A DNA stretch of 56,385 nucleotides from Bacillota bacterium (lineage in GTDB: Bacteria > Bacillota > Clostridia > Oscillospirales > Feifaniaceae), in contig JAUZPM010000005.1 in assembly GCA_030705925.1 (NCBI GenBank), positions 1 through 56,385 of the forward strand, written 5' to 3'. Below are positions 1 through 56,385 of this stretch, piece after piece (within the stretch, counting starts at the first letter, position 1; each line of letters starts with the position of its first letter). The position numbers were made by a program, and so were the translations under genes. Below the pieces are notes generated by a model that saw only the letters and a list, made by a program, of their open reading frames with translations, had not been told where the DNA came from and made no database searches.

Positions 1-557
1 CAGGCGCATATATTACATTTATGCGTAAAAGTTATATTGACAAAATTTTAGAGATTTGTAATGAAAATCATAAGGAAATTTCTAAGGGGAAAGAAACTTT
101 AACATTAAAGTATCAATTTTTTGAAGAATCAACTGATACTGAATTTTTAAGTGATATAAATGAATGTAAAAAAAGATTACTTTTAAAAATACAGGAGAAT
201 ACTGAGGAAGATATTAGAACATGTATTTCAAACATTGGACCCCACAGAGATGATATTGATATTTTAATTAATGAGAAATCAGCGCGTATGTTTGCTTCAC
301 AGGGACAGCAGCGAAGTGCAGTTTTATCTATGAAACTTGCAGAGGCGGATATGATTTATTATTCTTCTGGAGAACAGCCAGTAATGCTTCTTGACGATAT
401 TTTTAGTGAGCTTGACAAAAGTAGACAAAATTATATATTAAAGAAAATAAAAGACAGACAGGTTATTCTTACAAGCTGTGATAAAGGTAAATATAGAAGT
501 TTAAAGGATTCAGCTTTTTTTAAAATGGATAATGGGAATTTATCATCTTTATTTTAG
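1..557 (+). CDS. recF: RecF, DNA repair/replication ATPase (5' end cut by window)
   Basis: C-terminal half of RecF, the SMC-like ATPase that loads RecA at single-strand gaps through RecOR. The frame is open from the first base, so the gene begins outside the window. The conserved RecF C-terminal block is visible: a signature-like SQGQQRSAVLSMKLAEA, then the Walker B/D-loop MLLDDIFSELD, then a short VILTSCD strand. It is followed within 10 bases by remB and then gyrB and gyrA, the classic origin-side order of Bacillota, so dnaA/dnaN should lie just upstream. Nothing odd is seen in the part present. Confidence 0.96.
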   Translation, partial: GAYITFMRKSYIDKILEICNENHKEISKGKETLTLKYQFFEESTDTEFLSDINECKKRLLLKIQENTEEDIRTCISNIGPHRDDIDILINEKSARMFASQGQQRSAVLSMKLAEADMIYYSSGEQPVMLLDDIFSELDKSRQNYILKKIKDRQVILTSCDKGKYRSLKDSAFFKMDNGNLSSLF

Positions 558-567
558 GAGTGATGCC

Positions 568-840
568 ATGTATTTGCATCTTGGTCAGGATGTTGTGGTT
601 AAAGAGGATACTATTGTTGGAATTTTTGATATTGAAAATACAACAACATCTAGATTAACGCGTGACTTTTTGAAGCTTGCTGAAAAAAATGACTCTGTTA
701 TAAATGTGGTAACTGATATTCCGAAAAGTTTTGTTGTTTGCAATAAAAATAATAAAACTGTAATTTATTTAACACAGGTTTCTCCTTCTACCCTTTTGAA
801 AAGGGCTGAAGGTCAGCTTTTGGATGCGGAACTAATATAA
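568..840 (+). CDS. remB: RemB-like DUF370 regulator
   Basis: Small protein of about 90 residues beginning MYLHLGQDVVV, typical of the DUF370/RemA-RemB family. RemA is a DNA-binding activator of matrix genes in Bacillus; RemB is the paralogue encoded between recF and gyrB. An upstream in-frame ATG at 532 exists, but the ATG at 568 is chosen because AGGAG lies at 556-560 and the family starts with MYLHLG. It sits between recF (10 bases away) and gyrB (15 bases away), probably in one transcript. Function in this organism is inferred from family and position only. Confidence 0.9.
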   Translation: MYLHLGQDVVVKEDTIVGIFDIENTTTSRLTRDFLKLAEKNDSVINVVTDIPKSFVVCNKNNKTVIYLTQVSPSTLLKRAEGQLLDAELI

Positions 841-2793
<1,953 letters not shown>

Positions 2794-2813
2794 GATGTTT
2801 CACGTGAAACATC
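2794..2813. other. parS: parS centromere-like site (ParB/Spo0J binding)
   Basis: The 20-base perfect palindrome GATGTTTCACGTGAAACATC fills most of the gyrB-gyrA gap. Its 16-base core TGTTTCACGTGAAACA (2796-2811) differs from the textbook Bacillus parS (TGTTCCACGTGAAACA) at one position and is itself a known functional variant. ParB/Spo0J loads at such sites, spreads, and recruits SMC for origin segregation. The origin-proximal place fits. A role in gyrA translation or termination is unlikely because no T-run follows. Confidence 0.93.
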
Positions 2814-2829
2814 AGATTGGAGAATTACG

Positions 2830-5298
2830 ATGAGTTACGATAATCAGAAAATAATCGATGTTGATATACAAGGTGAGATGAAAAAATCATACATCGCATA
2901 TGCAATGTCGGTTATTGTTGGACGAGCTCTTCCAGATGTCAGGGATGGACTAAAACCTGTACATCGCCGCATCCTTTATACAATGTATGAGGACAACCTA
3001 ACGTCAGATAAACCATTTCGTAAATCTGCAACAACAGTTGGTGCAGTGCTTGGCCGGTATCATCCACACGGAGATGCGGCAGTATACGATTCACTTGTTA
3101 GAATGGCACAGAATTTTTCACTTAGATATCCCCTAATTGATGGGCACGGCAATTTTGGTTCAATAGATGGCGACGCTCCTGCTGCTTACCGTTATACAGA
3201 AGCACGAATGAGCAAGATCGCCAATGAAATGCTTTCAGATATTGAAAAAGATACAGTCGATTTTGCTCCGAACTTTGATGAAAAATTAAAAGAACCAGTT
3301 GTTATTCCTTCACGTTTCCCAAACCTTCTCGTTAACGGATCTTCTGGAATTGCAGTAGGAATGGCAACAAATATTCCACCGCATAATCTAAGAGAGGTTG
3401 TAGACGGCATTGTTTGTCTTATAGATAATCCAGATGCAACATTAGAAGATATAATGGAGCATATAAAGGGACCAGACTTCCCTACCTCGGGAATTATTAT
3501 GGGCAAACTCGGAATCCGCTCAGCTTATTCAACCGGCAAAGGAAAAATGATCGTTCGAGCAAAAGCGGAAATCGAGGAATTTAAAGAAAACAAGTTTAGA
3601 ATTGTTGTAACAGAAATCCCGTATCAAGTTAATAAAGCACGATTAATAGTTAGCATTGCGGACCTTGTCAAAGACAAGCGTATTGAGGGTATATCCGATA
3701 TACGCGATGAATCAGACAGAGACGGGATGAAAATAGTAATTGAGCTTAAGCGTGACGCAAATCCGCAGGTTGTACTAAATCAGCTATATAAATTTACACA
3801 AATGCAGGATACTTTTTCAATAAATCTTCTTGCAATAGTGGACAAAAAGCCTAAAGTTATGTCCCTTTTGGAAATACTAAAACATTATATTAATTTTCAG
3901 GAAGAAGTCATTGTTCGAAGAACTAAGTATGATCTTAAAAAAGCAGAAGACCGTGCACATATTTTAGAGGGATTGCGAATCGCCCTTGATCATATTGATG
4001 AAATAATCCATATTATACGGACAAGTTATAACGATGCAAAAGAAAGATTAATGGAAGCGTTTTCTTTATCCGAAATTCAGGCTCAGGCGATACTCGATAT
4101 GCGTCTTGCCCGTTTGCAGGGGCTTGAACGTGAAAAAATAGATGCCGAGTATGATAAGCTGATGGCAGATATTAAATATTACAAAGAAATACTTGGTGAT
4201 GAAAAGCTTGTTTTATCAATTATCAGAAATGAAATAATAGCTATAAAAGATAAATATGGCGATGAAAGAAGAACGGCTATTGAGACAGCCGTTGATGACT
4301 TTGAATTCGAGGATCTGATTGAACAGGAAGATTGCGTTGTAACAATGACCCATCTCGGATATATTAAGCGTTTACCCGCTAATACCTATCGTTCTCAGAA
4401 AAGAGGAGGACGTGGAATAACGGCAATGACGACACGTGACCAAGATTTTGTTGAAGAATTGTTTGTTGCGTCAACCCATAGCTATATCCTATTTTTCACA
4501 AATAAGGGAAGAGTTTACAAAGTCAAAGGATATCAAATTCCTGAGGCTGGTAGAACAGCAAAGGGAACTAATATTGTAAATCTTATTCAGATTGAACAGG
4601 ACGAAAAAGTTAATGCAGTCATACATTTAGACGAATTTGATGACAGTAAGTACTTAACTATGGTAACTAAAAAAGGGACAATTAAAAGAACTTCGCTTAA
4701 AGAGTATGATACAGCGCGTAAAGGCGGTTTAATTGCAATTTTACTCGATGAAGATGATGAACTTGTCGGCGTTAGCTTAACAGATGATCAGCAGAGAGTG
4801 CTGATTGCAACAAGAATGGGTAAAGCGATTAGGTTTGATGAAAAAGATGTTAGACCTATGGGGCGTCCGGCTCATGGTGTTCGTGGCATAGAGCTTTCAA
4901 GGGATTGCGATTATGTCGTAGGAATGGCTGTTGATAAACCAGGATGCAGACTTATTACCGTAACTGAAAACGGTTATGGTAAACGGACTGAAACCAGTGA
5001 ATACAAGGTTCAGAGCCGTGGCGGCAAGGGCATTTCGAATTATAATATAACTGATAAAACGGGAAAAGTAGCAGGAATAAAAGTAGTAAGCGACGACGAC
5101 GATATAATTTTGATTTCTTCAGACGGTGTTATTATCAGAATGGACGCAAATGATATACCGATTTATTCCAGAGTTACTCAGGGAGTCAAAGTTATGAAGC
5201 TTGCAGATGGAGTTTCAGTCGTTACACTTGCAAGGACTGAAAAAGATGCTGCTGAAGATGAGGATAATGAAGAAATAATCGAAAATCAGGATGAATAA
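2830..5298 (+). CDS. gyrA: DNA gyrase subunit A
   Basis: Breakage-reunion subunit of gyrase, 822 residues. The winged-helix/tower domain shows [19 protein letters not shown] and the catalytic Tyr122 in [10 protein letters not shown]. The C-terminal beta-pinwheel contains the GyrA box QKRGGRG, which separates gyrase from topoisomerase IV ParC. The quinolone-determining region reads [10 protein letters not shown], with Ala at position 83 (E. coli numbering happens to coincide) and Asp at 87. The tail is acidic ([15 protein letters not shown]). It is preceded by a weak ribosome site (GGAG at about 2819-2822) and by parS; it is probably co-transcribed with gyrB. Confidence 0.98.
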
Positions 5299-5322
5299 CT
5301 GCTAATCTAAGGTAAAAAATAC

Positions 5323-5351
5323 TTGCAAACCGTTATCGGTTGTGGTAACAT
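5323..5351 (+). promoter_or_regulatory. sigma-A-type promoter for secG
   Basis: TTGCAA (5323-5328), a 17-base spacer, then TAACAT (5346-5351), about 40 bases before the secG start. No clear terminator lies between gyrA and this point, so secG may also receive read-through from gyrA. Confidence 0.6.
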
Positions 5352-5390
5352 ACTGCTGTTAAGTGAATTGTTTAATTGGAGGTTTTTAAT

Positions 5391-5633
5391 ATGTCAACCC
5401 CGCAGATAGTTATTTCTATTCTACAAATGATTGCGTGTCTTATAATTATTATAGTGGTTTTGATGCAACAAGGTAAAAATGCAAACCTAGGTGTTATAAC
5501 AGGCGGCGCTGAAACGTTCTTTGGAAGAAACAAGGGAAGGACGATTGAAGAAAAGCTTAAAAAGTGGACAACAATTATTGCTGCACTGTTTATATTACTA
5601 ACTGTTGCACTTGATGCAACGACCATGTTTTAA
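5391..5633 (+). CDS. secG: SecG, preprotein translocase subunit
   Basis: 80-residue protein with two hydrophobic helices (about residues 5-24 and 56-75) joined by a loop containing GAETFFGRNKGRTIEEKLKK, the SecG signature. SecG assists SecYEA in moving proteins across the cytoplasmic membrane. The ATG at 5391 follows GGAGG at 5378-5382 with the right spacing; an in-frame upstream start at 5376 would place the start inside the ribosome site. It is closed by a strong terminator and appears monocistronic. In Bacillus secG is next to rnr/smpB; that linkage is absent here. Confidence 0.93.
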   Translation: MSTPQIVISILQMIACLIIIIVVLMQQGKNANLGVITGGAETFFGRNKGRTIEEKLKKWTTIIAALFILLTVALDATTMF

Positions 5634-5647
5634 AAAGAACAGTAAAA

Positions 5648-5680
5648 AAAACCTCCTGTTGTTTAACAACGGGAGGTTTT
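5648..5680 (+). terminator. rho-independent terminator after secG
   Basis: Stem AAACCTCCTGTTG / CAACGGGAGGTTT with one G-T pair and a five-base loop, followed by TTTT. The hydrolase ribosome site starts only a few bases later (about 5688). Confidence 0.85.
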
Positions 5681-5699
5681 CTGATATAAGGAGAATTAT

Positions 5700-7052
5700 A
5701 TGAAAAAGGTAATCTTTATTTTTACTTTAGCAGTTCTTAGTTTACTAATGGTTTCATGTGCTCTAAAGGTAAAGCAAAGCTCAATTCCACAAGACGCGCA
5801 AAAAGAAATAGATTCTCGGTCAATTGCACTTGCTAACGCTTTAACAAATGGAAATTTCAATGATGCAACAAAAGATTTCGATGATAAAATGCTAGCTGCA
5901 CTGCCTCCGCAGAAATTAGAAGAATCATGGAAAAGTGTCACGTCGTCCATAGGAGCTTATAAATCTGTATATTCTGTTGCGAGCACTGGATCAAACGGAA
6001 GTTATATAATGAATGTAAAATTAAAATTTGAAAACAATGGCCTAAATGTTAAAATAACATATGATAAAGATTATAAAATATGCGGACTTTGGTTTAATTA
6101 TGTCGATTTGAATAATGCTGCCCCATCCCTACCCTCCGGAGTTACAGAAGAAAAGGTAACGGTCGGGGATAAATGGAGACTTGATGGTCGTATTACGATG
6201 CCGAAATCGGGTAAAAATCTGCCGCTGGTAATACTGGTTCAGGGATCGGGCGTACATGATATGGACGAAACTGTTTATACAAACAAACCGTTTCAAGATA
6301 TTGCATATGGGCTTGCACAGAAAGGAATAGCAGTGCTGCGTTATGATAAACGCACATATACCTATGGGAATGAAATGGGTCAGAAATCTGATTTTACTGT
6401 TAAAGATGAGACACTGGATGATGTCATTTATGCAATTCAGACGGCCAAAAAAGAAAGTAGGATTGACAGCAATAAAATATATATACTTGGACATAGTTTA
6501 GGCGGCATGCTTATACCCAGATTAGACAGTATGACAAAAGATGCCGCAGGATATATCATGATGGCAGGGAGCGTAAGAACTTTAGATCAGATAATTATAG
6601 ACCAAAATAATTACTTATTGGATAAACAAAATCTAAATGCTGAACAGAAAGCACCATATGAACAACAGCTTAAAGCAGAGGCAGATAAACTTACGGCATT
6701 AATGAACGGCGAAAAAGTTACAGATAAAATTTATGGAATGTCAGCATGTTATATGAAGGACTTAAATAGTTTTAACGCTTACGATCAAGCAAAAAAAATG
6801 ACAAAACCAATTCTCGTTATGCGCGGAGAATCAGATTTTCAAATTTATCAGAAAGACTTTGATCTTACGCGTGAGGCATTTTCCGGAAATTCAAAAGCAG
6901 TGTTTAAATCATATCCTGGTTTAAATCATTTATTTATGGAATATAAAGGTGGAGATCCTTCGGTTGAAGGTACTGTAAATGAATATTCTTATCCCGCTCA
7001 TGTATCACAAAATGCAATTGATGATATTGGAGATTTTGTTCTAAAAAAATAA
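5700..7052 (+). CDS. lipoprotein alpha/beta hydrolase with N-terminal DUF3887-like domain
   Basis: 450 residues. The N-terminus is a lipoprotein signal with a lipobox-like LMVSC and acylated Cys20. Residues of about 30-130 resemble DUF3887, a cystatin-like domain common on exported clostridial hydrolases. The rest is an alpha/beta hydrolase of the dienelactone/acylaminoacyl-peptidase type: VQGSGVHD oxyanion loop, nucleophile elbow GHSLGG with Ser266, an acidic residue in RGESDFQ, and His in LNHLF near residue 410. It probably acts on an ester or peptide at the outer face of the membrane; the substrate is unknown. Ribosome site AAGGAG is at about 5688. No promoter is visible between the secG terminator and this gene, so expression may depend on read-through. 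Confidence 0.85.
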   Translation: MKKVIFIFTLAVLSLLMVSCALKVKQSSIPQDAQKEIDSRSIALANALTNGNFNDATKDFDDKMLAALPPQKLEESWKSVTSSIGAYKSVYSVASTGSNGSYIMNVKLKFENNGLNVKITYDKDYKICGLWFNYVDLNNAAPSLPSGVTEEKVTVGDKWRLDGRITMPKSGKNLPLVILVQGSGVHDMDETVYTNKPFQDIAYGLAQKGIAVLRYDKRTYTYGNEMGQKSDFTVKDETLDDVIYAIQTAKKESRIDSNKIYILGHSLGGMLIPRLDSMTKDAAGYIMMAGSVRTLDQIIIDQNNYLLDKQNLNAEQKAPYEQQLKAEADKLTALMNGEKVTDKIYGMSACYMKDLNSFNAYDQAKKMTKPILVMRGESDFQIYQKDFDLTREAFSGNSKAVFKSYPGLNHLFMEYKGGDPSVEGTVNEYSYPAHVSQNAIDDIGDFVLKK

Positions 7053-7087
7053 TCGGTTGTTAAAAAGTCCAAACGTAATAAGATTGC

Positions 7088-7135
7088 AAAAAACACCCGG
7101 AAAATCCATAATAAGTGGATATTTCGGGTGTTTTT
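7088..7135. terminator. bidirectional terminator between convergent genes
   Basis: Stem AAAACACCCG (7090-7099) pairs with CGGGTGTTTT (7125-7134), with further pairing inside. T-runs lie on both strands, so it serves the lipoprotein hydrolase (plus) and the SIS enzyme (minus). Confidence 0.85.
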
Positions 7136-7188
7136 ATAGTCGCTTATTTATGCAATTTGTTATATATAAGCCTGTTAATACAACCGGT

Positions 7189-8226
7189 TTATTTAGTAAT
7201 TGTAACCTTGTTTAAGCCTCGCGGAGTATCAGGATTATTTCCTCTCAGCACTGAAAGCCGGCATGCAAAGAGCTGGGAAACTGCTGCCGCTGCAAATACG
7301 GCTATATCCCCTTCGGCTTCCGGCGGAAGCATTATTGAAAAATCAGCTTTATTTGCGATTTCTTTTTTATTAGTAATAACAGTAATTTCGGCTCCTGTTT
7401 CTTTAGTTTTATCAATCATTTCAATAGTGTCTTTATCAGTTTGAACGTCCGCCCCCATGAAGAAAACCGGGATATCACGGTTGACCATTGCAAATGGACC
7501 ATGATGGAAATCTGCAATTGAATAGCCGCGCGCCCGAACGTAACAAGTTTCCTGAATTTTAAGCGCTGCCTCCAATGCTGCCGGATATAAATATCCGCGT
7601 CCAAGCACAAAGCATTCATTCATGTAACGAAAACGTGAAACAAGATTTTCAAGAGATGTTGTATCCGAAAGGGTTCTTTCAACTAAATCTGGAACTTTAT
7701 CGAGTTTTTTAGCTAGTTCCTCGTTTCCAGATATTGAAACAACAACTTGTGCAAGAAGCATGAGCTGTGCAGTATATGTTTTTGTTGCAGCAACGCTGCG
7801 TTCTAGCCCCGCAGTGCAGTTTAAGTGAAAATCAGCAATTTTAGCAAGAGGTGAATCATCAAAATTGGTCACAGCTATTGTTATTGCACCCTGCTCTTTC
7901 GCCTGATCTAATACCGCCAAAACGTCTGCAGCTTTTCCGGATTGCGACACGCCAATTACGATTGCGCCGTTTAATTTAAGCTTTGAGCCGTATGCAGTGG
8001 TGATCGAAGGGGCCGAAAGTGTAACAGGCATACCAGCGTATACACCTGCAAGATATTTAAAATATGTAGCGGCATGATCTGATGTTCCCCTGGCAGCGAC
8101 AACTGCATATGTCGGTTTTTTACATTTAACTGCGTCAGAAATACGTAATAAAACATCATGATTGTTTTTTATACAATCTTTCAAAACTTGTGGCTGTTCT
8201 TTGATTTCCTGCTCCATTAACGTCAT
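7189..8226 (-). CDS. two-SIS-domain sugar-phosphate isomerase/deaminase (NagB-II/AgaS-like)
   Basis: 345 residues with two SIS domains and no glutaminase domain. The first SIS domain shows AARGTSDHAATYFKYL, VSQSGKAADVL and GLERSVAATKTYTAQ. The second shows VLGRGYLYPAALEAALKIQETC and DFHHGPFAMV. The C-terminus NPDTPRGLNKVTITK is like that of GlmS isomerase domains and NagB-II. The likely reaction is deamination or isomerisation of an amino-sugar phosphate such as glucosamine-6-phosphate; FrlB-type fructosamine deglycase is an alternative. The ATG at 8226 is chosen because GGAGGG lies 7 bases upstream; the longer frame (from 8244) starts inside that site. It appears to be alone in its transcript. 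Confidence 0.82.
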   Translation of the reverse strand: MTLMEQEIKEQPQVLKDCIKNNHDVLLRISDAVKCKKPTYAVVAARGTSDHAATYFKYLAGVYAGMPVTLSAPSITTAYGSKLKLNGAIVIGVSQSGKAADVLAVLDQAKEQGAITIAVTNFDDSPLAKIADFHLNCTAGLERSVAATKTYTAQLMLLAQVVVSISGNEELAKKLDKVPDLVERTLSDTTSLENLVSRFRYMNECFVLGRGYLYPAALEAALKIQETCYVRARGYSIADFHHGPFAMVNRDIPVFFMGADVQTDKDTIEMIDKTKETGAEITVITNKKEIANKADFSIMLPPEAEGDIAVFAAAAVSQLFACRLSVLRGNNPDTPRGLNKVTITK

Positions 8227-8293
8227 ATTAACACCCTCCAACAATACAAATAATAATAATATTCAGCTATTAAACGTTAAGTAAATTAGCTGA

Positions 8294-8329
8294 GGTAAAA
8301 TAATTACAAAAGCAAGCTATTATTTTACC
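8294..8329. repeat. inverted repeat upstream of the SIS gene
   Basis: GGTAAAATAAT (8294-8304) and its exact reverse complement ATTATTTTACC (8319-8329) are separated by 14 bases. It lies about 70 bases before the SIS start and 57 bases past the end of the small minus-strand ORF. It could be an operator for the SIS gene or a weak terminator for the small gene; no T-run follows on the minus strand. Confidence 0.5.
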
Positions 8330-8385
8330 ATGAAATAGTACCATATTATTTATTTATAAGCAAGTAAAAGAAAGGTTAAAACTAA

Positions 8386-8568
8386 TTATAGTTTTATAAA
8401 GCTTATATTTTTTGGAGTTTCTCTTTCTGTTATTTGAGTCGCTGAATCGGTGTGCAGCTTATTTGTATTTTTGTTCAATAGTGAGGTTAATATAACTGAG
8501 GCGACTATTATTATAATAATAGTAATAATAATTATTATTGCTTTGGGACTTTTAAAAAACTTATTCAT
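8386..8568 (-). CDS. small single-pass membrane protein, unknown
   Basis: 60-residue candidate, MNKFFKSPKAIIII and onward. A run of isoleucines and valines (about residues 10-32) would span the membrane, with a short positive N-terminus and a polar tail. GGAGG stands only 3 bases before the ATG, which is tight; a TTG 18 bases upstream is the only other in-frame start and has no ribosome site. The coding DNA of the helix is a near-simple ATT/ATA tract, so chance cannot be excluded. I do not recognise a family. Confidence 0.4.
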   Translation of the reverse strand: MNKFFKSPKAIIIIITIIIIIVASVILTSLLNKNTNKLHTDSATQITERETPKNISFIKL

Positions 8569-8665
8569 ATGCCTCCGAAATTCCAACTAGTAGTCATTTA
8601 AATAAATCTATTGTGGATTAGTAATAATAGTCTTTACTTTTAAAATTAGAATATTATAGTAACAG

Positions 8666-8706
8666 ATAAAAATGCTTTGTTCAAACTGAAATGAACAAAG
8701 CATTTT
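8666..8706 (-). terminator. terminator of the aminotransferase gene
   Basis: AAATGCTTTGTTCA (8670-8683) pairs perfectly with TGAACAAAGCATTT (8692-8705). On the minus strand the hairpin starts 3 bases after the stop region and is followed by a T-run. Confidence 0.85.
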
Positions 8707-8708
8707 AT

Positions 8709-9890
8709 CTATTTAAGCAACATTTTAATTGTTTTTCCTAGTCTTTTTATTCCCTCTTCAATTTCTTCTTCATTTGAGTTAGTATAATTTAGCCGCAGCG
8801 TGTTTGTATTGTTTTCACTGACGTAAAACGGATCGCCAGGAACAAAAGCAACATTTTCTTTAGAGGCAATTTCAAAAAGCTCTACTGATGACATTGACTT
8901 AGGAAGCGTTACCCATATAAACATACCGCCCTCAGGCTTTGTAAACGACACTTCCGGCGGGAAATATCTGCCCAGCATTTCAGTCATGCAGTCTCGCTGT
9001 TTTTTATACATGCCCTTAATTTTACTGATATGTACTTCGATATCGTTATCGATCAAATACTGGTATACTACTCTTTGAGAGAAATAGTTTGTATGAAGAT
9101 CTGCTGCTTGTTTTGCAATAATTAGCTTCTCCATTATTTCATGTTTTGCGCAAATCCACCCTAGCCGCATTGCCGGTGCAATTATTTTAGAAAATGACCC
9201 TAAAAGTATGGAATTATCATATAGAAAAGTTTTTATGGATGGGACATCTTCACCAATAAATCTAAGTTCGCCGTAGGGATCGTCTTCAATGAACAACGTA
9301 TTTGAACTTTTTAAAATTCCAGCGGCTTTTTTACGGTTCTCCAATGAATATGTCAGGCCAGAAGGGTTTTGAAAATTAGTTACAGCGTAAAATAGCTTTG
9401 GAGCATGCTGTTTTATTTGCAATTCTAACTGGTTGACATCAACACCATCATTGAGTAAAGGAACTGTATGGAAAGTTGGCTCAAAGATTGAAAGTGCTTG
9501 TATTGCACCCAAGTAGCCGGGTTTTTCGATTAATACGTCGTCACCTTTATTTAAAAGAACTTTACATATAAGATCCAAGCCCTGTTGAGAGCCATTTGTT
9601 ATCAAAATATCATCAGCGTCAATTTTAAGTCCAAAGCGCTTATAATACCGATTTGCAATCATCTGCCTAAGGGGCTTGTATCCTTCCGTTGTGCTGTATT
9701 GTAACACATTTTGACCATCTTCTTTCAGGACTTTTTGTGCTGCCGCACTTATTTCCTCTAATGGAAATGAAGATGGAATAGGAAGGCCCCCCGCAAAGGA
9801 TATGACCTCTGGATTTTCTGTGACTTTTAGTATTTCTCTGATAAATGATTTTTTAACGTGATTCATTCGGTCAGCAAAAGCGGTGTACAT
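8709..9890 (-). CDS. PLP-dependent aminotransferase, class I/II (2-aminoadipate/aromatic AT-like)
   Basis: 393 residues, fold type I aminotransferase close to the MocR-related/LysN group. Seen: SFAGGLPIPSSFP near residue 31, ITNGSQQGLDL (PLP phosphate site) at about 97-107, NFQNPSGLT (Asn174), EDDPYGELRF (Asp203, Tyr206), and SFSKIIAPAMRLGW with Schiff-base Lys235. It moves an amino group between an amino acid and a 2-oxo acid; the exact substrate is not readable. There is no N-terminal GntR-type helix-turn-helix, so it is not itself a regulator. GGAGGG lies 7 bases before the ATG. It has a strong promoter and a 5' leader that contains an intrinsic terminator, which suggests attenuation. Confidence 0.88.
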   Translation of the reverse strand: MYTAFADRMNHVKKSFIREILKVTENPEVISFAGGLPIPSSFPLEEISAAAQKVLKEDGQNVLQYSTTEGYKPLRQMIANRYYKRFGLKIDADDILITNGSQQGLDLICKVLLNKGDDVLIEKPGYLGAIQALSIFEPTFHTVPLLNDGVDVNQLELQIKQHAPKLFYAVTNFQNPSGLTYSLENRKKAAGILKSSNTLFIEDDPYGELRFIGEDVPSIKTFLYDNSILLGSFSKIIAPAMRLGWICAKHEIMEKLIIAKQAADLHTNYFSQRVVYQYLIDNDIEVHISKIKGMYKKQRDCMTEMLGRYFPPEVSFTKPEGGMFIWVTLPKSMSSVELFEIASKENVAFVPGDPFYVSENNTNTLRLNYTNSNEEEIEEGIKRLGKTIKMLLK

Positions 9891-9929
9891 GTATTAACCC
9901 TCCAGATTTTATTTACTAAAACAGGTAAC

Positions 9930-9958
9930 AAAAAAGCCTTCGAAAATTTGACGAAGGC
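9930..9958 (-). terminator. intrinsic terminator inside the aminotransferase leader (putative attenuator)
   Basis: On the minus strand GCCTTCG (9958-9952) pairs with CGAAGGC (9942-9936) across a 9-base loop and is followed by six T (9935-9930). It sits between the promoter at 10069-10097 and the gene start at 9890, so it would stop most transcripts unless an alternative structure or read-through is induced. Confidence 0.7.
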
Positions 9959-10068
9959 ATTAACATTTATTAATATACGTATTTGCTTGGAATTTCATTT
10001 TTTTTAATTATGCTGTTTATTAAAAATGCTAAGGCTAATTCAAAACTCTCGAATTTTGTATTTCTAAT

Positions 10069-10097
10069 ATATTAAAACAATTATCCTATTTTGTCAA
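10069..10097 (-). promoter_or_regulatory. promoter of the aminotransferase gene
   Basis: On the minus strand: perfect -35 TTGACA (10097-10092), 17-base spacer, TAATAT (10074-10069). It gives a leader of roughly 170 bases before the coding start. Confidence 0.78.
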
Positions 10098-10123
10098 TTA
10101 TTTAAAGCGATTCCTAACAAGTT

Positions 10124-10193
10124 AAGCGAAGACGCTGAGCGTTGACATCGCGGATTAATAACAATATAATATTAAGAAAAGATGCTGAACATT
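10124..10193. repeat. 20-base imperfect direct repeat flanking a promoter
   Basis: AAGCGAAGACGCTGAGCGTT (10124-10143) and AAGAAAAGATGCTGAACATT (10174-10193) agree at 15 of 20 positions, 50 bases apart. The first copy contains the dyad ACGCTGAGCGT and abuts the -35 box; the second lies just past the -10 box. This could be a regulator binding pair for the hydrolase gene. Confidence 0.45.
10142..10170 (+). promoter_or_regulatory. consensus promoter of the alpha/beta hydrolase gene
   Basis: TTGACA (10142-10147), 17-base spacer, TATAAT (10165-10170): an exact sigma-A consensus. It is divergent from the aminotransferase promoter about 45 bases away. Confidence 0.85.
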
Positions 10194-10217
10194 TAAAAAC
10201 AAAATTGGAGCAAATCA

Positions 10218-10922
10218 ATGGTTAAAACATTAATGAAGATTGATAACATCCCTGCTATTTTATGGGGTGAAAAATCAGATAATATATATATTTTTGTTCA
10301 CGGCAAAATGTCATGCAAGGAAGAAGCAGAGGAATTTGTTGCCTTAGCGGCAGAAAAGGACTTTCAAGTTTTAAGCTTTGATCTTCCTGAGCATGGCGAA
10401 CGGAAAAACGATGATTATCCATGTGATGTCTGGAATGGTATCCACGATCTCAACACTATTTGGAATTATGTAAAAAAATATTGGAGTAACATTTGTTTAT
10501 ACGCAAATAGCCTTGGAGCATATTTCAGTTTACTTGCATACAGTAATTACCCGATTAAAAACTGTCTGTTTCTCTCCCCCATCCTTGATATGGAACGCCT
10601 TATTCAAAATATGATGAAATGGTTTGGCGTCAGTGAAGAAACGTTAAAAGATAAGAAAAAAGTACAAACGCCAATGGGCGAAATTCTTGATTGGGACTAT
10701 TATTGTTATGTTAGAGAGCATCCCATAACCAAATGGGACATTCCTACCGCAATTTTGTACGGCGTAAAAGATGTTTTGACAGAACGGAATGTTATCGATG
10801 ATTTTGTCAAAAGATTCAATGCTGATTTGACTGTTCATAATAGTGAGCATTATTTTCACACGGAACAACAATTGAGCTTTTTAAGGCATTGGGAAGAGAA
10901 AAATATATCTCGAGGTATTTAA
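10218..10922 (+). CDS. cytoplasmic alpha/beta hydrolase
   Basis: 234 residues without a signal peptide. The fold is visible from IYIFVHGKMSCKEEA (oxyanion loop), DLPEHGER, the nucleophile elbow YANSLGAYFS with Ser98, and a late His in SEHYFHTE near residues 213-216. It resembles small serine hydrolases related to lysophospholipase or YqiA/BioH-type esterases; the substrate is unknown. The ribosome site GGAG lies about 8 bases before the ATG at 10218. It has a consensus promoter and a clear terminator, so it is a single-gene unit. Confidence 0.75.
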   Translation: MVKTLMKIDNIPAILWGEKSDNIYIFVHGKMSCKEEAEEFVALAAEKDFQVLSFDLPEHGERKNDDYPCDVWNGIHDLNTIWNYVKKYWSNICLYANSLGAYFSLLAYSNYPIKNCLFLSPILDMERLIQNMMKWFGVSEETLKDKKKVQTPMGEILDWDYYCYVREHPITKWDIPTAILYGVKDVLTERNVIDDFVKRFNADLTVHNSEHYFHTEQQLSFLRHWEEKNISRGI

Positions 10923-10945
10923 GCTCATAATCATAATTACAAACT

Positions 10946-10986
10946 AAAAGCCATGTGTCAATTTAAATCCTGACACATGGCTTTTT
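10946..10986. terminator. terminator between convergent hydrolase and AraC-type genes
   Basis: AAAAGCCATGTGTCA (10946-10960) pairs with TGACACATGGCTTTT (10971-10985) across a 10-base loop, followed by T on the plus strand and by T (as A-run) on the minus strand. Confidence 0.9.
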
Positions 10987-11026
10987 CTAGTAAGTGTGAT
11001 CAATTAATTGTTTCATTTTTATGCAC

Positions 11027-11890
11027 TTACTTTTTATTAACAGGAATCCAAATTTCGCTGTAGTAGTTTTCGTCCTGAGTTCCTTTTGGATAATCATTAA
11101 CATTGGTGTACATTTCAATATTATAGCCTGCTGCAATTTCGTAATCCTTAGAATTAGGCAGCCATTCCGAAAAGATTCTCTGGTTCACATCCTGCAGAGA
11201 TTTCGGCATTCCACCTTTGCAGGCAAACACAGCCCATGTGTGTTTCGGAATAACTTTCGTAACAAACCCATCCGGCACTTCTGCGCATGGATCATAATTG
11301 TCTGCAATCAGATATTCAAATTCATCGGAACCCATACTCTCATCAATTGATATTCCATACATTCCGCAAACAATTTTGCCTTTCCCTGCCTTATAATGCT
11401 CCGTCCAGAATTGCGGAATCTCTGCTTTTGCATTATCGTATTTGAATACCTTTGATGCGCCAATGACCGTAAATGAATCCTTATCAACGATTTTGTAATC
11501 CATAATATAACCGCCCTCCAATGAAAATTTGATTTTGAGAGAAGCAAAGGATTTTATCATTGCCCCTTCCTTTCGAACAGCAGTAGGGGTGACGCCGTGA
11601 AAACGTGTGAAAGCTTTTGTGAAACTATCGGGTGAATCATAACCGTATTTCAGAGCAATATCGATGATTTTTTCATCTGCAGAAACAAGTTCACTGCCGG
11701 CAAGTGTGAGCCTGCGTTGCCTGATGTACTCTCCAACCGTAAAACCGCAGAGCATAGCGAACCCTTTTTGAAAATAAAACGGGGATACAAATGCCCGTTT
11801 TGCAATGCTTTCAATTGTCAACTCTTCGGTTATATTTTCTTCGATATAACTGATCGCTTCACTTATCCCTTCAATCCATCCCACAATCAC
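11027..11890 (-). CDS. AraC-type transcriptional regulator with GyrI-like ligand domain
   Basis: 287 residues. Residues of about 8-105 form the AraC/XylS double helix-turn-helix (IESIAKRAFVSPFYFQKGFAMLCGFTVGEYIRQRRL, IIDIALKYGYDSPDSFTKAFTRFHGVTPTAVRK, read as two blocks). Residues of about 125-287 look like the GyrI/SOB effector-binding domain, which binds small hydrophobic drugs in Rob and BmrR-like proteins. The start is GTG at 11888-11890 with GAGGGGG just upstream. It has no obvious target operon beside it; it may act on distant efflux or detoxification genes or on itself. Confidence 0.88.
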   Translation of the reverse strand: MIVGWIEGISEAISYIEENITEELTIESIAKRAFVSPFYFQKGFAMLCGFTVGEYIRQRRLTLAGSELVSADEKIIDIALKYGYDSPDSFTKAFTRFHGVTPTAVRKEGAMIKSFASLKIKFSLEGGYIMDYKIVDKDSFTVIGASKVFKYDNAKAEIPQFWTEHYKAGKGKIVCGMYGISIDESMGSDEFEYLIADNYDPCAEVPDGFVTKVIPKHTWAVFACKGGMPKSLQDVNQRIFSEWLPNSKDYEIAAGYNIEMYTNVNDYPKGTQDENYYSEIWIPVNKK

Positions 11891-12000
11891 TACCCCCTCT
11901 CTGCATATTAATCATATCAATTTTCATGCGGCCATGCCCGACTTTTTATGTGATGTTTTGTCCGGTCTAACGATTATATAGAGATTTCGTATAAAAATAA

Positions 12001-12030
12001 AAATCCATGTGAACTGGCACATGGATTTTT
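12001..12030. terminator. terminator after tRNA-Pro
   Basis: AAATCCATGTG (12001-12011) pairs with CACATGGATTT (12018-12028). It begins two bases past the encoded CCA of the tRNA on the minus strand and is followed there by A/T-rich sequence with T-runs. Confidence 0.85.
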
Positions 12031-12031
12031 G

Positions 12032-12108
12032 TGGTCGGGGCGACAGGATTCGAACCTGCGGCATCTTGGTCCCAAACCAAGCACTCTACCAAGCTGAGCT
12101 ACACCCCG
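12032..12108 (-). tRNA. tRNA-Pro (anticodon UGG)
   Basis: 77 bases on the minus strand. The acceptor stem CGGGGTG pairs with CGCCCCG, the discriminator is A and CCA is encoded. D-arm TAGCTCAGCTTGGTAGAGT, anticodon loop with TTTGGGA (anticodon TGG), and T-arm GCAGGTTCGAATCCTGT are all readable. It has its own promoter and terminator. Confidence 0.97.
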
Positions 12109-12119
12109 AAACAAATAAT

Positions 12120-12148
12120 ATTTTAACAGATTAAACTCGTTTTGTCAA
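12120..12148 (-). promoter_or_regulatory. promoter of tRNA-Pro
   Basis: On the minus strand: TTGACA (12148-12143), 17-base spacer, TAAAAT (12125-12120), ending about 12 bases before the mature tRNA 5' end. Confidence 0.85.
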
Positions 12149-12186
12149 AGCAATCTTTTCCCTTTGTAAACTTTCTTTTTATAATC

Positions 12187-12215
12187 TTGTCCACAATATA
12201 AAAAACTGTTATAAT
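12187..12215 (+). promoter_or_regulatory. promoter of the ABC-F gene
   Basis: TTGTCC (12187-12192), 17-base spacer, TATAAT (12210-12215). The leader to the TTG start is about 60 bases. Confidence 0.7.
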
Positions 12216-12280
12216 ACATTTTTGTATGAGCAGGAGCGTGGCGGCATTTGCTAATAAAAATCACGCCATTTGGAGGAAAC

Positions 12281-13873
12281 TTGATTACCGTATCTAATGT
12301 TAGTTTAAATTTTGACGGAACAAATTTATTTTCAGATGTTAACTTGAAATTTACTCCGGGTAACTGTTATGGGATAATAGGCGCAAACGGTGCTGGAAAA
12401 TCCACATTTCTTAAAATACTGTCTGGAGAACTTGATTCAACTACTGGGGAGGTTACTATCCCTCCCAATACCAGAATGTCGGTGCTGAAGCAAAACCATT
12501 ATGCTTATGAGGATTTTACTGTTTTGGATACAGTTATTCAGGGAAATCCAAGACTTTATGAAATCATTAATGAGAAAGAAAAGCTTTACGCGAAAACGGA
12601 TTTTACGGAACAGGATGGTATATACGCTTCTGAACTTGAGGCGGAATTTGCTGAGCTGAACGGTTGGGACGCGGAATCAGATGCTTCAAAGCTTATTCAG
12701 GGGCTTGGGCTATCTGTTGACATCCTTTACTCTATGATGAATACACTTACCGGAAATGAACGCGTCAAGGTATTATTGGCTCAAGCGCTGTTTGGCAAAC
12801 CAGATATTATTTTACTCGACGAGCCGACTAACCACCTTGATGTTCCGTCTGTAAACTGGCTCGAGGATTTTTTGCTTGAATATCCAGGCACAGTCATTGT
12901 AGTATCCCACGACCGTCACTTTTTGAACACAGTTTGCACACATATAGTTGATATAGATTATACAAAAATCCGTATGTATGTGGGTAACTACGAGTTCTGG
13001 TATGAATCCAGTCAGCTTATGCAGCGTATGTTAAAGGATCAAAACCGTAAAAATGAAGAAAAGGCTAAAGAACTTCAAAACTTTATAAGCCGATTTTCTG
13101 CAAATAAATCAAAATCACGTCAGGCTACTGCAAGAAAAAAGCTGCTTGAAAAACTTTCTTTTGAGGAAATGCCGGCTTCTTCCCGCCGCTATCCTTATGT
13201 TGGTTTTCAAATGGACAGAGAACCCGGAAAAGAGATATTGACTGTTGACGGTTTAAGCAAGACTATTGATGGGGTAAAAGTTTTAGATAATGTCAGTTTC
13301 CGTGTCAATAAAGATGATAAGATTGCCTTCATCGGTGACAATGAAATAGCAACAACTACGCTTTTTAAAATTCTGATGGAAGAAATGGAACCTGATGAAG
13401 GATCTTTTAAATGGGGAGTCAGTATAACTAAATCATATTTTCCCAAGGATAATACAGATTATTTTGCTGACTGTGACCTTTCGATATTACACTGGCTTGC
13501 TCAATATTCTCAAGATACGACTGAGACATATCTGCGCGGCTTTTTAGGACGTATGCTGTTCTCCGGTGAAGATGTTTTCAAGGCCGTACAGGTTCTTTCC
13601 GGAGGTGAAAAGGTCAGATGTATGCTTGCAAGGATGATGTTATCGGGATCTAATGCGCTTGTTGTTGACCAGCCGACAAACCATCTCGATCTTGAGTCCA
13701 TTTCAGCTGTTAATAACGGTCTTATCGATTTCAAAGGTTTAGTTCTATTTTCGTCATATGACCATGAATTTGTTCAAACGGTTGCAAACCGTATTATAGA
13801 GATAACAGGCGAAGGGATTATAGACAGACAATGCACATACGAGGAGTATCTTTCCTTTAAAGCTGGACAGTAA
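12281..13873 (+). CDS. ABC-F ATPase (YkpA/YbiT-like) with a degenerate second ATP site
   Basis: 530 residues with two ABC domains joined by a linker rich in charged residues (about 245-300), and no membrane segment: the ABC-F family, whose members act on the ribosome. The start is TTG at 12281 with GGAGG at 12272-12276. NBD1 has Walker A GANGAGKST (34-42, Lys40), LLDEPTNHLD (Glu181) and VSHDRHF. NBD2 has GDNEIATTT, where Thr358 replaces the Walker A Lys, VVDQPTNHLD, where Gln464 replaces the catalytic Glu, and SSYDHEF, where Tyr493 replaces the switch His. NBD1's signature is LTGNE while NBD2's is LSGGE. The site formed by NBD1 Walker motifs and NBD2 signature is therefore intact and the other is decayed. 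Antibiotic protection or translation-factor roles are both possible. Confidence 0.9.
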   Translation: MITVSNVSLNFDGTNLFSDVNLKFTPGNCYGIIGANGAGKSTFLKILSGELDSTTGEVTIPPNTRMSVLKQNHYAYEDFTVLDTVIQGNPRLYEIINEKEKLYAKTDFTEQDGIYASELEAEFAELNGWDAESDASKLIQGLGLSVDILYSMMNTLTGNERVKVLLAQALFGKPDIILLDEPTNHLDVPSVNWLEDFLLEYPGTVIVVSHDRHFLNTVCTHIVDIDYTKIRMYVGNYEFWYESSQLMQRMLKDQNRKNEEKAKELQNFISRFSANKSKSRQATARKKLLEKLSFEEMPASSRRYPYVGFQMDREPGKEILTVDGLSKTIDGVKVLDNVSFRVNKDDKIAFIGDNEIATTTLFKILMEEMEPDEGSFKWGVSITKSYFPKDNTDYFADCDLSILHWLAQYSQDTTETYLRGFLGRMLFSGEDVFKAVQVLSGGEKVRCMLARMMLSGSNALVVDQPTNHLDLESISAVNNGLIDFKGLVLFSSYDHEFVQTVANRIIEITGEGIIDRQCTYEEYLSFKAGQ

Positions 13874-13944
13874 GTATCCTTATTATTCGTGAAACTGCGG
13901 TTAAACATTATGCTTTTAATAGGCATTTTTATGCACTATTTTAT

Positions 13945-13973
13945 TTGCGAAATATAGCCACCTATGGTATTAT
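13945..13973 (+). promoter_or_regulatory. promoter of the PFOR gene
   Basis: TTGCGA (13945-13950), 17-base spacer, TATTAT (13968-13973), 50 bases before the ATG. No Rex-like box is seen here. Confidence 0.6.
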
Positions 13974-14022
13974 ATAAGTTGGCTAGTTAGAACTTTATAA
14001 ATATAAATAAGGAGGATAACAA

Positions 14023-17000
14023 ATGGGTAGAAAAATCAAATCGCTCGACGGTAATAACGCGGCGGCCCATGTTGCATACGCATTTACCGATGTAGCAGCT
14101 ATTTACCCGATTACACCTTCTTCGGTCATGGCTGAAGTTGTCGACCAATGGTCTGCAAAGGGTGTAAAAAACGTCTTTGGTCAGGAAGTAAAAGTAGTAG
14201 AAATGCAGTCTGAAGCCGGTGCAGCCGGTGCAGTTCACGGTTCATTATCGGCAGGCGCTCTTACTACCACCTTTACCGCATCTCAGGGACTTCTTTTAAT
14301 GATTCCTAATATGTACAAAATAGCGGGTGAGCTCCTGCCGGGTGTTATTCATTGTTCCGCCCGTGCACTTGCATCACACGCTCTTTCTATTTTTGGGGAT
14401 CAGTCAGACGTTATGGCATGCCGCCAAACAGGTTTTGCCATGCTTGCATCCACCAATCCGCAGGAAGTTATGGATTTAGGTGCTGTTGCTCACTTATCAG
14501 CAATAAAGGGTCGTGTTCCTTTCCTGCATTTCTTTGATGGATTCAGAACATCTCATGAGATACAGAAAGTTGAAGTTTGGGACTATGCTGATTTAGCTAA
14601 AATGCTGGATATGGATGCAGTTGAAGAATTCCGTAAAAACTCTCTCAATCCTCAGCATCCTGAACTTCGCGGTACTGCTCAAAACCCGGATATATTCTTC
14701 CAGGCAAGAGAAGCAAGCAACTCATTCTATGATGAGCTTCCCGCTGTAGTTGAAAACTACATGAATGAGGTTAACAAGTTAACCGGCAAAAAGTATAAGC
14801 TGTTCAACTATTATGGCGCCCCCGATGCTGACAGAGTTATTATTGCAATGGGTTCAGCTAATGATACCATTGAAGAGGTTATAGATTATCTGCGCTCTAA
14901 AGGTGAGAAAGTTGGCGTACTCAAAGTTCGCCTGTACAGACCTTTCTCAGTTAAGCATTTCCTCGCTGCTCTTCCGAAGACAGTTAAGAAGATCGCTGTT
15001 CTTGATAGAACAAAAGAGCCAGGTTCTATTGGTGAACCGCTTTATATCGATATATGCACAGCTATCGCAAGCTCACCTAAATTTGAGGGCGTGACAATTG
15101 TCGGCGGCAGATATGGTCTTGGATCTAAGGACTTCAACCCTGCTTGCGCTGTTGCAGTCTATGATAACTTAAAGCTTAAGAATCCGAAGAACCACTTCAC
15201 AGTCGGTATAGAGGATGATGTTACTAATCTTTCTCTTAAACTTAAACCAGTTGCCGATACAACACCGGCTGGAACAGTTTCCTGCAAGTTCTGGGGCCTT
15301 GGCTCTGACGGTACTGTTGGTGCAAATAAGAATACGATAAAGATCATCGGTGATAATACTAAACTTAACGTTCAGGCTTATTTTGCTTATGACTCCAAAA
15401 AGTCAGGCGGCGTCACTGTTTCTCACCTGCGTTTTGGTAAAAAGCCGATTAAATCCACCTACTTTGTTAATAAGGCAGATTTTGTTGCATGCCACAATCC
15501 TTCCTACCTAACAAAGTATGACATGACCGGAGATCTTAAAAACGGCGGTACATTCCTTCTTAACTGCCCATGGAAGGCTGATGAGCTTGACGAGCACCTT
15601 CCGGCAAATGTTAAGAGAGACCTTGCAAATAAGAACATTAAGTTTTACATAATCGATGGTATTGATATTGCAATACCGATTGGTCTTGGCGGAAGAATCA
15701 ACACAATTCTGCAGGCCGCTTTCTTTAAGCTTACTGGAATTATTCCAGCAGCCGATGCGGTTAAATATATGAAGGAAGCAGCATTAAAGTCTTACGGCAA
15801 AAAGGGCGAAAAAATCGTAAACATGAACTATGCCGCAATTGAAGCGGGCGTCAAAGAAGCTAAAAAGATTGAAGTGCCTTCAGCTTGGAAAAATGCCAAG
15901 GATGAAGTTGTTCCGGAAGTTAAACTTGCTGGAAGAAAAGAAGTTGTTGATTACGTTAAGGATATACTGAATCCTGTCAACGCTCAAAAGGGCGACAGCC
16001 TTCCTGTATCTGTATTTAAGGGCCGTGAAGACGGAACTGTTCCTCAGGGCAGCGCCGCATATGAAAAACGCGGAATAGCGGTGGACGTTCCTGTTTGGAT
16101 TCCGGAAAACTGCATCCAGTGTAATCAGTGTTCTTTCGTTTGCCCGCATGCAACTATCCGTCCGTTTGCACTAAATGCGGATGAAGCTGCTAAAGCTCCT
16201 GAAGGCATGAAGATGAAGCAGATGATCGGCAAAGGCTGCGAAGGTTATAAATTTGCTATCTCTGTATCCCCTCTTGATTGTTCAGGCTGCGGAAGCTGTG
16301 TTAACATATGCCCCGCTAAAGAAAAAGCTTTGGTTATGAAGCCGATAGATTCACAGCTTAGTGAGCAGAAAGTATTTGATTATGCTGTTGCTGAAGTCAG
16401 CGATAAAGAACTTCCCTTTGCTGAGAACACTGTTAAAGGCTCACAGTTCAAACAGCCTTTGCTTGAGTTTTCAGGCGCATGCGCAGGATGCGGCGAAACT
16501 CCATATGCTCGCCTTGTAACTCAGTTATTCGGTAGCAGAATGATGATTGCAAACGCAACCGGATGTTCTTCCATCTGGGGCGGATCTTCACCGTCTACCC
16601 CATACACAGTAAATAAAAAAGGTTATGGACCTGCATGGGCTAACTCCCTGTTCGAAGATAACGCAGAATTTGGGTATGGCATGTACCTTGCAACAAATCA
16701 TCGCCGTGCAAAACTGATTGAAGCTATGGAGAAACTTGCAACAGGCGTTGCGGGCAATGAAGTTAAGGCAGCCGCTGATAAATGGCTTGCCGTAAAAGAT
16801 GATAAGAAGCTTTCTCTTGCCGCTTCCGAAGAGGTCGAGGCTGTTCTGAAAGCTGCAAAAGCAAGCGGAGAGGGCAAGGAAGCTTTAGAGTATGCTGTAA
16901 AGAATGCAGATATGCTTGCTAAAAAGAGCATCTGGATATTCGGCGGCGACGGCTGGGCTTATGATATTGGGTTTGGCGGTCTTGATCACGTGATTGCATC

Positions 17001-17577
17001 CGGAGAAGATATAAATGTTCTCGTCTTTGATACAGAACTCTATTCGAATACAGGCGGTCAGTCATCAAAAGCTACACCTACTGGATCAGTTGCACAATTT
17101 GCCGCTGCTGGTAAAGTAGTTAAGAAAAAAGACCTTGCTGCAATAGCTATGTCTTACGGCTACGTTTATACAGCACAGGTTGCTATGGGTGCAGACTTTA
17201 ACCAGACCATAAAAGCTTTAAGCGAGGCTGAGAGTTATAATGGTCCTTCCCTAGTAATTGGATATGCTCCTTGTATCAACCATGGTATCAGAGCAGGAAT
17301 GGGCAAATCTCAGCTTGAAATAAAAGCTGCTGTTGCCGCTGGCTATTGGCATAACTTCCGCTTTGATCCGCGTCTTAAAGAAGAAGGAAAGAATCCATTC
17401 CAGCTTGATTCCAAAGCGCCGGTTAATTCATATAAAGACTTTATCTCCGGCGAAGTTCGCTATTCATCTTTGAATCTCTCATTCCCTGAGAGAGCTCAAA
17501 AGCTGTTTAATAATGCTGAAGAAACAGCAAAAGAAAAATATGAACACCTGGTTTCACTTACAAAAACAGCTGAATAA
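14023..17577 (+). CDS. nifJ: pyruvate:ferredoxin (flavodoxin) oxidoreductase
   Basis: Full-length single-chain PFOR, 1184 residues. It converts pyruvate and CoA to acetyl-CoA, CO2 and two reduced ferredoxins in the cytoplasm. Seen in order: the N-terminal pyruvate-binding domain with AAIYPITPSSVMAE; the gamma-type domain; two ferredoxin clusters, CIQCNQCSFVCP (from residue 697) and CSGCGSCVNICP (from 753); the cluster ligand CAGCGETPY; and the TPP-binding block FGGDGWAYDIGFGG (near 977) with DTELYSNTGGQSS. AAGGAGG stands before the ATG. It has its own promoter and a strong terminator. It feeds the Rnf, hydrogenase and AdhE systems encoded downstream. Confidence 0.98.
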   Translation: MGRKIKSLDGNNAAAHVAYAFTDVAAIYPITPSSVMAEVVDQWSAKGVKNVFGQEVKVVEMQSEAGAAGAVHGSLSAGALTTTFTASQGLLLMIPNMYKIAGELLPGVIHCSARALASHALSIFGDQSDVMACRQTGFAMLASTNPQEVMDLGAVAHLSAIKGRVPFLHFFDGFRTSHEIQKVEVWDYADLAKMLDMDAVEEFRKNSLNPQHPELRGTAQNPDIFFQAREASNSFYDELPAVVENYMNEVNKLTGKKYKLFNYYGAPDADRVIIAMGSANDTIEEVIDYLRSKGEKVGVLKVRLYRPFSVKHFLAALPKTVKKIAVLDRTKEPGSIGEPLYIDICTAIASSPKFEGVTIVGGRYGLGSKDFNPACAVAVYDNLKLKNPKNHFTVGIEDDVTNLSLKLKPVADTTPAGTVSCKFWGLGSDGTVGANKNTIKIIGDNTKLNVQAYFAYDSKKSGGVTVSHLRFGKKPIKSTYFVNKADFVACHNPSYLTKYDMTGDLKNGGTFLLNCPWKADELDEHLPANVKRDLANKNIKFYIIDGIDIAIPIGLGGRINTILQAAFFKLTGIIPAADAVKYMKEAALKSYGKKGEKIVNMNYAAIEAGVKEAKKIEVPSAWKNAKDEVVPEVKLAGRKEVVDYVKDILNPVNAQKGDSLPVSVFKGREDGTVPQGSAAYEKRGIAVDVPVWIPENCIQCNQCSFVCPHATIRPFALNADEAAKAPEGMKMKQMIGKGCEGYKFAISVSPLDCSGCGSCVNICPAKEKALVMKPIDSQLSEQKVFDYAVAEVSDKELPFAENTVKGSQFKQPLLEFSGACAGCGETPYARLVTQLFGSRMMIANATGCSSIWGGSSPSTPYTVNKKGYGPAWANSLFEDNAEFGYGMYLATNHRRAKLIEAMEKLATGVAGNEVKAAADKWLAVKDDKKLSLAASEEVEAVLKAAKASGEGKEALEYAVKNADMLAKKSIWIFGGDGWAYDIGFGGLDHVIASGEDINVLVFDTELYSNTGGQSSKATPTGSVAQFAAAGKVVKKKDLAAIAMSYGYVYTAQVAMGADFNQTIKALSEAESYNGPSLVIGYAPCINHGIRAGMGKSQLEIKAAVAAGYWHNFRFDPRLKEEGKNPFQLDSKAPVNSYKDFISGEVRYSSLNLSFPERAQKLFNNAEETAKEKYEHLVSLTKTAE

Positions 17578-17589
17578 AAACAAAGTTTT

Positions 17590-17620
17590 AAAGCCGCAGG
17601 TTCGCCTGCGGCTTTTTTTT
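17590..17620 (+). terminator. terminator of the PFOR gene
   Basis: AAAGCCGCAGG - TTCG - CCTGCGGCTTT with a run of eight T. A textbook tetraloop terminator. Confidence 0.96.
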
Positions 17621-17652
17621 TGCCCCAAATTTAAAAAATATATAAAAAAGTA

Positions 17653-17683
17653 TTGCAAGTTACGTAACGTAATGTAGTAGTAT
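17653..17683 (+). promoter_or_regulatory. MerR-type promoter with 19-base spacer and operator dyad
   Basis: TTGCAA (17653-17658) and TAGTAT (17678-17683) are 19 bases apart, the over-long spacing that MerR regulators correct by DNA untwisting. The spacer contains the inverted repeat TTACG-taa-CGTAA (17660-17672). The gene downstream encodes a MerR protein, so self-activation of the operon is likely. Confidence 0.7.
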
Positions 17684-17722
17684 GTATATGGATTGATTTT
17701 GATATAACCGAGGTGAGTAAAT

Positions 17723-18523
17723 ATGGAGGAAGATGAAGAGGTATTTTCAATTGGCGAACTTGCTCAGACAGTAGGAATTTCTGTTAGAACACTTCAATAC
17801 TATGACAGGATAAATTTGCTCAGTTCAAAGTATACGGAAGGCGGCAGAAGGATTTATACACGTAAAGATATTTTTAATCTTCAGCAAATACTTTTCTTTA
17901 AATCCTTAGGTTTTTCATTAAACGAAATAAAGGAAAACGTATTAAAGCAGGATAGCTTGGTTGATTTAATCAATGTTTTTACATCACAACGTAATATCCT
18001 AAGTAAGCAAATCGAAAATTTGGGAAAGATTGCTGAAACTTTAGATATTGTAATCGCAGAAGCGAAAACCGGCAAAGAAATAACAGTCGAAAAATTAATG
18101 ACAATACTTATACTTATGAAGGAAGGCAACCCGTACTCTTTTATTATCAGGTATTTCAACGAAGAACAGATGGCAGGTATTTCAAAGAGATTTGACTCAC
18201 AGGATAAGTATTATGCTTTTATGCAAAATGCAAAAGAGGTTTTCACTAAGCTTGAAATACTAAATAGTTTAGATGCTGATCCAGCGGGCGCAGAAGGGCA
18301 AAAACTCGCAAAGCAATGGTGGGATATGGTTAATGAATTTGCAGCCGGAAATTCAGATATGTTATCTACCTTGATTATGAGTGGTAAGGACATAGATAAT
18401 TGGCCAATAGAGGCGAAAAAGCTTAAAGAGCCGATCAAAAACTTCTTAACAAAAGCATTTTCGATTTATCTTGAAAATAATAATATTCATATTTCTGATA
18501 TAGGGGTGAAAAATCATGAATGA
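17723..18523 (+). CDS. MerR-family regulator with TipAS-like ligand domain
   Basis: 266 residues. Residues of about 7-75 are the MerR winged helix-turn-helix (FSIGELAQTVGISVRTLQYYD, then GGRRIYTRKDIFNLQQILFF), followed by a dimerisation helix. The C-terminal 120 residues (FNEEQMAGISKRF, KQWWDMVNEFAAG) resemble the TipAS antibiotic-binding domain, which traps thiopeptides and other drugs. Its 3' end overlaps the ABC ATPase start by 8 bases, so the two are translationally coupled. The simplest reading is a drug-induced activator of the exporter it precedes. Confidence 0.88.
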   Translation: MEEDEEVFSIGELAQTVGISVRTLQYYDRINLLSSKYTEGGRRIYTRKDIFNLQQILFFKSLGFSLNEIKENVLKQDSLVDLINVFTSQRNILSKQIENLGKIAETLDIVIAEAKTGKEITVEKLMTILILMKEGNPYSFIIRYFNEEQMAGISKRFDSQDKYYAFMQNAKEVFTKLEILNSLDADPAGAEGQKLAKQWWDMVNEFAAGNSDMLSTLIMSGKDIDNWPIEAKKLKEPIKNFLTKAFSIYLENNNIHISDIGVKNHE

Positions 18524-19424
18524 TATTGCAGTTTCAATAAAAGGCTTAGTCAAAAGATACGGTGATTTTACTGCAGTAAATGGTATTGATCTTGAGGTAA
18601 AGCGAGGTGAGGTCTTTGGGCTTTTAGGGGCAAACGGAGCTGGGAAAACCACTACTTTCGAATGCTTGGAAGGTTTAAGAAAAGTAAACAAAGGCAAGAT
18701 TTCCATAGCCGGCTGTGACCCTCAGCAAGATGAATATAAATTACATAAAAAGCTTGGAGTACAACTTCAATCTTCCAGTTTGCCGGGGTGTATCAAGGTC
18801 AAAGAAGCCATTGAACTAGTTTGCTCATGGCAGGGAGCGACAAAAAACAGTAGTATTATAGATAAATTTGGTATCAGGGATCTTTTGAACAAACAGTATC
18901 ATCAATTATCAATTGGCCAAAAGAGACGTGTTCATCTTGCTCTTGCACTTTTAAATAATCCAGAAGTATTGGTTTTGGATGAGCCAACAGCAGGACTTGA
19001 TGTGCAAAGCAGAGCTCAGCTGCATGATGAAATCCGCACTATTAAATCAGAAGGTATAACAGTGCTTCTTGCAACGCATGACATGGCAGAAGCTGAGAGC
19101 CTTTGCGACCGTATTGCGATATTAGTTCATGGAAAAATCGTTGTCTGCGATTCACCAGAGATGATTACAGCTGCCGGAAATAAAGAGACAAGGATTAGGC
19201 TCCGTACTGCTAAAGGGTCTCTCCTCCCCGGGCACGACATCGGTAAAGCTGTGTTTATTAGTGAAAAAGATGGATATCTTGAATGGAAAAGCCAAGATAT
19301 TGCAGAATCAGTGATCGAAATAGTAAAAAAAGTGTTAGACTCTGGCGATACTGTGGAAGATCTCAGAGTCGAGCGGCCAACGCTCGAAGAAATGTTTATA
19401 GCACTTTCGGAAGGAGTTCAGTAG
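18516..19424 (+). CDS. ABC transporter ATP-binding protein (drug/ABC-2 type)
   Basis: 302 residues. Walker A GANGAGKTT at about 38-46, signature LSIGQKRRVHLAL, Walker B VLVLDEPTAGLD and switch His in ATHDMAEAE. The C-terminal 80 residues match the extension found on DrrA/CcmA-type ATPases that pair with ABC-2 permeases. The start overlaps the MerR gene. A GGGGTGA stretch just upstream serves as ribosome site. It powers the permease encoded next. Confidence 0.93.
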   Translation: MNDIAVSIKGLVKRYGDFTAVNGIDLEVKRGEVFGLLGANGAGKTTTFECLEGLRKVNKGKISIAGCDPQQDEYKLHKKLGVQLQSSSLPGCIKVKEAIELVCSWQGATKNSSIIDKFGIRDLLNKQYHQLSIGQKRRVHLALALLNNPEVLVLDEPTAGLDVQSRAQLHDEIRTIKSEGITVLLATHDMAEAESLCDRIAILVHGKIVVCDSPEMITAAGNKETRIRLRTAKGSLLPGHDIGKAVFISEKDGYLEWKSQDIAESVIEIVKKVLDSGDTVEDLRVERPTLEEMFIALSEGVQ

Positions 19425-19426
19425 AA

Positions 19427-20173
19427 ATGAAAGCATTTTTTAAGTATCTTTCTATACAGTTCAAAATGGACCTGCGTGATAAGGGAACGCTTTTGAATTT
19501 TTATCTGGTTCCCATATTATTCTTCTTTGTCGTTGGGCCGGTATTCTCTTCTGCCAACCCTTACATTAAGCCCACATTGGCAGCCTCTATGTCTATTCTT
19601 GCAATAACAATGGGGGCCATAATGGGAATGCCTATCCCATTAGTCAAAATGCGTGAATCCGGAACCTTGCGTGCATTCAGAGTTAGCGGTATACCCAGCT
19701 GGGCGGTAATATTTGTCCAGGGTTTAAGTTCGTTTATACATCTGTTTATTGTATCTATTATAATTTACGTTTGTTCGCCAATCGCTTTTCATTCGGATTT
19801 GCCAAAAGATCCAGCCCTTTTTTTTGCAGTCATTGCGGTGCTTTTAATTGCAAGTATTGCAATAGGGCTTCTTATTGGAGTAACAGCTAAGAGCCAGTCG
19901 TTTGCAAGTATGCTGTCAATGATAATATTTTTTCCATCAATAATAGTAAGCGGCATTATGTTTCCTGTGAGCATGTTGCCAAATGCATTGCTGTGGATCG
20001 GTCGTATTTTCCCCGCGACATATGCGGCAGAAGCGCTGTATGGCTTAGCTTATAAGATAAATACAAATATCAATGCCTGGCTGGCATTAGGAATTATTGC
20101 TGTTATTGGGGTCTTAGTATTCGCTATTGCGATCTCATTATTTGATAAAAAAATTGAAAGTGAATTACTTTAA
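19427..20173 (+). CDS. ABC-2 type transporter permease
   Basis: 248 residues with about six hydrophobic helices, typical of ABC2_membrane exporters: helices near residues 25-45, 50-72, 98-120, 130-155, 165-190 and 218-240. The ATG at 19427 follows AAGGAG at 19411-19416; a longer in-frame reading from 19283 would run far into the ATPase gene and is rejected. It begins 2 bases after the ATPase stop. Together with the MerR/TipAS regulator this looks like an inducible drug or lantibiotic exporter; the substrate is not readable. Confidence 0.9.
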   Translation: MKAFFKYLSIQFKMDLRDKGTLLNFYLVPILFFFVVGPVFSSANPYIKPTLAASMSILAITMGAIMGMPIPLVKMRESGTLRAFRVSGIPSWAVIFVQGLSSFIHLFIVSIIIYVCSPIAFHSDLPKDPALFFAVIAVLLIASIAIGLLIGVTAKSQSFASMLSMIIFFPSIIVSGIMFPVSMLPNALLWIGRIFPATYAAEALYGLAYKINTNINAWLALGIIAVIGVLVFAIAISLFDKKIESELL

Positions 20174-20183
20174 AGATAAATAA

Positions 20184-20224
20184 GACAACGCCCAAAGCAG
20201 TAAATAAATGCTTTGGGCGTTGTC
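20184..20224. terminator. hairpin between convergent ABC and SLH genes
   Basis: A perfect 16-base stem, GACAACGCCCAAAGCA with TGCTTTGGGCGTTGTC, and a 9-base loop. The downstream T content is modest on both strands, so it is called a terminator mainly from strength and place. Confidence 0.75.
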
Positions 20225-20232
20225 TATATAAA

Positions 20233-21633
20233 TTATTTTACTAATTGTGCCTGATCTTCTCGATAGAGTATCTGTGTAAAGTAGTGCAAATAATGTTTCC
20301 CGTCAGCCATACCTATTCCTGTACTTGTATAATCCCCAAGCATATTAGCTCGGTTTTTATCGGAATTGATCCACTCAAAGCATGCCTCATAGCCGTTGTT
20401 TAACCCACCAGCGATGTTTTCTGAAGCACTGGAAACAGTAATACCGACTTCAGATAATCTATCCTCAAGCGTCTTCCCTTCCGGTGTTGTATGGTCAAAA
20501 TAATCTTTTTCGCCCATGTCTTTGCTATGCACAAAAGCGACCTCAGAAACGGTATCGCTATAAGCTAAAGGTTCCTTTCCGTTCATAACCCTAAAAGCAT
20601 TTGTGCAGTCGAAAATCTCCATCTCACAGCAGCGGAAGCGAACCGAATCATCAACAGTATCCTTTTTGCTGCTTATTGTAGTATAAATACCTATAACTTT
20701 ATCGCTGTCTATTTTATCCTCGAGTAAAGTAATAATGCAATTTGAGGCATAGGGCTTTATTGATTCATCGGCAGAAGATTTAAGAGTTCCTGACGGGAAT
20801 CCAGCAAATGTAAACGTCGGGGCATTTGACAAAATGGCAGAAACACGATTATTTTCAATGCCGATCATTACAAAATTATTATAATCTTTGTCATAAACAT
20901 ACCAGTCGTAATTGTAGGCGGTTTCATCGATTCTGTCTGGTGCACCGAAATGATTGATTACATAGTTCTTAGTATAACCGATTCGCAAACATGTACCGCC
21001 TACTGTAAAATCAGGCATTTTAATTTCATCAAATACACGCATCATAAATACAACAGCTTGTTCTCTTGTGGTGGTGTCATTAGGCGATATAGTTTTAGTG
21101 CTTGTTCCTGCCATTATGCCGGCTTTAAGCATGTACTCAACTGCGTCTTTTGCCCAGCTTGCAACATTTTTAAGATCCGTATAGCTGTCCAAGCTTCGAA
21201 ATGCCGATAAATTTAATTTAAATCCAAGAATATTAACTGTACGATAAAGCATGACGCAAATTTCCTGTCTTGTTATGTTTTCGTCCGGCGCAAACTTATC
21301 GTCGGCAACTCCATGCACAAAACCAAGACTGTAAGCTTTGATTACGTCAGCATTATCAGTATCAGTAAAGGGGTTTGAAACGGTTGAAATATTGTCATCG
21401 CCGTTTGTTGCAGCGTACAGTTTCATGACGAGTTCGCAAAATTCTAAACGTGTGATTGACTGCTGATAATTATCTTTAATTGAATCCGTAATGATGCCGT
21501 TTTCTATTGCACGGGAAATTGTGTCGGATGACCAATCACTGGGGGTTCCCTCCGCCTCCACGGAAAAAAGAAATAAAATAGCAAGAAGCACAGCGGAAAT
21601 GCGTGAGATAAACGATTTTTTCATCTTCATCAT
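20233..21633 (-). CDS. secreted S-layer-homology / CAP domain protein
   Basis: 466 residues with a signal peptide (KKSFISRISAVLLAILFLFS then VEAEG). Three SLH repeats (about residues 25-190) anchor it to secondary cell-wall polymer: TRLEFCELVMKLY, ENITRQEICVMLYRT and NDTTTREQAVVFMMRVF. Residues of about 210-320 resemble the CAP-associated N-terminal domain (YTKNYVINHFGAPDRID). The last 130 residues are a CAP/SCP domain with HSKDMGEKDYFDHTTPEGKT and SENIAGG. The start at 21633 follows AAAGGAG; an upstream ATG at 21660 is less well placed. It lies 30 bases after the DUF1015 gene, probably in one transcript. Confidence 0.9.
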   Translation of the reverse strand: MMKMKKSFISRISAVLLAILFLFSVEAEGTPSDWSSDTISRAIENGIITDSIKDNYQQSITRLEFCELVMKLYAATNGDDNISTVSNPFTDTDNADVIKAYSLGFVHGVADDKFAPDENITRQEICVMLYRTVNILGFKLNLSAFRSLDSYTDLKNVASWAKDAVEYMLKAGIMAGTSTKTISPNDTTTREQAVVFMMRVFDEIKMPDFTVGGTCLRIGYTKNYVINHFGAPDRIDETAYNYDWYVYDKDYNNFVMIGIENNRVSAILSNAPTFTFAGFPSGTLKSSADESIKPYASNCIITLLEDKIDSDKVIGIYTTISSKKDTVDDSVRFRCCEMEIFDCTNAFRVMNGKEPLAYSDTVSEVAFVHSKDMGEKDYFDHTTPEGKTLEDRLSEVGITVSSASENIAGGLNNGYEACFEWINSDKNRANMLGDYTSTGIGMADGKHYLHYFTQILYREDQAQLVK

Positions 21634-21663
21634 GGCAACTCCTTTTGCGCTGTTGCGCATATT

Positions 21664-22941
21664 TTATACCATTTTGTTCATTACGAGCCCTGTTATCAGT
21701 TTGGGATAAAAATAAGTGCTCTTCTGAGGCATTTTTTCTCCCGCCGCAGCAACATCTTTTATTTCAGATACTTTTGTAGGATTTAAAATAAATGCAGCCT
21801 GATATGTTCCTTCTTTTACACCAGCAATTGCCTCCTCAATGCTGCGTGTATATGTTAAATTTATTTGTTTAGCCATATTTTCTTTATCTATATGAAGAGT
21901 TCTTTCGAGGACGAGTGAATGTAATATAGTTACATCAAGTCCATTATATGCGTCACTTTTGTCAGTATTCATTAATGTTATGGCATTAGAGTCTTTTAGT
22001 TTAAGCTTATAATAATAATTGTTGCCAGTATACATCGCAAAACATTTATCCTGGTTATTTATCATTAGTTCAGATTGGATTTCATTTAAATTAGTTTTTG
22101 TTTCAATGTCAAAGAATAATTTACATTCTTTAATCAGATTTTCTTCGCTGAAATTTTGGACATCACGAATAAGACGATGTGTCGGGAAAACAACAAGACC
22201 ATCGTTCTCTATATCAACTAAATCCATCATAATATAATTTCCGCCAAGCTCGGTATCATTGATTTTGCCTTCGGATCTGAGTTTATTGCGGAAATTTAAA
22301 GCTGTTTCATAACGGTGGTGACCGTCTGCTATAAATAATTGCCTGTCTTTGAAATCATCGATTATAGCATTGATAACATTTGTATCTGTTATACACCAAA
22401 GTCTGTGGATAACATTATCATCGTCAGAAAATTCTATATCAGGATCGTATTGAGATGCACTTTCAATCTTACTACGGGTATTTTTGTCACCATCCATATA
22501 CAATGAGTATACCTGACTAAAATTACAGAAAGTTTCACACATTAAATTGAAACGATCAGCTTTCGCTTTAGAAAGAGTTTCTTCATGAGGAAGAACTATA
22601 TTTTTTGAAAATTCTTCTAGACGGACTAAAGTAATAAGTCCCTTTACTTTTTTTCTTATACCGTAAGCCGTGAATTCTTCTTCGTAAATATAAAGACTAT
22701 CATGCTCGTCCTGCTTTAAAATGCCTTCATTTATCATTTCACTTAATTTTTTTCCTGCATTTTTATAACGATTTTCTCCGCCGTCAGGCAATTCCAAAGA
22801 AATGATATTGTTGGGATTAGATGCTTCATAAGATTTTCTCTGTAATGGTGAAATAATATCATATGGTGGGCAGACAAGTGTGTTTATTTCACCTGCTTTT
22901 TTTGTAAAGCGAAGGCCTTTAAATGCCGAAATAACTGCCAT
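21664..22941 (-). CDS. DUF1015 family protein
   Basis: 425 residues of the DUF1015 family, widespread in anaerobes and often found near serine or hydroxypyruvate metabolism genes; the biochemical role is not established. Visible family blocks are AFKGLRFTKKAGEINTLVCP near the N-terminus, CPPYDIIS, VLPHEETLSKAKADRF and the conserved LFIADGHHRYETAL (around residue 205), whose His residues suggest metal or phosphate chemistry. GAGG precedes the ATG. It is the first gene of a probable two-gene unit with the SLH/CAP protein, an association that may be accidental. Confidence 0.85.
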   Translation of the reverse strand: MAVISAFKGLRFTKKAGEINTLVCPPYDIISPLQRKSYEASNPNNIISLELPDGGENRYKNAGKKLSEMINEGILKQDEHDSLYIYEEEFTAYGIRKKVKGLITLVRLEEFSKNIVLPHEETLSKAKADRFNLMCETFCNFSQVYSLYMDGDKNTRSKIESASQYDPDIEFSDDDNVIHRLWCITDTNVINAIIDDFKDRQLFIADGHHRYETALNFRNKLRSEGKINDTELGGNYIMMDLVDIENDGLVVFPTHRLIRDVQNFSEENLIKECKLFFDIETKTNLNEIQSELMINNQDKCFAMYTGNNYYYKLKLKDSNAITLMNTDKSDAYNGLDVTILHSLVLERTLHIDKENMAKQINLTYTRSIEEAIAGVKEGTYQAAFILNPTKVSEIKDVAAAGEKMPQKSTYFYPKLITGLVMNKMV

Positions 22942-23045
22942 AAATCGTCCTCATTTCCATAATTTTAAGTGATTAACTGTGTTGTAAAACAAATAATAAT
23001 AGTGTTCGGTTCCATAATTGAAATTTGATAGGAGGAAACAAAATA

Positions 23046-23198
23046 ATGAAAGGTATAATTCCCGCAATGGTTGCAGGAGTAGCAATCGGAGCAGTTGTAA
23101 GCTCAGTATATCCAATGCCTATTTCCCATCGCACGGCTCGTCAAATCAGACGTTATGTAAGAAGAAACGCAAAAAATATGATGGGGTATATTGGTTAA
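23046..23198 (+). CDS. small YtxH-like protein, 50 residues
   Basis: Short ORF reading MKGIIPAMVAGVAIGAVVSS at the N-terminus, then a basic tail (RQIRRYVRRNAKNMMGYIG). A glycine/alanine-rich hydrophobic helix with a basic amphipathic tail is the pattern of small YtxH-like proteins common in spore-forming Clostridia. GGAGG at 23031-23035 stands 10 bases before the ATG and a strong terminator follows, so it looks like a real single-gene unit. Function unknown. Confidence 0.72.
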   Translation: MKGIIPAMVAGVAIGAVVSSVYPMPISHRTARQIRRYVRRNAKNMMGYIG

Positions 23199-23231
23199 TA
23201 TTCTTGCCAATTTGCTGACTTGATAATTTAT

Positions 23232-23300
23232 GAAGCCAAAACAGCAACAGGCATCTCAGCTTAAAAGCAGAGAGCGCCTGTTGCTGTTTTTTCAGGCTTC
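23232..23300. terminator. strong terminator, convergent genes
   Basis: AAAACAGCAACAGGC (23238-23252) pairs with GCCTGTTGCTGTTTT (23276-23290), with TT after it on the plus strand. An outer GAAGCC / GGCTTC pair extends the stem. Confidence 0.9.
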
Positions 23301-23305
23301 TCTTA

Positions 23306-24235
23306 TTATTTTATAGGGGTTAACTCTTTACCATCATTAGAATAGATTCCGACAAAAGGCAATTCTGCATATGAAAAATCGAGTCCTATACTTGAGGCGA
23401 AAGTTTTACTTTTAGTTGCCTGAACCGGAACTGCAAATGAAATTACTCTATTTTGTGTAAGTGTTTTTAAAAAGTTTTCAATACATTGAGATTTTGTTAC
23501 GCCATTTGTATCTCCGTAATATATTGAAGAAGTTTTTCCGTTTGTGGGAAAATTACATTCCATTAGCATTACTTCATCTGCACCGGCTGCAAATGCGCTA
23601 TCTGTAACTGAAGTTATATAGTCGCATGCAGATTCAGAGTATGGATTCAGCCATTTTTTATTGTTTGAGTCAAGCCAAAGCATGTTTTTCGAATACATAA
23701 TGCCAGATTTTTTATCCACCGTAACTTCGTGATTATCCCTAAAAGCATAAACTTCTGCAATTACGTATAGATTGTTGTCCTTTAATTCTTTAATATATTC
23801 GTTTAAATCAGAATTAGAATCTATTACGTTGCCTAATTGATTTTTATATTCTATAATTACTGAATTTATTTCCCCATTTTTAGCTTTCTGAATTAAAGCG
23901 TCTGCCCCCTGTGTAATTTCAGACTGTGTAACTAGTTGGTATTTTAAATCAACAGGTCTTTTAGATGTTTTTGTTTGATCTTCAGTTGCAACAGAGGAAT
24001 TTCCGGCCTGAGTATCAGATGGCTGCTGTTGTACTGTTTGATCAGAGTTTTGAGTGGTGGAACTGTTTTCAGACGTAGTAACCGGCTGTGTTGGTTTAGA
24101 ATTTTTTTGGTTTATATCGAAAATTCCGATTACATAAAGTCCAGTAGCACACAAAAGAATAAAAATGAGTATAAATATAATCACCCATTTTTTCCAATTA
24201 CTTTTTCCCGTATATCTGTGCAGTCTATCGTTCAT
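23306..24235 (-). CDS. membrane-anchored glycoside-hydrolase-like protein (DUF4015 type)
   Basis: 309 residues. One N-terminal membrane helix (KKWVIIFILIFILLCATGLY) acts as an uncleaved anchor. A Ser/Thr/Gln-rich linker (about 45-95) follows, then a compact outer domain. That domain resembles DUF4015, a TIM-barrel putative glycoside hydrolase: NLYVIAEVYAFRDN, MLWLDSNNKKWLNPYSESACDYI, DEVMLMECNFP. The start at 24235 is chosen because GAGGTG lies just upstream; 24256 is an alternative. It has a good promoter of its own. The substrate is probably a cell-wall or exopolysaccharide glycan, but this is inference. Confidence 0.78.
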   Translation of the reverse strand: MNDRLHRYTGKSNWKKWVIIFILIFILLCATGLYVIGIFDINQKNSKPTQPVTTSENSSTTQNSDQTVQQQPSDTQAGNSSVATEDQTKTSKRPVDLKYQLVTQSEITQGADALIQKAKNGEINSVIIEYKNQLGNVIDSNSDLNEYIKELKDNNLYVIAEVYAFRDNHEVTVDKKSGIMYSKNMLWLDSNNKKWLNPYSESACDYITSVTDSAFAAGADEVMLMECNFPTNGKTSSIYYGDTNGVTKSQCIENFLKTLTQNRVISFAVPVQATKSKTFASSIGLDFSYAELPFVGIYSNDGKELTPIK

Positions 24236-24297
24236 ATGACACCTCTGATTAGTCATAAGTATATTATATATTTATTTAATATATAATTATTAAAATT

Positions 24298-24327
24298 ATT
24301 ATATGTCATTAAAGACAATTCTGTCAA
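24298..24327 (-). promoter_or_regulatory. promoter of the DUF4015-type gene
   Basis: On the minus strand: TTGACA (24327-24322), 18-base spacer, TATAAT (24303-24298). Confidence 0.8.
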
Positions 24328-24341
24328 CTGTATGCAAATAT

Positions 24342-24381
24342 AAAAGGCAGTAAGCTTTATCTTAAGCCTACTGCCCTATTT
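24342..24381 (-). terminator. terminator of the rnf operon
   Basis: GGCAGTAAGC-type stem (from 24346) pairs with GCCTACTGCC (to 24375). T-rich tracts lie on both sides; on the minus strand it follows rnfB directly. Confidence 0.85.
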
Positions 24382-24397
24382 TTTGAATCTTATTAAA

Positions 24398-25192
24398 TTA
24401 ATTATTACAATGTATGATTTTAGAAGGACATTTTTCGGCACACACTCCACAACCGGTGCATTTTTCAAAGTCTATTTGAGCAACGTTGTTTATAATCGCA
24501 ATTGCTCCAAATTCACAGGCTTTTTCGCAAATGCGGCAGGAAATGCATCCGACGCTGCACTGCTTGCGAACAGCAGGACCTTTATCGAGCGATGAACAGG
24601 CAACGGCATATGCACTGTCGTATGGCGTAAGCGTTATTAGATTCTTAGGGCAGGAAGAAATACATAAACCACATGCGGTGCATTTTTCTTTATCAACAAC
24701 AGCAACCCCGTTTTCGATTTTTAATGCACCGAATGAACATGCTTTTACGCAGGTGCCAAAACCGATACAGGCGTATTTGCACATTTTGTCTCCACCGCCT
24801 AAACGCATAACAGCGTTGCAGTCGTGTTCGCCTTTGTATTCGTATTTTTTTATTGCTGAGTTTGCTGATCCTGCACAACGTACAAATGCATTTTTTCTTT
24901 CCTCGGCTATTTCTTCTGTACCCATGATTGCGGCTACTTTAGCAGCAACTTTTGTGCCTCCAACAGGACAGCCGTTGATTTTTGCTCTTCCCTCAGCAAC
25001 TGCTGTTGCAAAAGCGGAGCATCCGGCATATCCGCATCCACCGCAGTTTGCACCAGTAAGGACTTCTTGTATCTGAGGTATTCTTTCGTCTTTTTCAACA
25101 GCAAATATTTTTGATGCGAATGCAAGCGTTATACCAAATAAAAGCCCCATAATGCTAAGGGCGAGCACCGCATATAAAATTGGCATTATCAT
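24398..25192 (-). CDS. rnfB: RnfB, iron-sulfur subunit of the Rnf complex
   Basis: About 264 residues. An N-terminal membrane helix precedes the four-Cys motif GANCGGCGYAGC with a later CPVGG, which holds the first cluster. Ferredoxin-type motifs follow (CTACGLCISSCP, CISCRICEKAC, CTGCGVCAEKCP). RnfB is thought to accept electrons from ferredoxin and pass them into the complex. The ATG at 25192 is chosen for its GGAG 6 bases upstream; another ATG is at 25204. It is the last gene of rnfCDGEAB and is separated from rnfA by 88 bases, the only long gap in the operon. Confidence 0.96.
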   Translation of the reverse strand: MIMPILYAVLALSIMGLLFGITLAFASKIFAVEKDERIPQIQEVLTGANCGGCGYAGCSAFATAVAEGRAKINGCPVGGTKVAAKVAAIMGTEEIAEERKNAFVRCAGSANSAIKKYEYKGEHDCNAVMRLGGGDKMCKYACIGFGTCVKACSFGALKIENGVAVVDKEKCTACGLCISSCPKNLITLTPYDSAYAVACSSLDKGPAVRKQCSVGCISCRICEKACEFGAIAIINNVAQIDFEKCTGCGVCAEKCPSKIIHCNN

Positions 25193-25280
25193 AATTGACT
25201 CCATGCTGCGCAGCTAAAAAATGGCGCTGCGAGCCCCTTTTACGGTAAGCGGGCAAACCGATTTATAATATCAAATTCTC

Positions 25281-25865
25281 TTACAGCGGAAGCTTAAGAC
25301 CCTGAAATCCCATAAATGCCATAGAAAGCAGTGAAGCAGCAACGAGAGCCATAGGGAATCCCTGAAATGCTTTTGGAATGTCACTGTAAGCAAGTCTTTC
25401 TCGTACGCCTGAAAAGATTACGATTGCAAGCATAAAACCAACGGCAGCGGAAAAACCGAATACCACTGATTCTATAAAGTTATATCCTCGTTGTATATTT
25501 AATAAAGCAGATCCGAGCACAGCGCAGTTTGTCGTTATGAGAGGAAGATATATGCCAAGAGCTTGGTAGAGCGCCGGCATTATCTTTTGGAGTGCCATCT
25601 CAACAAACTGAACCAAGGTTGCTATTACTAGAATAAACGCAACGGTTTGCATGTACTGCAGGTGCAGAGGCACTAAAATAAAATTATTAACTGCCCAGGT
25701 CAGGGCTGACGAAAGTGTTATTGTAAACACGACAGCCATTCCCATTCCGATTGCAGTATCTGTCTTTTTTGAAACTCCAAGAAATGGGCAGATTCCAAGA
25801 AATTTAACTAGAACGAAGTTTTCTATTAATATTGCATTAATTACAATTAGTAATATTGATGTCAT
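25281..25865 (-). CDS. rnfA: RnfA, membrane subunit of the Rnf complex
   Basis: 194 residues with six membrane helices. The family start [23 protein letters not shown] holds the Cys residue that ligates the intramembrane 2Fe-2S cluster shared with Rnf[13 protein letters not shown] holds the second. The gene overlaps the end of rnfE by four bases (ATGA), a sign of translational coupling. RnfA and RnfE are inverted-topology homologues that form the ion and electron path. Confidence 0.97.
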
Positions 25866-26473
25866 TTCTTTTCCTCACCCTTTCTTTGTTTAAGGTACTG
25901 TACGCCTGCAACTAGAAACCCAAGCGTAAGAAATCCTCCGGCCGGGAGTATCATCATAATTACTTTTGGATAATTTGCCCCCAGCAAGTTTATCCCAAGA
26001 ATTGTACCGTTTCCTATTAACTCGCGGACGGAAGCTAGGATAGTCAAGGCAAACGTAAAGCCTAATCCCATGCCAAGCCCGTCTAAAAAGGACGGGAAAG
26101 GCTTGCTTTTTGATGCGAATGCTTCTGCTCTCGCAAGAATTATGCAGTTAACAACAATCAATGGTATATATATACCGAGAACTTTTGACAATGCCGGTAA
26201 GTATGCCTGCATCAAAAGGTCTACCATTGTTACGAAACCCGCAATTATTACAACATATGCCGCAATCCTGATCTTTCCAGGGATTATTTTTCTGAGCAGT
26301 GATATTGCAACGTTTGAGCATATCAAAACTGCTGTTGCCGCAAGCCCCATACCAATGCCGTTTTGTACGCTAGTCGTAACAGCCAGTGTAGGACACATAC
26401 CCAGCAGTTGGATAAAAGTTGGGTTTTGAGTTATAATTCCATCTTTCAATTGGGATAGTTGATCTAGTTTCAT
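25862..26473 (-). CDS. rnfE: RnfE, membrane subunit of the Rnf complex
   Basis: 203 residues, six membrane helices, homologous to RnfA. Seen: [21 protein letters not shown] with the cluster Cys, [16 protein letters not shown], and [19 protein letters not shown]. The C-terminus is basic and soluble ([12 protein letters not shown]). GGGAGG stands before the ATG. It lies between rnfG (10 bases) and rnfA (overlap). Confidence 0.97.
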
Positions 26474-26483
26474 TTTTACCTCC

Positions 26484-27041
26484 CTATCCTAGTTTTGAAA
26501 CTGCATCAAGGGCAGCATTTATGCCTTTAGTTACAGCATTTGAAGAAATTGTTGCACCGCTGATCGCCTGAACTTCATTATTTGATGGTGTGGTTTTAAC
26601 TACTTTAATATTAGCTGTTTTATCTTTAAACTGGCTTGAAAAAGAAGCATCTTTTGCCTTTGTCCCAAGTCCCGGGGTTTCGTTCATGTTCGTAATAACA
26701 TAAGTAGAAACCTTTTTATCGGGCGTAATACCGACTAACATTGAAATAGCTCCTCCAAAGCCTTGAGGTTCTACACTGATGACATAGCCGATGGATTTAC
26801 CATCTTTTTTAGCAGTATAGCCCTCTGTAACGACATCCGTGGCGGCAAGATTTAATTTGTCAAAACTATCAGCATTAGAAAAGATCTGCTGCATGGCTTC
26901 TTTTTTTGTTTTTGCTGAGTTTTCCGCTATTTTATCCTTTGTTATTCCGTTTACAAAGGCAAGCAAAAGTGCTGTTATAAAAGTAATGGTAAAAAGAATT
27001 AGCCCGAGGCGTATTATTTCATTATGTTTTTTATCACCCAA
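26484..27041 (-). CDS. rnfG: RnfG, covalent-FMN subunit of the Rnf complex
   Basis: About 185 residues: an N-terminal membrane helix (LGLILFTITFITALLLAFVNG) and an external FMN-binding domain. The flavinylation motif ISGATISSNAV is intact; Thr in SGAT carries FMN. The start is taken as TTG at 27041, overlapping the rnfD stop by 8 bases, because GGAAGGGG lies 5-7 bases upstream; the longer reading from 27059 starts at another TTG inside rnfD without a site. It depends on an ApbE flavin transferase that is not in this window. Confidence 0.94.
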   Translation of the reverse strand: MGDKKHNEIIRLGLILFTITFITALLLAFVNGITKDKIAENSAKTKKEAMQQIFSNADSFDKLNLAATDVVTEGYTAKKDGKSIGYVISVEPQGFGGAISMLVGITPDKKVSTYVITNMNETPGLGTKAKDASFSSQFKDKTANIKVVKTTPSNNEVQAISGATISSNAVTKGINAALDAVSKLG

Positions 27042-28005
27042 GTTTAACACCCCTTCCAAATGCTTTTGGCTTTGTATATTTATCGATAAACCATGTAAGA
27101 AGGTTCATAAGCACTATTGCATATGAGACTCCTTCCGGGTATCCGCCGTAATAACGTATCAGAACCGTCAGAAGCCCACATCCTATTCCGAAAATAATTC
27201 TCCCTTTCCCAGTAACGGGGGTTGTTGCATAGTCAGTTGCCATAAAAAACGCGCCAAGCATCAGCCCGCCCGAAAGTAACTCAGAAAGCATAAATTGCCC
27301 TCTGTTAAGGCCGCCGCTTGAAAGAAAAGTAATAATAGCAACTGTTCCGATATAAGAAACAGGCGTATGCCAAGTTATTACTCTACGCATCATTAGATAG
27401 ATTCCGCCGGCAACGAGAAGCAGAGCCGAAGTTTCACCTATGCACCCGCCGGTTCCGCCAAGAAGCATCATAAATAAAGAAGTGTCTGGAAGTGTGTGCG
27501 CCTTAAGGCTTACCAGCGGCGTTGCTGTCGTAACAGCATCTGCGCCGAGATTTGCAGTCCATAAAAACACTGGATGAGCCCATGTCGTCATTGCACCGGT
27601 GAAACTTGCAGCCAGAAATATCCTTCCTGTAAGCGCCGGGTTCATAAAATTTTGACCAAGGCCGCCAAAAAGCTGTTTTGCAACTACTATGGCTATGAAA
27701 GACCCTATTACCGTCATCCAAAGCGGTGCAGATACAGACATGTTGTATGCCAGAAGGATACCTGTTACAACAGCAGACAGGTCTCCAATCGTATTATTGC
27801 GTTTCATGATGCGCCGTGTTATATATTCAAACAAAATGCAGGATACTACACCTACAAGTGTATGCAACAATGCACGGTAGCCGAAAAAGTACATAGCTGC
27901 AACAAGAGGCGGCATAAGAGCAATTATCACATCGGTCATTATCGAATGGGTATTTTCTTCACTTCTTATATGGGGAGATGAGGTAACAGTCAATAATTTT
28001 TCCAT
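27034..28005 (-). CDS. rnfD: RnfD, membrane flavin subunit of the Rnf complex
   Basis: 323 residues with about ten membrane helices. Seen: SSPHIRSEENTHSIMTDVIIAL, a QNFMNPALTGRIFLAASF block, and DAVTTATPLV, which contains the Thr thought to bind FMN covalently. AGGAGG precedes the ATG. It follows rnfC by 9 bases and overlaps rnfG. Confidence 0.97.
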   Translation of the reverse strand: MEKLLTVTSSPHIRSEENTHSIMTDVIIALMPPLVAAMYFFGYRALLHTLVGVVSCILFEYITRRIMKRNNTIGDLSAVVTGILLAYNMSVSAPLWMTVIGSFIAIVVAKQLFGGLGQNFMNPALTGRIFLAASFTGAMTTWAHPVFLWTANLGADAVTTATPLVSLKAHTLPDTSLFMMLLGGTGGCIGETSALLLVAGGIYLMMRRVITWHTPVSYIGTVAIITFLSSGGLNRGQFMLSELLSGGLMLGAFFMATDYATTPVTGKGRIIFGIGCGLLTVLIRYYGGYPEGVSYAIVLMNLLTWFIDKYTKPKAFGRGVKLG

Positions 28006-28014
28006 TTAATCCTC

Positions 28015-29349
28015 CTATTTAACCTGTTGTCTGCGGCGTTTTTCAATTACTTTCAACTTGCCTACACGAAATTCCTGAACAAGATTTAATCTTCCAGGGC
28101 ATATAAACGAGCAGCTTCCGCATTCAATGCAATCCATTATGCGATAATTTTCAGCATCATCATAGTTTCCTTTTTTAATAAACATTGACAGATAAATAGG
28201 TTCAAGTTTCATCGGGCATACTGCTATGCACTTTCCACAGTGTATGCATACCGGCTTGCTTACTTCTCTGTCATGAGAATCTGATAATGCAAGTATTCCA
28301 GATGTAGTTTTTATGACAGGAACAGAAAGATTATACTGTGCAATTCCCATCATTGGACCTCCGTTTATGATTTTTGAAACGTTGCCTTTTAAACCGCTGC
28401 AAAAATCTAAAACGTCTTGAAATGGAGTTCCTATCCTAACTGATAATACTTTAGGATTTATTACTGCGTCCCCTGAAACTGTAACAATGCGCCTATAAAC
28501 AGGCTGTCTCAAATATACAGCCCGGAAGATAGATGCAGCGGTGTCAACATTCATTACAATGCATTTAACATCAGCAGGAAGTTTTCCGCTTGGAACTTCC
28601 CTTCCTGTTACGGCTTTTATCAGCTGTTTTTCTCCACCCTGTGGATATTTAGTCTCAAGAATGGATAATTCTATCCCATTTGCATAATCTCGTGATAAAC
28701 GTTGTTTTAAGATTGCTATTGCATCTTGTTTGTTGTCCTCGATACATATAGTTGCTTTTTCGAGGTCAAAAAATTTGCGCAAAATCTGCACGCCGTTTAT
28801 AATGCTGTCAGTTTCCTCTATTATCATGCGGTGATCTGAACTTAAAAATGGTTCGCATTCCGCACAGTTTATGAGCAGTGTATCTATTTTGCCAAGCGCA
28901 CTCGATAGCTTTAAATGCGCAGGAAATCCTGCCCCACCCATCCCGACAATGCCTGCTTCGCGCACTATTGTAAGAAGCTCTTCAGTGGAAATATCATTAA
29001 AGGCGGATTGGCAATCGGTAATATTGGGAGAGAAGGTATCCAAGCTGTCATTATCGACAACAATTGTAAGACAGTCTGAGCCTGACGGATGAGGATGCAT
29101 CTCAATTGCTGATACAGTTCCAGAAACCGAAGCATGTATAGGGGCTGAAACAGGTGCGCTGCTGTCGGCAATTTTTTGACCTATCATTACATGATCACCA
29201 ATTTTCACAATAGGTTCACATGGAGCACCTATGTGCTGAAGCACCGGGAAATACATTTTTGCCGGAGCAGGCATTTGCTCTATTTTTAATGTATTTGTGT
29301 TTTCCTTATAATACTGGGGATGTATACCCCCTCTGAAAGTTCTTACCAT
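28015..29349 (-). CDS. rnfC: RnfC, NADH/iron-sulfur subunit of the Rnf complex
   Basis: 444 residues, first gene of rnfCDGEAB. The flavin/NADH-binding region shows GMGGAGFPAHLKLS and LLINCAECEPFLSSDHRM. Two 4Fe-4S motifs follow, CIHCGKCIAVCPMKLEP and CIECGSCSFICPGRLNL. The complex carries electrons from ferredoxin to NAD+ and pumps Na+ or H+ across the cytoplasmic membrane. It ends with a basic tail (KVIEKRRRQQVK). A ribosome site GAGGTG is seen, and a good promoter lies about 40-70 bases upstream. Confidence 0.97.
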   Translation of the reverse strand: MVRTFRGGIHPQYYKENTNTLKIEQMPAPAKMYFPVLQHIGAPCEPIVKIGDHVMIGQKIADSSAPVSAPIHASVSGTVSAIEMHPHPSGSDCLTIVVDNDSLDTFSPNITDCQSAFNDISTEELLTIVREAGIVGMGGAGFPAHLKLSSALGKIDTLLINCAECEPFLSSDHRMIIEETDSIINGVQILRKFFDLEKATICIEDNKQDAIAILKQRLSRDYANGIELSILETKYPQGGEKQLIKAVTGREVPSGKLPADVKCIVMNVDTAASIFRAVYLRQPVYRRIVTVSGDAVINPKVLSVRIGTPFQDVLDFCSGLKGNVSKIINGGPMMGIAQYNLSVPVIKTTSGILALSDSHDREVSKPVCIHCGKCIAVCPMKLEPIYLSMFIKKGNYDDAENYRIMDCIECGSCSFICPGRLNLVQEFRVGKLKVIEKRRRQQVK

Positions 29350-29387
29350 TTGTTCACCTCTTAATTGTATAAGTAAAATATAATATA

Positions 29388-29416
29388 ATTATAAACGCGC
29401 GTACTATTGTTGAAAA
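29388..29416 (-). promoter_or_regulatory. promoter of the rnf operon
   Basis: On the minus strand: TTTTCA (29416-29411), 17-base spacer, TATAAT (29393-29388). The -35 is weak and the -10 is perfect, which often marks an activated promoter. A further TATAAT-like tract lies just downstream. Confidence 0.6.
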
Positions 29417-29551
29417 GGCTTAAAAGATGTAAGCCGCAGTATATTGTGGTGTTGCTGGCAATAATTTTGCATTTTGCAGGCTTGAGAAATGTTTTATAAT
29501 AAAAACATATTATTTGCCGGAAATAAATCCGGCCTGTCGGAGGCTAATTAT

Positions 29552-30046
29552 ATGAAACTAAAACCGATAAGCAATGATCTTTGCCAGGTTTATTTTTTTG
29601 AGGAAGACCTAGATCGATATAAAATAGGCAGGTTTGAAGAAATAAGCACTGGGAATCCTGCATTTGAACAAGCGTTAACAGATGCAATTGATACTGCTGA
29701 GAATGAAATTGGCTTTGCAGCAAAGGGCAGACGGATCGAAATAAGCGCGTACCCCACAGGTGAACGGATTTTTTATCTTACTATCAGGATTTTAAGTGAC
29801 GTACATATAATTTGCAGATTAAAGGATTTTGAGGACGTTATTATGCTTTGCCGCTCCCTCCGAAAAAGTACATCCGCTAGGCTTCTGCATGATGGGGAAG
29901 TTTATTACCTTGATATATGTACAGGCGGGCAAGAAGCTAAAAACATTAATTCTCTTATCTCAGAATTTGGGGAACTTGTTACAGAAGCGGAAGGCGCCAA
30001 ACTGGTTTGTGAAGATGCTATGGATACTATCAAAAGTTTTTTTTAA
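29552..30046 (+). CDS. mecA: MecA-like Clp adaptor, short form
   Basis: 164 residues beginning MKLKPISNDLCQVYFFEEDL, which matches the start of the MecA adaptor family; the C-terminal half (RILSDVHIICRLKDFEDVIMLCR, VYYLDI) matches the ClpC-binding domain. MecA delivers substrates to ClpCP. Bacillus MecA is about 218 residues, so this copy has a short acidic linker. The ATG at 29552 is chosen for GGAGG at about 29539-29543; a longer in-frame reading from 29489 lacks a site. It is divergent from rnfC with about 200 bases between starts. Clp partners are not in the window. Confidence 0.8.
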   Translation: MKLKPISNDLCQVYFFEEDLDRYKIGRFEEISTGNPAFEQALTDAIDTAENEIGFAAKGRRIEISAYPTGERIFYLTIRILSDVHIICRLKDFEDVIMLCRSLRKSTSARLLHDGEVYYLDICTGGQEAKNINSLISEFGELVTEAEGAKLVCEDAMDTIKSFF

Positions 30047-30141
30047 ATAAAAAAAGCGATGAGCTTAGACGGATAACTTCCCATCATAACTACTCATCGA
30101 CTCTAATTATTAGATTAACAAATTAGATTACATTTGTCAAT

Positions 30142-30178
30142 AAAAATGAGGCACAAAGTTATACTGTGCCTCATTTTT
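30142..30178. terminator. bidirectional terminator mecA / chr
   Basis: AAAAATGAGGCACA (30142-30155) pairs exactly with TGTGCCTCATTTTT (30165-30178) across 9 bases. It overlaps the stop of the second chromate-transporter gene on the minus strand. Confidence 0.92.
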
Positions 30179-30750
30179 TATATTAAATACAAAAACGCTC
30201 CAATAATACCGCTGAGACACATTACTGGAATAGTGCCAAGTTTCTTACTTTTCAGCAATATTATAGTCATAATAAAAATAGCTATACCACGAATATCTAT
30301 TTTTGTAAGTGCATTTATAAAAAGAGACGAGATATTATCACTGTTAAAAAATACACCAAGCGCCATTGTAAGGCATGCTACAGAAATTAGCCCTATGATT
30401 GTGGGCCGTATTCCGGTCAATATACCCTGCACAAGTGGTATTTCCCTATTTTTGAAAAAATACCAGGAAATCAGCATCATGATAATGCAGGATGGAGTAA
30501 TACATCCTAGAGTTGCGACTACGCCACCTATTATCCCCCCGATTTTTGTACCGACAAAGGTAGCTGCATTTATGGCTATAGGACCTGGGGTCATTTGTGA
30601 TATTGCCACTATATCAGTCATTTCGGAAACTGATATCCAGCCTTGAATATCAACTATTTGATGCTGAATAAGGGGTAAAGCAGCATAACCGCCGCCAAAG
30701 GAGAAAAGGCCAATTTGAAAGAAACTTAAAAACAGTTTTAGATATATCAT
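30178..30750 (-). CDS. chrA: chromate-transporter family protein (short CHR), second half
   Basis: 190 residues, a single CHR domain with about six helices. The family motif FSFGGGYAALPLIQHQ is at the N-terminus, followed by QMTPGPIAINAATFVG. Short CHR proteins are encoded as tandem pairs and act as a heterodimer equal to one long ChrA. The gene overlaps its partner by four bases (ATGA). The known function is chromate or sulfate exchange; in an anaerobe the real substrate may differ. Confidence 0.88.
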   Translation of the reverse strand: MIYLKLFLSFFQIGLFSFGGGYAALPLIQHQIVDIQGWISVSEMTDIVAISQMTPGPIAINAATFVGTKIGGIIGGVVATLGCITPSCIIMMLISWYFFKNREIPLVQGILTGIRPTIIGLISVACLTMALGVFFNSDNISSLFINALTKIDIRGIAIFIMTIILLKSKKLGTIPVMCLSGIIGAFLYLI

Positions 30751-31319
30751 TTAGCGACCTTCTCTCTTTTTTTCATAATAGTATAGTAAACGTAGCCTAA
30801 AATGCCGGCTCCTAAAATAATATAAGCAGAATTTATATTAAAAACAAATGAAAGTAAAAATGCTATAATTAAAACAATATAATTGAAAGAACTTTTTTTC
30901 TTTAATAATGTTTGTGCCATTGAAATAACAGCGTCAACCATTACTGCTGCAACTCCTGCACGGATTCCTTTAAGTACTGCAGCCACTACGGCGTTAGTTA
31001 TAAACGCGGTATAAAAGAAGGATACTGCTGCCATTATAATAAGAGGCGGCAATACAGTTCCTAAAACTGTCACAAAAGCACCCAAAACAGAGCCGGTTTT
31101 ATATCCGATAAGCATTGCCGCATTTACCGCAATCGGGCCCGGAGCGGCCTGAGCCAGGGATGCAATATCTATGATTTCGTCATTAGAAATCCATTTTAGC
31201 TGTTCAGAAAACTTTTTCTGCATGAGCGGGACTATCACGTATCCACCGCCAACTGTAAAAGCACTCAGCACAAATGTTGATGTGAAAAGAGTCCAGTATA
31301 GTTTAAAATTTTTGTTCAT
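30747..31319 (-). CDS. chrA: chromate-transporter family protein (short CHR), first half
   Basis: 190 residues, a single CHR domain. Motifs are FVLSAFTVGGGYVIVPLMQKKF near the N-terminus and AQAAPGPIAVNAAMLIGYK. It is the first gene of the pair, translationally coupled to the second CHR gene, with GGGAGG before the ATG and a good promoter. Both proteins share the GGGY and PGPIA/NAA motifs, as expected for an internal duplication split in two. Confidence 0.88.
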   Translation of the reverse strand: MNKNFKLYWTLFTSTFVLSAFTVGGGYVIVPLMQKKFSEQLKWISNDEIIDIASLAQAAPGPIAVNAAMLIGYKTGSVLGAFVTVLGTVLPPLIIMAAVSFFYTAFITNAVVAAVLKGIRAGVAAVMVDAVISMAQTLLKKKSSFNYIVLIIAFLLSFVFNINSAYIILGAGILGYVYYTIMKKREKVAK

Positions 31320-31348
31320 ATTTCCTCCCGAGCGGGAATTTGAGTTTA

Positions 31349-31377
31349 ATTATACACCTCATCAATAAAAATGTTAA
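31349..31377 (-). promoter_or_regulatory. promoter of the chr pair
   Basis: On the minus strand: TTAACA (31377-31372), 17-base spacer, TATAAT (31354-31349). Confidence 0.75.
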
Positions 31378-31474
31378 GGAGATAGAATTGAAAATTATAG
31401 CTTTATTGTATACTTTGCTTTGTTTAGCATGCACAAATTGTAGGAATAATTATACAAAAAAATGTGCAAGCCAA

Positions 31475-31492
31475 TTGTTAAAAGTTTAACGA
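31475..31492. promoter_or_regulatory. Rex-like operator 1 upstream of adhE
   Basis: TTGTTAAAAGTTTAACGA fits the Rex consensus TTGTTAANNNNTTAACAA at 13 of 14 fixed positions. It lies just upstream of the -35 box of adhE. Rex is a repressor released by a high NADH/NAD+ ratio; adhE is a classic target in Clostridia. Confidence 0.75.
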
Positions 31493-31498
31493 AATACA

Positions 31499-31516
31499 TT
31501 GACAAAAGTTTAACAA
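31499..31516. promoter_or_regulatory. Rex-like operator 2 overlapping the adhE -35 box
   Basis: TTGACAAAAGTTTAACAA fits the Rex consensus at 12 of 14 fixed positions, and its first six bases are the -35 box itself. It is 24 bases from operator 1, and both share AAAAGTTTAAC. Binding here would block RNA polymerase directly. Confidence 0.72.
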
Positions 31517-31527
31517 TCGAATATACT
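31499..31527 (+). promoter_or_regulatory. promoter of adhE
   Basis: TTGACA (31499-31504), 17-base spacer, TATACT (31522-31527), about 38 bases before the start codon. A near-consensus, strong promoter, as expected for a repressor-controlled gene. Confidence 0.85.
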
Positions 31528-31564
31528 ATAACCAGAAAGAAAAACTTGAGAAGGAGGATCTAAT

Positions 31565-34165
31565 ATGGATACAAATAAGCAATCTAATGATTTTGATGTT
31601 GAGAAGGAGATTAATGTCTTAGCTGAAAGGGCAGCGAAGGCCGGAGAAGAAATGCTTTCATTAAATCAGGAGCAGGTAGATAATATTGTTAAAGCTATGG
31701 CACTTGCCGGCTTAGACAAACAAATGTATCTAGCGAAACTTGCAATTGAAGAAACTAAAAGAGGTGTTTACGAGGATAAGATCACAAAGAACATCTTTGC
31801 AACAGAATACATTTATCACAGTATCAAATATGATAAAACGGTTGGAATTATAGATGATAACGAGAATGAGGACTTTGAAGTTGTGGCTGAACCGGTTGGC
31901 ATTATTGCAGGTGTAACTCCTGTTACAAATCCTACATCAACTACAATGTATAAATCAATAATAGCTATGAAAACAAGAAATCCGATAATTTTCGGATTTC
32001 ATCCCTCTGCTCAAAAAAGCAGCAGTGAAGCGGCAAGAATAGTCAGAGATGCTGCAATAGCTGCAGGAGCGCCTGAAAACTGCATCCAATGGATTGAACA
32101 TCCATCACTTGCGGCAACAAATGCCTTAATGAACCATCCAAAGGTAAAATTGATTTTAGCTACCGGTGGCTCGGGAATGGTAAAAAGCGCGTATTCCTGC
32201 GGGAAACCGGCACTTGGCGTTGGCCCTGGCAATGTTCCGTGCTTCATTGAAAAAAGCGCTAATTTGGATCGAGCCGTAAATGATCTTATTCTCTCCAAAA
32301 CGTTTGATAATGGAATGATCTGCGCATCTGAGCAGTCGGTAATCGTTGAAAAAGAAATCTCAAAAGCGTTTGAGAAATTGATGACCGATAACAAATGCGT
32401 TTTCTTAACCAAAGAAGAAATAAGTAAGCTTGAAAATTTCTGCTTTAATAAAGAAAAAGCCTGCGCTTTGAATGCGGATATAGTCGGTAAACCCGCAGCT
32501 TTTATTGCTAAATCCGCAGGAGTAAATGTACCGGACGATACAAAGATCCTACTTGCAAAACTGGATGGCGTTGGGGTTGACTTCCCGCTTTCTAAAGAAA
32601 AGCTATCCCCTATCCTTGCATATTACGTCGTTAAAGATGCTAAAGAAGGAATAAACAGGGCTGAACAGGTAATTTCTTTTGGCGGACTTGGCCATTCGGC
32701 GGTTATTCACAGTGAAAATCATGAGATCATTGATGAATACTCAGCTAAAATGAAAGCAGGACGTATTATCGTCAATTCTCCGGCTTCTCAGGGTGCTATC
32801 GGCGACATATATAACACGAACATGCCCTCATTAACACTAGGGTGCGGCACATTCGGCGGGAATTCAACGACTGTTAACGTATCTTCTGTCAACCTTATAA
32901 ACAAAAAAAGAGTGGCAAAAAGGAGAGTCAACATGCAGTGGTTCAAAGTTCCTGACAAGATATATTTTGAAAGAGGTTCTATTCAGTATCTTGAAAAAAT
33001 GCCTGACATAACTAAAGCTTTTATAGTTACTGATCCCAACATGGTTGAGTTTGGATATGTTGACAAAATCCTGTATTACCTCCGTAAACGTCATGAATAT
33101 TGCCATGCAAAAATCTTCAGTGATGTCGAGCCAGATCCTTCGTTTGATACTATACGCCGCGGTGTGGCTATTATGAATGAATTCGAGCCGGATGTTATCA
33201 TCGCTCTGGGCGGCGGATCTGCAATTGATGCGGCGAAAGGCATGTGGCTATTCTATGAGCATCCTGATGCAGACGTAAATGCTATGAAACTTAAATTCCT
33301 TGATATAAGAAAAAGAGCATACAAATTCCCGAAGCTCGGCACTAAAGCAAAACTTGTCGCAATTCCGACAACCTCTGGAACAGGCTCTGAAGTGACATCT
33401 TTCGCGGTTATTACTGATAAACAAAAAAATATAAAATATCCTCTTGCGGATTATGAGCTTACTCCAAACGTCGCAATTATTGATCCTGAACTTGTTATGA
33501 CTGTTCCAAAACGCATAACTGCTGATACAGGAATGGATGTGCTCACCCATGCCATTGAAGCATACGTTTCAATAATGGCATCGGATTATACAGACGGACT
33601 TGCGATGAAGGCAATAGAGATGGTGTTCGAATTTCTGCCCCGTGCTTACCATAACGGAAGCGATGCAGTAGCCCGTGAAAAAATGCATAACGCAAGCTGC
33701 ATGGCCGGTATGGCATTTACAAATGCATTTCTTGGCGTAAATCATTCTATGGCGCACAAGATTGGCGGCGAATACCATGTGCCACATGGTCGTGCAAATG
33801 CTGTCCTTCTCCCCTATGTAATTGACTATAACAGCAAGACTCCGACTAAGCGTGTTTCCTTCCCGAAATACGAGGCTTTCATTGCGGATAAAAAATATGC
33901 TGAAATTGCAAAACGCCTTGGATTAAAAGCTTCTACAACAGAAGAGGGCGTCGGGTCTCTGGTCAAAGCAGTTAAGGATCTAATGAAGGAACTTGAGGTT
34001 CCGATGTGCTTTAAAGACTGTGGTGTTAATGAAGGCGCATTCTTTGCTAATCTTGATGAACTTGCAGACAGAGCATTTGAAGATCAGTGCACGACAGCTA
34101 ATCCAAGACTTCCGCTGGTTAGTGAAATAAAAGATATTTTAACAAAAGCCTATTACGGAAAATAA
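31565..34165 (+). CDS. adhE: bifunctional aldehyde/alcohol dehydrogenase AdhE
   Basis: 866 residues, the full-length fusion. The N-terminal CoA-acylating aldehyde dehydrogenase shows GITPVTNPTS-like GVTPVTNPTSTTMYK and catalytic Cys253 in DNGMICASEQS. The C-terminal iron-dependent alcohol dehydrogenase shows GGGSAIDAAKG, PTTSGTGSEVTSFAV, and the His metal ligands in HAIEAYVS and NHSMAHKIGGEYHVPHGRANA. It reduces acetyl-CoA to ethanol with two NADH and forms spirosomes. AAGGAGG precedes the ATG. Two Rex-like boxes cover its promoter, and the Hfs cluster starts 65 bases downstream. Confidence 0.98.
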   Translation: MDTNKQSNDFDVEKEINVLAERAAKAGEEMLSLNQEQVDNIVKAMALAGLDKQMYLAKLAIEETKRGVYEDKITKNIFATEYIYHSIKYDKTVGIIDDNENEDFEVVAEPVGIIAGVTPVTNPTSTTMYKSIIAMKTRNPIIFGFHPSAQKSSSEAARIVRDAAIAAGAPENCIQWIEHPSLAATNALMNHPKVKLILATGGSGMVKSAYSCGKPALGVGPGNVPCFIEKSANLDRAVNDLILSKTFDNGMICASEQSVIVEKEISKAFEKLMTDNKCVFLTKEEISKLENFCFNKEKACALNADIVGKPAAFIAKSAGVNVPDDTKILLAKLDGVGVDFPLSKEKLSPILAYYVVKDAKEGINRAEQVISFGGLGHSAVIHSENHEIIDEYSAKMKAGRIIVNSPASQGAIGDIYNTNMPSLTLGCGTFGGNSTTVNVSSVNLINKKRVAKRRVNMQWFKVPDKIYFERGSIQYLEKMPDITKAFIVTDPNMVEFGYVDKILYYLRKRHEYCHAKIFSDVEPDPSFDTIRRGVAIMNEFEPDVIIALGGGSAIDAAKGMWLFYEHPDADVNAMKLKFLDIRKRAYKFPKLGTKAKLVAIPTTSGTGSEVTSFAVITDKQKNIKYPLADYELTPNVAIIDPELVMTVPKRITADTGMDVLTHAIEAYVSIMASDYTDGLAMKAIEMVFEFLPRAYHNGSDAVAREKMHNASCMAGMAFTNAFLGVNHSMAHKIGGEYHVPHGRANAVLLPYVIDYNSKTPTKRVSFPKYEAFIADKKYAEIAKRLGLKASTTEEGVGSLVKAVKDLMKELEVPMCFKDCGVNEGAFFANLDELADRAFEDQCTTANPRLPLVSEIKDILTKAYYGK

Positions 34166-34176
34166 AATATCGATGT

Positions 34177-34212
34177 CAAGGGGTACGGGCTTTAACCTGT
34201 GCCCCTTGTTTT
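34177..34212 (+). terminator. imperfect terminator between adhE and the Hfs cluster
   Basis: CAAGGGGTACGGG pairs with CCTGTGCCCCTTG with one wobble and one mismatch, followed by only TTTT. It is strong enough to reduce but probably not abolish read-through. No separate promoter fits in the remaining 20 bases before the next gene. Confidence 0.7.
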
Positions 34213-34230
34213 GAAAAGGAGAGATAAATT

Positions 34231-34488
34231 ATGGATCTAATGGTATGCGTCGGAAGCTCTTGCCACCTTAAAGGCTCGCGCGAGGTTATAGGTCGGTTAG
34301 AAGCGCTTATGAGCGATTATAAACTTGCAGAAAAGCTATCGTTAAAGGGGTCATTCTGCATGGGAAGGTGTACAGGAAGCGGAGTATCTGTCAAGTTTGA
34401 CGATAAATATTATTCTATATTGCCGGACGGGGTTGATGATTTTTTTATTGCTGTTATACTTCCTGCTTTTAAGATGCAATTGGGGTGA
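34231..34488 (+). CDS. thioredoxin-like 2Fe-2S protein of the Hfs cluster
   Basis: 85 residues. Cysteine pattern VCVGSSCHLKGS and, about 35 residues later, FCMGRCTG is that of the C-terminal domain of NuoE/HydC-type thioredoxin-like 2Fe-2S ferredoxins. It would carry electrons to or from the hydrogenase homologues. The gene ends 4 bases before the next one and has AAGGAGAG upstream. It corresponds in place to the first gene of Hfs-type clusters in thermophilic Clostridia, though I assign it from the motif rather than from a direct comparison. Confidence 0.85.
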   Translation: MDLMVCVGSSCHLKGSREVIGRLEALMSDYKLAEKLSLKGSFCMGRCTGSGVSVKFDDKYYSILPDGVDDFFIAVILPAFKMQLG

Positions 34489-34492
34489 TTTT

Positions 34493-36181
34493 ATGGGTCT
34501 AATTGCAGTAAAAAAGGCAAATTGTAAGAACTGTTACCGTTGCCTTAAGAATTGTTCAGTAAAATCTATCAGATATAAAGATGAAAAAGTGGACATTATC
34601 GATAACCAATGCATTCTTTGCGGCAGATGCATAATTACCTGCGAGCAGAAGGCAAAATCTCTGACAAATGATGTCGAGGCGATTAAGGCGTTGGCAATAG
34701 GAGAGGAACGTACGGTCGTAAGTTTGGCGCCATCTTTTATAACTGCTTATGGGACAGAAAATGCTGGAAGAGTTGCTGCTGCTTTACGGAGTTTAGGCTT
34801 TGACTACATAGAAGAAACAAGTATTGGAGCCAGATACGTTACTGATGAGTATGCTAACTTAATAGAACTTGGTGAGATGAGTAATATTCTTTCCAGCTGC
34901 TGCCCTACTGTAAACATGTTAGTGCAGAAATATTATCCTGACCTTGTAAGTTTAATAGCTCCTGTACTTTCCCCCATGCAGGCACATGGTAAACTGATAA
35001 AAGAAAATTACGGCATGGATACTCGTGTCGTATTCATAGGCCCGTGTGTGTCAAAGCTTGATGAAGCAAAGAACGGCGGATATATAGACGGGGCCATAAC
35101 CTTTAGGCAGCTTGATGATTTGCTTAATGAAAAGAATATTTCTATATTAAAAATGCCTAGTGAGACATTTGACCGCCATTCAGGCTATTCACGTATCTAT
35201 CCTATTGAGAATGGCATTTTATATGACCTAAAAAACAGGGATCATGTGGGCGACCGTTACGACTTTATAAGTGTAAGCGGTATTGATAATATTAAACAAA
35301 TGCTAGCAGACATTAGAAGCGGCAGACTTAACCATAGTTTTATAGAGGTTAATGCCTGCACCGGCGGGTGTGTAGGCGGACCTATGATGCCGGAAAAGAG
35401 CACTCCTCTTTACCGAAGCAAAAATAAAGTAATGGACTATGCTGGTGATACTTTAGAAGAGCCTGAATATAGCCCAATCGATATATCGTATTATTATAAG
35501 CAGGCAGGTTTAATAACTGACATTCCGGGCGAAGAAACAATTAGAAAGATCTTAACTCAAATAGGGAAACCAACAAAGGAACAGGAACTGAACTGTGGCA
35601 GCTGCGGTTACCCCACCTGCCGGGACAAAGCTATAGCTGTATATCAGGGCAAGGCTGAACTTTATATGTGCATGCCATATATGAACGATATTTCACAGAC
35701 ACTTTCAAATGTCGTATTAGGCGCTTCACCCAATTTTATAGTTGCTGTAGACGGGGATATGAAAATCAAAGAAATCAATGCTTCCGCGCTTAAGCTTTTT
35801 AGGGTGTCCAGAACAGAGGCGCTTAAACACTTCCTTTTCGAGTATATCGACACAACAGATTTTCTAAAGGTGTTTGATGAAAAAGAAAATATCTATAACA
35901 AGAAGGTTAGTTACGATAACTTTGGAGTTGTAACCGATCAGACAATTATTTATGTTAAAGAGCACGGTCTTGCAGTAGGCGTTTTAATGGACATCACAGA
36001 AAAGGTCGAAGCGGCTGAAAATATGTATAATTTAAGAATGGAATCGGTTGAAATGGCACAGAAGGTAATAGACAAACAGATGACAGTGGCACAGGAGATT
36101 GCAAGTCTGCTTGGCGAGACGACAGCTGAAACAAAGGTTACACTTAATAAACTTAAAAACCTAATCCTGAAGGACAGGTAA
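34493..36181 (+). CDS. hfsB: [FeFe]-hydrogenase-like sensory protein with PAS domain (HfsB type)
   Basis: 562 residues. Two 4Fe-4S motifs at the N-terminus (CKNCYRCLKNC, CILCGRCIITC) are followed by a hydrogenase large-subunit domain with H-cluster ligands SSCCPT (Cys136), GPCVSK (Cys185) and ACTGGC (Cys289, Cys293). Next come a single-cluster domain (CGSCGYPTC, later CMPYM), a PAS domain (about 415-510, FIVAVDGDMKIKEINASALKLF) and a C-terminal coiled helix. The ATG at 34493 follows GGGGTGA; the longer reading from 34397 overlaps the previous gene. The PAS and phosphatase partner suggest sensing of H2 or redox state rather than bulk catalysis. Confidence 0.9.
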   Translation: MGLIAVKKANCKNCYRCLKNCSVKSIRYKDEKVDIIDNQCILCGRCIITCEQKAKSLTNDVEAIKALAIGEERTVVSLAPSFITAYGTENAGRVAAALRSLGFDYIEETSIGARYVTDEYANLIELGEMSNILSSCCPTVNMLVQKYYPDLVSLIAPVLSPMQAHGKLIKENYGMDTRVVFIGPCVSKLDEAKNGGYIDGAITFRQLDDLLNEKNISILKMPSETFDRHSGYSRIYPIENGILYDLKNRDHVGDRYDFISVSGIDNIKQMLADIRSGRLNHSFIEVNACTGGCVGGPMMPEKSTPLYRSKNKVMDYAGDTLEEPEYSPIDISYYYKQAGLITDIPGEETIRKILTQIGKPTKEQELNCGSCGYPTCRDKAIAVYQGKAELYMCMPYMNDISQTLSNVVLGASPNFIVAVDGDMKIKEINASALKLFRVSRTEALKHFLFEYIDTTDFLKVFDEKENIYNKKVSYDNFGVVTDQTIIYVKEHGLAVGVLMDITEKVEAAENMYNLRMESVEMAQKVIDKQMTVAQEIASLLGETTAETKVTLNKLKNLILKDR

Positions 36182-36183
36182 GT

Positions 36184-37353
36184 ATGGTTTATATTGATAC
36201 AAGTTTTAAAAGCCTCAATAAATTAGGTGAAGAGCTGTGCGGAGACCGCGTTGAAGTTGTACGTACAGACAATGGCGTAATATTAGTGCTTTCTGACGGC
36301 TTGGGAAGTGGCGTTAAAGCAAATATCCTATCAACGCTTACCTCGAAAATAATTTCAACAATGATGCGTGAAGGCGCTTCGATAGAGGATACGGTTGATA
36401 CGATTGTGCATACCCTTCCAGTATGCAGTTTGCGGAAGGTTGCATACTCAACGTTCTCTATTCTTCATATTTCGAGCGACGGTAATGGTTATTTAGTTGA
36501 ATTTGATAATCCGGGTTGCATCTTTGTTCGAGACGGAAAGCAGGTAAATTTCGAATACATTACACGAACTGTTGCGGGCAAAAGCATAAAAGAGGCACGT
36601 TTCTCGGTTGATATCGGCGATACATTGGTTTTGATAAGCGACGGCGTCGTTTATGCCGGCATCGGCGCACTGCTCAATCTCGGATGGGATTGGGATAATG
36701 TCGCGAAATATGTAACGAATGAATCAAATACTGCCTCTACTTCGGCGCGTCTTACTTCCCTGCTCAGCTCTGCCTGCGACGAGCTTTATCAGCATAAACC
36801 AGGGGATGATGCGACCGTTGCAACTGTAAAAATCAGACCCCTTCAGGAAGTGAATTTACTGACAGGTCCTCCGCTTAATCGAGAGGACGATGATAAACTC
36901 GTCAGAGAATTTATGGAGTCAAAAGGGCTTAAGATCATATGCGGAGGCAGCAGCGCCAACATGCTCTGCCGCGTTACAGGCAAAAATATTGAGACACTTT
37001 TGTCTTCATCAAATCCTGATGTGCCTCCGATCGCCCATATAAAAGGGGTTGATCTTGTAACTGAAGGGGTATTGACACTTAGGAAAACAGTTGAGATAAT
37101 ACGCAAGTATCTTGATGATCCAACTGAATTCGAAAGTCTTGAGCAGATAGATGAAAATCACGGGGCCGCAATGATTGCAAAAGTACTTATGGAACATTGT
37201 ACAAGTCTTAACCTTTTTATTGGCAAAGCGATCAATCCGGCTCATCAAAATCCGAATTTACCCGTTGATTTAAGCATTAAACTTCGTATTTTAGAAGATC
37301 TATATAATCTTATGATACGAGCCGGAAAAAAGGTTAAGCGCACTTTTTACTAA
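36184..37353 (+). CDS. SpoIIE/PP2C-type phosphatase of the Hfs cluster
   Basis: 389 residues. The first 215 are a PP2C-like phosphatase of the SpoIIE/RsbU group with metal-binding motifs LVLSDGLGSG, LISDGV and KPGDDATV. The remaining 170 residues (starting near KLVREFMESKGLKIICGGSSAN) form a separate domain that I do not recognise, with a conserved-looking GGSSANMLCRVTG. There is no membrane segment, so it is cytoplasmic. It starts 2 bases after the sensory hydrogenase gene. Its phosphoprotein substrate is unknown: no anti-sigma antagonist (STAS) or kinase gene lies beside it. Confidence 0.88.
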   Translation: MVYIDTSFKSLNKLGEELCGDRVEVVRTDNGVILVLSDGLGSGVKANILSTLTSKIISTMMREGASIEDTVDTIVHTLPVCSLRKVAYSTFSILHISSDGNGYLVEFDNPGCIFVRDGKQVNFEYITRTVAGKSIKEARFSVDIGDTLVLISDGVVYAGIGALLNLGWDWDNVAKYVTNESNTASTSARLTSLLSSACDELYQHKPGDDATVATVKIRPLQEVNLLTGPPLNREDDDKLVREFMESKGLKIICGGSSANMLCRVTGKNIETLLSSSNPDVPPIAHIKGVDLVTEGVLTLRKTVEIIRKYLDDPTEFESLEQIDENHGAAMIAKVLMEHCTSLNLFIGKAINPAHQNPNLPVDLSIKLRILEDLYNLMIRAGKKVKRTFY

Positions 37354-37363
37354 GGAGATTTCA

Positions 37364-38830
37364 ATGAATGAAATAAGAGATATTAACGAGATCAAGGAAG
37401 AGGTATTGGTAAAAGTATGTTCCCTTGCTTTTGATGGCACACTTGAAGAAGAAGCAGAGAATATCCCATATCAAATGATACCTGGTATCAAGCCGCGTTT
37501 TCGCTGCTGTGTTTACCGTGAACGGGAAATAATAAGGCAGCGCGTGCGTCTCGCAATGGGAAAACTGCCGGCTGAAGCACAGTACGCTGAACTTGATCCA
37601 TCGCAGGTTGTTCATGTTATACCGTGCGCATGCGAGGGTTGCCCTATTCAGCGTTATACTGTAACTGACAACTGTCAGTCATGTCTTGCTCAAAAGTGCG
37701 TCAAAGCATGCCGTTTCGGAGCTATTACCAAAACGAGCAAAGGTGCGGTCATAGATAAGGATAAGTGTAAAAAATGCGGCAAATGCTATGAGGCTTGCCC
37801 TTATAATGCAATCGTTGATATGGAGCGCCCTTGCAGAAGGGCATGTCCCGTAAATGCTATTCAGATAGACGACAATGATATAGCTATAATAGATAAGGAT
37901 AAATGCATAAACTGCGGGAATTGTGTCATTGGCTGCCCGTTTGGAGCAGTTTCGGACTTGTCTTTGATAACAAATGTGATAGATTATCTTAAAAACCCTG
38001 AGTTGAATGTTTACGCCGTAGCAGCGCCGGCAATAGAAGGTCAGTTTAGAGAAATTTCAATTGGACAGATAAAAAAAGGATTAAAGAAATTGGGGTTTGT
38101 CGGTGTATATGAAGCCGCACTTGGTGCAGACGCAGTTGCGGCAGAAGAGGCAGCCGAACTGGCTGATTGCAAGTCAACCAGAAAAAAACTCACATCATCC
38201 TGCTGCCCAGCCTTTGTAGATCTTATTGAAAAAAACTATCCGGAGCTTTGCGATAATGTTTCAAGCCTTTTATCTCCGATGGCAGCTACAGCAAAATATA
38301 TACGTGAAAAAATCGATAACAGAGCGGTTATAGTATTTATAGGCCCTTGTATTGCTAAAAAAGCAGATGTCTTGCAGAATCATATAGGTCTCATAAGTGG
38401 AGTGCTGACATTTCAGGAGCTATCCGCTATGCTCAAGGCAAAAAAAGTTAATTTAAAAGAATTTGAATTGGATAGCGAATTGGCAACCAGTTTCGGCAAG
38501 GGATTTGCAAAATCGGGAGGTGTTACGGCTGCCGTAATGAAAGCGCTTGAAGAAAGAGGTGAGGTTCAGCCAATAGCTGCTCAAAAATGCAGCGGGATAG
38601 CTGAATGCAAAACGGCACTTTCACTGTTAAAAGCCGGTAAGCTATCCGAGGATTTCATTGAAGGAATGGCATGTTCAGGAGGGTGCATTGCAGGCCCCGG
38701 AATAATTGGTGATCCGGGGCTTTCACGAAGGACGTTTGATAAAAAGATTGATAATAGAAATAATAAAATTATAAAGAACATCCACAAGTATAATTTTGAT
38801 ACGTTAAATATACACAAACACAAGAGATAA
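37364..38830 (+). CDS. hfsD: [FeFe]-hydrogenase, ferredoxin-type (HfsD / group B)
   Basis: 488 residues. The N-terminal third carries Fe-S motifs (CACEGCPIQRY, CQSCLAQKCVKAC, CKKCGKCYEACP, CINCGNCVIGCP). The H-domain has all ligands: TSCCPA (Cys280/281), GPCIAK (Cys329) and ACSGGC (Cys437, Cys441). It makes or consumes H2 with ferredoxin in the cytoplasm and needs HydEFG maturases, not seen here. AAGGAG precedes the ATG and the gene follows the phosphatase by 10 bases. The C-terminus is short and basic; its last codon and stop are built into the terminator stem. Confidence 0.95.
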   Translation: MNEIRDINEIKEEVLVKVCSLAFDGTLEEEAENIPYQMIPGIKPRFRCCVYREREIIRQRVRLAMGKLPAEAQYAELDPSQVVHVIPCACEGCPIQRYTVTDNCQSCLAQKCVKACRFGAITKTSKGAVIDKDKCKKCGKCYEACPYNAIVDMERPCRRACPVNAIQIDDNDIAIIDKDKCINCGNCVIGCPFGAVSDLSLITNVIDYLKNPELNVYAVAAPAIEGQFREISIGQIKKGLKKLGFVGVYEAALGADAVAAEEAAELADCKSTRKKLTSSCCPAFVDLIEKNYPELCDNVSSLLSPMAATAKYIREKIDNRAVIVFIGPCIAKKADVLQNHIGLISGVLTFQELSAMLKAKKVNLKEFELDSELATSFGKGFAKSGGVTAAVMKALEERGEVQPIAAQKCSGIAECKTALSLLKAGKLSEDFIEGMACSGGCIAGPGIIGDPGLSRRTFDKKIDNRNNKIIKNIHKYNFDTLNIHKHKR

Positions 38831-38868
38831 ATAAGAAAGAACGCCAACGGCGTTCTTTCTTATTTATC
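38826..38868 (+). terminator. 20-base-stem terminator that includes the hfsD stop codon
   Basis: The 20 bases at 38826-38845 and 38849-38868 are exact reverse complements around the loop AAC. The core is AAGAACGCC / GGCGTTCTT. The stem starts inside the last sense codon of hfsD. It is the strongest hairpin in the window, though the T-tract is inside the stem rather than after it. Confidence 0.85.
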
Positions 38869-38946
38869 GAAGATTCTATTTTTCATTAAAAAGAGTTGCG
38901 TTTTTAAATATAAAGTTTTGCGTGACAAAAACGTTATATTGTACTG

Positions 38947-38979
38947 CACGTATTTTGTATAAAATATACAAAATACGTG
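38947..38979. repeat. 33-base AT-rich inverted repeat in the hfsD-rny spacer
   Basis: CACGTATTTTGTAT (38947-38960) and its exact reverse complement ATACAAAATACGTG (38966-38979) around AAAAT. It stands in a 320-base spacer (38869-39189) that otherwise holds only the rny promoter. It lacks a T-run on the plus strand, so a protein-binding site is as likely as a hairpin RNA. Confidence 0.7.
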
Positions 38980-39024
38980 ATAAAAAAATAAATCAACCAA
39001 ATAATATGAAACTGAGATATTTTC

Positions 39025-39053
39025 TTGACAGTGAGGGGTATAATCTTTATAAT
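39025..39053 (+). promoter_or_regulatory. consensus promoter of rny
   Basis: TTGACA (39025-39030), 17-base spacer, TATAAT (39048-39053): an exact sigma-A consensus. The leader to the rny start is about 130 bases. Confidence 0.88.
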
Positions 39054-39189
39054 TATAGTATTAATGTGCATTTTTCACAAATTGCATGTTATATTTCCTT
39101 TAAAGTCTGACATAACTTTCTTGAATTTTGTTTTGTTTGAAAATTAAAGGAATCGTATAAAAGCATTGAATATTAACAGGAGGAAAGCA

Positions 39190-40746
39190 ATGGGCAATAC
39201 ATTATTGCTAGTTGTTTCCTGTGCGGTTTCGGCGATTCTCTCGGGAATTATTCTTTTTTTTGTCGGTATAAAATATAGAAAAAGCATAGCTGAAGGAAAG
39301 ATTGGCTCTGCAGAGACAGAGGCAACCAGGATTATTAATGATGCTATAAAAACTGCGGAAAACAAGAAAAAAGAAGCCGTTCTGGAAGCAAAAGAGGAAA
39401 TTTTAAAAAGCAGACAGGAATCAGAACGTGAGTTAAAAGAGCGGCGCAAAGAAGTTCAGCGTTCAGAAAACCGCCTGCAGCAAAAAGAAGAAGCGATAGA
39501 CAAGAAATACGAGACACTTGAAAAAAAGGAAGAAAAACTTAATCAAAAGCTTCAGGAAGTTGAAGCTACACAGGAGGACGTCTCAAATATTAAAAAGCAG
39601 CAATGGGACGTGCTTGAAAGAATATCTGGTTTTACAGTCGATCAGGCAAAAGAATATCTTATAAATCGGTTAGAAAATGAAATTGTTCATGAACAGGCTT
39701 TAAAAATTCAAGAGCTTGATCAAAGATTTAAAGAGGAAAGTGACAAAAAAGCAAAGGAAATCATAACGCTCGCAATTCAAAAATGCGCGGCCGACTATGT
39801 TGCCGAAGCAACCGTTTCAGTCGTGGCTCTTCCAAACGATGAGATGAAAGGCCGCATAATAGGCCGTGAAGGAAGAAATATCCGGGCGCTTGAAACACTT
39901 ACTGGCGTTGACCTTATAATTGACGATACCCCGGAAGCAATCACAGTATCAAGCTTTGATCCTATAAGACGTGAAATCGCCAGATTGTCGCTTGAAAGAT
40001 TAGTGCATGACGGACGCATCCATCCGGCAAAGATCGAGGAAACGGTTGAAAAGACCAAGCGAGACATTGAAAACATTATTAAGCAGGAAGGCGAAAAAGC
40101 GATGTTTGAGACCAATACATACGGTCTCCATCCAGAGCTTGTCAAACTGCTGGGCAGATTAAAGTATAGAACCAGTTATGGTCAGAATGTTTTGCTGCAT
40201 TCTATTGAAGTATCTCATATTGCAGGAATCATGGCATCCGAACTTGGCATCGACGTTAAACTTGCTAAACGAGCAGGGCTTTTACATGACATCGGCAAGG
40301 CGCTCGATCATGAAATTGAGGGTTCCCATATTGAAATCGGCGTAGATGTTGCGAGAAAATATAAAGAGAGCGACATAATTATTAATGCGATAGAAAGCCA
40401 TCATGGTGACGTTGAGCCTCATTCTATCATCGCAGCTCTAGTTCAGGCAGCAGATGCTATATCTGCGGCAAGGCCGGGAGCACGCAGAGAAAACCTTGAA
40501 ACTTATATTAAACGTCTCGAAAAGCTTGAGGAAATATCAAATAGCTTTGAAGGAGTTGAGCGTTCATTTGCAATTCAGGCCGGCCGTGAAGTAAGGATTA
40601 TGGTTAATCCTGTTGCAATTTCAGACGATGATATTGTACTGCTAGCTCGTAATATAGTTAAAAAAATCGAAGGTGAGCTTGAATATCCGGGGCAGATCAA
40701 GGTAAATGTAATACGTGAAAACAGAGCTGTTGATTACGCGAAGTAA
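39190..40746 (+). CDS. rny: ribonuclease Y
   Basis: 518 residues, the usual length. An N-terminal membrane helix ([23 protein letters not shown]) anchors it. A long charged coiled coil (about 40-190) follows. The KH domain has [17 protein letters not shown], and the HD domain has [17 protein letters not shown] and ESHHGDVEP. RNase Y starts mRNA decay at the membrane. The ATG at 39190 is chosen because AGGAGG lies 7 bases upstream; an ATG 24 bases earlier is not well placed. It pairs with ymdB downstream, as in Bacillus. Confidence 0.97.
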
Positions 40747-40760
40747 CTGAATAATAATCA

Positions 40761-40796
40761 AAAACTGGCGCCACAGCAAAGAGGCGTCAGTTTTTT
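40761..40796 (+). terminator. terminator of rny
   Basis: AAAACTGGCGCC pairs with GGCGTCAGTTTT (one G-T), followed by TT. ymdB begins about 85 bases later, so it may have its own promoter (not clearly seen). Confidence 0.85.
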
Positions 40797-40879
40797 AATT
40801 TACTTAAATAATCTATTGCTTAGTTGGCATTTCGCGGCATATAATTACAATGTGGTATAGTTAGTATGAAGGAGCATTT

Positions 40880-41650
40880 ATGAAATTATTATTTATCGGA
40901 GATGTTGTAGGAGCCAAGGGTAGAGCCTTTCTAAAGAGTACATTATGGGCATTAAGGCGCGAGACCGGGGTTGACGTAGTTATAGCAAATGGAGAAAATT
41001 CAGCTGATAATAACGGAGTGACTCCCCAGTCTGCGGACGAACTGTTTGAAGCTGGGGTAGATATAATAACAGGAGGAAACCATTCTTTTCAAAGACGTGA
41101 GATTTATACGTATCTCGCGGAGAAAGAATATATACTTAGACCGGCAAATTATCCAAGCGGCGCGCCAGGAAAAGGAATGTGCATTTATAATACAGGAAAA
41201 AGTGATATAGCCGTTATCAGTTTGAGTGGGATCGTTTTTTTAGATGCTCTTGATTGTCCGTTCAGAGTAGCAGATACACTGCTTAAAGAAGCAGCCCTCA
41301 AAACGAAAATAATTGTTATAGATTTTCATGCAGAAGCAACCAGCGAAAAACGCGCATTTGCTGAATATGTCAAAGGCAGAGCCTCTGCGGTACTCGGTAC
41401 ACACACACATGTTATGACATCTGATGCGCAGGTTCTGGGAGGAGTGACCGGTTTCATAACCGATGTGGGCATGACTGGGCCTACAGATTCGATTATAGGG
41501 GTTGGAAAAGAAGAAGTAATAAAGAAATTCTTAACTAAAATGCCGGTTCGATTTAAAGAAGGAGAAGGTATTGCAAAAATCAATGCCGCACTTTTAGATA
41601 TTGACGAAGCCACAGGTAATTGTATTAGAATTGAAACTATTATAAAATAA
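40880..41650 (+). CDS. ymdB: YmdB-type metallophosphoesterase (TIGR00282)
   Basis: 256 residues. The family is read from MKLLFIGDVVGAKGRAFL (metal-binding Asp), VVIANGENSADNNGVT, ITGGNHSF, IVIDFHAEATSEKRAF and VLGTHTHVMTSDAQVL. YmdB is a dinuclear-metal phosphodiesterase, active on 2',3'-cyclic nucleotides or cAMP in vitro, that affects biofilm and motility and is functionally tied to RNase Y. AAGGAG lies upstream. Adjacency to rny supports the call. Confidence 0.94.
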   Translation: MKLLFIGDVVGAKGRAFLKSTLWALRRETGVDVVIANGENSADNNGVTPQSADELFEAGVDIITGGNHSFQRREIYTYLAEKEYILRPANYPSGAPGKGMCIYNTGKSDIAVISLSGIVFLDALDCPFRVADTLLKEAALKTKIIVIDFHAEATSEKRAFAEYVKGRASAVLGTHTHVMTSDAQVLGGVTGFITDVGMTGPTDSIIGVGKEEVIKKFLTKMPVRFKEGEGIAKINAALLDIDEATGNCIRIETIIK

Positions 41651-41653
41651 TTT

Positions 41654-41685
41654 AAGAGGACTCATTGATCGTGAGTTCTTTTATA
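41654..41685 (+). terminator. probable terminator of ymdB
   Basis: AAGAGGACTCA and TGAGTTCTT pair across a 7-base loop with one bulge and one G-T pair, followed by TTTAT. Confidence 0.6.
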
Positions 41686-41754
41686 TTTAAAATTATTATA
41701 CTTTATATATGGAATATAGTATAATAAAAATAAATATATCATTTGGAGAACGGT

Positions 41755-42558
41755 ATGCTTAAAACGGGATGTAACGGGGTAGTTTATTATGAACCAGACT
41801 CGTTAAATCAGTTCAATAATATAAAAGCAGCTTTTGCAACACGTGTCGGAGGAACAAGCGACGGTGTTTTTTCATCTTTAAATTTAAGTTATCATAGAGG
41901 CGACAACGATGAATGTGTCACAGAGAACTTCAGTAGGATTTGTGATGCAGCTGGACTTGAGTGCAATATTGTCTGCAACAAGCAGGTACATGGAGACAGG
42001 ATTATTAAGGTTTCAGAAAAATCGATAGGCGGTTTCCCCTGCCCCGAAATGCAGCAGGAAGAAGCGGATGGATTTGTGACCGACGTTCCGGGAGTAGTAC
42101 TGACTGCAGTTTATGCAGACTGTGTACCGATTCTCTTTTATGATCCTGTTAGAAATGCAATTGCGGCAGTGCATGCAGGCTGGCGTGGCACGGTTGCCCA
42201 TATTTCGGAAAAGGCGGTTCACACATTAACTAATGAATACGGCACGAATCCTAAAGATTTAATTGCGGTTATCGGGCCTTCAATCTGTAAATGTCATTTC
42301 GAAGTGGGAGAAGAAACGGCGCAAATATTTAAGTCTTGTTTAAAGGATTTTGATATAGTCGATTGCCAAAATGGCAAATATCATGTTGATTTATGGGGCG
42401 CAAACAAGGGATTGCTTATGGAAGCCGGACTGCTTGAAAAAAACATAACGATATCCGGCTTGTGCACATACTGTGAGGAAGATCTATTCTTTTCGCACCG
42501 TCGATGCGGTGACGCACGCGGCAGCCATATAGCATTTATTGAAATTAAGGAGAACTGA
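41755..42558 (+). CDS. pgeF: PgeF/YfiH-type multicopper-oxidase-fold protein (purine nucleoside phosphorylase)
   Basis: 267 residues of the YfiH/LACC1 family. Motifs are CNKQVHGDRIIKV (zinc His), DCVPILFYDP with TAVYADC before it, and AVHAGWRGT; the C-terminal CTYCEEDLFFSHR is also typical. Family members phosphorolyse purine nucleosides or edit peptidoglycan precursors. The ATG at 41755 is chosen for GGAG at about 41745-41748; a longer reading from a TTG at 41743 has no site. It ends 2 bases before the next gene. Confidence 0.92.
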   Translation: MLKTGCNGVVYYEPDSLNQFNNIKAAFATRVGGTSDGVFSSLNLSYHRGDNDECVTENFSRICDAAGLECNIVCNKQVHGDRIIKVSEKSIGGFPCPEMQQEEADGFVTDVPGVVLTAVYADCVPILFYDPVRNAIAAVHAGWRGTVAHISEKAVHTLTNEYGTNPKDLIAVIGPSICKCHFEVGEETAQIFKSCLKDFDIVDCQNGKYHVDLWGANKGLLMEAGLLEKNITISGLCTYCEEDLFFSHRRCGDARGSHIAFIEIKEN

Positions 42559-42560
42559 CT

Positions 42561-44069
42561 ATGAGAAAGACAGCGATTATTTTACTCTCATTTTTTCTTA
42601 TTTTCGTGACTGCATGTTCAAACTCAGTAGAGACTGCGACAGAACCAGATAAACCTGTTTCAGCTCAGCCTGCCCAAGAACACACGCAAGGTCTGCTTTA
42701 TAACTCAGAGATACCGCTGAACCCTTTGTATACAAATGACAAAATAAACGGCCGCATTTCTCATCTTATATATAATGGATTGTACTCTCTTGATAAAAGT
42801 TATAAACCACAACCTGAGCTTGCAGAAAGCTGCACGATAGCTGATAATAAAATATTCGATATAACCATTAGACAGGGAATCTCTTTCCATAGCGGCGCAG
42901 AACTTACTTCTTCAGATGTGAAATATACTATCGATACAATACTTAATAACTCATCAAGCATTTATTATGACAGATTGAAGGAAATTTCTTCAACTGAAAC
43001 AACAGGTACATACAGTTTACGTATAACGCTTAATAACACAGACGCATTGTTTTTATCAATGCTTGACTTCCCTATTGTTAAAAGCGGTGCTGGTAAATCG
43101 GATGTCAACGGAACGGGTCGATACAAACTTCAAAAGGGAAAATTAATATATAATGATAACTATTTCAACAAATCTGAGTCGAAAGTATTGGTTAAGGAAA
43201 TTGATTTAATAGCCAACAGCGATACTGATACTTCGGTCAGCGATTTTTTAAACGGGAAAATAGGACTGCTAGAATTAAGCGGTGATACAAAATATGAAAT
43301 AAAAGAAACCGGAACGAGATCAGCGGGTTCAGTTGTAAATAACAACTTGATATACCTTGGTGTAAATGCCGGAAAGAGGGGCTTGTCAAACGCGAATGTC
43401 AGACGTGCGATAAGTATGGCTGTCAACCGAGTCGAGGACAGTGAAAGTTTCGTGACGGTTAAGCCGTATGTTTCGTATTCATGTATAAACCCATCCTGGT
43501 ATCTGTTCGATCACTCTGCCATCAGCGGGAGTTTTGACCTTAAAACTTCATCTTCCCTATTGCAGGCGGCAGGGTATAATGGGAACAGTCAGCACATAAT
43601 ACTTAATTTAAGTTTGCTTGTTAATAAAGAAAATTATGATAAGGTAGAGTTAGCACAGCATATAGCACAAAATCTTTTATCAGTGGGTATTAAAATTACT
43701 GTTGATTCGCGGTCGTGGTCAGACTATACAGAGGCTCTATCCTCAGGGGATTTTGATTTATACATAGGAGAGGTCAGTATTAAAAACGACATGGATGTAA
43801 CTTCTCTTATTGGCTCAGGTGGATCACTTAATTATGGACGTTATTCGAACAATGATATTAATAACGGCATTAATGCAGTAAAAAATTCAGCAGATGATGC
43901 ATCCCTCAAAACATCAGCATCTAATATTATAAAATTAATGGATCAGGAGATGCCGATAATACCGTTATATTTTGGGGTAAATGAATTTGTTACATTGCCG
44001 AGCTCAAAACTAGCGCTATCTTCGTCAGTTTCAGACGCTTTTTCAGGCATAGAATTTACTGAAAAATAA
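42561..44069 (+). CDS. solute-binding lipoprotein, family 5 (OppA-like), orphan
   Basis: 502 residues. A lipoprotein signal with lipobox VTAC (Cys19) precedes a family 5 peptide/nickel-binding domain: LNPLYTNDKINGRISHLIYNGL, FDITIRQGISFHSGAELTSSDVKYTI, VRRAISMAVNR. It would catch oligopeptides or a similar ligand outside the cell. No Opp/Dpp permease or ATPase gene is near, so it is an orphan that must share a distant transporter or act as a sensor. It starts 2 bases after pgeF. The body is shorter and more divergent than classic OppA. Confidence 0.88.
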   Translation: MRKTAIILLSFFLIFVTACSNSVETATEPDKPVSAQPAQEHTQGLLYNSEIPLNPLYTNDKINGRISHLIYNGLYSLDKSYKPQPELAESCTIADNKIFDITIRQGISFHSGAELTSSDVKYTIDTILNNSSSIYYDRLKEISSTETTGTYSLRITLNNTDALFLSMLDFPIVKSGAGKSDVNGTGRYKLQKGKLIYNDNYFNKSESKVLVKEIDLIANSDTDTSVSDFLNGKIGLLELSGDTKYEIKETGTRSAGSVVNNNLIYLGVNAGKRGLSNANVRRAISMAVNRVEDSESFVTVKPYVSYSCINPSWYLFDHSAISGSFDLKTSSSLLQAAGYNGNSQHIILNLSLLVNKENYDKVELAQHIAQNLLSVGIKITVDSRSWSDYTEALSSGDFDLYIGEVSIKNDMDVTSLIGSGGSLNYGRYSNNDINNGINAVKNSADDASLKTSASNIIKLMDQEMPIIPLYFGVNEFVTLPSSKLALSSSVSDAFSGIEFTEK

Positions 44070-44073
44070 AATG

Positions 44074-44102
44074 TTGTTAATTTTATGGATATGTTGTACA
44101 AT
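44074..44102 (+). promoter_or_regulatory. promoter of the yloU-yloV unit
   Basis: TTGTTA (44074-44079), 17-base spacer, TACAAT (44097-44102), right after the lipoprotein stop. Confidence 0.6.
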
Positions 44103-44137
44103 AAAATAGCATTATAATAGCAAAACGAGGTGAAACC

Positions 44138-44485
44138 ATGGTCAGAATAGAAAATAAAACGGGCAACGTCATAATATCCTCCGAAGCATTTGGTGAAATT
44201 GTCGGTTTAGCTGCTACAAGCTGCTACGGTGTTGTAGGCATGGCAAATAAAAGCGCAACGGAAGGAATAGTTTCTCTTCTCAAGAAAGAAAATTATGAAA
44301 AGGGCGTTAAGGTGACATTCTGCGAAAACCTGCTTGAAATAGACTTGCACATAGTTGTGCTTTATGGGGTAAACATTCCGGCCATTATTGAAAGCATTGT
44401 ACACAAGGTTCAATACTGCGTAGAGGACCTTACGGGTTTTGCAGTGTCACGAGTCACGGTTTTTGTTGACGATATGAAATTTTAA
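44138..44485 (+). CDS. yloU: Asp23/Gls24 family envelope protein (YloU-like)
   Basis: 115 residues of the Asp23 family: GNVIISSEAFGEIVGLAATSC, YGVVGMANKS, and VVLYGVNIPAIIESIVHKVQ with a final VTVFVDDMKF. Members gather under the membrane and respond to cell-wall stress. The order yloU-yloV-recG is conserved in Bacillota and supports the name. Ribosome site GAGGTG. Confidence 0.93.
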   Translation: MVRIENKTGNVIISSEAFGEIVGLAATSCYGVVGMANKSATEGIVSLLKKENYEKGVKVTFCENLLEIDLHIVVLYGVNIPAIIESIVHKVQYCVEDLTGFAVSRVTVFVDDMKF

Positions 44486-44521
44486 AACGCGTACGATAAG
44501 GTGCGGTGGAGGTATTGAAAC

Positions 44522-46177
44522 TTGAGTAAGATAATAAGCGGTGATTTGCTGCGGGACATGTACATATCGGCAGCAAACAATATTGAAAACCATAAAGCTT
44601 CTGTAAATGATTTGAATGTATTTCCCGTGCCGGACGGGGACACCGGAACTAACATGGGCATGACTTTCAGGTGTGCAGCAAATGATGTAAAAAAACTTGA
44701 TGGAAAAAGTGCAGGAGAAGTTGCATCTGCGGCTGCGTCAGCGCTTCTTCGAGGGGCAAGAGGAAATTCGGGTGTTATAATATCCCTGATATTCAGAGGA
44801 TTTGCCAAAGGGTTATTGGGGAAAGAAACAGCGGATGGCGCAGATATTGCAGGCGCACTTAAAATGGGTGTCGAGGCTGCTTATAAAGCTGTAATGAAAC
44901 CAACTGAGGGTACAATCCTCACTGTCGCTCGGGTTGCAGGAGAAGAAGCTGTTACTTATGCTGGAGAAACTTCTGACGCACTTCTTATGTTCGATAAAAT
45001 CATCGAGGTTGCTAAAGATACTCTTTCAAAGACGCCGGATATGCTTCCCGTTTTGAAAGCTGCAGGTGTAATCGATGCCGGCGGACAAGGTTTAGTATAT
45101 ATACTTGAGGGTATGAAAAGCGTTCTTGATAACGGAGTAATTATAGAAACACAGGAATCCGCTGCTGTTTCTGACAGAGCTGATTTCGCATCATTTAACG
45201 GGGAAGATATTAATTTTGCTTACTGCACAGAATATATCGTAAATAAGGTGTACAATCCCCGCTTCCATGAGCCGCAAAAACTGCGCTCTTATCTTGAAAG
45301 TATTGGTGACAGCGTTGTTGTTGCTGATGATGACGGAATTATAAAAGTGCATGTTCATACAAATAACCCCGGTAAAGCGCTTGAGGAAGGCCTGAAATAT
45401 GGATTTTTATCTAATATGAAGGTCGAAAACATGAAGGAACAGCTTGCTCGTGAGGCGCAAAAGGAAGAATCACAAAAAGAGACTGATGACGGTGTGCGGA
45501 GAATTGCTCAACCTGATAAGAAATATGGATTTGTTGCTGTTTCTGCCGGAGAAGGTTTCACCGATTTGTTTCATGATCTTGGAGTTGACGGTGTTGCTAA
45601 TGGCTTTCAGACGATGAATCCCAGCACAGAAGATATTCTAAAGGAAATCGATAAAACTCCCGCTGAAGTTGTTTATGTATTGCCGAATAATAAAAACATA
45701 ATATTAACTGCACAAATGGCGGCGCCCCTTTCTGAAAAAGAAGTTATCGTGATTCCTACAACAACCATTCCCGAGGGGATTGCTGCTTTACTCGCTTTTG
45801 ATGAAACTGCTGATGTAAATGATAATACAAATAACATGCAGGCTGCAATTAAAAATGTAAAAACAGGCGAAATAACCTATGCGGTTCGTGATTCATCATT
45901 TGACGGACAGGAAATAAAACAAGGGCAGTATATGGGCTTGTCAGGTAAAAAAATGCATGCTATCGGAATGGATCTGACCAAAGTCACAGATGAACTTGTT
46001 GCGGCAATGCTGGATAACAACAGTTCTATTTTGACATTGTTTTCGGGAAAAGAAGTTGAGTCAGAAAAAGCTCAGGAGCTTGCAGACTATATGACAAAGA
46101 AATATGGAGACAGAGTAGATGTCAGTTTAGTTGAAGGCGGTCAGCCGGTTTATTACTATATCGTTTCAGTAGAATAA
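44522..46177 (+). CDS. yloV: DAK2-domain fatty acid kinase-like protein (YloV/FakA)
   Basis: 551 residues. The N-terminal DhaL-like ATP-binding domain shows NVFPVPDGDTGTNMGMT (metal-binding Asp residues) and RGARGNSGVI. The C-terminal part matches the FakA/YloV body. FakA phosphorylates fatty acids held by FakB so that they can enter phospholipid synthesis. The start is TTG at 44522 with GGAGG at about 44508; no ATG is nearby. No fakB is in the window. It follows yloU by 36 bases and is closed by a terminator before recG. Confidence 0.94.
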   Translation: MSKIISGDLLRDMYISAANNIENHKASVNDLNVFPVPDGDTGTNMGMTFRCAANDVKKLDGKSAGEVASAAASALLRGARGNSGVIISLIFRGFAKGLLGKETADGADIAGALKMGVEAAYKAVMKPTEGTILTVARVAGEEAVTYAGETSDALLMFDKIIEVAKDTLSKTPDMLPVLKAAGVIDAGGQGLVYILEGMKSVLDNGVIIETQESAAVSDRADFASFNGEDINFAYCTEYIVNKVYNPRFHEPQKLRSYLESIGDSVVVADDDGIIKVHVHTNNPGKALEEGLKYGFLSNMKVENMKEQLAREAQKEESQKETDDGVRRIAQPDKKYGFVAVSAGEGFTDLFHDLGVDGVANGFQTMNPSTEDILKEIDKTPAEVVYVLPNNKNIILTAQMAAPLSEKEVIVIPTTTIPEGIAALLAFDETADVNDNTNNMQAAIKNVKTGEITYAVRDSSFDGQEIKQGQYMGLSGKKMHAIGMDLTKVTDELVAAMLDNNSSILTLFSGKEVESEKAQELADYMTKKYGDRVDVSLVEGGQPVYYYIVSVE

Positions 46178-46192
46178 AATTGAGCACTCTAT

Positions 46193-46224
46193 ACCTGCGT
46201 CTATTTGGCGCAGGTTATTTTTTT
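46193..46224 (+). terminator. terminator between yloV and recG
   Basis: ACCTGCG (46193-46199) pairs with CGCAGGT (46209-46215), followed by TATTTTTTT. It ends about 6 bases before the recG ribosome site, so recG is transcribed by read-through or an unseen promoter. Confidence 0.8.
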
Positions 46225-46239
46225 AAGATGGAGGAGAGC

Positions 46240-48291
46240 ATGGAACTGGCTTTAAATGACAGTATCCGATTTATTAAGGGAGTCGGCGAGACTCGGTTAA
46301 AGTTATGGGAAAAAGCCGGGGTCCTCACTGTAAATGATTTAATAACTTATTACCCTCGAAGTTATGAGGATCATACTGTAGTCAAAAATCTTTCCGATAT
46401 TGTACCTTATGAAAGCTGCTCTGTCATAGCGTCAGTTGTTACTCCTCCCGTTGTAAACCGTATTCGAAAAGGGATGGAATTATTAAAATTCAGGATCGGC
46501 GATGGAACAGGATATTGTGACGTAACATTTTTCAACCAAATTTATTTGAAAAATAGTTTTGAAAAAGGAAAAACATATCTATTTTATGGACGGTTTGAGG
46601 GAGATATTTTACGTCATTCATTAACCAATCCTTTTTTTGATTCAATTGCAAGTGCAGGTATTGACGGAAGCATTGTACCTATTTACCCGCTCACAAAAGG
46701 ACTTTCAGAAAAAATCATTACAAAGACTATTGATGAAGCTGTTAAACTTTGCATTGATAAAGTTCAAGATCCAATACCGAATGATTTGAGAATAAAACTT
46801 GAATTATCGGATTTAAAGTCTTCTATAAAATCGATTCATAAACCGGAAAGCTTTGCAGAACTTGAGCTTGCTAAAAAAAGATTGATTTTTGACGAATTTT
46901 TAACACTTCAACTTGGACTTTTCATGATAAAAAATCGGAAAACTGCAGAAAATAATTTTGTTTGCAATAAATCAGCAGATGAATTTGTGGCTTCACTTCC
47001 CTACTCTCTGACGCAAGCGCAAAGAAAATCAATAGACGAGTGTTTAAACGATATAAAAAGCAATACTTCTTTGAACCGGTTGATTCAAGGTGATGTAGGA
47101 AGCGGTAAAACAGTAGTTGCGGCTGCCGTAGCTTATGCAATTGCAACATCAGGCGGGCAGTGCGTTTTTATGGCGCCAACATCAATTTTGGCAGTTCAGC
47201 ATGCCGAAACTTTGAAAAAGATGATGGCTGACACGGGATTATCAGTTTCGCTCATTATAGGTTCAATGTCAAAGGCAAATAGAAGTGAAGCACTTTCAAA
47301 AATTGCATCCGGAGAAATTAATATAATAGTTGGAACACATGCGCTTCTCGAGCAAGATGTTATATTTAAAAAACTTGCCCTTATAGTATGCGATGAGCAG
47401 CACCGATTCGGGGTGGCGCAGCGTGCCCGTTTGACTCTTAAAGGTGATAATCCGCATTTACTTGCAATGAGTGCGACACCTATACCACGAACACTAGCTT
47501 TAATGATTTACGGAGACTTGGATATTTCGGTCATAAACGAACTTCCGCCTGGACGTAAACCTGTAATTACACATTTAGTGAACAGTAAAAAACGAGATAC
47601 TATTGATAAATTTATTGCACAAAAATTATCACAGGGTTTACAAGGCTATATTGTGTGCCCCCTTGTGGATGATAATGAAAGTGCAGATGGGCTTAACAAT
47701 GTAAAAGATTATACAAAAAACTTAAAAATGACTTTCCCTACTGCTTCCATTGAATTTATGCATGGCAGGATGAAAGCAGTGGAAAAAGAACAGATCATGC
47801 AGTCTTTTTTAAAGGGAGAAATTCAAATATTAGTTTCTACAACGGTAATCGAGGTAGGAGTCGATGCTCCAAACGCCGTTTTTATTATTATAGAGAATGC
47901 AGAACGTTTTGGACTTTCACAGCTTCATCAACTACGCGGGCGAGTTGGCAGGGGCAATAACAAATCATACTGCATAATGGTCACAGACAGCAATAATCCT
48001 GATACATTAGAAAGACTTAAGGTTATTGCTTCCACTAACGACGGTTTTTTGATTGCGCAAAAAGATTTGGAATTACGCGGGCCTGGCGATTTTTTCGGCA
48101 AAAATCAACATGGTCTTCCCAACTTGAAAATTGCTGATATTGCATCTGATACAAGGATTTTAAAACTTGCTCAGGATACAGCAAAATCAATTATTTCTGA
48201 AGATCCGGAATTACGTAAATCAGACTATGCATTATTTAAAAATAATATGATTAAATTGTTTGAGATGCAAAAAGGTAATTTTTTAAACTAA
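46240..48291 (+). CDS. recG: RecG, branched-DNA helicase
   Basis: 683 residues, near the Bacillus length. The wedge/OB domain covers about 50-150 (VGETRLKLWEKAGVLTVNDLITYYPR before it). Helicase motifs are QGDVGSGKTVVA (I), DEQHRFGVAQR (II), MSATPIPRTLAL (III), and the RecG-type HQLRGRVGRG (VI) and LRGPGDFFGKNQHG. RecG rewinds stalled forks and R-loops. The ATG at 46240 is taken since GGAGG at 46230-46234 is 5 bases upstream; the longer reading from 46180 crosses the terminator hairpin. Confidence 0.97.
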   Translation: MELALNDSIRFIKGVGETRLKLWEKAGVLTVNDLITYYPRSYEDHTVVKNLSDIVPYESCSVIASVVTPPVVNRIRKGMELLKFRIGDGTGYCDVTFFNQIYLKNSFEKGKTYLFYGRFEGDILRHSLTNPFFDSIASAGIDGSIVPIYPLTKGLSEKIITKTIDEAVKLCIDKVQDPIPNDLRIKLELSDLKSSIKSIHKPESFAELELAKKRLIFDEFLTLQLGLFMIKNRKTAENNFVCNKSADEFVASLPYSLTQAQRKSIDECLNDIKSNTSLNRLIQGDVGSGKTVVAAAVAYAIATSGGQCVFMAPTSILAVQHAETLKKMMADTGLSVSLIIGSMSKANRSEALSKIASGEINIIVGTHALLEQDVIFKKLALIVCDEQHRFGVAQRARLTLKGDNPHLLAMSATPIPRTLALMIYGDLDISVINELPPGRKPVITHLVNSKKRDTIDKFIAQKLSQGLQGYIVCPLVDDNESADGLNNVKDYTKNLKMTFPTASIEFMHGRMKAVEKEQIMQSFLKGEIQILVSTTVIEVGVDAPNAVFIIIENAERFGLSQLHQLRGRVGRGNNKSYCIMVTDSNNPDTLERLKVIASTNDGFLIAQKDLELRGPGDFFGKNQHGLPNLKIADIASDTRILKLAQDTAKSIISEDPELRKSDYALFKNNMIKLFEMQKGNFLN

Positions 48292-48318
48292 AGTTCCATC
48301 ATTTACTATGCTTAAAAT

Positions 48319-48349
48319 TGAATTAAATTATCTCCTCTAGCTTATAATA
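48319..48349 (+). promoter_or_regulatory. sigma-G-like promoter of the SASP gene
   Basis: TGAATT (48319-48324), 18 bases, TATAATA (48343-48349). This resembles the forespore sigma-G pattern TGAATA and CATAATA with one mismatch in each half, as expected for a SASP gene. Confidence 0.55.
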
Positions 48350-48382
48350 ATGACACCAACGAAATTAGGAGGTGATACAAAG

Positions 48383-48583
48383 ATGGCAAATAACAATAGT
48401 AACGACACATTAGTACCTCAGGCTCGTGAAGCGTTGAATCGTTTAAAGATGGAGACAGCAAATGAAGTTGGAGTAACTCTGAAGCAGGGTTACAACGGCG
48501 ACATTACAGCTAAAAACGCTGGGCATATCGGTGGCCAGATGGTTAAGAAAATGATTTCTATGGCTGAAAACAGCTTAAAGTAA
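48383..48583 (+). CDS. sasP: alpha/beta-type small acid-soluble spore protein
   Basis: 66 residues, beginning MANNNSNDTLVPQAREALNR. The family core NEVGVTLKQGYNGDITAKNAG contains the Gpr protease site (Glu-Val) and leads to GGQMVKKMI. These proteins coat forespore DNA in the A form, protect it from UV and feed the outgrowing spore. GGAGGTGA stands before the ATG at 48383; an earlier in-frame start at 48350 lies before that site. This is the clearest sporulation marker in the window. Confidence 0.97.
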   Translation: MANNNSNDTLVPQAREALNRLKMETANEVGVTLKQGYNGDITAKNAGHIGGQMVKKMISMAENSLK

Positions 48584-48597
48584 TAATTGAATTTTCT

Positions 48598-48630
48598 AAA
48601 TAAGGCGGGTTAAATCCCGCCTTATTTTTA
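48598..48630 (+). terminator. terminator of the SASP gene
   Basis: TAAGGCGGG (48601-48609) pairs with CCCGCCTTA (48616-48624), followed by TTTTTA. Confidence 0.93.
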
Positions 48631-48658
48631 TAGAAATAATTAAAGTGACGCTATTATC

Positions 48659-48687
48659 TTGACGAAAGTAGTGAATTTTAATATAAT
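48659..48687 (+). promoter_or_regulatory. promoter of the four-helix membrane protein gene
   Basis: TTGACG (48659-48664), 17-base spacer, TATAAT (48682-48687). Its presence shows that translation must start downstream of 48687. Confidence 0.82.
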
Positions 48688-48718
48688 AATATTATTTAAA
48701 AACAGGAGTGAGAGAGGA

Positions 48719-49294
48719 ATGGCATTACATAACCAAATGCCCGGAAAAAAGCTGTCTGTAAAATTTATTATTTTTATAGGGCTTCCGGTATTAGCTATTA
48801 TTTTATCACTAGCGCTGGGATGGGTCAGCGTATATAGTGGTTCGGATGCAAGTTACGTTGGAGATGTTCCTATTTTTTCATTGACGGGGATAGGTTTTAA
48901 TTCCCCTGTATTTAAAGCTGCAACAAGTGATCAAAATTCAGCAGTAAAAGCGGCTATAACTTCAGCTTTTGGCATTGATGCAGGTAAAGCAAATGCAGTA
49001 GATATTAATAATATAATTATGTTAAGTGATATTTCTATTTTGATGTATTTAATACCGCTTTTATATTTAATTTATGTTATTTTAATATTAAAAAAGCCCT
49101 CTAAAATGGTGTCATATGGCTATAAGTTTTCTTTGGCGGTTTTAATTTTATCAATATTGTTTTTGATAATTGTTTTACCTTCTAATCAAAATACAAATAT
49201 TATGCTTTATGCAAGCGGGGCACCATTGGTAACATTGATTTTATCTGGAGTGCACTGGGTAATGTGTATTTTTGAAAAAGCTAGAATTGCTTAA
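48719..49294 (+). CDS. four-helix membrane protein, unknown
   Basis: About 191 residues. Four hydrophobic stretches are visible: residues of about 12-38, 105-128, 135-158 and 165-187. Between the first two is an outer loop of some 65 residues rich in Ser, Asp and Asn (GSDASYVGDVPIFSLTGIGF). The ATG at 48719 has AGGAG 10 bases upstream. I do not recognise a family. It stands alone between a promoter and a terminator, next to the SASP gene, but nothing ties it to sporulation. Confidence 0.72.
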   Translation: MALHNQMPGKKLSVKFIIFIGLPVLAIILSLALGWVSVYSGSDASYVGDVPIFSLTGIGFNSPVFKAATSDQNSAVKAAITSAFGIDAGKANAVDINNIIMLSDISILMYLIPLLYLIYVILILKKPSKMVSYGYKFSLAVLILSILFLIIVLPSNQNTNIMLYASGAPLVTLILSGVHWVMCIFEKARIA

Positions 49295-49307
49295 AAAAGT
49301 AATTAAG

Positions 49308-49336
49308 ATAGGGGTTAATCACCCCTATTTTTTTTA
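49308..49336 (+). terminator. terminator of the four-helix membrane protein gene
   Basis: ATAGGGGT-TAATC-ACCCCTAT followed by seven T. Confidence 0.93.
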
Positions 49337-49342
49337 CTTTAA

Positions 49343-49371
49343 TTGCTTTGCGCATGTCCAAAGTGTATAAT
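49343..49371 (+). promoter_or_regulatory. promoter of the deacetylase gene
   Basis: TTGCTT (49343-49348), 17-base spacer, TATAAT (49366-49371), 41 bases before the ATG. Confidence 0.7.
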
Positions 49372-49411
49372 ATAACCAGAACAAAACTCTGTTGCGGGAC
49401 GGAGAGAATTT

Positions 49412-50785
49412 ATGAAAAAACTTAAGTTAATTTCAATCTTCTGTGTTGTATTTGCATTATCAGTACTTGTGTGCTTAACTTGTTTATATTTTTATTATAA
49501 TAGTTTAAGCAAACCCGCAAGTATTCAACAAGATATTGCAGTAAATAGAAATCCTGTATTTAAGGAGAATGTGATATCTTCAACCCAGCAAGGATCTACC
49601 TATCAGATTTTTTGCCCAATAACAGGAAATGAACAAGTTGATAGTATTTTAAATAGTTACGTAAAAGATACTTTAAATGGTTTTCTAACTAAAGTTGAAA
49701 AATTAAAAGATAAAAACTTATTAAAAAAGCTTTTTGGCACTAACGAAAAGAATAGGTTAATTTGTGATTATGATGTTTTGAGGCATGATGATGAAATTAT
49801 TTCTATACGATTTAATTTAACATTTTCAATGCTGAATAGTACCCCTGAAAAAGTACATAAAGAATTTGTTTTTAATGCTAAGACTGGTGATCCCCTTCCT
49901 ATATCTTATTTTTTCCCATCCACATCAGATTATCTTAATGCTATATCACAGGCATCGGCTAAAGAACTAAAAATAAAGCATCCTGAACTAACGGATGATA
50001 AAATAGTAAGTTTAACAAAGCCTGTTAAAGAATCTTTTTCCGACTATTTAGTAAATGATTCAGCTTTTTTAATTTATTTTGAAAATTTTCAGGACCCTAT
50101 TAGTATTCCATTCAAGTCCCTGTCATGCGAAACGATTTATACTCTTTTGCCACCAAAGCCTATTAAGACAGTAAAACTGCCTCCAAAACCTATCGCGCTC
50201 ACTTTTGATGACGGGCCGAATCCTGCCACAACAAAGCGTTTGCTTGACGGATTAAGTAAACGTGGTGTTAAAGTTACTTTTTTTGTTTTGGGAAATCGTG
50301 TAGAGCAGAATCAAAAACTTATTAAGCGCATGTATGATGAAGGACATTTAATTGGCAACCATGGATATGATCATTCAGATTATACTAGACTTTCTGCTGA
50401 GGATCAGAATTATGAATTTTACCATACAAATGAGCTCATACAAGGGATAACAGGAGAATCTGTTTTGTTTATGCGGCCTTCTTATGGGAAATGCAGCGAA
50501 AAGTTAATGGAAAATATTAGGATGTGCGCGGTTTTATGGGATGTTGACCCAGAAGACTGGAAATATAAAGATGCTAAGAAAGTAGCTAACCATATCGTAA
50601 CCCATGCACATAAAGGCGATATAATCATATTACATGATATCTACAAGACATCTGTAGACGCTGCATTAATAGCAATTGATGAACTTGAAGCAAGGGGATA
50701 TTCTTTTGTAAGGGTTGATGATTTGCTTACTACCGACGCCGGATATCCTCAGCCTGGAACAATTCATTACAGTGAGAAAAACTAA
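49412..50785 (+). CDS. membrane-anchored polysaccharide deacetylase (PdaC-like)
   Basis: 457 residues. One N-terminal helix (ISIFCVVFALSVLVCLTCLYFYY) anchors it outside the cell. A middle domain (about 50-250) resembles DUF3298-type domains seen in PdaC. The NodB domain follows: ALTFDDGPNP (Asp266, Asp267), NHGYDH (His317, His321), MRPSYGKCSEKL, WDVDPEDW and IIILHDIY. All metal ligands and the catalytic His are present, so it should be active. It removes acetyl groups from peptidoglycan or another glycan, which raises lysozyme resistance. The next gene starts 10 bases downstream. Confidence 0.92.
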   Translation: MKKLKLISIFCVVFALSVLVCLTCLYFYYNSLSKPASIQQDIAVNRNPVFKENVISSTQQGSTYQIFCPITGNEQVDSILNSYVKDTLNGFLTKVEKLKDKNLLKKLFGTNEKNRLICDYDVLRHDDEIISIRFNLTFSMLNSTPEKVHKEFVFNAKTGDPLPISYFFPSTSDYLNAISQASAKELKIKHPELTDDKIVSLTKPVKESFSDYLVNDSAFLIYFENFQDPISIPFKSLSCETIYTLLPPKPIKTVKLPPKPIALTFDDGPNPATTKRLLDGLSKRGVKVTFFVLGNRVEQNQKLIKRMYDEGHLIGNHGYDHSDYTRLSAEDQNYEFYHTNELIQGITGESVLFMRPSYGKCSEKLMENIRMCAVLWDVDPEDWKYKDAKKVANHIVTHAHKGDIIILHDIYKTSVDAALIAIDELEARGYSFVRVDDLLTTDAGYPQPGTIHYSEKN

Positions 50786-50795
50786 AGGAGAAAAA

Positions 50796-51446
50796 ATGAC
50801 AAAAACTAAAGTTAAAAGGCCCTACACTTTTGGAGAAGAAATAGCCCATGGAACCACGCATGGACCCATGGCGCTTATTTCTCTTGGAATGCTTCCATAT
50901 GCCGCAATCAGAGCATATTTACATGGGGGAGCGCTTGCTGCGGTTGGAGTATCAGTCTTTGTAATTTCCCTGTTCTTGATGTTTTTATCATCAACTCTTT
51001 ATCATGTCATGTCGCCTGATTCCCGGCATAAACAGGTATTCCAAATATTCGACCATATTTTTATTTATTTTGCTATTGCAGGAAGCTATACGCCTATTGC
51101 TCTTTCCGTTATAGGCGGTTGGCAGGGCATCGTTATAACAGCTATACAATGGGTTATGGTGCTTTTTGGGATTTTATATAATTCGCTTGCTAAAAAACGC
51201 ATCCCTAAACTTAGCCTTACAATTTATCTTGTAATGGGTTGGACTATCGTATTATTCTTCCCTCTTTTTTGGAGCCATGCAAATACAGTTTTGATCTCGC
51301 TTATTTTTGCTGGTGGGGTAATGTATTCTGCTGGAGCTTATTTTTACAGCAAGCATCAAAAAAAATACTTTCATATGATTTGGCATCTGTTTGTTAATCT
51401 CGGCGCCGTATGTCATTTTATTGGTATTACGTTTTTTCTTCAATAG
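50796..51446 (+). CDS. hemolysin III family (PAQR/YqfA-like) membrane protein
   Basis: 216 residues with seven hydrophobic helices. Family motifs: EEIAHGTTHGPMALISLGML at the N-terminus, FLSSTLYHVMS, DHIFIYFAIAGSYTPIAL and the last-helix IWHLFVNLGAVCHFIG with the His metal ligand. The PAQR fold suggests a membrane hydrolase, with a role in lipid homeostasis; the hemolysin name is historical. The ATG at 50796 follows AAAGGAG; longer readings overlap the deacetylase gene. Confidence 0.92.
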   Translation: MTKTKVKRPYTFGEEIAHGTTHGPMALISLGMLPYAAIRAYLHGGALAAVGVSVFVISLFLMFLSSTLYHVMSPDSRHKQVFQIFDHIFIYFAIAGSYTPIALSVIGGWQGIVITAIQWVMVLFGILYNSLAKKRIPKLSLTIYLVMGWTIVLFFPLFWSHANTVLISLIFAGGVMYSAGAYFYSKHQKKYFHMIWHLFVNLGAVCHFIGITFFLQ

Positions 51447-51457
51447 GGGGAGATAAA

Positions 51458-52366
51458 ATGAATAAAAAATTAGTCATTTTTATAGTAATTTTATTTGCTG
51501 CTATTTTAACTGCTGCTGCTATATTTTTATCAGGAAATAAAAAGACAGCACAATCAGAACAGCCTGCACAATCCGCACAGCCTAGTTCTGGAGAAACAAA
51601 AGATCAGGCGGAAGAAACGCTTTCGAATCTTACCATTTCCGATAACATAGCATATCCAGGTGACTTTGTTTCATTTTCCTTTACAGGGTCAAAAGATGCG
51701 GTAGCAAGTATTACTATTAACGGGGAAGAACAGAAGATACCGACTTATAATTATAATAATAAAATGATAGGAGTATTTGTTCTGCCCCTCGATGCTGAAC
51801 CAACGACCACAATAAGAGTTTCAGTATCAGCGGATAAGCAAAATCCGCTTAGTGCTGAACTTGAGGTTGGGAAAAAAGACTTTGAAAACATCGATATCCC
51901 TCCGGTTAATATAATTAGTTTAGCGGGTAAGGATAAGACCACAATAGACGGCATTGTTAAATCAACTGCGGATGTGCCGCTGAGCGCCGGTTTGTTTGCA
52001 ATACCAGCAAGCGGCAAACAGCTGGTTACATTCGGGCAGCAATTAATTAGCGGTGGAAAAGAAGCAGGTCGGGTTCAAAGTATGCTCCTACAGACCGAAA
52101 GCGGCGAAGGCGTTACCGCTGCAAATGCCGGAAAGGTTGTTTTTGCAGGAAAACTGCCGGGTGAAGGCAATACAGTCATAATAGATCACGGTGTTGGTAT
52201 ATTTACAATATACGGGCTTTTAAATAACATATCCGTTAAGGCGGGCGACAAGGTCTCAAAATATGATCAGTTAGGCACAGCAGGAAAAGAGCCTCTTCAA
52301 TATGCGGCAGTCATTAACGGAGTTTATTCTGATCCGATGTTGCTTAACGTTAAGGCTTTATTTTAA
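51458..52366 (+). CDS. M23/LytM-fold protein lacking zinc ligands
   Basis: 302 residues. An N-terminal helix (KKLVIFIVILFAAILTAAAIFL) anchors or exports it; a Gln/Ser/Pro linker and a beta-rich domain (about 55-150) follow, then an M23-like domain at about 200-302. The fold is read from VTAANAGKVVFAGKLPGEGNTVIIDHGVGIFTIYGLL. The usual zinc residues are missing: no HPGxD-type His/Asp, YAHL is replaced by YGLL, and the final HLHFE is replaced by LQYAAV. It is therefore a likely regulator of other murein hydrolases, like EnvC or SpoIIQ. The ATG follows GGGGGAG and starts 11 bases after the hemolysin III stop. Confidence 0.8.
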   Translation: MNKKLVIFIVILFAAILTAAAIFLSGNKKTAQSEQPAQSAQPSSGETKDQAEETLSNLTISDNIAYPGDFVSFSFTGSKDAVASITINGEEQKIPTYNYNNKMIGVFVLPLDAEPTTTIRVSVSADKQNPLSAELEVGKKDFENIDIPPVNIISLAGKDKTTIDGIVKSTADVPLSAGLFAIPASGKQLVTFGQQLISGGKEAGRVQSMLLQTESGEGVTAANAGKVVFAGKLPGEGNTVIIDHGVGIFTIYGLLNNISVKAGDKVSKYDQLGTAGKEPLQYAAVINGVYSDPMLLNVKALF

Positions 52367-52415
52367 TAAAGGACACATACAATATACACTTCTAGACAGA
52401 ATAATGGAGTAATTT

Positions 52416-52505
52416 ATGGAGCTGTGGGATATGTATAATAACACTGAAATAGTTCCGATGCTTGGCTATTTTATTGACATGTTAAAACCATATGTAAAGG
52501 TATAA
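52416..52505 (+). CDS. 29-residue ORF before rlmD (candidate)
   Basis: MELWDMYNNTEIVPMLGYFI and nine further residues. GGAG at 52406-52409 gives a well-spaced ribosome site, and the stop is 8 bases before the rlmD ATG, which itself has only a distant AAAGG lying inside this ORF. It may serve translational coupling or make a small protein. I know no family for it; chance is possible at this length. Confidence 0.35.
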   Translation: MELWDMYNNTEIVPMLGYFIDMLKPYVKV

Positions 52506-52513
52506 AAGATTAA

Positions 52514-53878
52514 ATGACTATTAATAAAAATCAGATTGTAGAACTTGAAATTACCGGCATGAGCCATGACGGCACAGGAATAGGACGGTTTAACGGACTA
52601 GCTGTGTTTGTTCCTTTGTCAGCTATTGGGGATGTAATTAAAGTAAAAATATTAAAGGTGGAAAAAAACAGAGCGTTCGGAAAGATTGAATCTTTAATAA
52701 GCCCTTCTAAAGATAGAATCGATAGTATATGCCCTGTGTTTAACAAGTGCGGAGGCTGTGTTTATCATCATATTTCATATGAAGCGGAACTTAAGCTTAA
52801 ATGGCAGAGAGTCAAAGATTCAATCAATAGAATCGGTGGAATTGGAATTATACCAGATGATATTATTCCGGCGGAAAATACGGAAAGTTATAGAAACAAG
52901 GCTGAATATCCAGTTTCAGCTGATAAAAACGGTAATATTATAACAGGTTTTTATGCCCCTCACACTCATTCTATAATATCATTCGACCGTTGCTATATTC
53001 AAAATCCAATTGCAGATAGTGTACGCAAAATTGTTCAGGGTTTTATGGATACTTATAAAATCAGCGCATATGACGAAAAGACCGGAAATGGTCTTGTGCG
53101 TCATATTTTTGTGCGTACCGGGACAGTTAGCGGTGAAGTTATGGTTATGCTCGTCATCAACGGAAGGGCTCTTCCCTACTCCGATAAGCTTATCTCTCTG
53201 CTTTGCAAGGAAGTTGATGGGATAGTTAGCATCTGTATTAATGTTAATAAAAAAAGCACTAATGTAATTTTAGGTGAAAAATTTATAACACTCTACGGAA
53301 AAGATGCAATTAGCGACGTACTCTGTGGATTGAAATTTAATATATCAGCGCCGGCGTTTTATCAGGTTAATCATGATCAATGTGAAAAATTATATAGTAA
53401 AGCGCTGGATTTTGCCGGTGTTAGTAAAAATGATATATGTGTTGACCTCTTTTGCGGGATTGGGACGATTACGCTTCTTCTTGCAAAGTATGCAAAATAC
53501 GTTTATGGAATTGAAATCGTACCGGAAGCTATTGAAGATGCAAAGAATAATGCGCGCTTAAATAATATAAACAATGTTGAATTTATTTGTGAGAGCGCAG
53601 AAAATGCGGCATTTAAACTCAAAGAAAAAGGTGTCATGCCGGATGTCCTTACTGTAGATCCGCCCCGCAAAGGGCTTACCCCTCCCCTGATCGATACGAT
53701 TGTGGATATGAAACCGCACAGGATTGTTTATGTATCGTGCGATCCTGCTACATTAGCGCGCGATCTTGCGGTTTTCTCTGAAAAAGGATACAAAACAGTG
53801 TCTGTTGCTCCTGTGGATATGTTTCCGAGAACAAGCCACGTTGAGACGGTAGTGTTGATGTCAAGGGTAAAAGAGTGA
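52514..53878 (+). CDS. rlmD: 23S rRNA (uracil-C5) methyltransferase, RumA/RlmD family
   Basis: 454 residues. An N-terminal TRAM domain (about 1-60) is followed by the iron-sulfur Cys pattern CPVFNKCGGC, with a fourth Cys near SFDRC. The methyltransferase core shows DLFCGIGTITLLLA (SAM site), VDPPRKGL, and catalytic YVSCDPATLARDL. It makes 5-methyluridine in 23S rRNA (position 1939, or both 747 and 1939 as in RlmCD). It lacks a strong ribosome site of its own. No terminator is seen after it. Confidence 0.94.
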   Translation: MTINKNQIVELEITGMSHDGTGIGRFNGLAVFVPLSAIGDVIKVKILKVEKNRAFGKIESLISPSKDRIDSICPVFNKCGGCVYHHISYEAELKLKWQRVKDSINRIGGIGIIPDDIIPAENTESYRNKAEYPVSADKNGNIITGFYAPHTHSIISFDRCYIQNPIADSVRKIVQGFMDTYKISAYDEKTGNGLVRHIFVRTGTVSGEVMVMLVINGRALPYSDKLISLLCKEVDGIVSICINVNKKSTNVILGEKFITLYGKDAISDVLCGLKFNISAPAFYQVNHDQCEKLYSKALDFAGVSKNDICVDLFCGIGTITLLLAKYAKYVYGIEIVPEAIEDAKNNARLNNINNVEFICESAENAAFKLKEKGVMPDVLTVDPPRKGLTPPLIDTIVDMKPHRIVYVSCDPATLARDLAVFSEKGYKTVSVAPVDMFPRTSHVETVVLMSRVKE

Positions 53879-53960
53879 GTGTACGAAAAGCCCAGTAAAT
53901 AAGCCATTTCTGTGATTTTGCAGTTTTCAAATTGTACACTCAAAACGTGATTTTGCTTGT

Positions 53961-54125
53961 GCATGGGAATCAGTCTATCGGGTCAGATTCCGCTCACGAG
54001 AGGACAGGATTGATAACGGGTTCTCGCGACAGGACAGGATAGATGTTATGTCATTTTGGGGCTTGGTGAGAGAACAGGATAGATGTTTTTTGAGTTTTGG
54101 CGTGTGCGTGGGAACAGGTCGGGAT
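53961..54125. repeat. imperfect repeats at ~40-base intervals upstream of the OLD gene
   Basis: The 318-base spacer 53879-54196 has no gene but contains repeated units around ACAGGATAGATG: GACAGGATTGATAA at 54003, GACAGGATAGATGTT at 54033, AACAGGATAGATGTT at 54073 and GAACAGGTCGGGATTT at 54112, with a weaker GGAATCAGTCTATCGGG at about 53966. The last three are 40 bases apart, and several units follow a CG- or GT-rich GAG/CGCG run. Possible transposase or repressor sites; the DNA is richer in G than its surroundings. Confidence 0.65.
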
Positions 54126-54196
54126 TTGTAAAAATACTTGTGATTTCTTGACGCTAGAGAAATGTAAGTGGATATTTATAGTGTGGGGGTTGGAAT

Positions 54197-55921
54197 ATGC
54201 GATTACGTACCTTTAATGTAAAATCCTATCGGTCTATAGTTGACGCGACGTTGGAAGATGTTAAGCATTATTGTGCAATTGTTGGTCCTAATAATGCGGG
54301 GAAATCCAATTTATTACGCGCAATCTATGTTTCTCTTTCAATAGCATTGGAAGGCGATTTTCAACGTGCAAGGAGGAATCGTCAGTTTTCGTATGCATAT
54401 AACGGGGAAAATTATAATTGGGAACGAGATATTCCGGCTTCGTTAAAAAATGATGCAAATGCTTCAACAACTTTTAAATTAACTTTTGAATTTTCAGATG
54501 AGGAAAAGGTCGAATTTAAAGAAAGATTTTCAATTAATCTATCAAAAAGCCTTCAAATGAAATTTCAACTTTTTAGGCAGCAGACTGAGTATAATATAAT
54601 AATGCCCGGTCGCGCAAAAAGACCAATGGAAGAAAAGATACAAGAAATTGGTCTCTTTATACGGAGCAAATTGGATTATCAATATATTCCGTGTGTACGA
54701 TCAACCGAGTTTACCTCAGAATATTTTTCACGTTTACTCAATAAAGAGCTACGCCAATTGGAAAATGACCAAGAATATAAACGTTGTATAGAGAAAATAC
54801 AGGAGCTACAAACTCCTTTGATAGAGAATCTGGAAACAAGACTTACCGCTTCGCTAAAAACATTTTTGCCGAATGTCCAACAAGTTAAACTGAGAGGGGG
54901 TATTTCACCTGTTGAAATCGGAACCCACATCCCATATAGAATGCGGCAAGCTCCAATTGATATTGATGATGGTAATATAACATCAATTGAAGATAAAGGT
55001 GATGGAGTAAAAAGCTTGGCGGCAATTGGAATAGTGCAAAGCCTTTCGTTTGAAAATGCAAAAGATAAAGCGCTAATTTTATGTATAGAAGAACCAGAAG
55101 CACATCTTCATTCAGATGCTATTCATAGTTTACGAAATGTAATCCTTGAAATAGCATCACGCTCAAATGTGCAGGTTATTATTAGTACACATTCACCTAT
55201 TCTTGTAGACCGAGATACTGTAAGTAATAATATTGTCATATTTGATAATCATCGTGTAGCTTCGTGCAAATCAATTTCAGAGGTAAGAGATGTCCTCGGG
55301 GTTAGAATGGCTGATAACTTGTCTGCTGCAAAAGTGGTTCTTGTAGAGGGAGAGAGTGAGCTTCGTTATCTCACTGCCCTTTGCAATACACTTCATCCAG
55401 GTATAGCTTATAAATTAGAACACAATGCTTTGGAAATTGTTAATGTTCATTCAGCAAGCAAAATGGAGTATCAAGTACGGTTATATAACAGCTTGATGAT
55501 CTCTTCTTTAGTTTTATTGGACTCTGACGATAGTGGGCTTTCTTCTCAAGAGCAACTCATTACATCTAAAACAAAGTTGCCCGGAGAAATACTGATGATA
55601 AAAAGTGCTGGAATGAAAGTTTGCGAACTTGAGGATATTGTAGAAATTGGTACCTATTCAGATGCAATAAAAGAAAAATTCAATATCGAACTTAATACTA
55701 CTAAGTTTAGAAAGCGAAAAAAAGTTTGGTCTGATCGGCTTCATGATGCCGCAGCGGTCAGTCCCGGAACATTTAATGAGAACGTCGAGAAGGAAATCAA
55801 GACAACAATCGCCGATATTGTTGTAAACCAAGGAATAACCGCTATAGCATCATATGATAGAGAGTATATAATAAATTTAATTAATGCTATTGCAAAATTT
55901 GTAGGGGAAAATCCAATTTAA
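54197..55921 (+). CDS. OLD-family ATP-dependent nuclease (AAA-Toprim)
   Basis: 574 residues. The N-terminal SMC/ABC-like ATPase has Walker A GPNNAGKSN (30-38), a central variable region, and Walker B LCIEEPEAHLHS near 294-305. The C-terminal Toprim nuclease has VEGESEL (Glu384) and LLDSDDSG (Asp442, Asp444). This is the architecture of OLD and GajA nucleases used in phage defence. No UvrD-like helicase (GajB) or reverse transcriptase is beside it, so it looks like a stand-alone class 1 OLD. The ribosome site is weak (GGGGGTTGG). Its position between repeats and a recombinase remnant suggests transfer. Confidence 0.9.
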   Translation: MRLRTFNVKSYRSIVDATLEDVKHYCAIVGPNNAGKSNLLRAIYVSLSIALEGDFQRARRNRQFSYAYNGENYNWERDIPASLKNDANASTTFKLTFEFSDEEKVEFKERFSINLSKSLQMKFQLFRQQTEYNIIMPGRAKRPMEEKIQEIGLFIRSKLDYQYIPCVRSTEFTSEYFSRLLNKELRQLENDQEYKRCIEKIQELQTPLIENLETRLTASLKTFLPNVQQVKLRGGISPVEIGTHIPYRMRQAPIDIDDGNITSIEDKGDGVKSLAAIGIVQSLSFENAKDKALILCIEEPEAHLHSDAIHSLRNVILEIASRSNVQVIISTHSPILVDRDTVSNNIVIFDNHRVASCKSISEVRDVLGVRMADNLSAAKVVLVEGESELRYLTALCNTLHPGIAYKLEHNALEIVNVHSASKMEYQVRLYNSLMISSLVLLDSDDSGLSSQEQLITSKTKLPGEILMIKSAGMKVCELEDIVEIGTYSDAIKEKFNIELNTTKFRKRKKVWSDRLHDAAAVSPGTFNENVEKEIKTTIADIVVNQGITAIASYDREYIINLINAIAKFVGENPI

Positions 55922-55953
55922 CCTTCTCACAATAATCTTTACATATTGAAGAT

Positions 55954-55997
55954 CAAGGCGCCCTGCGTTCAAAAATTCCGCAGAGCGCCTTGTTTTT
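55954..55997. terminator. terminator after the OLD gene
   Basis: CAAGGCGC with CTGCG pairs with CGCAG and GCGCCTTG across a T/A loop, with one bulged base per side, then TTTTT on the plus strand. It also lies just after the recombinase remnant on the minus strand. Confidence 0.8.
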
Positions 55998-56002
55998 CAC
56001 CT

Positions 56003-56320
56003 TTATTCATCCACATCCACCGTCACACCAGACTTGAATTCCACGGTAAATTTGTCCTCGTAGATGGTGACTTTTTCAATCAGCCGCCGGACTAGAAGCT
56101 CATCGTATTCGGTCAGGGTGGTGGGTTGCTCCCGAAGGAAGGTGCCCATGTCGGCGATGCGTTTTTTCTGCTCGTCCCGCCCGGCGCTTTCCAGCTGAAG
56201 CTTCTGCTTATCTTCACAGGCGGTAAAGCGAAAAATACTACCCGTCCATTGATAGGCTTGATAGTTGGAACTGAATAAAAAGGGCAAGGCAACCCGTTTG
56301 TCTTTTTCGTCTTACTCCAT
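56003..56320 (-). pseudogene. C-terminal remnant of a serine recombinase of integrative elements
   Basis: The frame 56287-56003 ends in LTEYDELLVRRLIEKVTIYE and a tail SGVTVDVDE, the C-terminus of large serine recombinases carried by clostridial conjugative transposons. Only about 70-95 residues remain; catalytic and zinc domains are missing. Reading further upstream, the frame continues to an ATG at 56320 but meets TAA at 56314-56312. The N-terminal 25 residues do not look like the recombinase and may come from a fusion or deletion. Codon use is GC-richer than the neighbours. Nothing else is recognisable from 56321 to 56385. Confidence 0.75.
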
Positions 56321-56385
56321 GTATTAACTTTCGTATAAGGTAGCTATATCATGTATTCTACGCTTCATTTCCGTGCGAATATGTA

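Follow-up and report, generated by a model that had tools for sequence, protein, structure and literature searches.

The [FeFe]-hydrogenase homologue HydS and the SpoIIE-type phosphatase encoded directly downstream of it probably (about 0.6) belong to an hfs-type (C3) hydrogen-control operon, in which H2 would act on HydS, HydS on the phosphatase and the phosphatase on a Ser/Thr phosphoprotein that sets hydrogenase and ethanol formation, with the C-terminal domain of the phosphatase tuning or targeting the enzyme. Both genes lie in the window, the 56,385-nucleotide stretch of contig JAUZPM010000005.1 (Bacillota bacterium, Feifaniaceae) that was analysed as a whole. Gene order, conserved pairing, intact catalytic motifs and a domain family with its hydrogenase association were observed directly. 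The pairing of HydS with a phosphatase is of an already known kind, that of HydDB group C3 and of the hfsABCD operon; the novelty is the C-terminal domain, which is widespread, undescribed and ligand-binding-like. The identity of HydS partners is a step that recent work lists as missing (PMC13104023). The system bears on H2 sensing in fermenting bacteria of the gut and in thermophiles, and on how these cells decide whether to form hydrogen, acetate or ethanol. The pair from this gut-type anaerobe lends itself to testing because it is compact, and its C-terminal domain, a component of hydrogen control that lacks annotation, is directly assayable.

Organisation of the locus and known counterparts

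The + strand of the window carries, in a row, genes for AdhE, an 85-aa 2Fe-2S protein, HydS, the SpoIIE-type phosphatase and a group B [FeFe]-hydrogenase. From the 2Fe-2S gene onwards (34231-38830, one strand) this is the hfsABCD order of 2Fe-2S/HfsA, HydS, phosphatase and hydrogenase.

31565..34165, + strand: AdhE, bifunctional aldehyde/alcohol dehydrogenase (866-aa ORF), upstream neighbour
34177..34208, + strand: hairpin of 13 bp resembling a terminator, with UUUUG after it, in the gap that separates adhE from the hfs genes (predicted folding energy -23.9 kcal/mol, z -5.8)
34231..34488, + strand: 85-aa 2Fe-2S thioredoxin-like protein in the HfsA position (Pfam PF01257, 21.5 bits, slightly under the cut-off)
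34493..36181, + strand: HydS, group C (C3) putative sensory [FeFe]-hydrogenase, 562 aa (PF02906, 183 bits)
36184..37353, + strand: HfsC-type phosphatase, 389 aa (ORF)
37364..38830, + strand: group B [FeFe]-hydrogenase in the HfsD position (TIGR04105, 562 bits against a cut-off of 450)
38826..38868, no strand assigned: 20-bp hairpin at the operon end (fold -27.8 kcal/mol, z -9.2), terminator-like on the - strand

HydS starts with the ATG at 34493 and stops at 36179-36181; after two bases (GT) follows the ATG of the phosphatase at 36184. As the 13-bp hairpin and its short run of U stand between adhE and the 2Fe-2S gene, adhE may be transcribed apart from the hfs genes. This hairpin, which was not among the matches of a consensus terminator scan, is judged from its predicted fold to be a probable terminator, and it counts against the favoured reading of the locus.

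HydDB group C3 is defined as “phosphatase-linked (putative)”, with its function given as undetermined (PMC5037454). The features taken as marks of this group are all found here, namely the H-cluster ligands, a PAS domain after the H-domain, an adjacent Ser/Thr phosphatase and a Cx2Cx4Cx16C motif, the assignment being one by features; the C-terminal domain of the phosphatase goes without mention in the passages on the group (PMC5037454). The same order of small protein, PAS-bearing [FeFe]-hydrogenase, serine phosphatase and [FeFe]-hydrogenase is known from hfsABCD of Thermoanaerobacterium saccharolyticum, the likeness being one of gene order (PMC5707799, PMC11837493), although in our locus adhE lies directly upstream. 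The final hydrogenase of the hfs operon belongs to group B (PMC8924675).

Among the single deletions made in T. saccharolyticum by Eminoglu et al., loss of hfsA or hfsB increased ethanol and the adhE transcript, deletion of hfsC or hfsD gave no rise in ethanol or adhE, and deletion of hfsB increased hydrogenase activity (PMC5707799). Adapted strains carry hfsB/C disruptions (PMC13277313). In T. thermosaccharolyticum hfsD alone restores high ethanol in the full deletion, and since hfsD alone is sufficient for the high-ethanol state, the contribution of the phosphatase is less certain (PMC11837493). The eight-gene HydS/HydA2 cluster of Ruminococcus albus has a group C hydrogenase, a phosphatase, a fermentative hydrogenase and AdhE in common with our locus, and growth of R. 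albus together with an H2-consuming partner brought these genes down 111-fold (PMC6776011). The H2-sensing signal chain suggested in the first-pass annotation agrees with this published hfs/HydS genetics and with comparative genomics; it is not new, however, having been proposed already (PMC5037454, PMC5707799, PMC6776011).

The HydS protein

The H-cluster ligands of HydS were assigned by alignment as C137, C185, C289 and C293 and are invariant in 42 of 42 homologues. The earlier annotation, which had placed them at 136, 185, 289 and 293, was correct in that all four ligands are kept but was one residue off for the first. C136 is the neighbouring cysteine; it is equivalent to the proton-transfer residue C299 of CpI and is kept in 36 of the 42 homologues. 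CpI residues S319, M353 and M497 correspond to A156, G183 and N287, equivalences that derive partly from a reading of the CpI alignment. Judged by sequence, proton-path and second-sphere positions other than C136 would thus differ as they do in sensory enzymes.

35594..35671, + strand: C-terminal [4Fe-4S] site of HydS, Cx2Cx4Cx16C with C368, C371, C376 and C393 (exact motif; PF04060, 41.8 bits)
35720..35917, + strand: PAS domain of HydS, residues 410-475 (Pfam PF00989, E 4e-4, 20.7 bits; cut-off 22.6)
36068..36145, + strand: conserved tail of HydS, residues 526-551, candidate docking element (homologue alignment)

The M2f/M2e sensory hydrogenases share with HydS the H-cluster ligands, the Cx2Cx4Cx16C motif and a Gly at the M353 position (as in TmHydS). 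The same cysteine motif has also been described for HydS enzymes (PMC8163306). M2f/M2e enzymes are, however, described as being devoid of the CpI C299 cysteine, the equivalent of which is retained here (PMC8163306), and a low turnover of HydS is not assured since it keeps this proton-transfer cysteine, without which the characterised sensory enzymes are described. Retention of C136 would suit a HydS that is mainly a slow catalytic hydrogenase, with the phosphatase as a passenger. This we consider highly improbable, as A156 stands at the S319 position and G183/N287 at M353/M497, the pairing is kept across many genera, and hydrogenase activity rises rather than falls on loss of hfsB (PMC5707799).

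The PAS domain announced in the earlier annotation is real though weak, its score lying under the Pfam cut-off. The tail 3' of it, QM..AQEIASLLGETTAETK, is nearly invariant among HydS homologues: Q529, A537, L540 and G541 occur in 42 of 42 and most of IASLLGETTAETK in 38-41. Such conservation makes the tail a candidate docking element.

The phosphatase and its C-terminal domain

36184..36834, + strand: SpoIIE/PP2C catalytic domain, N-terminal 217 residues (PF07228, 51.4 bits, E 1.6e-13)
36829..37350, + strand: C-terminal domain, residues 216-389 (174 residues), undescribed family, predicted Rossmann-like
36865..36873, + strand: GPP motif at the end of strand 1, G228-P229; G and first P at least 90% conserved in 26 diverse sequences
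36940..36948, + strand: CGG motif at the end of strand 2, C253-G254, at the start of GGSSANMLCRVTG; C at least 90% conserved and first G invariant in the 26 sequences
37051..37068, + strand: DLVTEG motif after strand 3 and before helix 3, T293-E/D-G295; last G invariant in 26, T at least 90% conserved
37222..37245, + strand: GKAINPAH motif at the end of strand 4, G347...N351; G and N invariant in 26

The PF07228 match and the GT spacer bear out the description of a PP2C/SpoIIE-type phosphatase lying 2 bases beyond the HydS stop. Its metal-site motifs C19-G-D21, D38-G39, S152-D153-G154 and D208-D209 are at least 95% conserved in 41 sequences. The N-terminus matched SpoIIE (3t91) by profile with an E value of 5e-16, and the best Foldseek matches of its AlphaFold model were SpoIIE, RsbX and RsbU. 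With these proteins it shares the PP2C fold and the metal-site aspartates, but it has no N-terminal regulatory region and no dedicated STAS partner, and carries the new C-terminal domain. Since the CGD, DG, SDG and DD motifs are conserved and the PP2C domain is closest to SpoIIE, the predicted enzyme is likely to be catalytically active.

The last 170 or so residues, which the earlier annotation could not relate to anything, proved equally unfamiliar to profile searches: residues 216-389 gave no significant match to Pfam, NCBIfam or PHROGs models, and 17 relatives gave none to Pfam or NCBIfam. An AlphaFold2 model built from four sequences only showed a Rossmann-like alpha/beta fold (pLDDT 82, pTM 0.80). 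Rossmann-like folds bind ligands at their strand-end edge, and in the model combined with the 26-sequence alignment the conserved residues sit at the ends of strands 1, 2, 3 and 4. Foldseek searches of the PDB and of viral structures returned nothing under E 0.001, the best PDB value being no better than 6e-3. On a second look the closest structural match was a NuoG domain (7awt_G 371-532), which superposed over 119 residues with an rmsd of 3.2 and a Z score of 9.8; methylglyoxal synthase and UbiX reached Z about 5-6. The NuoG Rossmann-like domain and the methylglyoxal synthase fold share a three-layer alpha/beta arrangement with the model and no sequence relation was seen; this likeness is one of common architecture, not proof of kinship, and the lack of a clear solved relative does not prove a new fold. 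GmhA was rejected as a relative, the profile match against the PDB (E 0.006-0.019) being the sole pointer and too weak to trust.

The C-terminal domain occurs in 122 of 398 genomes of the phylum (about a third). Stand-alone copies of ~158 aa are encoded directly 3' of the bifurcating hydrogenase genes HydABC in three genomes (L133, L135 and L136), and a stand-alone protein of 190 aa follows a 2Fe-2S gene in L070; on account of these copies the domain belongs with hydrogenases and not with phosphatases alone. The phosphatase that partners HydS in L085 and L086 has lost its catalytic motifs together with those of the C-terminal domain, and this joint loss suggests that the two domains work together.

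We propose that the domain may bind a ligand and serve the phosphatase either as a second input or as a dock on the hydrogenase. As a tentative extension, the family could be a hydrogenase-associated sensor of a redox or energy metabolite (e.g. a nucleotide), such that the phosphatase would integrate H2 with that metabolite and the copies beside HydABC would regulate bifurcating hydrogenases without a phosphatase. A rather unlikely reading is that the domain is a docking module which brings the phosphatase to its hydrogenase or 2Fe-2S partner, the substrate being the hydrogenase machinery and not a transcriptional regulator. The positions of the stand-alone copies after HydABC and beside a 2Fe-2S gene are in keeping with docking, as is the gain in hydrogenase activity on hfsB loss (PMC5707799), but the invariant residues gather at the Rossmann-like ligand site and are not scattered over the surface, and transcript changes have also been reported in R. 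albus (PMC6776011).

Conservation of the HydS-phosphatase pair

The HydS-specific tail and the phosphatase C-terminal domain, searched for separately, were found in 82 and 79 of 295 genomes of the order respectively, the latter figure after removal of four marginal matches, and 77 genomes were shared by a hand count of the overlap. HydS alone was found in 5 genomes and the phosphatase alone in 2; coordinates place 5 of these 7 at contig ends or in fragments, while the other two (G008 and G068) hold variant loci with a degenerate phosphatase-like partner and a TnpB-like protein. Neighbourhoods were compared in the 61 fetched loci that contain the phosphatase, L084 and L087 among them having been fetched on account of HydS. 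HydS directly adjoins the phosphatase in 59 of them (58 by script, plus L066, whose overlap fell outside the script limits), and the exceptions are L088, which stops at a contig edge, and L128, an orphan phosphatase. The spacing between the two genes peaks at overlapping stop and start codons, and where a second copy exists it is again a pair (one genome has both L042 and L068). Of the 61 loci, 52 have the 2Fe-2S gene within 4.5 kb, 28 have the group B hydrogenase nearby and 21 have AdhE within 8 kb.

Over all 28 loci used for distance correlation, the C-terminal domain seemed to track the HydS PAS domain best. We discarded this as evidence of interaction: after removal of three outliers every pair among HydS, the phosphatase domains and HydB gave 0.91-0.97, so the correlation cannot tell interaction from co-inheritance.

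Candidate partners and proposed mechanism

No STAS gene adjoins the pair, as had been pointed out from the window, and the statement holds genome-wide: the single STAS protein (PF01740) of this genome, which is 95% complete, is SpoIIAA, whose gene has those of SpoIIAB and a sigma factor as neighbours. Since that one protein is the SpoIIAA of the sporulation switch, the phosphatase is unlikely to have a STAS output. Classical partner switching, with the phosphatase acting on a STAS anti-anti-sigma factor, would fit the nearest solved phosphatases (SpoIIE, RsbX and RsbU) and the presence of SpoIIAA/SpoIIAB; given that the genome also encodes a separate SpoIIE-like protein of 779 aa, we regard it as very unlikely.

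Seventeen of the 61 loci have an APH-fold kinase gene within 8 kb, and 17 have Rex nearby. The kinase (Pfam APH, weak Pkinase/RIO) is seen at L049:12147-12893 (-), at L041:1161-1901 (+) and in 15 further loci, often between adhE and the 2Fe-2S gene. In contrast to the R. albus cluster, no homologue of the APH-fold kinase and no Rex-type DNA-binding domain was found in this genome, although both recur beside homologous loci; either one was therefore ruled out as a universal target, frequent as they are in relatives' operons.

Elsewhere in the genome, contig C103 (L082 2-4972) carries a bifurcating hydrogenase operon with HATPase_c_2, group D HydS, DRTGG, PHP, NuoE, HATPase and NuoF. The group D HydS, PAS-less and with an SSACP motif, gives this genome another putative H2 sensor. 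The RsbW-like HATPase beside it is a candidate opposing kinase. A two-operon circuit can be drawn in which this HATPase is the kinase and the phosphatase its opponent, the APH-fold kinase taking that part in relatives. The gene content of C103 and the 17 loci with a nearby APH-fold kinase lend themselves to such a circuit; the link between the operons is, however, purely inferential and this genome has no APH-kinase homologue that we could find, and we hold the circuit to be unlikely.

For the hfs-type operon that we favour, HydS would bind H2 at a slow H-cluster and pass the signal on, by way of the PAS domain and the conserved tail, to the phosphatase, which is the product of a separate gene. 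This enzyme would dephosphorylate a Ser/Thr protein other than the sporulation STAS protein, thereby adjusting the neighbouring hydrogenase and ethanol flux, while the C-terminal Rossmann-like domain would bind a small ligand or a hydrogenase subunit and so tune or target the enzyme. In this scheme H2 sensing, signal transfer and ligand binding are the steps that we infer.

Variant loci

L128 (6590-7726, -) encodes an orphan phosphatase, with no HydS, whose catalytic domain is internally deleted and whose C-terminal domain is intact. At L130:6129-7293 (-) phosphatase and C-terminal domain occupy two reading frames (243 and 139 aa), through a frameshift or a natural split.

At L084:7513-9054 (+), L085:8800-10245 (+) and L086:3648-5081 (-), HydS and a degenerate phosphatase-like partner are followed by a TnpB/Cas12f-like protein, which keeps its zinc ribbon and by eye is missing at least two of the three RuvC catalytic residues. 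It occurs once each in 4 of the 295 genomes, in two genera, one copy being broken. By its sequence the protein resembles a TnpB that has been domesticated, is nuclease-dead and has become tied to an H2 sensor; a literature search for a TldR-hydrogenase link found none. A contig filed as viral in IMG/VR (L075:534-5572) carries the end of a group A hydrogenase gene, HydS and the phosphatase beside a serine recombinase gene, which suggests an integrated element next to the operon.

Lastly, genes for RNase Y and a YmdB-like protein lie 3' of the hfs operon both in the window (39166-41650) and in a Sebaldella MAG (L034:12862-15315), with identities between the two of 49% and 44% respectively; the single-sequence scan of genome contigs gave two loci only. 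The phosphatase of the Sebaldella MAG is 68% identical to that of the window, and thus nearer to it than any found in the same order.
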